Assembly: GCA_013288205.1 (NCBI GenBank)
Contig: JABDCH010000020.1
Span: 1 to 33,663, forward strand
Source of the DNA: Bacteroidota bacterium
Lineage (GTDB): Bacteria > Bacteroidota > Bacteroidia > JABEUT01
DNA length: 33,663 nt
Direction of reading: 5' to 3'
Below, piece after piece: positions 1-33,663 of the stretch. Position 1 is the stretch's first letter. Each line of letters begins with the position of its first letter. The translations under genes and the position numbers were made by a program. A model generated the notes under the pieces. That model saw only the letters and a list, made by a program, of their open reading frames with translations. It did not search any database and was not told the DNA's origin.

Positions 1-2
1 AA

Positions 3-680
3 GCCCTATCGGTAGGCGATGCATCGTTCCAGAAAAAAAGCTTGAAAAAGATAGAACAAGTTTCGGAGCATGGAAGAACCGTGTTATTTGTAAGCCACAA
101 TATGGGACAGATAAGTAACCTTTGCACCCGCGCCATATTGCTGGAAAAGGGAAAAATAGTAAGCCAGGATTCACCATCCAGTATTATTAAAATGTATTAC
201 TATGACAGGAAGGGTGAATCAGATGCCCCTATGGTATCTTTTGAAGATAAGAAAGATGGGGCATTCCATATTCAGTCGGTAAAAGTGCTGAATGATAAAA
301 ATGAGTTGAGCAAGCAATTTGCGCACAATGAAGCAATAACATTAGAAATTGTTATAAATAAACACTCACCATTAACGGATGTTTTGCTTGGAATACATGT
401 TTCAGATGAATTTGATAAGCGGATTTTCACTTCTGAATTCTCAGTCTCTGATAAATTTAAGGAAGAGCAGACTAAAACTTTTAGAATGATTATTCCACCT
501 GTAACTCTCACCCCTAATACATATACATTTTCAGTAGGGCTTCATGTCCCTAATGTTCAAATACTGGAAGAGCATAAAGAAATTTGTCCCGTAACCATAT
601 ATGATAACGGTTCTGAGTTTTCGCGCTATCAAAATGCCAACTATGGGTGCGTTTTTGTAAAGTGCGATTGGCAATATTAG
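3..680 (+). CDS. ABC transporter ATP-binding protein, C-terminal part with Wzt-type C-terminal domain (5' truncated by window edge)
   Basis: Frame is open from base 3 and reads ALSVGDASFQKK...VLFVSHNMGQISNLCTRAILLEKGKI, which matches the end of an ABC ATPase (D-loop and H-loop), followed by a beta-rich C-terminal domain as in polysaccharide-exporting Wzt proteins. The listed start at 42 is an internal TTG. Confidence 0.88.
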   Translation, partial: ALSVGDASFQKKSLKKIEQVSEHGRTVLFVSHNMGQISNLCTRAILLEKGKIVSQDSPSSIIKMYYYDRKGESDAPMVSFEDKKDGAFHIQSVKVLNDKNELSKQFAHNEAITLEIVINKHSPLTDVLLGIHVSDEFDKRIFTSEFSVSDKFKEEQTKTFRMIIPPVTLTPNTYTFSVGLHVPNVQILEEHKEICPVTIYDNGSEFSRYQNANYGCVFVKCDWQY

Positions 681-710
681 GAGTGCGATTGGGCATTAAC
701 ATAATGAGCA

Positions 711-1853
711 ATGATTAGGTTTATTTCCCGTGTTAGGAGTTTTTTACGCAGAAGGCGGGCAAATAAGATGCTTGCAGCTTCTAGAAGAACGCGTAAGCAT
801 GACACGCTTTTGCTTAAACTGGACAAGGTAGGCGACTACATTTTATTCAGGAATTTTATTGAGGAAACCCGCAAAAACATCCACCCTACCGGACAGTTAA
901 TTATGTGTGGAAATATTGTCTGGAAGGAATTAGCAGAGAAATTGGATGGAGAATTTGTAGATGAATTTATTTGGGTTGATCCGGCTATGCTGGAAGATGA
1001 AAAAAATAGAATTAAGTTATATAAGCAATTAAGAAAGACCCGTTGCAACAAGATAATTTACTGTGCATATTCTCGAACCAATGAGGTTGATTACGTAGTA
1101 TTACGAAGCGGTGCAAAAGAGAAGGTGGCATTCTATGGAGATGAAACCAATATATTGCCTGTGCATAAAAAAGAGAATGATGCTAGATACAATTTACTTG
1201 TACCAAGCCCGGCGGAATGCTTATTTGAATTTAACAGGAACAAATTGTTTTTTGAATATATCTTCAACACAAAAATTCAAATAGATAAGCCATATATAAA
1301 GGCAAAACCGGGTACTGAGAATATAAGCAATCCGTATATAATGATATTTCCTGGAGCCGGACACGAAGTGAGAAGATGGTCCACATCTAATTTTACCCGG
1401 CTTTGTGTTGCTCTCTTTCAATCATACAAATTGCCTATTCATGTTTGCGGCAGTAAAAACGAATTCCATTATGCAGAAGAAATTGTAAGCCGAGACGGCT
1501 CATTTGTAATAAATGATGCAGGCAAATATTCACTCTATGAAACAATCGGAATAATTAAAAATGCAGCATTAGTAATAACGAACGATTCAGGCCCGCTTCA
1601 TATATCCCTGGCAATTGATGTCCCTGTACTTTGCATATCAAATGGAAACCATTTTGAGCGATTTTGTCCATATCCCTCTGATATGAATATGCCATTGGCA
1701 GTGGTTTTTCCTGATGAGTTTGAATCAAAAATGAAAACTGATGAATCACGGATTTCCTTGCGCTGCAAAGGTTCCGAAATAGATATCAATACAATTACAG
1801 CGGATAAAGTCCTTCATACTTTAAAAACCAGTAACCTCATAAGGCATGACTAA
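711..1853 (+). CDS. Glycosyltransferase family 9 (heptosyltransferase-like)
   Basis: LLLKLDKVGDYILFRNFIEE near the N-terminus and IMIFPGAGHEVRRWSTSNFTRL...VITNDSGPLHISLAIDVPVLCI are hallmark GT9 motifs. Confidence 0.85.
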   Translation: MIRFISRVRSFLRRRRANKMLAASRRTRKHDTLLLKLDKVGDYILFRNFIEETRKNIHPTGQLIMCGNIVWKELAEKLDGEFVDEFIWVDPAMLEDEKNRIKLYKQLRKTRCNKIIYCAYSRTNEVDYVVLRSGAKEKVAFYGDETNILPVHKKENDARYNLLVPSPAECLFEFNRNKLFFEYIFNTKIQIDKPYIKAKPGTENISNPYIMIFPGAGHEVRRWSTSNFTRLCVALFQSYKLPIHVCGSKNEFHYAEEIVSRDGSFVINDAGKYSLYETIGIIKNAALVITNDSGPLHISLAIDVPVLCISNGNHFERFCPYPSDMNMPLAVVFPDEFESKMKTDESRISLRCKGSEIDINTITADKVLHTLKTSNLIRHD

Positions 1854-2652
1854 GATTTCCATCATAACTATTAATTTAAATAATAAGGCAGGTCTGGAAA
1901 AGACAATTATGAGTGTAATTGGACAGACCTATACCGACTTTGAATATATGGTAATTGATGGAGGGTCGGAAGATGGGAGCGTTGAAGTTATCACCCAAAA
2001 TCAAGATAAAATAACCCAATGGATTTCTGAAAAAGATACCGGCATATACAATGCTATGAATAAAGGGATAAACATGGCCAAGGGAGAATATTGTTTATTT
2101 TTAAATTCAGGAGACTACTTGTATACCCCTGAAGTTTTAAAAGATGTATTCAGTCTTCCATATGCACAAGATATTATTTATGGTGATATGATGATAGACA
2201 GGGACATTGGTGAACTGGAATACGGACATTCACCCAACCCATTAACTTTTGAAGGAATGATAGCAGGTACATTATGGCATCCTGTATCATTTATCAAAAA
2301 AAGTCTGTTTGGTAAATATGGGATGTATAATGAAGAGTTAAAAATAGTTGCCGATTATGAGTTTTTTCTCAAGGTACTCTTCATACATAACGTATCATAC
2401 AAATATGTCCACATTCCGATTTCTGTTTTCAAAACAAATGGCATCGGGTCTTTAGAAAAGTATGATGCATTGCATAGGCAGGAAAAGTTATCTGTGCAGC
2501 TAAAATACTTCTCCCCATTAGTAATAGATGGCGCTAATCGTTTTAATGAGTTGAAAAGAAGTGAAGTAATTTCTGCAGGCAACTGGTTAAGGGGAAAGCC
2601 TATGCTATATAAAATAATGCTTAAATTATATAAAATAGTAAAAGCGCTTTAA
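1846..2652 (+). CDS. Glycosyltransferase family 2
   Basis: ISIITINLNNKAGLEKTIMSVIGQTYTDFEYMVIDGGSEDGS...GIYNAMNKGINMAKGEYCLFLNSGD; GT2 fold with WcaA-like features. Overlaps the preceding ORF by 8 bp. Confidence 0.92.
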   Translation: MTKISIITINLNNKAGLEKTIMSVIGQTYTDFEYMVIDGGSEDGSVEVITQNQDKITQWISEKDTGIYNAMNKGINMAKGEYCLFLNSGDYLYTPEVLKDVFSLPYAQDIIYGDMMIDRDIGELEYGHSPNPLTFEGMIAGTLWHPVSFIKKSLFGKYGMYNEELKIVADYEFFLKVLFIHNVSYKYVHIPISVFKTNGIGSLEKYDALHRQEKLSVQLKYFSPLVIDGANRFNELKRSEVISAGNWLRGKPMLYKIMLKLYKIVKAL

Positions 2653-2659
2653 ACGAAAA

Positions 2660-3475
2660 ATGGACTTTAAACAATTATATAAAGATATTATCGGGCTTAA
2701 CTATGGCTCATTTAGTGCACGATGGCGTAAACTTAAAACAATGCCGACTATTGTTAAACATGCTTTAATATTTGGACTTGGGATAAACCTTGAAAATACA
2801 AAAAAAATAAAAAAAATTCCAATCATTATTAATAACCGGAACCGGTATACTTATTTGCTTCAGGTTATTAGCTGGCTTGAAAAAAATGGATATGCAAATA
2901 TTTATATTATCGATAATGCGTCCACCTATCCGCCGCTGCTCGATTATTATTCTGCAACAAAATATAAAGTATTTAGGTTAAAAGAAAACATTGGACATTT
3001 GGCGTTATGGCAAACAGGAATAATTAAACAGTTTGTAAATAATTATTATATTTATACTGACCCAGACATATTGCCAATTGAGGAGTGCCCCGGAAACGTG
3101 ATGGAAGTTTTTATGCAAATATTGAAAAAGCACGAGGAGATAGAAAAGGTAGGATTTGGATTGAAAATTGATGACCTACCCGATTACTATGCCCATAAGA
3201 AAAAAGTGTTGGATTGGGAAGTACAATTTTGGGAAAAACCAATTGAAAAGGATTTGTATGATGCCCATATTGACACTACATTTGCCCTTTATCGCCCTTT
3301 TACTGATAAAGGGCCTGCAATAAAATCATATAGAACAGGAGGTGAATATATGGCGCGTCATTTGCCATGGTATGAAGATTCTAAAAATCCGACAGAAGAG
3401 AATATCTATTATAAAAATCATATTAAAAAAGGAGCTTCACATTGGATAAATGCGGAAAGTGAACCAGATAATTGA
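2660..3475 (+). CDS. Glycosyltransferase-like protein (GT2/GT-A fold)
   Basis: PIIINNRNRYTYLLQVISWLEKNGYANIYIIDNASTYPPLLDYY...NIGHLALWQTG...YIYTDPDILP; nucleotide-binding and DxD-like (TDPD) motifs. Confidence 0.75.
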   Translation: MDFKQLYKDIIGLNYGSFSARWRKLKTMPTIVKHALIFGLGINLENTKKIKKIPIIINNRNRYTYLLQVISWLEKNGYANIYIIDNASTYPPLLDYYSATKYKVFRLKENIGHLALWQTGIIKQFVNNYYIYTDPDILPIEECPGNVMEVFMQILKKHEEIEKVGFGLKIDDLPDYYAHKKKVLDWEVQFWEKPIEKDLYDAHIDTTFALYRPFTDKGPAIKSYRTGGEYMARHLPWYEDSKNPTEENIYYKNHIKKGASHWINAESEPDN

Positions 3476-4377
3476 ATAATTACCTTAACGAAAATCTATT
3501 GAAATCTATCTGTTTTTTTAGCAGCTATTATAATGGGAGCAATATTCCCAACTATGTTGAGTTTTATTTGTTGGAGTTAAAAAAGCATTTTTCGGAGATT
3601 ATATTTATTACAAATGAAAAGCAACTTTCGGTAGCTGACGAACAATTTTTCAGGAACCAAAATATCGAATTGATGAATGTGAAGAACGAAGGCTTCGATT
3701 TCGGTATGTGGTATAAGGCTTTTCAGCGCTATGATGTTACCAAATATGACCGGGTGGGTTTAATTAACGATTCCAGCATTTTGTTCAGGAACCTGGACGA
3801 TTTTTTTGATTGGACAATTAAGGAACCTTCCGATTATTGTGGAATAATTGATTGCAACCTTCATAATTATCATGTGCAATCGTATTTTGTAATCATTAAT
3901 AAGCGTGCAATTCCATTGGTGAAAGACTATTTTGATAGAAGTGGAATTATTACCAATTTCAAACAGGTAATTATGGTATACGAGATAGGATTGAGCACAT
4001 ACTTGGTTAATGCAGAGATGAGTGTAAAGGGATATTTTTCTTTTAAAGATGCAGATGTTGGCAACCCTTCGTGGATGAAGGCAAAAGATCTTATTAAAAA
4101 TGGATTTCCATTAGTTAAAAAGAAGATTATTGCGCGTAATTATGGTGAATCTGATTACAAAGGCCTAGTAGCAGGAGGTTTTGACCCATATCCTTCGCAC
4201 TATTTTAAGCTAATAAGGCAAATAATAGGTAGAGATGAGACTAATAGAATATTTGCCGGTGTAACCCAAAGCAAGGGTTTGTGGGGTGAAATAGAATTTC
4301 ATACTATTTGCATTATTGCCAGATTATACGGAGCATTGAGAAGGAGTTATCGTAAAATAAGAAGTAAGAACCATTAA
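3472..4377 (+). CDS. Rhamnan synthesis F (RgpF)-like protein
   Basis: SICFFSSYYNGSNIPNYVEFYLLELKKHFSEIIFITNEKQ...NEGFDFGMWYKAF...YDRVGLINDSSILF resembles the RgpF family. TTG start overlaps the upstream TGA (TTGA). Confidence 0.75.
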   Translation: MNNYLNENLLKSICFFSSYYNGSNIPNYVEFYLLELKKHFSEIIFITNEKQLSVADEQFFRNQNIELMNVKNEGFDFGMWYKAFQRYDVTKYDRVGLINDSSILFRNLDDFFDWTIKEPSDYCGIIDCNLHNYHVQSYFVIINKRAIPLVKDYFDRSGIITNFKQVIMVYEIGLSTYLVNAEMSVKGYFSFKDADVGNPSWMKAKDLIKNGFPLVKKKIIARNYGESDYKGLVAGGFDPYPSHYFKLIRQIIGRDETNRIFAGVTQSKGLWGEIEFHTICIIARLYGALRRSYRKIRSKNH

Positions 4378-4401
4378 CAGTATTCCATATTTCAAGATTC
4401 C

Positions 4402-5232
4402 ATGATACATTTCATTAAAAGAATGATGAACCTTATAAAAAATATGATTTCCGATATCATGTCAAAGTCTTATGCGACTTTCCTGCCCAAGCAGCAACTT
4501 ATAAGTATTTGTATATTAACATGGAACCGGTCAACGTTTTTGGAGATGTGTTTCGATAATTTATTGGGAAAATTATATTACACTAATAATGTTGAAATAA
4601 CTATAATGTGTGATGGCGAGAATAATCAAACTGACAAAGTTTTAGAGAAATACAAGGAGAACAGCAGAATTAGGGTAGTGAGAAATAAAACACATATCGG
4701 CTTAAATGCTTACAAAAAACTATTCAGGATGTTGAAAGGCGATTATATTATTGTAATAGATGATGATGTGCTTGAATTACCTTCCCATTTTGACAAGACT
4801 ATGGTTGAGTATTTAAACCTGTATCCCGATTACGGGTTTTTAGCGCTGAATGTTATTCAGAATGAATTTACAAATGGAGCAAAGCCGGATGAGTCCCATT
4901 ATAAGGATGATGTAAGACATGATGGAATTGTTCAAGAAGGTCCTGCAGGGGGATGGTGCTCTTGCTTTCGCAGACGTGATTATAGGAAAATCAGGAGTAT
5001 ATTCAACTTTAACACCCTCAGCATGAAACAAAGTCAGGATGGAGTTCTTTCAGGATTGTTTGGGAAGTACCTCAAATTGAAAAGAGGGATAATCAAGAAT
5101 GCTATTTGCTTCCATGCCTCCGGTCCCTACTACGCCAAAAAATTTGGTTATTTAAAAACAGAGATTGAGAAATATCAAAGTAGCAATCTTCCTTCATTTG
5201 TTGAACACTATAAAACTTTTCTTGATAAATAG
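4402..5232 (+). CDS. Glycosyltransferase family 2
   Basis: LISICILTWNRSTFLEMCFDNLL...NKTHIGLNAYKKLFRMLKGDYIIVIDDDVLELP; GT2 motifs including DDD. Confidence 0.85.
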   Translation: MIHFIKRMMNLIKNMISDIMSKSYATFLPKQQLISICILTWNRSTFLEMCFDNLLGKLYYTNNVEITIMCDGENNQTDKVLEKYKENSRIRVVRNKTHIGLNAYKKLFRMLKGDYIIVIDDDVLELPSHFDKTMVEYLNLYPDYGFLALNVIQNEFTNGAKPDESHYKDDVRHDGIVQEGPAGGWCSCFRRRDYRKIRSIFNFNTLSMKQSQDGVLSGLFGKYLKLKRGIIKNAICFHASGPYYAKKFGYLKTEIEKYQSSNLPSFVEHYKTFLDK

Positions 5233-5266
5233 ATGTACTTGAATATTGCTATAACGGATTTTAAGC

Positions 5267-6295
5267 ATGGGTAGTAGAATGAACAACCCATTTATAAGTA
5301 TTTGCATACCTACCTATAATGGGGAGAAGTTCCTCCATGAGTGCATTAATTCAGCCATTAACCAATCATATCACTATATTGAAATTATTATTGTAGATGA
5401 TGGTTCAACCGACAAGACATACGATATTATAGGGGATTATGCAGCAAAAGATTCCAGGATAAAAATCTTCCGGAACGAAAAAAACCTGGGACTGGTAGGC
5501 AATTGGAATCGTTGTATGGAGCTTTCTTCGGGCGGATGGATTAAGTTTCTTTTTCAAGATGATTACTTCGGGCTCGATTGCATTGAAACGATGGTAAATG
5601 CCATTTCAACGGATGATAAAATAATTGCTTCGCAACGCTGTTTTGTGTCAGATGATCTTGGAAAAGAGCCTTCCATAGATAATATTATAACCTTCCAGAA
5701 GCTTGGGGTTATTTCACCAGTGCCGGTGCATCTGACACCTCAAAAAATAGCATTGTTTACAGTGCAACATATTTGCCTCAATTTCATTGGTGAGCCCACC
5801 GTGGTCATGTTTAAAAAGGATGTTATAAGTGAGCTGGGCACTTTTAATCCTGACCTGATACAGATATGCGATTTGGAATACTTCCTCCGGATAGCCAGTA
5901 ACTATGGGTTAAAATACATACCTCAACAGCTGACTTATTTTAGGCTGCATAAAGATTCCACCTCTGCATCGAACATTTCAAAACGATTTTTTTTAATCAA
6001 TAACACTGACCCGCTTATTGTCGTGCACCAATTGCTGTATGGGAGATTATTCAACCTTTTTAGGAGCAACCTGGGTATATTGCAAAAAATAAGGATTAAG
6101 CTATTTTTTTCAATACGTGCCTATGAGGCTTGTCGAATTGCGATGCATTCGACAACTGAAAATCGCAGTATATTTGATAGTCTTACAAATAAGTATCCAT
6201 TTATTTATAGGTTTAGTAAAGGAAACATCATTACTTATATACTGCTAAAAATAACTACGGTAAGAAGATCCATCCGAAAAGGGAAAAACTTATAA
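5267..6295 (+). CDS. Glycosyltransferase family 2
   Basis: PFISICIPTYNGEKFLHECINSAINQSYHYIEIIIVDDGSTDKTYDII...LFQDDYFG; canonical GT2. Likely start at 5267 or 5279. Confidence 0.93.
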   Translation: MGSRMNNPFISICIPTYNGEKFLHECINSAINQSYHYIEIIIVDDGSTDKTYDIIGDYAAKDSRIKIFRNEKNLGLVGNWNRCMELSSGGWIKFLFQDDYFGLDCIETMVNAISTDDKIIASQRCFVSDDLGKEPSIDNIITFQKLGVISPVPVHLTPQKIALFTVQHICLNFIGEPTVVMFKKDVISELGTFNPDLIQICDLEYFLRIASNYGLKYIPQQLTYFRLHKDSTSASNISKRFFLINNTDPLIVVHQLLYGRLFNLFRSNLGILQKIRIKLFFSIRAYEACRIAMHSTTENRSIFDSLTNKYPFIYRFSKGNIITYILLKITTVRRSIRKGKNL

Positions 6296-6303
6296 ATTAC
6301 AAA

Positions 6304-7953
6304 ATGCAAATAACAAAGCCCGCTTATCTTAAGAAACGAATATTACTATTCGTCATTCCTCTATATGCTGTTATAGTATGCATTATTTTCTTTAATAAAT
6401 TCTACCCGTTCTACATGAGCCAGCCCGATCCATGCTACATACACTTATTCAATGGTATGAACCTGGCGGGTGGACACATGGAAATAGGTAATATAGATAA
6501 TCCAGGTATTACTATACAGTGTTTTGCGGCTATTGTTATTTTTATAAAGCATGTATTTTCTTCTTCTCACCTTCCGGTTTACCAGGATGTGATACTAAAT
6601 CCAGAGAGTTATTTATATGTATGTAGTTTGTTGTTAATTACCTTCTTAATTGCCGGTAATTATTGGGTAGGCTCATATGTATTTCGCCACACCGGAAGCC
6701 CAGGTACGGCTATGGTTTTTCAACTTGTTCCTTTAATTCATATTGGTATCGTACAAAGAGTTGTTGTGCTGGGCCCTGAATCATTTATTATCACTGTGTC
6801 GAGCTTTTTTATGGCATATCTATATTGCAAGTGTCTTGATAATAGGACACTCAAAAAGAAGCAAATCACATACAGAACGGTTATAGTCTTCGCCATATTT
6901 TCCGGATTCTTAATTGCAACTAAATATACCTGCGCTCCTGTTATTATATTGATTTTATTCTTCCTGCAGAACAATAGACAGCGGCTCTTATATGTAGGCA
7001 TGTCTGTTCTCTCATTCCTGTTTTTTATTATACCTGCGCTTCCAAAATTTCAAAATATGTATCATTGGATATGGGCTCTTTTCAGTCACGATGGAATATA
7101 TGGCGCCGGAGAACAAAGGGTGGTTAATCCTTCGCTATTTCTGAAAAACCTTAAAGACATATTTCTGACCGATATCATTTTCACTTCAATGTATGCAATT
7201 ATTTTTGTGGCATTTATAGTGGCATTAATTAATCGCAAAAGAACACAAGCAATGCCCCTGCTTCCCCTCATTACAGGGGTTTGGGTTTCTATAACAACCC
7301 TTATCTTAGCGGTGGCAAAACATTGCGATTTCCATTATCTCATTTTTGCTGAATGTTGCTTTCCGCTCGGATTAGTAATAGCTTACAAAATATTCTCGGG
7401 TTTCCTAAGTCCTTTAATAAAGAGTTTTGAAAAATATAAACAGAAAATAGCCTACTCTCTTTTTGCAGCAACGTGCCTGTTTTTGGTTATTGAAAAAATC
7501 AGGTACATCCCACTTCATAAATATCAGCCCGTTGGCATAAGTAATTATGTGGATAAATATAAAACAGTGCCGCTTATTATTTGTGTTAATGGGATAGCAG
7601 CATGTGAACGTAAAGAAGCTGCCCTCTATTTGGGTTATATATATTCCGGCGGACTCCGGTCTACTTATTTTTCTTTCCTGCAAAATATTTACCCGAATAC
7701 ATATCTTTATTCAGTCGATTTACAGGCTTTAATATATTGGGAGCAAACGATTCCGTTAGCTTCACTCGCCGAGAAAAATAAAAAAGTGCTTGTTTATTTA
7801 AAAGGATACGATGAAGCAAAACAGCAAAACCTGCTACATCAATTTTGTGCAAATAATAGAAATTTCGGAACGGGCCAATGCAGTGAACAATTGATATTTA
7901 AAGATGTAAAAACATTGCAAAGCATATATATGATAAATAATGCAAACGAGTAA
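6304..7953 (+). CDS. Polytopic membrane protein, GT39/PMT-like (GT-C fold) glycosyltransferase candidate
   Basis: About 550 aa with many hydrophobic segments, an early acidic loop (YMSQPDPCYIHLFNGMNLAGG) and a position inside a GT cluster. Confidence 0.55.
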   Translation: MQITKPAYLKKRILLFVIPLYAVIVCIIFFNKFYPFYMSQPDPCYIHLFNGMNLAGGHMEIGNIDNPGITIQCFAAIVIFIKHVFSSSHLPVYQDVILNPESYLYVCSLLLITFLIAGNYWVGSYVFRHTGSPGTAMVFQLVPLIHIGIVQRVVVLGPESFIITVSSFFMAYLYCKCLDNRTLKKKQITYRTVIVFAIFSGFLIATKYTCAPVIILILFFLQNNRQRLLYVGMSVLSFLFFIIPALPKFQNMYHWIWALFSHDGIYGAGEQRVVNPSLFLKNLKDIFLTDIIFTSMYAIIFVAFIVALINRKRTQAMPLLPLITGVWVSITTLILAVAKHCDFHYLIFAECCFPLGLVIAYKIFSGFLSPLIKSFEKYKQKIAYSLFAATCLFLVIEKIRYIPLHKYQPVGISNYVDKYKTVPLIICVNGIAACERKEAALYLGYIYSGGLRSTYFSFLQNIYPNTYLYSVDLQALIYWEQTIPLASLAEKNKKVLVYLKGYDEAKQQNLLHQFCANNRNFGTGQCSEQLIFKDVKTLQSIYMINNANE

Positions 7954-7976
7954 AAATGATTTTATAAATTGATGTT

Positions 7977-8894
7977 GTGAAGCCCGATGTAAGCGTAGTA
8001 ATAGTTAGTTATAATGTGCGAGCGTACCTTTGTAGCTGTATTGATTCATTACTTATGCAAGAAGGGCCTACTACCGAAATTATAGTAGTAGATAACCATT
8101 CAACCGATGATACAAAGGAAGTAATAACAAATAAATATCCATCGGTAAGATTTATAGCAAATATTGATAATAAGGGATTTTCAGCCGCCAATAACCAGGG
8201 AATTAAAGCAGCTTCTGCAGAAATAATACTATTGCTTAACCCTGATACGGAGCTACCTGATACGGCTACGTTAAAAGAAATAAAAATATATATAGATGCA
8301 AATCCGGATACAGCCATAATGGCTCCACGTCTGCTGAATACCGATGGTTCTTTCCAACCTTCATTCTGGGAGTACAAACCTATAAAAGATACCTTGCTTC
8401 AATTGATAGGAGCCGGAAGTTTACAAAAAATGAAACAACCTGTTATACCAACGGCCATACAGGTTGCGTCAGGTGCTGCATTGATTTTCAGAAAAGCACT
8501 TATAGGCGAGGTAGGAGGGCTGGATGAAAATATGTTCTGGATGGAAGATATTGATTTTTGCTATAAGGCTTGGAAAAAAGGGAAGAAAATTATATTTCAT
8601 CCCGGCATCAAAATAATACATCATGGAGGTAAAAGCTCTGTGGGAAATGAAGTAATCACTATTCCCAACCAGGTAATAAGTAAAATCAAGTTTTCAAGGA
8701 AGAACGATCCCGCACTTTTATTTTATGCGGTTAATTTGTTGAGCCTGTTTTTTATAATTAGCAGGCTCCTCATATTTGCAGTGATTTCTTTAATAAGCAG
8801 CAGGTTTAAATACAAGCGAAAGGCTTATCTAATTACGCTTAAAAGATATTTCAGACTGAATTTGAAAGGAGATAATACAATAATAACGCAATAA
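7977..8894 (+). CDS. Glycosyltransferase family 2 (rhamnosyltransferase-like)
   Basis: GTG start; VSVVIVSYNVRAYLCSCIDSLLMQEGPTTEIIVVDNHSTDDT...NKGFSAANNQGIKAASAEIILLLNPDTELP; WbbL-like GT2 with C-terminal TM segment. Confidence 0.92.
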   Translation: MKPDVSVVIVSYNVRAYLCSCIDSLLMQEGPTTEIIVVDNHSTDDTKEVITNKYPSVRFIANIDNKGFSAANNQGIKAASAEIILLLNPDTELPDTATLKEIKIYIDANPDTAIMAPRLLNTDGSFQPSFWEYKPIKDTLLQLIGAGSLQKMKQPVIPTAIQVASGAALIFRKALIGEVGGLDENMFWMEDIDFCYKAWKKGKKIIFHPGIKIIHHGGKSSVGNEVITIPNQVISKIKFSRKNDPALLFYAVNLLSLFFIISRLLIFAVISLISSRFKYKRKAYLITLKRYFRLNLKGDNTIITQ

Positions 8895-8913
8895 ATAGGG
8901 TTGCTTATTGCGT
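8886..8913. terminator. Hairpin between two convergent GT genes, formed by their own last codons
   Basis: Perfect 9-bp inverted repeat ACGCAATAA (8886-8894) / TTATTGCGT (8905-8913) with a 10-nt loop. Each arm encodes Thr-Gln-stop for its own gene. Confidence 0.5.
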
Positions 8914-10071
8914 AGGTTTATCAAATAATGGGAGAGAAGCATCCCTGAACTTTTTACCCCAAGTATCCCAATTAAGAGTGCTCTCAAATAAATCTCTCGA
9001 TTGACTTACTAGGGCCGTATATCTTTTTTGATTGCTAAAAATACCTGCAATAACTTTTGCATAATCTTTGCCGGTTGCCGAAACAGGCAGCAAAAAACCA
9101 TTTTCACCATCTATAACCGCTGAAGATATTCCACCTGTGTCAGTTGTTACCGATGGAACCCCAAAAGCAGATGCTTCGCAGAAAACAATGCCAAAGCACT
9201 CTTTCCTGGTGGGTAAAATAAGAAAGTCTGAATCCCAAAACAGGGCATCTAATTTCTTGCTTTGCTCAGCGTCGTTTTTGTTTATATAAGGAATTACGTG
9301 CAGTTTGGGGTGCGTGTATTTGGCCGGTGGGACACATCCGCAGATGGTAAGTTCCGCATCAATTCCCATGCGAATAAGCTCTGTTAAGGTATCAAATGCC
9401 ATATCTCCTCCTTTTCGTGCCCAGTCAACCCCAAGCCATAAAAGGCGGCATGTTTTTGTAAGCTGTTTTGTCATAATCATTTCTCTGTCCGGGGCATGTT
9501 CCAGGTTTGCGCCGAAAGGAATCGTGAACACTTTTTCCGGGTTTATATGAAAGTCATGGATGGCAGAATCGCTTGCCCACTGCGATGAATAGATGAGCAA
9601 AGAAGATTTGCTTAATGCTGCCTGTTCAATGGCGAGGGTTTCTTTTCTCGAAAATTCGTATAGGTTGGTTAAAGCAGGGTAATATTCCATTGTATTTTGC
9701 ACGGTAGAGTCGCCTATATGGATAATGGGCACATCTGTTTCAAGATAAGGAATGAAAGTGGAGCGTGCCGGAATAACTATTAGATCATATCGGTTCTTTT
9801 TGAGTTGCTTGTTTAATACTGAGGCATAAGCTTTTGCGAGCAGATAGCTATGGCGGTAATTATATCTTTTATGAAATATTTTTTGGCTGAGCCCTGTAGC
9901 TATTTTCCCAATCCAGGTGGCAAAAAAAGGTTCTATAGGTCCGATGAGTGTTACATCGCCTACATGCTGCTGAAGAGCATGATACATAAAGTAAAATGTT
10001 CCTGACCACGAACGCCTGTCCTTAGTATACTGTGCAGTTATAAAAGCTATTTGAGGTCTTTTTCCAAGCAT
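8905..10071 (-). CDS. Glycosyltransferase family 4 (group 1)
   Basis: RLLWLGVDWARKGGDMAFDTLTEL...ADLTICG; DFLILPTRKECFGIVFCEASAFGVPSVTTDTGGISSAVIDGENGFLLP; GT4 C-terminal E-x7-E motif. Confidence 0.92.
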   Translation of the reverse strand: MLGKRPQIAFITAQYTKDRRSWSGTFYFMYHALQQHVGDVTLIGPIEPFFATWIGKIATGLSQKIFHKRYNYRHSYLLAKAYASVLNKQLKKNRYDLIVIPARSTFIPYLETDVPIIHIGDSTVQNTMEYYPALTNLYEFSRKETLAIEQAALSKSSLLIYSSQWASDSAIHDFHINPEKVFTIPFGANLEHAPDREMIMTKQLTKTCRLLWLGVDWARKGGDMAFDTLTELIRMGIDAELTICGCVPPAKYTHPKLHVIPYINKNDAEQSKKLDALFWDSDFLILPTRKECFGIVFCEASAFGVPSVTTDTGGISSAVIDGENGFLLPVSATGKDYAKVIAGIFSNQKRYTALVSQSRDLFESTLNWDTWGKKFRDASLPLFDKPTQ

Positions 10072-10262
10072 AAACTAATACAAAAGTAGGAATATGAGCA
10101 GAACCTGGTCAAAAAACGGTAGAAAGGTTTATCTTTGAACCCATATTATTGCACGATAAAAGACGGATGAATGCATGTGTTTTTCTCCGGAAAATAAACA
10201 ATGATTTTATTACATCGGAATATATTTCATGTTTAATTTGAAATGTGACAATGTTATTATAA

Positions 10263-11357
10263 ATGAAAAAAATATTAATACTCAGCAATGCTAATTCTTC
10301 CCACACCTTAAAGTGGGTACTGGGTATTTTATCTAAGGGATATAAGGTTAAAATATTTTCACTTACACCTTATCCAGGCGGAGTTTTAGCAGACAAGGGA
10401 GCAAGTATTTTTTGTGCTTCTTATGCCGGCAAAAGAAAGATTTTGTACCCCCTTGCAGTAGATGAACTATGGCAGGTGATAAAGGAATTTAAGCCCGACA
10501 TTATTCATGCACACTATGCTTCCAGTTATGGGCTGCTTGGGGCTTTGTCCCGCGTTCACCCTTTTGTGCTTTCCGTATGGGGCAGCGATGTATTCGATTT
10601 TCCGAACATAAGCGCTATTCATAAGCGGATATTTAAATATAACCTGAAAAAGGCTGATAGGATATGTTCCACGAGCCATGTTATGGAAAGGGAAATAAAA
10701 AAATATACCGATAAAGATGTTAGTATAACCCCCTTCGGTGTAGATTTAAACTTGTTCAGGCCAATGCATGTTCATCATGCATTCAAGGAGAATTCCATTG
10801 TAATAGGAACAGTTAAAGCCCTTGAAACCAAATATGGGATGGAATACCTCATTGATGCATTTGCCCTGTTGAAAAAGCGGTTGAAAGGCTACCCACTCAA
10901 ATTGCTTATCGTAGGTAAAGGAACCCTGGATGCTGAATTAAAAGCAAGGGTAAGTAACCAGGGGATTGAAGGTGATACCATTTTTACCGGGTATATCAAC
11001 CCAATTGAAATTCCATCTTATCATAACATGCTTTCCATTGCTGTTTTTCCATCGATAGATGACAGCGAAAGCTTTGGTGTAGCAGCCGTAGAGGCCATGG
11101 CTTGTGAAAAACCTGTTATAGTAAGCAGGGTGGGTGGATTACCCGAAGTGGTTGAAGATAATGTTACCGGGCTGATAGTTCCACCTAAGGATGTTGAAAA
11201 GCTGGCCGACGCCATAGAAAAGTTAGTGAAGGAAGAACAATTGAGGATTACGCTCGGAAAAGAAGGCAGGAAACGCGTAGAAAGGCTTTACAGGTGGGAA
11301 GATAACCTGGAAATTATGCTTGGTATTTATGAAGAAATTCTCGCTTCGAAAAACTAA
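10263..11357 (+). CDS. Glycosyltransferase family 4 (group 1)
   Basis: [80 protein letters not shown]. Confidence 0.94.
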
Positions 11358-12328
11358 TTGGCATTTACATTTACAACCGGTGTATGGTCGCTTAACTTAT
11401 CCAATTCAAGGATAGTCGTCATCCCGTCTTCACTTTCCCTAAACATGCGGCTGAATTTGCGATGAAATAATATTTCATGGTAGGTGTACGAACTCCGTTG
11501 TTGTACCATATCAGAAAATACATCATCAAATCCCCTTATCAGCGCATAAATCTCCACATCGGCATGTTTCATATCTTCCTCAGTATATCCATTCAACGGA
11601 CTATTTTCATCCAGCGGATGAACAACCGTCCAGCTCATTGGCAGGCTCTCTACCCTTTCGCGCTCTAATGACAGGGCATAATATTGATAGGTAAATTCAC
11701 CGTTTTGGTCTACCTTCATACCCACATTCACTTTCAATTCCACATCGGTAAGTGAGTGATTATTCTTGAAATTAACAAATCGGAACATTAAAGCTGTTTT
11801 ACCTTTATAGGGGCTTATGAGCGCATGTTCACTGAATATGAGATATGCTTTAGGTCTTGCAAAACGCCCGTAAATTAAGCCGGTTGCAATGGCCAGCGAT
11901 AATAACCCTATCAATGATTCAAGCGAAGCCACAATGTTTACTCCGTCGCCTACAGGGTTTACTCTGCCATAGCCAACGGTAGTTAAGGTTTGTGTGCTGA
12001 AATAAAATACTTCTTTAAATTTTGTCCATGGGTCGGAGTCTATCATGCCCTGCAACTGGTTAACCCCTACCAGTATATAAACAGACGTAAATAAAAGATT
12101 AATAACAACATAAAATACAAGAACTACCCCTATAAATTTCCAGCGTGGAATGGTGAGCATGGTTTGAAAGATGCTGAATCTTTTTATAAAACCTAACCCT
12201 GTTTTACGAAGGTTGAAGCTCCCGTCTTTATTTACAAAGCGGCTTGAGGCGGTATCGGCTTTATTGCTGAAACCGGTATCGTTATTTATTTTAACCCTCG
12301 AACCTAGTAGTCTGCTGTGATTTGCCAT
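11354..12328 (-). CDS. Inward-rectifier potassium channel, KirBac type
   Basis: EVFYFSTQTLTTVGYGRVNPVG (selectivity filter TVGYGR) followed by SLIGLLSLAIATGLIYGRFARPKAYLIFSEHALISPYKGKTALMFRFVN, matching the Kir TM2 and cytoplasmic domain. Confidence 0.93.
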   Translation of the reverse strand: MANHSRLLGSRVKINNDTGFSNKADTASSRFVNKDGSFNLRKTGLGFIKRFSIFQTMLTIPRWKFIGVVLVFYVVINLLFTSVYILVGVNQLQGMIDSDPWTKFKEVFYFSTQTLTTVGYGRVNPVGDGVNIVASLESLIGLLSLAIATGLIYGRFARPKAYLIFSEHALISPYKGKTALMFRFVNFKNNHSLTDVELKVNVGMKVDQNGEFTYQYYALSLERERVESLPMSWTVVHPLDENSPLNGYTEEDMKHADVEIYALIRGFDDVFSDMVQQRSSYTYHEILFHRKFSRMFRESEDGMTTILELDKLSDHTPVVNVNAN

Positions 12329-12457
12329 TTTTATGATGGATAATACACCTTATCAAATAAGATTTAGTACAAATGTATAATTCTATAGCAGATAATTCAA
12401 CACCGGAGTGAATTATTTTCTGGTCGGAAACAGGTAAACAAAAAGTAATAAAACGGC

Positions 12458-13168
12458 TTATACTTTCATGGTATTAGTGTTTAGGCGGTAGCCTTTCCCA
12501 TGTACATTTATTATTTCAATAGAAGTATCTTCTTTCAGATGTTTCCTGATTTTAGTTATATATACATCCATGCTCCGGGCGCTGAAATAATCAGTATTTC
12601 CCCAAATGTTTTTCAAAGCGACATCGCGGGGCAGCAAGTTGTTTTTATATTGGCATAACAGTTTGAGCAAATCATTTTCCCGGGGCGATAGCTGATGGGC
12701 TCCATGGGGACCTTCCAATTGAGACAGGTTTGTATCGAGCTTGTATTTGCCAAATGTAAATTCAACTGTTTTCGAGTGCCCATTAATAGCAGATGAAGTA
12801 CGCTTTAATACTGCATTTATTTTAAAGATGAGCAGTTCCGAATCGAATGGTTTTACAATGTAATCGTCTGCTCCACATTTATATCCCGTTAGCATGTCCT
12901 CGCGCAACGCTTTTGCCGTTAAAAACAATAAAGGCATATTGGGTTTAAGCTGTTTTATTTCCGTGGCTAGTTGAAACCCGTTCATTTCAGGCATCATTAT
13001 ATCGAGCAGGCAAATATCAAAATGATAGGTGTTGAATGCTTTGAATGCCTCTATTCCATCCGTATACCAATATGTTTCAAAGTCATTCAACTCCAAATAG
13101 TTTTTCAGCAGCTCGCCGAAGCTGTTATCATCTTCTGCCAGTAATATTCTCCATTTTAATTCATTCAT
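12458..13168 (-). CDS. Two-component response regulator, OmpR/PhoB type
   Basis: ILLAEDDNSFGELLKNYLELNDF...DICLLDIMMPEMNGF...LFLTAK...DDYIVKPFD receiver, then a winged-helix domain ending VYITKIRKHLKEDTSIEIINVHGKGYRL. Confidence 0.95.
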   Translation of the reverse strand: MNELKWRILLAEDDNSFGELLKNYLELNDFETYWYTDGIEAFKAFNTYHFDICLLDIMMPEMNGFQLATEIKQLKPNMPLLFLTAKALREDMLTGYKCGADDYIVKPFDSELLIFKINAVLKRTSSAINGHSKTVEFTFGKYKLDTNLSQLEGPHGAHQLSPRENDLLKLLCQYKNNLLPRDVALKNIWGNTDYFSARSMDVYITKIRKHLKEDTSIEIINVHGKGYRLNTNTMKV

Positions 13169-14757
13169 GGTATATTAGATATAGGTATTTCTATGCTTAT
13201 GGTTGTACCTCTTCCTGCATCCGATTCTGCTTTTATAATGCCATGATGGGTTTCCACCACATTTTTCACAAAGCTTAGTCCCAATCCGAAGCCCTGTATA
13301 TGCGATTGCTTGTAATAATCGGAGCGGTAAAACTTATCGAAAATATGGGGCAGGTCTTCTTTATTAATGCCAATCCCGTTATCGGAAAACTGGATGAGTA
13401 GCGTATTGGAATTTGAAAAAGAAATACGGATGCGAATAAGTAAATTGCTGTAAGAAAATTTTACCGAATTATCCACTAGGTTGCAAAACACCTTTTGCCA
13501 AAGCATTTCATTGCCATTTATCATAATGCTTTCGCGCGGGAAAGAGGTTTCTACTCTTGTATTTTTATTTTCCAGGATAAGTTTAAATTCATTTACGGTA
13601 CGGGTAATGGTATCGATGATATTGAAAGATGAAAACTTGAGCGCCTGTGCTTCGTCCGCTAATGAATTCAGTAAAACAGTGCTGATGTCCTTATGCAATC
13701 TGGAGCTTTGTTCCTTGATGGAATGTGCTACTTTTCCAATCTGTTCATTAGTCATGATGCCACTTTTTTCTATCAGCATATCTGCTCCGAGCGATATACC
13801 TGCCAGAGGGGTTTTAATCTCATGCGACATGTGATTGATAAAATCATTTTTGGCAGCTAGTAGATTTTTATGCCGGATAAGTATTTGTATGGTATACAAG
13901 AACAGGATTAACAGGACGCTGATAAGAATAAGTGACAGCACGAAAGCCCACCACACATCGGAATGGATATAATTCAATTTTCCCGGAATGCTTACAAAAA
14001 GCAATATATTTCGTCCGAAGAGGTCATTTGGATATAGATTGATTTTATAACACTGCGATGTATCATAGAAGTGAGAGCTTTTATATACATACCTTCCGTT
14101 GGGTCGCAGCAGGGCAAAATAAAATGTATCAGGCAAGTTGTTTTCTGCCAGTTGACCTTGTATTAGTTTTTTAATATCGGCCGGTTTTACAAAAAGCGAA
14201 TCGGGATTTTTCAGATGAATCATTTTCTGCACCAGTGTATCGATATTAGCTATCTTTTCAAGTTTCTCAGTTATCTGCTGCATCGGGTTCGCATCCATTT
14301 CTACCGTAGGATTATGGACATATACATATCCCGAATCGGGGTTTTCATAAAAAAACAGGCATTTTGCGGTTCTGCCGTTTTTATGTCTGAAACTTTGAAC
14401 AGTTACCACCGTTCTGCCATTATGGCTTATTACACTTACGTTATTGGAAATATCAATAACCAGATTGTTAGCGCTGTCATGCGGGGTAGTAACTTTTTTA
14501 TGAGGATGGAGGGGTTTCTTTGTATTTAATCTGGGGTTTAATATACTATCGAAACCAATTGCATTTTGCATAAGGCTAACATTCTCCTTTTGTTCGGTTT
14601 GTTTCACCACATTTTCAAGCGAACGGTAGGTTGCTGCATCAAATTGCTGGGCGTTTAATTCAATGGCCCTGCGTATCCACCAGGCCTGGATAATTATTAT
14701 ACCCACCAGTATGATGGCAAAAAGAACAGTTATAACAGTAGTAGTTTTGCTTTTCAT
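13165..14757 (-). CDS. Sensor histidine kinase (two TM helices, periplasmic sensor domain)
   Basis: FINHMSHEIKTPLAGISLGADML (H-box), NLVDNSVKFSYSN (N-box), FSDNGIGINKEDLPHIFDKFYR, GFGLGLSFVKNVVETHHG. ATGA overlap with the response regulator. Confidence 0.95.
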   Translation of the reverse strand: MKSKTTTVITVLFAIILVGIIIIQAWWIRRAIELNAQQFDAATYRSLENVVKQTEQKENVSLMQNAIGFDSILNPRLNTKKPLHPHKKVTTPHDSANNLVIDISNNVSVISHNGRTVVTVQSFRHKNGRTAKCLFFYENPDSGYVYVHNPTVEMDANPMQQITEKLEKIANIDTLVQKMIHLKNPDSLFVKPADIKKLIQGQLAENNLPDTFYFALLRPNGRYVYKSSHFYDTSQCYKINLYPNDLFGRNILLFVSIPGKLNYIHSDVWWAFVLSLILISVLLILFLYTIQILIRHKNLLAAKNDFINHMSHEIKTPLAGISLGADMLIEKSGIMTNEQIGKVAHSIKEQSSRLHKDISTVLLNSLADEAQALKFSSFNIIDTITRTVNEFKLILENKNTRVETSFPRESIMINGNEMLWQKVFCNLVDNSVKFSYSNLLIRIRISFSNSNTLLIQFSDNGIGINKEDLPHIFDKFYRSDYYKQSHIQGFGLGLSFVKNVVETHHGIIKAESDAGRGTTISIEIPISNIP

Positions 14758-14857
14758 CCATTCAAATCTATGATTTGTTCAGGAAGTTAATGGCTTCTTT
14801 AACACTTCTTTAACTCTTTTTAACCGCGCATTAACCAAAAACACTTATTTGAGAGAG

Positions 14858-14865
14858 TACTTTTG
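14858..14865 (+). promoter_or_regulatory. Bacteroidetes-type -7 promoter element (TACTTTTG)
   Basis: Matches TAnnTTTG, 20 bp upstream of the ATG at 14886. No clear -33 TTTG at the expected spacing. Confidence 0.4.
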
Positions 14866-14885
14866 CCTCATAAAATTCAAATACT

Positions 14886-15722
14886 ATGAAAACAAATATT
14901 TTCAAATTCAGTATGATTATCATAGGCTTGTCCGGGGCATTAAATGTCTCATCTCAGACATCATCACAGAAAAAAATATGTATTAGTATAGTTGAAATAG
15001 TTAATGGAAAAACGACTCATATTGATACTTGCTTTACCGGGATGAGTGATGAAGAGGTACAAAAGCAGTTGAATGCAATGGGTGTGAATGACATACAAAT
15101 TGCAAAAGACAGAACAGCCTCTGCGAAAATAATAGTAGATAAAGTGATAAATGGAGTAGACAGCATAGCTAATCGTGTTATTGTAATAAATACGGATAAA
15201 AATGGCGGATCAGGCAGCAGTAAAGTGAAAGTAATTTCAGGCAATAGTAATGTGGTGGTTATAGGAGATGATGGATACTACTATACCACTTCTTCGGGCA
15301 ATGAGAGTTCTGCACAAACGGAAATAATCTTAAATACGGAAAAAGATGGCGGCGACAGCAATCATAACGAAGTGAAAGTAATAGTCCTTCGTTCTATCAC
15401 AGTGAATGATCTTTCTGATGCCGACAAGTTAAAAATCCGCAATGGTGTTAATTCAGAAACCGTTCCATTCTCCAATTTGAAAATATATCCGAATCCCGTT
15501 GCATCTACCCTGATGCTTTCATACAGTTCATCGAGCACGGAACCTTTACAAATAACTATTTATGATGAAAACGGAAAAATAGTCTATACTGAAATGGTGA
15601 ATGAAACGGGCGGACAGGTAAATAAATCGATTTCATTAAGCGGATATGCGCCCGGCATATATTTTGTAAATCTTCTGCAGGGAAATCAGCAGGAAACAAA
15701 GAAGATAATCGTAGGGAAGTAG
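14886..15722 (+). CDS. Secreted protein with T9SS type A C-terminal sorting domain
   Basis: N-terminal signal peptide (MKTNIFKFSMIIIGLSGALNVSSQ) and a C-terminus LKIYPNPVASTLMLSYSS...ISLSGYAPGIYFVNLLQGNQQETKKIIVGK typical of Por/T9SS CTDs. Confidence 0.9.
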   Translation: MKTNIFKFSMIIIGLSGALNVSSQTSSQKKICISIVEIVNGKTTHIDTCFTGMSDEEVQKQLNAMGVNDIQIAKDRTASAKIIVDKVINGVDSIANRVIVINTDKNGGSGSSKVKVISGNSNVVVIGDDGYYYTTSSGNESSAQTEIILNTEKDGGDSNHNEVKVIVLRSITVNDLSDADKLKIRNGVNSETVPFSNLKIYPNPVASTLMLSYSSSSTEPLQITIYDENGKIVYTEMVNETGGQVNKSISLSGYAPGIYFVNLLQGNQQETKKIIVGK

Positions 15723-15845
15723 GTAGATTTGTTTTTCGTGTGAAAATAAGGCTTGCAAATTCTTGCGGGCCTTATTCATTTTTATGGCTTAGGTAACATT
15801 CTCTTAATATTACAAGAGTACTTTCGGGTACTTAAAAACTCCGCT

Positions 15846-16889
15846 ATGAAATTTCATCCTGCCAGAATCAGTGTGTTTATTGGACTTACAGCCTTAATAA
15901 GCTTCTCATCATGTAATCGTAATCCGGTTATCGACCAATATACCTTTGTCGTTACCGGCGACGATCGCATAGCAGCTGCCGAAGATTCACTGCATCCTGA
16001 ATACAATACTATTAATGTATACCAAATGAAGCGTCTTTTCAAGGAAGTTTCGGAAATGAAACCCTTGCCAAAGATGCTGATTTTCGACGGAGACCTGGTA
16101 TTAGGGTACACTGGCGGAGATACCGTGAAACTTGCTAATGAATTGCGGGCATGGATAAAAATTTATAAAGAATCTCCTCTCGCATCTACATCGGTGCGCT
16201 TGATTCCTTTTGCAGGCAACCATGAAACATGCGAAAAAATTGGTTCAGGAAGAGTAGCCTATGCTTCCGAAGAAAGAACATTCGCGCGTGAAATGAAAGA
16301 ATTTATTGCAGGAAATAATGGGCCGCATTATACCGGTTTAAGGCCCGGAACCGATAGTTTGATGAGCGACCAAAGCATGCTTACCTATTCATTTGATTTT
16401 GGTGGTGACCATTATGTGATTTTTAACACAGATGCTGTAGACCGCGAAAGCCACATACCTTATCACTGGCTCGAAAAAGATTTAAAACAGGCAAGAGAAA
16501 ATGGGGCGCGTCACATTTTTCTGTTCGGGCATAAACCTGCATGGCCTACCACATTCAATACAGAAACAGGGTTGGATGATTACCCTGCTAACCGCGACAG
16601 CGCCTGGAATGTAATGGAAAGATACGATGCTGATGCTTATTTCTGCTCTCATTTCCATCTTTGGGATACCGTGCATCCTCATGCCGGAAAAACCTGGGAA
16701 GTAGTTTGCGGAAATGCCGGCGCTCCCTGCCCTAAAGATTGGATAGGTCCTTATTACGGCTACACAGTAGTAAAAGTTTATTCAAAAGTAGACCTTACCA
16801 GCATGGGCCGCGACTTGGATTTAAATACTTACACCGAGCCAAGAGACGATAAGGCTACCATGATTCGGGCCCAACTTACTATCCGGTAA
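15846..16889 (+). CDS. Metallophosphoesterase, lipoprotein
   Basis: Likely start is ATG at 15846 (MKFHPARISVFIGLTALISFSSCNRN, lipobox FSSC), not 15753. Motifs IFDGDLVLG, PFAGNHET, HIFLFGHKPAWP and YFCSHFHLWD. Confidence 0.88.
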   Translation: MKFHPARISVFIGLTALISFSSCNRNPVIDQYTFVVTGDDRIAAAEDSLHPEYNTINVYQMKRLFKEVSEMKPLPKMLIFDGDLVLGYTGGDTVKLANELRAWIKIYKESPLASTSVRLIPFAGNHETCEKIGSGRVAYASEERTFAREMKEFIAGNNGPHYTGLRPGTDSLMSDQSMLTYSFDFGGDHYVIFNTDAVDRESHIPYHWLEKDLKQARENGARHIFLFGHKPAWPTTFNTETGLDDYPANRDSAWNVMERYDADAYFCSHFHLWDTVHPHAGKTWEVVCGNAGAPCPKDWIGPYYGYTVVKVYSKVDLTSMGRDLDLNTYTEPRDDKATMIRAQLTIR

Positions 16890-16914
16890 TTACCGGACCC
16901 ATAGAAGCCGCAGG

Positions 16915-17317
16915 CTATTCAGATATTTTATAGCCGGGGTATGCAGGGTCTTGAGGCTTATCTACATATTTTATTCTTACTTTGAGTAACGGACGATTCA
17001 TCTTCCTTGTAGTCTCCATTTCTTCCGGCAGGGCTTTAAAGTATATTCGTAATAATTGGTTCAACACGGCGGAATCGCCCTTGTCGATACTCATCAATGC
17101 TTTTTCCATCAGGGTATCTTTCATTTTTCCGAAACAAATGTCTTTTATATTCAGAACCTGTTGCTCGTACTTATCATCTTCTTTTAGCCACCGGTAGTGG
17201 CCTGGATAGATATATTGGCCATTTTGGCCGCTTTAGTAATATTGCCTGAATTAGCCTCGAGTGCTGTAATCATAGCCTGCTGGTACGTATGGTTCTTTCC
17301 TGGAGTTCCTTTTCCAT
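16915..17317 (-). pseudogene. Frameshifted phage-like HTH / terminase-small-subunit-like gene remnant
   Basis: Minus-strand reading gives three linked segments in different frames: ATG GAA AAG G..., then KGTPGKNHTYQQAMITALEANSGNITKAAKMANIS, then HYRWLKEDDKYEQQVLNIKDICFGKMKDTLMEKALMSIDKGDSAVLNQLLRIYFKALPEEMETTRKMNRPLLKVRIKYVDKPQDPAYPGYKISE*. Two single-base frame changes split a coherent sequence. Confidence 0.7.
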
Positions 17318-17581
17318 GTATAATTTATTTATACAATTATAGACCATGGAATGGTACTCCGCAAAAGAGTCATTGACTTCTCAATGATTGCTTAATGGGT
17401 CTTTTGTATAGCATTTGCCCTGCATTTGTATAAGCAAAAAGAAATGTTAGGGTTCACAAAAAATCTGTCATCACTTACAACGCTTATCTGACCGGGGGTA
17501 GAGTAAGGTTTTAACATTTTCAATTTTAAGTAAAACCATAACATTTTTTTCCTCCATAATATCAATACTAATAGCATAAAT

Positions 17582-17614
17582 AAAAAAACCCCCTTGCTTT
17601 TGGCAAGGGGGTTT
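17582..17614 (-). terminator. Rho-independent terminator for the beta-helix lipoprotein gene
   Basis: ACCCCCTTGC ttttg GCAAGGGGGT with perfect arms. The A-run at 17582-17588 becomes a U-run on the minus-strand transcript. Confidence 0.88.
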
Positions 17615-17643
17615 AGGTCTTAGAAAGTTTTAAAACTTATCAA

Positions 17644-19170
17644 CTAGTGATTGTTACCACCGCCAGTGCTTGGGTAGCAACCGATATCAGCGCTTGGCTG
17701 AGATACAATAAATCCGAAATGGGCATTACTATATACTGGATCAGACGTAACCTTGTTTGTGATGTTTACGAATGCTGAAAAGCTTGTAGTACCTTTTCCA
17801 ATGGCAGGAGAATTAGCCTGAAGATGGAAATCGTAAGGAGTACCCCCGTCAGCATTACCAGTTGCTACTGAAGCAATCATAGAAAGGTTGCCATGTGCAG
17901 GGATATGCTCAGGTATAGGGAAGTTTTTAAACAGCGGAGGGTTTGCTCCTGCCAAAGCAATACTATCAGTACCAGGAAGATTAAGAATATCTCCAGCCGG
18001 ATTGCTGGTTGGATCATAGAAATTCTTAGGTAAATTTAATTGACCGGACGAAGGTATAACATAAGCAATACCTTTTAGTCCACTTCCTGCAGCATAGTCG
18101 AAAAATTGAGCCACTTCATGTGTGGAATCGGCATAAACGTAATTGTTGCTGTAAAACAGGTTGTTTGTATCGGGCCAAGGTATTTGATTTTCCCCATTTC
18201 CAATCCGGATGCCGGTACGGCAATTTACTATCAGGTTATTGTAGCATGTTCCTCTTCCTTGTTGTTCAAAGTCAATATCAGATCCACGGGGTATATATTG
18301 TGCTTGTCTATATCCGCAATTAACATAAGTGTTATTATACATGTTAATATTACATTCAGGACCGCCACTACCTTTGTTTGAACATTTGGTTGTGTTAGTA
18401 GCATCACCAATACATAGGTTAAAGGACATGTCTCCCTGTGTTCCATTTTTCGCATTCAGGCCATCTCCACCGGTATATCCCAATTTTTCGAGGGTGTTTC
18501 TGGCAAAATAAATGCGTCCGCCGGCAAAACGTACGGCATCATCGTTACATCCATATATCCAGGAGTCTGTTAAAATACAGTCGCCATTAGGATTTTGGAA
18601 GTATATAGGCCATCCGGTATAGCCGGATGCTCCGTTATTAAATGGGTAAGTTACTGCAGTCGTTCCGCCTACATAATTAATATGTGTCCATTGAATATCT
18701 AACAATGTGCATGATGTGTCGCAGGCAATTCCATACCAGTCGCCATTTCCGCCATTCCAAGCAGGGTCCGTAGCTGGATTGTTCCCTATTTGGTCAAGAG
18801 GTTTAACAGATGTACTGCCGCTACATCCTTGAATGTAATTAGGGTTAGCTTGTGTTCCGAGTGATATAAGTACACCCTGTACGATAATGATTGAGCCCGG
18901 TTGCATACACACGTTTACACCTGATTGGATTAAAACCGTATCATGTTTTGGAATAATGAAAGCGCCATTAAGCATATAGGTGTTTCCGCTTGTCATAGTT
19001 CCCTGGTAATTGCCAGGTGCTACATTGCCCGCAGGAATAGTTTGACCTACTTGGTAAGGAGGTGTTGAAAGATGAGTTGTTTCAGTTCCTGTTGATGAAT
19101 TTTTCTTGCAGGAAGGCAGTAGGCCTACAACTATGGCCGACATAGCAAGAATAATTGAGATTTTTTTCAT
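17644..19170 (-). CDS. Secreted lipoprotein with right-handed parallel beta-helix-like architecture
   Basis: MKKISIILAMSAIVVGLLPSCKKNSS (lipobox PSC); repeated short beta/Asn-rich segments (NLCIGDATNT..., NINMYNNTYVNCGYR, CYNNLIVNCRTGIRIGNG, NLFYSNNYVYAD). Confidence 0.75.
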   Translation of the reverse strand: MKKISIILAMSAIVVGLLPSCKKNSSTGTETTHLSTPPYQVGQTIPAGNVAPGNYQGTMTSGNTYMLNGAFIIPKHDTVLIQSGVNVCMQPGSIIIVQGVLISLGTQANPNYIQGCSGSTSVKPLDQIGNNPATDPAWNGGNGDWYGIACDTSCTLLDIQWTHINYVGGTTAVTYPFNNGASGYTGWPIYFQNPNGDCILTDSWIYGCNDDAVRFAGGRIYFARNTLEKLGYTGGDGLNAKNGTQGDMSFNLCIGDATNTTKCSNKGSGGPECNINMYNNTYVNCGYRQAQYIPRGSDIDFEQQGRGTCYNNLIVNCRTGIRIGNGENQIPWPDTNNLFYSNNYVYADSTHEVAQFFDYAAGSGLKGIAYVIPSSGQLNLPKNFYDPTSNPAGDILNLPGTDSIALAGANPPLFKNFPIPEHIPAHGNLSMIASVATGNADGGTPYDFHLQANSPAIGKGTTSFSAFVNITNKVTSDPVYSNAHFGFIVSQPSADIGCYPSTGGGNNH

Positions 19171-19361
19171 TGGTTTAATTTATTGGTTGTTTTTAATTTG
19201 AGTCAAAAGTGCGTCAGAAAAATTACCTGAACATTGAAGCAAGATTATCTAATTGTTAACGAAAAATCGGTTTATTAAATAATTATTAAATCATATACAG
19301 GCATTGCAGTTTTCATTTTCAATAATGCCTGTTTATGACTACAAACTATGTTTGCTCATTT

Positions 19362-22196
19362 TTAGAATTTATAGCGTATCCCCATTAAATAGCTTTGCCC
19401 ATAAAGCTCTTTTTCCACAGTAATGCTGTTTATATAGCCCTCGCTGTTGGTTTGGTTGGGTAGCCAATTTTGCAGGTTCGCCCCTTTTGTTGAATTTAAA
19501 TATTCATTGGGCGGGAACATCTCGATAAGCATTGGTGTATTTAATATATTATTTATTTTACCATATAAGCTCAGCTTTATCTTTTTGCTTAGTCTCTTTT
19601 CAAATGAGAACGCCAGTGTGGTAGTAGGCATTTGCCATAGGTTCATTTCATACCATATACTAACAGCCGATATTTCCTTACCGGTATAGACCCCTGAAAC
19701 TTGCATTTCAAGCCCTATTTTGGGCGCTTTGTAAATTAATGAAAGATTGGCAATATCGTCTGCCTGCCCTTGTAAAGGTCTGGATTCACTCACAACTTTG
19801 GTATTGAACCCACCTAATGCCGGATTATCATTGTATAGCTGTTCGGGCACGGTGATACTTGAATGAGTATAGGTATAGTTAGCTACTACGCCGAAATTAT
19901 GGATGTATTTAATGAATTGAAATTCGAAACCGTAATTAATGGCAGGATTAGTATCGCCGCCAATATTGGTAGGCTTTAATTGAATAGAGCTAGGTCCCGC
20001 ACCGCGTATAATAGCGTCTTCGATTGCATTATATATTTGTTTATAAAATACGCCGGCCATTACTTCTTCCGAAGCAGAAGGGAAAAACTCGTAGCGCAGG
20101 TCATAATTATTCGCCTGGGTAGCCAATAATTCCGGATTACCTACTTCCGTGTAATAATCTCCCGGTAACTGGTATGGAATAATGTCATAAAGACTGGGGC
20201 GGGCAAGAGATGCAAAATAACTGGCTTGAAGGGATTGCTTATCTGTTATTTTGAATTTTATTTCCGCGCTTGGCAAAAGGTTATTATATTGTATTGTGCC
20301 GTATGCAGCCGGAATTTGTATAGACTCCTGTGTTTGATATGCCTCGTTTGTATTTTCCATTCGTGCCCCTCCTAAAATTTGTATACGGGGGCCGAGGCTA
20401 AATTTAAGCATACCATAATAGGCGGTAATATCTTGCTGCACATTGTAACTATTAGCACTGCCGGGCGAACCTGTTCTATCGAAAAAACCATAGTAGTTAG
20501 GATTACTGAATATTTCGCTCATACCCGTATAAACTTCCTGGTTAGGCGGGGGGGCGGTTGAAAAATCATATTTCGCATAATAGGCATCTCTTGATTTGTC
20601 CCTGTTCATGGCTCCGCCTTTTACTTCAATATCCTGTCCAAAAAGGGGGAAACTGTAGGTAAGATTGGCATATCCGCTGAAATCTTGTTCGGTATTGTCT
20701 ATCCAGCGGGTTGTAAGGCCTCCAAAGTCAATAACCGATGAACCAAAGTAGCCATCCAGTGAAAGGTCATTCCAATCGGGTATAACCGACCATGCACGGG
20801 CATACGCCGTGGTCCAATCAAGAGCCAGGTTATGGGCAAGGGTGTCTGTTCCTTTCAAGGTAACGTTGTAAATATGTTCGTAAGTAGTCTCAAATCGCTG
20901 GCCTGGGTCAAGCGAACTGCCGCGGACAGCATTATCTGTATCGTCTGTAATACGCATTTCCACCTGGGTCATTTCAGCATATACATTATATAAGGTTATT
21001 TTGTTTTTCCGGTTAAAAACATAATCCATCATTACATGTCCGCCGCCCCTGGTTTGTTTTACGTAGTCTTCCCTGCTTTCTATATAATCCCAAATGGGAA
21101 TATTAGATTGTGTTAGAGATGCATTTGGTTGGGACTGTGGACTGATAAAAAAGCCGGTGGTATAGGAATATGTATTTTGATAGGTGAACGATGCTAATAC
21201 ACCAAATCTTCCGCCAAAAAAACGGTCACCTATGGTAAAGCCGGCAAATATATCAGGCGGAGCAGACTCATTTTTAATGGTTGTGGCAGCCACCGGGAAA
21301 TCGGCGGGGGCTTGTGCATTATAGGTAGAACCATTTGCCTGGTTGGGAGATTGGGAGTTTATAACACTTGTATTAAATGTTTGGAATCCATGGTTGTATA
21401 AATTTTGATTAAACCCTGTTGCCGCTTCAGCGCTAAGTGTAAAATTATCGGGTGCTTCTTTCAATACCAGGTTCATGGCTCCTCCAATAGCATCTCCTTC
21501 CATATCAGGAGTAAGCGTTTTAATAACTTCTAAACGCTCTACCATTTCCGAAGGAAAAATATCCATAGGTACATAACTATTTTTATAATCGGGGCTGGGT
21601 ACTTTTACTCCGTCTATCGTAGTGTAATTATAGCGTGCATCCATTCCCCGTATGGTAGCAAATTTTCCGCCCCCGGTAACCGATTTTTGAGTAGTTACGC
21701 CCGATACCCTTTGCAATACATCTCCTATCGTATAGTCGGGTAGAAGTTGTATAGTTTTTGCTGACATGATATTCATTACTACATCCGAATTTTTTTCTTC
21801 GCTTCTCGCATAGTTATCCGAACCTTGATTGGCTTGACCATATACCTGAACTTGTTGCAAGGTCAATGAATCAGGCTTCATGCCAAAGTCTTCTGTTATT
21901 TCATCGGTAGCATTTGCAATGGTAATTTTTCTTTGTTGGCTCGCATATCCAAAGAAGTCAACCATTAATGTGTAAGTTCCCGGTTGCACATTTTTAAGCA
22001 AATAAGAGCCGTCAAGCCCGGCGCTGGTATTAATTTTAGTATCCTCCTTTAAATAGATGGTTGCTCCTATAAGGGTTTCATTCGTCTTGCCATCTTTTAC
22101 ACGGCCTTTAATGGCGGCCGAAAAAGCAGAGTTAGCTATAAATAACAACGAAATAATAAATAGAAATCCAGATGGGGAAAGGGAGGTTTTTTTCAT
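19362..22196 (-). CDS. TonB-dependent receptor with N-terminal carboxypeptidase-regulatory-like domain
   Basis: Signal peptide; IKGRVKDGKTNETLIGATIYLKEDTKINTSAGLDGSYLLKNVQPGTYTL; plug VLQRVSGVTTQKSV...FATIRGMDARYNYTTIDGVKVP; C-terminal aromatic residue (LMGIRYKF). Confidence 0.95.
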   Translation of the reverse strand: MKKTSLSPSGFLFIISLLFIANSAFSAAIKGRVKDGKTNETLIGATIYLKEDTKINTSAGLDGSYLLKNVQPGTYTLMVDFFGYASQQRKITIANATDEITEDFGMKPDSLTLQQVQVYGQANQGSDNYARSEEKNSDVVMNIMSAKTIQLLPDYTIGDVLQRVSGVTTQKSVTGGGKFATIRGMDARYNYTTIDGVKVPSPDYKNSYVPMDIFPSEMVERLEVIKTLTPDMEGDAIGGAMNLVLKEAPDNFTLSAEAATGFNQNLYNHGFQTFNTSVINSQSPNQANGSTYNAQAPADFPVAATTIKNESAPPDIFAGFTIGDRFFGGRFGVLASFTYQNTYSYTTGFFISPQSQPNASLTQSNIPIWDYIESREDYVKQTRGGGHVMMDYVFNRKNKITLYNVYAEMTQVEMRITDDTDNAVRGSSLDPGQRFETTYEHIYNVTLKGTDTLAHNLALDWTTAYARAWSVIPDWNDLSLDGYFGSSVIDFGGLTTRWIDNTEQDFSGYANLTYSFPLFGQDIEVKGGAMNRDKSRDAYYAKYDFSTAPPPNQEVYTGMSEIFSNPNYYGFFDRTGSPGSANSYNVQQDITAYYGMLKFSLGPRIQILGGARMENTNEAYQTQESIQIPAAYGTIQYNNLLPSAEIKFKITDKQSLQASYFASLARPSLYDIIPYQLPGDYYTEVGNPELLATQANNYDLRYEFFPSASEEVMAGVFYKQIYNAIEDAIIRGAGPSSIQLKPTNIGGDTNPAINYGFEFQFIKYIHNFGVVANYTYTHSSITVPEQLYNDNPALGGFNTKVVSESRPLQGQADDIANLSLIYKAPKIGLEMQVSGVYTGKEISAVSIWYEMNLWQMPTTTLAFSFEKRLSKKIKLSLYGKINNILNTPMLIEMFPPNEYLNSTKGANLQNWLPNQTNSEGYINSITVEKELYGQSYLMGIRYKF

Positions 22197-22380
22197 AATG
22201 AATTTTAGTTTTTCGGCGCAAAAATATTTTTATAAAACGCCCGAATTCCGCCTCGGAAGTAAATTAGCAATAAGATAACAATCGTAACAATTACTTAACA
22301 CCAAACAGATAAATGGTATATAAAACCTATTTTGCAGCTAACTTTTAGTTAACCTCTTTTTGAATAAGTAAAAGCAATTT

Positions 22381-23742
22381 CTACTCCTTCACCACTTTTA
22401 GTGTAATGCTGTATCCGCCGGAAATAAAATGTAACAGGTAAACACCCGGTATCAATAGAACATTTTTATTGATAGTTGAACTGTTGATATTGAATGTCGA
22501 TTGGTAAACGAGTCTTCCGCATATATCATATATAGCCATAGATATATTTTGTCCATTTAAAAAGGAAGCAAAATGCAGCGTCATATTGTTATCCATAACC
22601 GGATTAGTTACTTTAATGCTTCCCGTTTCTTCCAGAATGTTTGACACACCCAATGGCCTATTGGTTGTTACAAGACTTGCCATAACCGGATATTTATCTG
22701 AAAAATTAAAGACTGCATTTATTACATTAGCCGGGGCCGATAGGTTTGTCCCCGAATTTACCGATACACCCACCCTCTTGCCATCGTTGCCGATAGTAGT
22801 GTATGAGTTCCTGATATATGAAATATAGTTTGAATTGTTGACTATGGAGTGAGACAAAAAGATGTGATCATACCAATCCTTTCCGCCGCCGGTGGTTCCA
22901 CATGAATTGGGAGCGGTGGTAGCGCGTGTAGTAGTAGTGAGTTCTGCTGCTGCTGCAAGGGGATTGCCATCCCAATTGATAGGATAGGTTAATTTTTTAT
23001 CAGGAAAAAAGCAGGGGTCATCCATAATAAAATTCGTATCAGGATCTGTTTGGGTTATATATTCATAGCCCGGCTCGGAAGTGGAACGGGTATTGAAGTC
23101 GCCCATATATATAAGGTTAGGCATAACAGCAAACATTCGTTTCAGTTTATTGATGTTAGTTGTATCCTGTGTATCTCTTCCCGTAGAAGAGCTGCCGGAA
23201 ATGGTATGCCCAAGCACAACATAAAGAAATGTGCTATCGTGTGTTGCCGATAAGTAGGGGTCCTTATAATATAACTTGTAAAGGTCAAAGTCTTCTTGCC
23301 CGGTATATAATGGAGTAGTGGTAAGGTATCCAATTTTAGAGGTGTTATAAAAGAGTACGCTGCCATCACCATCTGTACAACCGGATATATCGGTAAACGG
23401 ACAGAAAGAATAGGTTGGGCTAAGACATTCGGAAATAACGGTATCGGGAAAATAATAGGGTGATATTCCAGGGCCATTGTTAGGGCCTGTTTGTACGCAT
23501 ACCATTTTATCCAACCCCATAAGGTCGGGCCGGCCAAATTGGAAAATAGCTTTTAAATCAGCATATAGTGGGGGAATAGGGCCTTGGCATCCGCTGGAAT
23601 AACTAAATCCAAGTGTATTATAGACCATCACTTTTATAGTATCACCTGGTGTAGATTGTGCATATGAAGTTTTCTGGAAAAAAAAGCTAAAGGAAAAAAC
23701 AAGGAGGGTTAATCGGATAGATGGAGAGAATTTTATTTTCAT
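22381..23742 (-). CDS. Endonuclease/exonuclease/phosphatase-fold secreted protein with T9SS sorting domain
   Basis: VMVYNTLGF near the N-terminus, NLIYMGDFNTRSTSEPGYEYIT, KDWYDHIFLS; C-terminal ...MALHFASFLNGQNISMAIYDICGRLVY...LLIPGVYLLHFISGGYSITLKVVKE-like T9SS CTD. Confidence 0.8.
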   Translation of the reverse strand: MKIKFSPSIRLTLLVFSFSFFFQKTSYAQSTPGDTIKVMVYNTLGFSYSSGCQGPIPPLYADLKAIFQFGRPDLMGLDKMVCVQTGPNNGPGISPYYFPDTVISECLSPTYSFCPFTDISGCTDGDGSVLFYNTSKIGYLTTTPLYTGQEDFDLYKLYYKDPYLSATHDSTFLYVVLGHTISGSSSTGRDTQDTTNINKLKRMFAVMPNLIYMGDFNTRSTSEPGYEYITQTDPDTNFIMDDPCFFPDKKLTYPINWDGNPLAAAAELTTTTRATTAPNSCGTTGGGKDWYDHIFLSHSIVNNSNYISYIRNSYTTIGNDGKRVGVSVNSGTNLSAPANVINAVFNFSDKYPVMASLVTTNRPLGVSNILEETGSIKVTNPVMDNNMTLHFASFLNGQNISMAIYDICGRLVYQSTFNINSSTINKNVLLIPGVYLLHFISGGYSITLKVVKE

Positions 23743-24142
23743 GAAAGTATTTTAATTAGAGTAGTGGAAAACGATAAATAACTTATTTTTTGCAAACTTA
23801 TAGGTCTTCCCACATTTATTTCTGAGATTAATAAATTATTAACAAAATGATAATATAAATTCCCAACCCCATAATAAAATCAAAGTACTTAAGGTTTTTG
23901 CTTTAAAATACTGATAATATGACTGGAAGGTTAGTATTCGTTAATTACTTGTATATACTTTTTGATCATGGATTTTGTAAAATACTTTGATTATAATTTT
24001 TATGCAATCCCCTAAAATCCCTTTATACAGAGGGCTTCTATGGTAGTGATTTTGCTAGCTATGGTGATTTATTAATGTTCAATTAATATTGAGGTAAAGT
24101 AACTCCCCTAATCTTGCACATCAATTAAACAAAACCTAAAAC

Positions 24143-25177
24143 ATGAAAACAAAACTTCACATCTATGCAATTTTTGCAGTTGCTTTGGCTTTCTCTGCCC
24201 CAAAAGTAAATGCACAATCAGTTCTTATCCAGTATTGGGATTTTAACAAAACTCCACCTACAGGTGGTGGCGGTGGCGATAGCCTCGGCAATGTTACTAA
24301 TCCTTTAAAGGCAAATCAAGTAGCAGCCGGCTTAGATACCGGCCATATTGTTTACTCCCGTCCTCAAAAAGTATATGGTTCAAATGGACCTGATGGTATT
24401 TTAGACAATGGTGCCGGTGCTGCTCCCTATGCATATATTTACGATTTCAGTAACAGTAATGATACTAATAGTCTTGCAGTTAACAATTCCTTTGTAAGAA
24501 CCCGTAATCCTTCAGATAGTTCTGAAATAATCCTTTATATACCTACTACCGGTTATAAAAACATTACCTTGGAATATGCTTTGTCTGCTTCAAGCACAAA
24601 AGGCCCTAACTACAATGTTTTTGCGTATAGCACAACTGGTAGCGCAGGCCCTTGGAACAAATTAACTTCAGTAATGGATACCTTTACTGTTGGTGGAGTA
24701 CATCGTGCCGATACGATGTCTGCCATTAATGTTGTTACTGCAGCTAGTAAGTGGTATCCTGTTAATATTGATTTCTCCAGCGACCCTAACGTGAACAACA
24801 ATGCTAATTTTGTTGTTAGTATAAGACTTGCCGGACCTAATTCAGTACTTAGCAGTGGTAATGACAGGTTCGACAATTTCGCTGCACATGGTACCTCTAT
24901 TAGCAGTGCAGGTGTTAGTGAAATTACGGCTCAATCTGCCGGATACAATGTATATCCTAACCCTACAACTACTGAAGTAAACATTGTTTCCACACAATAT
25001 ACCGGAGCAAAAGTAATTACAGTATATAATGTAGTTGGACAAATTGTTAGCACAACCGAAACAAAAGATATGCAAACAACCATCAATACTTCAGCATTGA
25101 ATGCAGGAGTGTATTTTGTTGAAATCAGTGAATTAAGTACCGGTAATAAATACACCACAAAGCTCGTTAAGGAGTAA
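24143..25177 (+). CDS. Secreted protein with T9SS type A sorting domain
   Basis: Signal peptide; C-terminal YNVYPNPTTTEVNIVSTQYTGAKVITVYNVVGQIVSTTETKDMQTTINTSALNAGVYFVEISELSTGNKYTTKLVKE. Confidence 0.92.
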   Translation: MKTKLHIYAIFAVALAFSAPKVNAQSVLIQYWDFNKTPPTGGGGGDSLGNVTNPLKANQVAAGLDTGHIVYSRPQKVYGSNGPDGILDNGAGAAPYAYIYDFSNSNDTNSLAVNNSFVRTRNPSDSSEIILYIPTTGYKNITLEYALSASSTKGPNYNVFAYSTTGSAGPWNKLTSVMDTFTVGGVHRADTMSAINVVTAASKWYPVNIDFSSDPNVNNNANFVVSIRLAGPNSVLSSGNDRFDNFAAHGTSISSAGVSEITAQSAGYNVYPNPTTTEVNIVSTQYTGAKVITVYNVVGQIVSTTETKDMQTTINTSALNAGVYFVEISELSTGNKYTTKLVKE

Positions 25178-25201
25178 AGTAGGTTTCGATTTAGTTTAGG
25201 A

Positions 25202-25234
25202 AAAAAGCCCGTCTCTAAAAGACGGGTTTTTTTA
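25202..25234. terminator. Bidirectional intrinsic terminator between convergent genes
   Basis: AAAAAAGCCCGTC tctaaaa GACGGGTTTTTTT: 6-bp GC stem flanked by an A-run and a T-run. Confidence 0.9.
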
Positions 25235-25248
25235 TTTTATAATAGTGA

Positions 25249-26889
25249 CTAATTTACTTTCCAGTCTTGCACTACATCCCAGTTAGAGCGGATATTTAAT
25301 TTATCGGGATAATAAAAAACCTTCTCAGGTTCTATATTTTTCATAAAGTTACCGATATCCCATTTGCCATTGTTGTTTGCATCTTCTATTACACGGATTC
25401 CATACAAAGCCGGGGGAAGTCCATCATAAAAAATACTGTTGCTTCCATTAACCGTATCTTGCTTATATACTCCGCCACCGCTATTAAGCAATTGGACGAG
25501 ATAATGGGCTTTCTTTGAGAAAGATACATTAAGTTTTAATGTTCCATAAAAGCTTTGTTCTTGGATAGGAAAATGTACTATAATAGTATCATTCGTATAA
25601 CCGAATAAATTAGTGAAAGCGCCGGGCAGGATGCTTAAACAATAAATTGAATCACTAATTAAATCCTTTTTAGGAAGAGCCAACATACCATATGGCAATG
25701 ATGTAGCAATGAACTTTAAAGCAATACTATCTTTTCTTTGTATGAGTTTGATTTTGGAAATAGCATAATTGATTACAGGCTGTGGAAATTTTATAGAAAA
25801 TGGTAAGTGATAATCGTATGCCGTTTTTTCAGCTACATTTAAATTGATTTGCATTGAAGGGGGCTTTTCCGGTGTGCTGTTCTTTTTCTTAGCAGACGCC
25901 GTTTTATTAGTATGCCCCGGAATGTTATATACGATGGCTGTATCAAGCACCCTCGTATTTCTGGAAACGATAAATCGCAACGAATCTAAATTAGGATAAT
26001 TAGTCCAATAGGTAAGACTGTCTCCGCTGCTTGAATATTGATGATATATGATGGGGTGGATCGTCGTATCAATATTTAATGGCCTTATTGTAATGCTGTC
26101 GGCAGGTTTATTAAACACTATCATAATTTCACCTTTGCCTGCTGCCTTTGCTTTTAAAAATTCTAATTTGGGCGGCACTTCCGTGAACAAAAAGAAGTCT
26201 GCAGTATCATTCTTTGTGAGCGAAAGCATACTGTTTTTGAATCCAATATCTTCGGAGGAGGGGTGATAAAAATAATCGCCTGATGCCTTGGATATGGCAA
26301 TGATTCTATATGTGCCGGGTTGTATATTATCAATTTTATAATTTCCATTGTCATCCGTCTGGCCGCAATAGGATGGATATTTTTTGAAAGGTGTCGAATC
26401 ATCTAAATCCGCATACATCAGCACAAAAGCGCTCTTTTCAGGTTCGTGCGAAAATGCATCCACCGCTCTTCCATGAACAGATAAGGAATCTACATAATTT
26501 CCAGTAGAAAAAACATATTGAAAATTCTTGATGGGGTTGCCTTCATGTAAATCGCATACGGCATTGCCAAAATTGAAAGTATACGTAGTATTATCAAGCA
26601 AGGTATCTTTCGTGAGAGGTATTTCCAATACCTTACCTTTTATGATAGGTACAGGTAAATGTTTCAGTGGAGGTGATATGATAAATTGCTTGGAAAGATC
26701 TTTCAACTGAATATACTCATCAAATGTTATATCAATCTTTTTAGCATGAAATTGGATGCTTTTATTTTCGGGGGAATAACCCATTACTTTTGGCGCAGTA
26801 ATATCCTTAGGTCCCCCGGTTGGTGCCACCACCTGGGCGCAGCCACCTAGCAGAAGAAAAGCAGCAAATATGATGTATGGCCTTTTCAA
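25249..26889 (-). CDS. Ig-like (Big_5-like) domain lipoprotein, conserved Bacteroidetes type
   Basis: LLLGGCAQVVAPTGGPKDITAPKVMGYSPENKSIQFHAKKIDITFDEYIQLKDLSKQFIISPPL...TYTFNFGNAVCDLHEGNPIKNFQYVFSTG. Confidence 0.85.
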   Translation of the reverse strand: MKRPYIIFAAFLLLGGCAQVVAPTGGPKDITAPKVMGYSPENKSIQFHAKKIDITFDEYIQLKDLSKQFIISPPLKHLPVPIIKGKVLEIPLTKDTLLDNTTYTFNFGNAVCDLHEGNPIKNFQYVFSTGNYVDSLSVHGRAVDAFSHEPEKSAFVLMYADLDDSTPFKKYPSYCGQTDDNGNYKIDNIQPGTYRIIAISKASGDYFYHPSSEDIGFKNSMLSLTKNDTADFFLFTEVPPKLEFLKAKAAGKGEIMIVFNKPADSITIRPLNIDTTIHPIIYHQYSSSGDSLTYWTNYPNLDSLRFIVSRNTRVLDTAIVYNIPGHTNKTASAKKKNSTPEKPPSMQINLNVAEKTAYDYHLPFSIKFPQPVINYAISKIKLIQRKDSIALKFIATSLPYGMLALPKKDLISDSIYCLSILPGAFTNLFGYTNDTIIVHFPIQEQSFYGTLKLNVSFSKKAHYLVQLLNSGGGVYKQDTVNGSNSIFYDGLPPALYGIRVIEDANNNGKWDIGNFMKNIEPEKVFYYPDKLNIRSNWDVVQDWKVN

Positions 26890-26892
26890 AGC

Positions 26893-27378
26893 TTATCTGT
26901 TTACGATGCTTTCAATAATATGGACCGCTTCTGTAAGTTTTAATTCATCCATAGAATTAAAATCAGCTAAGCGGGTACTGTCAATATCCAGCACCATCAA
27001 CACATCGCCCGTTTTTCCGAAAACAGGCAACACAATTTCCGATTTGCTTTCTGTACTGCAAGCAATATGCCCTTCAAATGTATCGACATCATCCACCACT
27101 ATGGTTTTTTTATTTTTCCAGGCATTTCCACAAACTCCTTTCCCAAAACCTATTCGTGTACAGGCTACTGTTCCCTGGAAAGGCCCAAGTACCAGTTCAT
27201 TGTTTTTTACAATGTATAGCCCAATCCAAAAAAAATCCATGCCATACTTTAATGCTGAAATAATATTTCCAAGCGCAGCATAAACATCAGGTTCTTCCGC
27301 CAACGATTTTAATTGGGCTAATAGTGATGTATATTTCTCCTCTTTGGTAGTTCCGCTTATAATAATAGACTCTGCCAT
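26893..27378 (-). CDS. msrC: GAF-domain protein, free methionine-(R)-sulfoxide reductase family
   Basis: FWIGLYIVKNNELVLGPFQGTVACTRIGFGKGVCGNAWKNKKTIVVDDVDTFEGHIACSTESKSEIVLPVF; retains the three Cys positions (VAC, GVC, IAC) of fRMsr. Confidence 0.85.
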   Translation of the reverse strand: MAESIIISGTTKEEKYTSLLAQLKSLAEEPDVYAALGNIISALKYGMDFFWIGLYIVKNNELVLGPFQGTVACTRIGFGKGVCGNAWKNKKTIVVDDVDTFEGHIACSTESKSEIVLPVFGKTGDVLMVLDIDSTRLADFNSMDELKLTEAVHIIESIVNR

Positions 27379-27447
27379 AGGACAAAGATGCGAAATAGTT
27401 TGATGAGAAAAGGCAGAAAATAGGGTGAATTAGGCTTATTTAACAGG

Positions 27448-27945
27448 TTAAAACTCCTGGTTGGAATAGGGTGGGTGGTCAGGAATAACGATTTTATTGA
27501 AATTAAACTTTGTATTCGTATGGCAATTATTGCAGGCATTAGTAAGATTGGTAAATGCAGAGGTAAAATGCTCCGTATTTTTCTGTGTAATGGATAATTG
27601 AATACTATCAAGTTGCGGATATATCATCACTCTAAACAGTTTTACTTCATTCCGGTCTGTTTCAATTTTCTCAGCCTGTGTAAGTATCTCCATAATTTCA
27701 TCATGTTCAAACTGGGCAAGGGGCCAGTCTTCATTCTTCCCGGCAAACCATAGTTTATTGTGATGAACCTGTATTTCAAGCATCAGGTCGCCGAGCCCTG
27801 GTTTTATGCTTTGTATTTCTTTTTCAAGGCTATCGTTTTTTGCATTCAGGAAATTGATTTCCGATTGCAATGTTTTTAACCGGATAGCATCATTATTACA
27901 GCTGAACAATAATAACAAGGATAACGTTACGAGAAGGAATTTCAT
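27448..27945 (-). CDS. Small lipoprotein with single c-type heme-binding motif (CNNCH)
   Basis: MKFLLVTLSLLLLFSCNND lipobox; C-terminal NLTNACNNCHTNTKF gives CxxCH near the end of a predicted helical protein. Confidence 0.7.
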   Translation of the reverse strand: MKFLLVTLSLLLLFSCNNDAIRLKTLQSEINFLNAKNDSLEKEIQSIKPGLGDLMLEIQVHHNKLWFAGKNEDWPLAQFEHDEIMEILTQAEKIETDRNEVKLFRVMIYPQLDSIQLSITQKNTEHFTSAFTNLTNACNNCHTNTKFNFNKIVIPDHPPYSNQEF

Positions 27946-27954
27946 AAATCGTAC

Positions 27955-28611
27955 CTATTTCTTTAAACGGATAAGGGGCTTATCAAGTTTCTCTGCAAAT
28001 TTATAAAATATACGGGCATTCATAACCCAGTTGTAGGTAACAAGGGCACAAGCAACGCCAATAATGGAAGCGGCATCCACATCGCGCAGAAAGTGCTCGG
28101 ATAAATACATGCGGGAATAAGCAATCAGCAAAGCGATGAAAAAGTAAACTGTTTTCAGAAAGTTGTTTTTGGTATAGAGAGCAAACAAGCAAAACATGCA
28201 GAAGCCTGTAGCCGTGTGCCCTGATGGAAAGCTATCGGTACTATACATCTCTACATTCGGAATGAGATAGATGGATTCGTGTAGTTGATTAAAAACCGTC
28301 ATTGGACGGTCCGCGTGAAAAATGACTTTAAGGGAATCATTAATGATAACTGTCAGTAAAAAACCGAGAACGGAAATTAGCATATATCTGAAGCGTACAA
28401 AGGCAAGAACCAGGGTAACAGGTATAATCATGACGCCTAGCCCTAGATTAGTCCAGGTTCTGAAAAAGAAATCTGCTGCCGGATTGTGGTAGCTGTTTAT
28501 ATACAGGTGTATAGCTGCTTTACTCCATAAGGCCAGTACAATGCTACAGGCAAACAGGAAAATCAAGTAGGGAATAAAAAATGCAGCGTTCTTTTTAAGT
28601 AAAGAGAACAT
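27955..28611 (-). CDS. PAP2-family (phosphatidic acid phosphatase type 2) membrane protein
   Basis: FHADRPMTVFNQL, DSFPSGHTATGFCMF, YLSEHFLRDVDAASIIGVA (PAP2 signature motifs). The start is probably the ATG in TAATG at 28611, rather than 28659. Confidence 0.88.
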   Translation of the reverse strand: MFSLLKKNAAFFIPYLIFLFACSIVLALWSKAAIHLYINSYHNPAADFFFRTWTNLGLGVMIIPVTLVLAFVRFRYMLISVLGFLLTVIINDSLKVIFHADRPMTVFNQLHESIYLIPNVEMYSTDSFPSGHTATGFCMFCLFALYTKNNFLKTVYFFIALLIAYSRMYLSEHFLRDVDAASIIGVACALVTYNWVMNARIFYKFAEKLDKPLIRLKK

Positions 28612-29225
28612 TAGGAAGAACCTATTGAATGGTGTAAGTCGCTGATTTGTTGGTTCCAAAGCCTGGTAGATTCTTCTTGTTCAATAGGGGTCTCAGCAAA
28701 GTCACTAACTATCAGTGCTACTTCGCTGGTTAAATCGTCAATTACAATTTTAAACTCAAAATATCTTTTTTCGGCTTCATCAAGCCAGTGAAAACGTACC
28801 CAATCTTTTTCTTTTATAGCAATTTGCCTAGCCAGTCTTTGCTCACCATCTTCCCAGTTGAAAATAAAATTACCTTCTATAATATATACCCTGTCAGCGA
28901 ACCATTTTTCAAGTCCTCCGGGGGTAGAAATGAATTCAAAAAGCACATCGGGCGAAGAATTTATCTGGTATTCAATAGAGTAAAGTCCTTTTGGCCTTGG
29001 TTCATTGGCTTTGGGAGCAGCAACAGGTTTCTTCACAACTATTTTTGCTGCTATTTTTACAGGCTTTTTCGCTACAATTTTTTTGGCTGCTTTAGGTGCC
29101 GGCTTCTGCTTTGCAAGAACTGTTTTTTTTACCGGTTTTTTCGGTTTCTTAATGGCTACTTTTGTCGGGGCTTTTGCCTTTTTCTTAGGGGCCGTTTTAT
29201 GCGAGACTTTCTTATTTTTCTTCAT
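28611..29225 (-). CDS. START-like/AHSA domain protein with long lysine/alanine/proline-rich (histone H1-like) N-terminal tail
   Basis: MKKNKKVSHKTAPKKKAKAPTKVAIKKPKKPVKKTVLAKQKPAPKAAKKIVAKKP... then YSIEYQINSSPDVLFEFISTPGGLEKWFADRVYIIEGNFIFNWEDGEQ. Confidence 0.82.
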   Translation of the reverse strand: MKKNKKVSHKTAPKKKAKAPTKVAIKKPKKPVKKTVLAKQKPAPKAAKKIVAKKPVKIAAKIVVKKPVAAPKANEPRPKGLYSIEYQINSSPDVLFEFISTPGGLEKWFADRVYIIEGNFIFNWEDGEQRLARQIAIKEKDWVRFHWLDEAEKRYFEFKIVIDDLTSEVALIVSDFAETPIEQEESTRLWNQQISDLHHSIGSS

Positions 29226-29456
29226 TTCCCAAATACTATCAAGTGGCAATTATAAATAAAAAACAAAACAAAGTGCAATTTTTTTTCATTTTATTATAAA
29301 AACTTATAAAAAACGCCATTCCAATTCTGTGCAATTTTAATAAAATACCTGTATTTAATCTATTTTATGCCTGATAATCAAATAAATTAGCAAGATATAG
29401 CGGAAAATTATCTATAAATAATAGAACAAGTGAAAATGGAGGAAAGGTTAAATCAT

Positions 29457-29464
29457 TACCTTTG
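29457..29464 (+). promoter_or_regulatory. Bacteroidetes-type -7 promoter element (TACCTTTG) upstream of tRNA
   Basis: Matches TAnnTTTG, about 29 bp upstream of the tRNA 5' end. Confidence 0.5.
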
Positions 29465-29492
29465 CAAACTTTTAATAAAAAAGTAAATATCT

Positions 29493-29566
29493 GGCGAGGT
29501 AGCTCAGATGGTAAGAGCGTCGGATTCATAACCCGGAGGTCGAGGGTTCGATCCCCTCTCTCGCTA
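29493..29566 (+). tRNA. tRNA-Met (anticodon CAU)
   Basis: GGCGAGG acceptor pairing with TCTCGCT (two GU pairs), D stem GCTC/GAGC, anticodon loop TTCATAA, T arm GAGGG TTCGATC CCCTC, discriminator A. The CAU could also be tRNA-Ile2. Confidence 0.93.
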
Positions 29567-29571
29567 CAAAT

Positions 29572-29620
29572 AATAGGTTGTAAGTATTTGAATTATAAAT
29601 ATTTATAACCTATTTTGTTT
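29572..29620 (+). terminator. tRNA-proximal intrinsic terminator-like hairpin
   Basis: 18-nt arms AATAGGTTGTAAGTATTT / AAATATTTATAACCTATT (16/18 Watson-Crick, 2 G-U) followed by TTGTTTT. Confidence 0.6.
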
Positions 29621-29759
29621 TATAGAGTAACAGTAGAGTAACAAAAGTTAAGTATTTCTCGTTTTACTCTGCTTTTACAGGCTTCATTTCTTATTTATTG
29701 CAAGTGTGGCAATAAAAGCCACTCTTGCCAACATGACAGCAAAAAGTGACTTAATGAAT

Positions 29760-30258
29760 GAAATAAGTCGCCCAAATGGAGCTTATGTAATGAATAAGTC
29801 TCTTTTATGCGTTTTTCCGTATTATTTTGCATAATGTTACTTATGAGAAAACCCGATAAGCCATAATAGGAGTGAAGGCAGAGGGAAGTAATTTATTTTC
29901 TCATAAGACGACATTATGTAGAATAACATTGGAACGAATGCAATACCGGGCGAGCTCTGAGGTATGAAGGGCGGGGATTGCATGAATGCAGTTATATCAC
30001 TCCTAATGGATAAAATCGGAAAGAAGTCCTTAATTGTAAATTCGAGCGACGTGGCGAGATGCAGAGAGGAATGGGATGGTCCCGATACCAAGGTTTGGTT
30101 GGAGAGAAAGGGAAAGTGATTCCCTTAGAAAAAAGATTCGACAGGGAACTGATTAGGGAGAAAGAAAAAGATGTGGATCATGCAGAGAGATTCGACAACG
30201 AGCTTTTGACTTTAGGGGTCTTTAGTCATTTTAGATTTAACTTACATACTATTCACTC
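29760..30258 (+). other. Structured, purine-rich noncoding segment; possible truncated group II intron domain I or unrecognised ncRNA
   Basis: No credible CDS. Several inverted repeats: 29830-29851/29896-29918, 29867-29875/29997-30005, 29938-29944/29977-29983, and AAGGGAA/TTCCCTT 30108-30126. Short stretches recall group II intron domain I (GTGAAGGCAGA...GAAGTAA; CTCTGAGG; AATGGATAAAATCGGAAAGAAGTCC). Confidence 0.35.
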
Positions 30259-31515
30259 TTATATTTTCTCATTAAATCTCTGATAGATTTTTTTTGTTAA
30301 CCAGTCTTTCACATCGGTTTTAAAGTCATTATTTTCCATAATCTTATCAAAAATTTCTTCGTTGTCTTTCATCCGGTCAATAAGAGTTTGAATAAAGACT
30401 TCTTCAAAAGCGTATTTAAAGTTTTCAATAGGATTATTCTGGGCTCTGCTTTTTAAATCATCATTCTCGAGGAGTGCCTGCTCTATTTGTTCAAAGTAAA
30501 GTCGATCAGCGTCAGTAAATTCAGTTCCATACTTATCATTTAGGACATTGATAATCTTCGATAGTTTATCTTTTTCCTCCTTTGGTCTGCTGATACCTGC
30601 TTCGGTAGTTGGATCAAGTCCATGTTCCCCCTGCACTTGTAACACTAAATCACCCTCCGCAATTTTCTGTAAGCGGTAATATTCCAATGCTACTTCATTA
30701 TCTAATTTCAATCTATCAGTATAATCACTCTTTGGCAGTTTACTTAATAAGAATCTTCCATACGAATAAAGTTTCTCCAACGCTACATCCTGAAAGGGCA
30801 TAATTTGGGATAAGAATGAATATAACCGTACATAAGATGTCAACGACTTTTTAAATTCATCTTGCGTTTCCTCTGCAATGGCTTTAAATCTATCTACAGC
30901 AGGGTCAATATATCCGTAAAGTTTTCCCTGGTCTCTTAATGATGTATTGCCGGGCTTATAGAATACCTTTGCAAATGCATCCACTTCACTTTGGTAATAG
31001 ACATTACCTACATCCATTTTACCTTTCAAATCATATAAATGATTAGGGTTAGTGGTTTCTTTCATTGTGGTAAGTTCGTAATAGGGCTGGAAGGATTCAA
31101 TGATAGTTTCTCTGTCATTTGCAAAATCTAAAATGAAAGTATCTTCCTTGCCGGGATGGGTTCTATTAAGTCTTGATAGTGTTTGCACGGCCTTTACTCC
31201 TGAAAGTTTCTTATCCACATACATGGTATGTAGCAGAGGTTGATCGAAACCTGTTTGGTACTTATCTGCAACAAGTAAAACAGAATATTCAGGGGTATTA
31301 AACTTCTCAGGCAACTCCTTTTCTCCAAAACCATTTAACTGAGCTTCTGTTATACCTTCAGGGTAAAAGTCATCTATGACAGAGCCTGAAAAAGCAACCA
31401 ATGGTTTAATGTAGCTATATCCTTTTTCTTTAATGTACTCTTTAAACTCCAAGTAATAACGCAAGGCATGTTTACGGGAGGATGTTACTACCATTGCCTT
31501 TGCCTTTCCCCCTTA
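30259..31515 (-). pseudogene. hsdR: Type I restriction enzyme R subunit, C-terminal half only (HsdR remnant)
   Basis: GGKAKAMVVTSSRKHALRYYLEFKEYIKEKGY...YSVLLVADKYQTGFDQPLLHTMYVDKKLSGVKAVQTLSRLNRTHPGKEDTFILDFAN (helicase motifs V/VI) through to the C-terminus. No nuclease or Walker A/B part upstream. Similarity extends a few codons past the ATG at 31494, to a stop. Confidence 0.85.
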
Positions 31516-31603
31516 GAAGAGTATCCCTGTATCTTTTTAATGGGCCTTGGGCTTTCCCATAAAGAGAAATAAAAATCATAGGAAGTAGAAGTAGTTGTTT
31601 CAT
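31472..31603 (-). CDS. Short signal-peptide ORF fused out of frame to the hsdR remnant
   Basis: ATG at 31603 translates to MKQLLLLPMIFISLYGKAQGPLKRYRDTLLRGKGKGNGSNILP*: an N-terminal signal peptide followed by sequence that runs into the hsdR DNA in another frame. Confidence 0.45.
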   Translation of the reverse strand: MKQLLLLPMIFISLYGKAQGPLKRYRDTLLRGKGKGNGSNILP

Positions 31604-31615
31604 AAAATTAAGTAT

Positions 31616-33361
31616 TTAGTTAAGTATAGAAAGAATTGTATCTTTTGTTTCTTCTTCCAGTGCTAAAATATCGTTCCTTATTTCGGTAAGGCTTCTCAAG
31701 GGTTTGTATTTATAAAAGTACTTGGTAAAGTTTATTTCATAGCCCAGTTTGGTTTTAGCATGGTCAATCCAGGCATCAGGTAAATGAGGTAATACTTCCC
31801 GCTTAAAATAGCTTTCAATATTTTCTTTCAGTGGTACGTTTTCAAAATCACGTAAATCGGCATCTGCAATGGGGTTACCCTTCTTGTCTTTCTCTATTTG
31901 TTGTTTGGCGTTGCGCTTGGGGCGTTCAACCACTATACGGCTGTAGCCAAAATCTTCATTGTCAAAAATCTTACAATAATCATTCTCTTTATAATCATGG
32001 TAAATTTCAGTTATCCTTTTTATAGCTTGTTCATGTATTTCCTTTCGCTTATTGCCCAAGCTACGGAGCATCTTACTGTAAAAAGGGTTGCCTTTATCTT
32101 CCCTATCACTTCCCGTGGCATTTATTAATTGCACCTTGCCTTTACGCTCTTTGCTTTTACGATCACTAACTATCCATACATACGTTGAGATACCTGTATT
32201 GTAAAATAACTGGTCTGGCATGGCTATAATAGCTTCCAGCATATCATTTTCAATAATCCATTTGCGTATATAGCTGGGGCCGCTTCCGGCTGCTCCGCTA
32301 AAAAGAGGTGAACCATTAAATACAATTCCTATCCGGCTGCCCCCGGTGCTTCGTTTCATTTTGCTAATCATGTGCTGCAAAAACAGGAATGAGCCGTCAC
32401 TAATGGCGGGTAAACCTGCGCCAAACCTTCCTGCAAATCCTTTCAAAGCATATTCATCTTTAATTGATTTCTCAGCTTTTTTCCAATCTACTCCAAAAGG
32501 CGGATTGCTGAGCATGTAGTCAAAGGTTTCATCTTCAAGTCCGTCCTGAGTAAAGGAGTTGCCAAACTTAATATTGGAAGGATTCTGCCCTTTAATCAAC
32601 ATATCAGACTTGCAAATAGCAAAGGATTCCGGGTTTAGTTCCTGCCCGAAAGCTTCCAACTTGGCATCGGGGTTTAATTCGTTCAAATATTCCTCGGCAA
32701 TAGATAACATACCTCCCGTTCCACATGCGGGGTCATATAAAGTCTTAACTATGCCCTTTTTACGGAGTATATCCTTATCATTGACGAAAAGAATGTTCAC
32801 CATCAGGCGTATTACTTCACGGGGCGTAAAGTGCTCCCCTGCTGTTTCATTACTAAGCTCAGCAAACTTGCGGATAAGTTCCTCAAAAATATAGCCCATC
32901 TCAAGTGTGCTCACATCTTTGAACATATCACCCGCTTCAGCAAACTTTTTAATAATCATGTAAAGCAAATCATACTCATCCAGTTTTTTAATCTGGTCAT
33001 CAAAACTGAAATAGTCTATGATTTCTTTAGCGCCTATTGAAAAGCCGTTGATGTAGTTTCTTAGGTTAGCAGCAATGTTATTTGGGTCTTGAGCTAATCC
33101 ATAAAAATCAAACCTACTCCGATTATGAAATTTTGCTTTTGCAACATTATTTAAAATGGGTTCAAGTACCTCCGGCTTCTTGCCCTTATGCTGTTCGTAC
33201 GCTTTTAAAACATTCTTCTTTGTTGGCTCTAATACAAAGTCGAGCCTCCTTAAAACAGTTAACGGTAGTATGACTTTACCATAATCAGCCTGTTTGTAAT
33301 GACCTCTCAGTAAATCAGCTATTGACCAAAGAAAGTTTGCTTTCTCTTTAAAGTTCTTCAT
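31616..33361 (-). CDS. hsdM: Type I restriction-modification DNA methyltransferase M subunit (HsdM)
   Basis: NFLWSIADLLRGHYKQADYGKVILPLTVLRRLD; TLYDPACGTGGMLSIAEEYL; FDYMLSNPPFGVDWKKAE (N6-adenine MTase NPPF); GISTYVWIVSDRK. Confidence 0.96.
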   Translation of the reverse strand: MKNFKEKANFLWSIADLLRGHYKQADYGKVILPLTVLRRLDFVLEPTKKNVLKAYEQHKGKKPEVLEPILNNVAKAKFHNRSRFDFYGLAQDPNNIAANLRNYINGFSIGAKEIIDYFSFDDQIKKLDEYDLLYMIIKKFAEAGDMFKDVSTLEMGYIFEELIRKFAELSNETAGEHFTPREVIRLMVNILFVNDKDILRKKGIVKTLYDPACGTGGMLSIAEEYLNELNPDAKLEAFGQELNPESFAICKSDMLIKGQNPSNIKFGNSFTQDGLEDETFDYMLSNPPFGVDWKKAEKSIKDEYALKGFAGRFGAGLPAISDGSFLFLQHMISKMKRSTGGSRIGIVFNGSPLFSGAAGSGPSYIRKWIIENDMLEAIIAMPDQLFYNTGISTYVWIVSDRKSKERKGKVQLINATGSDREDKGNPFYSKMLRSLGNKRKEIHEQAIKRITEIYHDYKENDYCKIFDNEDFGYSRIVVERPKRNAKQQIEKDKKGNPIADADLRDFENVPLKENIESYFKREVLPHLPDAWIDHAKTKLGYEINFTKYFYKYKPLRSLTEIRNDILALEEETKDTILSILN

Positions 33362-33572
33362 AAATAACGTATAATAGTTTGCTTGACTTTTCTAAATTAA
33401 TAGTAAAAGTATATAACCCCAGACAAATGTAACAATTTGTAGGTCTGAAATGCAAACTGTAGAGGAAACATAAGTATTTGTAATAGACTTGGCAAAAGAC
33501 AATCCTTTTCCCCTGAGATACCCCCACCGGGGCTGTTTTTTTATTGGCCTTAGCAACGCTAAAAAGGGTGGA

Positions 33573-33604
33573 TATACTTATGTCTCTCTCTAAGTATAGT
33601 TTTT
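33573..33604 (+). terminator. Terminator-like hairpin of unknown owner
   Basis: Perfect 8-bp arms TATACTTA (33573-33580) / TAAGTATA (33591-33598), 10-nt loop, followed by GTTTTT. Confidence 0.35.
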
Positions 33605-33663
33605 AAGTTGAGGAAATAAAATAATTCTTTTTGGATTTTATTGGAATGAATTCTATAGAATTT

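Follow-up and report, generated by a model that had tools for sequence, protein, structure and literature searches.

A noncoding segment between a tRNA-Met gene and a type I restriction remnant in a Bacteroidia MAG carries a long hairpin (hairpin A, 29822-29926). This hairpin is two dif-like sites in inverted order, each with a XerC-like arm, a centre and a XerD-like arm. The structured part of the segment is probably the Xer attachment site of a mobile element, folded from a single strand and similar to the attP of CTXphi. We infer that it folds in the cell, is recognised by Xer or Xer-like recombinases and is mobile. The window analysed is a whole contig (C20, 33.6 kb) of the 62%-complete MAG. 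The original prediction took the segment for a structured, purine-rich functional RNA, and proposed folding against dinucleotide shuffles, covariation among homologues and an Rfam search as checks.

Folding against dinucleotide shuffles showed that the structure is real but limited to 29690-29990. As RNA, this part gave -91.8, far better than its shuffles (-64.3 ± 4.9; z -5.6, 0/100), and 29818-29986 folded as single-stranded DNA gave a z of -6.4 (0/200 shuffles). The predicted long arms (29822/29830-29851 and 29896-29926) are present, with complementary pairs of 16 nt (88%) and 12 nt (100%). The ATGCAAT/ATTGCAT pairing (29938-29947 with 29974-29983) of a short hairpin, named stem-loop C (29938-29983), is present too. 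The remainder, 29987-30258, is a purine-rich unstructured tail that folded like shuffles on both strands (z +0.8 and +0.3), and the two hairpins proposed there (ACCAA/TTGGT and AAGGGAA/TTCCCTT) found no support on either strand. The purine bias itself holds for 29987-30210, whose 64% A+G puts it in the most extreme 0.7% of the window's stretches, but it sits in this unstructured part. A 9-nt match between TAGGAGTGA and TCACTCCTA also exists. The pseudoknot drawn from it is unsupported, because some 9-mer match at this spacing occurred in about 24% of Markov shuffles and the loop sequence of the match is not kept in a homologue (L012, see below).

A retron msr/msd, with TAGGAGTGA/TCACTCCTA as an a1/a2-like pairing, was rejected, as a reverse transcriptase was not recognised in the vicinity, and the 9-mer is not conserved and could well be a chance match. 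A protein fragment was rejected as well: four small ORFs had no Pfam match at E ≤ 1, in line with the predicted absence of a CDS, and six-frame translations had no recognisable similarity. Within the tail, 30152-30226 is 83% identical to a 75-bp stretch of the congener G005 (contig C43; L013 6689-6764), and each of the two adjoins the 3' end of a gene. The same G005 locus (L013 3646-6618) encodes a 990-aa protein with an RNase H-like domain (RNase_H_2) and an IS66-type transposase domain.

The arms of hairpin A resemble XerC/XerD sites, and therefore the genus's own dif was sought. Known sites of this kind are E. coli dif (GGTGCGCATAATGTATATTATGTTAAAT; PMC3025954) and the Acinetobacter Re27 site (ATTTAACATAATGGCTGTTATACGAAA; PMC3882262). 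The candidates in the genus have the form TNGTCCTATAA-6 nt-TTATGTTAAATAGC, and 222 of 368 Bacteroidia genomes contain the core pattern, TATAAN6TTATGTTAA, mostly as a single copy; dif candidates were recognised from sequence and copy number alone. Six candidate chromosomal dif sites from congeners were the sole input to a scoring matrix (cut-off at least 11), which picked both arms of hairpin A and nothing else in the 33.6-kb window. An inverted pair at this cut-off appeared in 0 of 60 Markov-shuffled windows. The matrix also picks the arms of most other hairpins, and GTCCTATAA..TTATGTTAAATAGC is common to the arms of several copies and to Bacteroidia dif. Because of the matrix and shuffle results, hairpin A was read as a pair of dif-like sites, one inverted relative to the other, whose centres measure 5-7 nt.

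Site 1 is the left arm (29822-29851, minus strand, score 19.1), with the XerC-like arm TTTTCTCATAA at 29851-29841, the 6-nt centre GTAACA and the XerD-like arm TTATGCAAAATAA at 29834-29822. Site 2 is the right arm (29896-29926, plus strand, score 17.6), with TTTTCTCATAA, the 7-nt centre GACGACA and the XerD-like arm TTATGTAGAATAA. The 44-nt loop between them (29852-29895, plus strand), placed by folds and alignment, is not conserved in sequence. Both arms score below true dif and their centres are unlike the host dif centre. The window copy does not lie at a known dif, and the host dif was not found in the incomplete MAG. Two features of a CTXphi-type site were found: two inverted dif-like sites by the congeneric matrix and, by computation, their pairing in the single strand (single-stranded DNA fold z -6.4; covariation).

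Homologues and their covariation, both among the checks named with the original prediction, supported a conserved structure. The congener G005 holds an 80%-identical copy of 29700-29980 (contig C47, L012) directly 3' of a secreted-protein-like gene. The identity starts at a small terminator-like hairpin (29700-29728, plus strand; GCAAGTGTGGC..GCCACTCTTGC). Of 28 compared pairs, three differ between window and L012, and all three are compensatory (TA to GC, TA to CG, AT to GC). A covariance model of hairpin A (R2), which scores the window copy at 60.2 bits (29821-29927; the window belongs to the training set), found the hairpin in 40 of 388 Bacteroidia genomes at E ≤ 0.01, R2 E-values being rough. 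Among 11 aligned divergent hairpins, the inner arms paired with their own partners at a mean energy of -13.0, which 0 of 20,000 permutations attained (-7.0 ± 1.1 for the re-pairings); the short outer flank gave no own-pairing signal in this test. Inverted duplication with gene conversion could also keep the arms complementary without folding.

The re-pairing result bears on another reading, in which the arms are two ordinary duplex dif/pdif-like sites in inverted order, of the Acinetobacter dif-module type, used by XerCD with the hairpin as a by-product. The arms are dif-like, pdif modules do move accessory genes between inverted sites (PMC6449649), accessory or defence genes lie beside many copies, and some loci have several sites. 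We consider this reading rather unlikely, since complementarity to the own arm exceeds the shared consensus (0/20,000), a loop of tens of nt leaves cargo no room, and centres that often differ in length between the sides (5 and 7 nt) suit a folded site better. No further dif-like site of at least 11 was found in the window, which ends at the contig end.

Stem-loop C (plus strand) has an outer stem ATGCAAT/ATTGCAT, an inner stem GCTCT/AGGGC and the loop GAGGTATGA. A class-wide DNA search found two copies of its 38-bp core in G039, and a covariance model (R1) added an untrained copy, G347:C44:11351-11396 (E 1e-9), in which the inner closing G-C is replaced by A-T. Stem-loop C follows the long hairpin at 11-172 nt in the window, G005, G039 and G347 copies. 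Its loop is conserved and strand-specific, and one interpretation of the form TGAGGNAYGAA is a GNA triloop flanked by tandem sheared G.A pairs. The class-search matches in G131, G378, G298 and G247 were weak and were judged chance or coding. Viral contigs scanned with long exact motifs gave no match, whereas dif-type patterns did, and blastn against plasmids and phages gave no useful match.

These data bear on the claim of a functional RNA. A conserved functional structure stood up in shuffles, homologues and covariation; its RNA nature is less supported. Hairpin A and stem-loop C could be transcribed as a structured noncoding RNA that acts in regulation, packaging or defence, and this would agree with the strong fold, the covariation, the strand-specific loop of stem-loop C and the structured sequence that surrounds both in other carriers. 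Against it, hairpin A is near-palindromic and close to strand-symmetric, so that its model scores both strands; its arms match dif, copies are found close to dif and next to Xer-like genes, and the copies have neither an Rfam match nor a fixed partner gene. At the gathering scores of Rfam 15 only the tRNA was found in the window, where matches up to E 10 look like chance, and 12 related loci gave tRNAs only. Group I/II introns, HEARO/omega RNA and other known RNAs were rejected for want of an Rfam match. A DNA recombination site was favoured over an RNA because of the missing Rfam match, the near strand symmetry of hairpin A, its dif-like arms and the copies near dif and Xer-like genes, and we regard the RNA as quite improbable, though less so for stem-loop C.

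Several copies lie close to dif: 2.4 kb away in the congener G002 (small ORFs between), 1.2 kb in G109 and 0.7 kb in G180. G109 has a second dif-like site elsewhere (L218) with a lower score, and which of its two is dif is uncertain. In G034, G041, G217 and G329 the match overlaps a dif-like site; here the model may be scoring dif itself, which makes these weaker evidence. G222 (L214 4687-6683) has five hairpin-A matches in 2 kb, with further dif-like sites around. In the viral contigs L255/L256, hairpin A lies about 0.6 kb beyond a terminase gene. Three other terminase-bearing viral contigs (L228, L236, L246) each carry a single exact dif of the Bacteroidota type close to the terminase gene, which suggests tailed phages that use host Xer.

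In G039, a DnaG-like primase gene and a tandem pair of tyrosine recombinase genes precede hairpin A, and a fragment of an RHS core follows it. This primase is present in 30 of 388 Bacteroidia genomes. The order primase-TyrR1-TyrR2 recurs in nearly all of the loci retrieved (the contig of L083 ends within the primase), and hairpin A lies downstream in many of them. The nearest models for TyrR1 and TyrR2 are XerD/XerC, with scores under the cut-offs. Hairpin A was present in 16 of 30 genomes with the primase versus 24 of 358 others. After removal of the training genomes, it was present in 8 of 22 with the module versus 21 of 355 without it (p 7e-5). L024 and L090, the loci of two genomes, contain tandem primase-TyrR-TyrR units, in which near-identical modules carry different RHS toxin tips with junctions at the codons YYPFG. 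This suggests a mobile element by which RHS tips are exchanged. The repeats end at YYPFG, and therefore RHS appears to be the target there, with hairpin A subterminal. Tandem copies of the primase-TyrR-TyrR element end about 200-400 bp from hairpin A, which was therefore rejected as its crossover core. An element boundary at RHS codons, outside hairpin A, speaks against the folded site in these RHS-borne modules.

A MITE-like repeat moved by an unrelated transposase, with only incidental likeness to dif, would explain why one 280-bp block occurs in unrelated contexts (window and L012) and why some loci hold two copies of hairpin A 0.4-1 kb apart. This is very improbable, given that both arms match dif, that dif sites are close and Xer-like recombinases adjoin, that the copy number per genome is low and that terminal inverted repeats were not recognised by eye at the block ends. 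An integron attC seems unlikely, as the arms fit dif better (R/L boxes were judged by eye); no integron integrase was recognised in the window.

The window copy lies in what is probably a genomic island. The tRNA-Met gene (29493-29567, plus strand) is its probable integration target, as the sequence downstream differs in every congener examined. Just 3' of this gene, at 29612-29646, are two repeats of TAGAGTAACA, also found ahead of a tyrosine integrase gene elsewhere in this genome (contig C34; L014 5782-5815). These repeats are probably integrase arm sites and the tRNA-Met gene an integration hotspot. Beyond the tail lie a C-terminal HsdR fragment (411 aa; 30259-31494, minus strand; T1R_D3-like in Pfam) and the type I methylase subunit HsdM (31616-33361, minus strand; N6_Mtase, HsdM_N). 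The fragment follows HsdM directly, with about 120 bp between and no hsdS there; as judged from its genes, the type I restriction system at 30259-33361 has decayed. Near hairpin A, no gene on this contig was recognised as encoding a recombinase. The window copy may be a remnant, because its centres are unlike host dif, no known dif is there and no recombinase gene was recognised.

Several other copies without the recombinase module also lie next to defence genes: Argonaute (L135) and HsdR (L145), as with HsdR/HsdM in the window. Hairpin A is 36 bp 3' of a Pycsar cyclase gene in L151, adjoins type III-like (L146) and type II (L143) restriction systems, and has a weak SIR2-like match beside it in L035. 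Other copies (e.g. L137, L138) have no defence neighbours. An enrichment of defence genes is an impression from the inspected loci alone. Recurrent neighbours in L135, L136, L146 and L154 (also L145 and L153) are a protein with a length of about 267 aa, another that resembles staphylococcal nuclease, and DUF6943, the last scanned in L146 only and judged by sequence likeness at the other loci.

For the folded attachment site, the following course would fit. While the carrying element is in single-stranded form, pairing of the two arms would create a single duplex site like dif. This site would let host XerC/XerD, or the Xer-like pair of some carriers, insert the element into a dif-like target in double-stranded DNA, in the manner of CTXphi attP(+). 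In the window, hairpin A would probably be the end of such an element, left next to the type I restriction remnant in the tRNA-Met island. Stem-loop C may be a companion, and from its loop sequence one strand is more likely than the other to be folded; our guess for its role is strand choice or binding by an element protein. It is conceivable, though doubtful, that a general gene-capture system of Bacteroidota and their phages keeps a folded inverted dif beside cargo such as Argonaute, Pycsar, restriction-modification systems and RHS toxin tips. Host Xer or element-borne Xer-like pairs would then insert the cargo single-stranded at dif-like sites. If true, this would be an integron-like route that spreads defence systems.

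We found no published description of the hairpin in the literature. Single-strand Xer integration has been worked out mainly for CTXphi, where the inverted attP1 and attP2 fold in single-stranded DNA and are used by XerC (PMC3089051, PMC5357621). For Bacteroidetes it was merely suggested, in the surveyed literature, for microviruses (PMC3091885). A folded dif site in about one tenth of Bacteroidia genomes, beside defence genes, RHS modules and terminases, would give a sequence handle on their movement and make Xer-dependent capture of defence genes directly testable.

CTXphi attP(+) and hairpin A are both two opposed dif-like sites from which pairing within a strand can make a single Xer site, and both have unequal centres. 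The spacing is a 44-nt loop in hairpin A and about 90 bp in CTXphi; the centres are 5-7 nt, versus 12 in attP1 and 6-7 in attP2. Unlike CTXphi, hairpin A is in a different phylum, is not part of a filamentous phage, is often away from dif and comes with stem-loop C. The Bacteroidetes microviruses BMV4-6 carry an extra dif-like sequence that their authors likened to CTXphi (PMC3091885). They share the phylum and dif-like att sites with hairpin A, but their sites lie at provirus ends and no microvirus genes were seen near the window copy; this comparison is by description. Acinetobacter pdif/dif modules likewise have inverted XerC/XerD-like sites with accessory genes (PMC3882262, PMC6449649), and their XerD arm ATTTAACATAA is common to several copies of hairpin A. 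However, pdif sites flank genes, whereas in hairpin A the two complementary sites have just tens of nt between them. Integron attC is also a folded single-strand site for a tyrosine recombinase, with an uneven centre and often 3' of a cargo gene. Hairpin A differs in its dif-like arms instead of attC R/L boxes, and neither an integron integrase nor a cassette array was recognised at the window copy. In conclusion, our best reading is a CTXphi-type folded Xer attachment site in a new setting, which accounts for most of the evidence.
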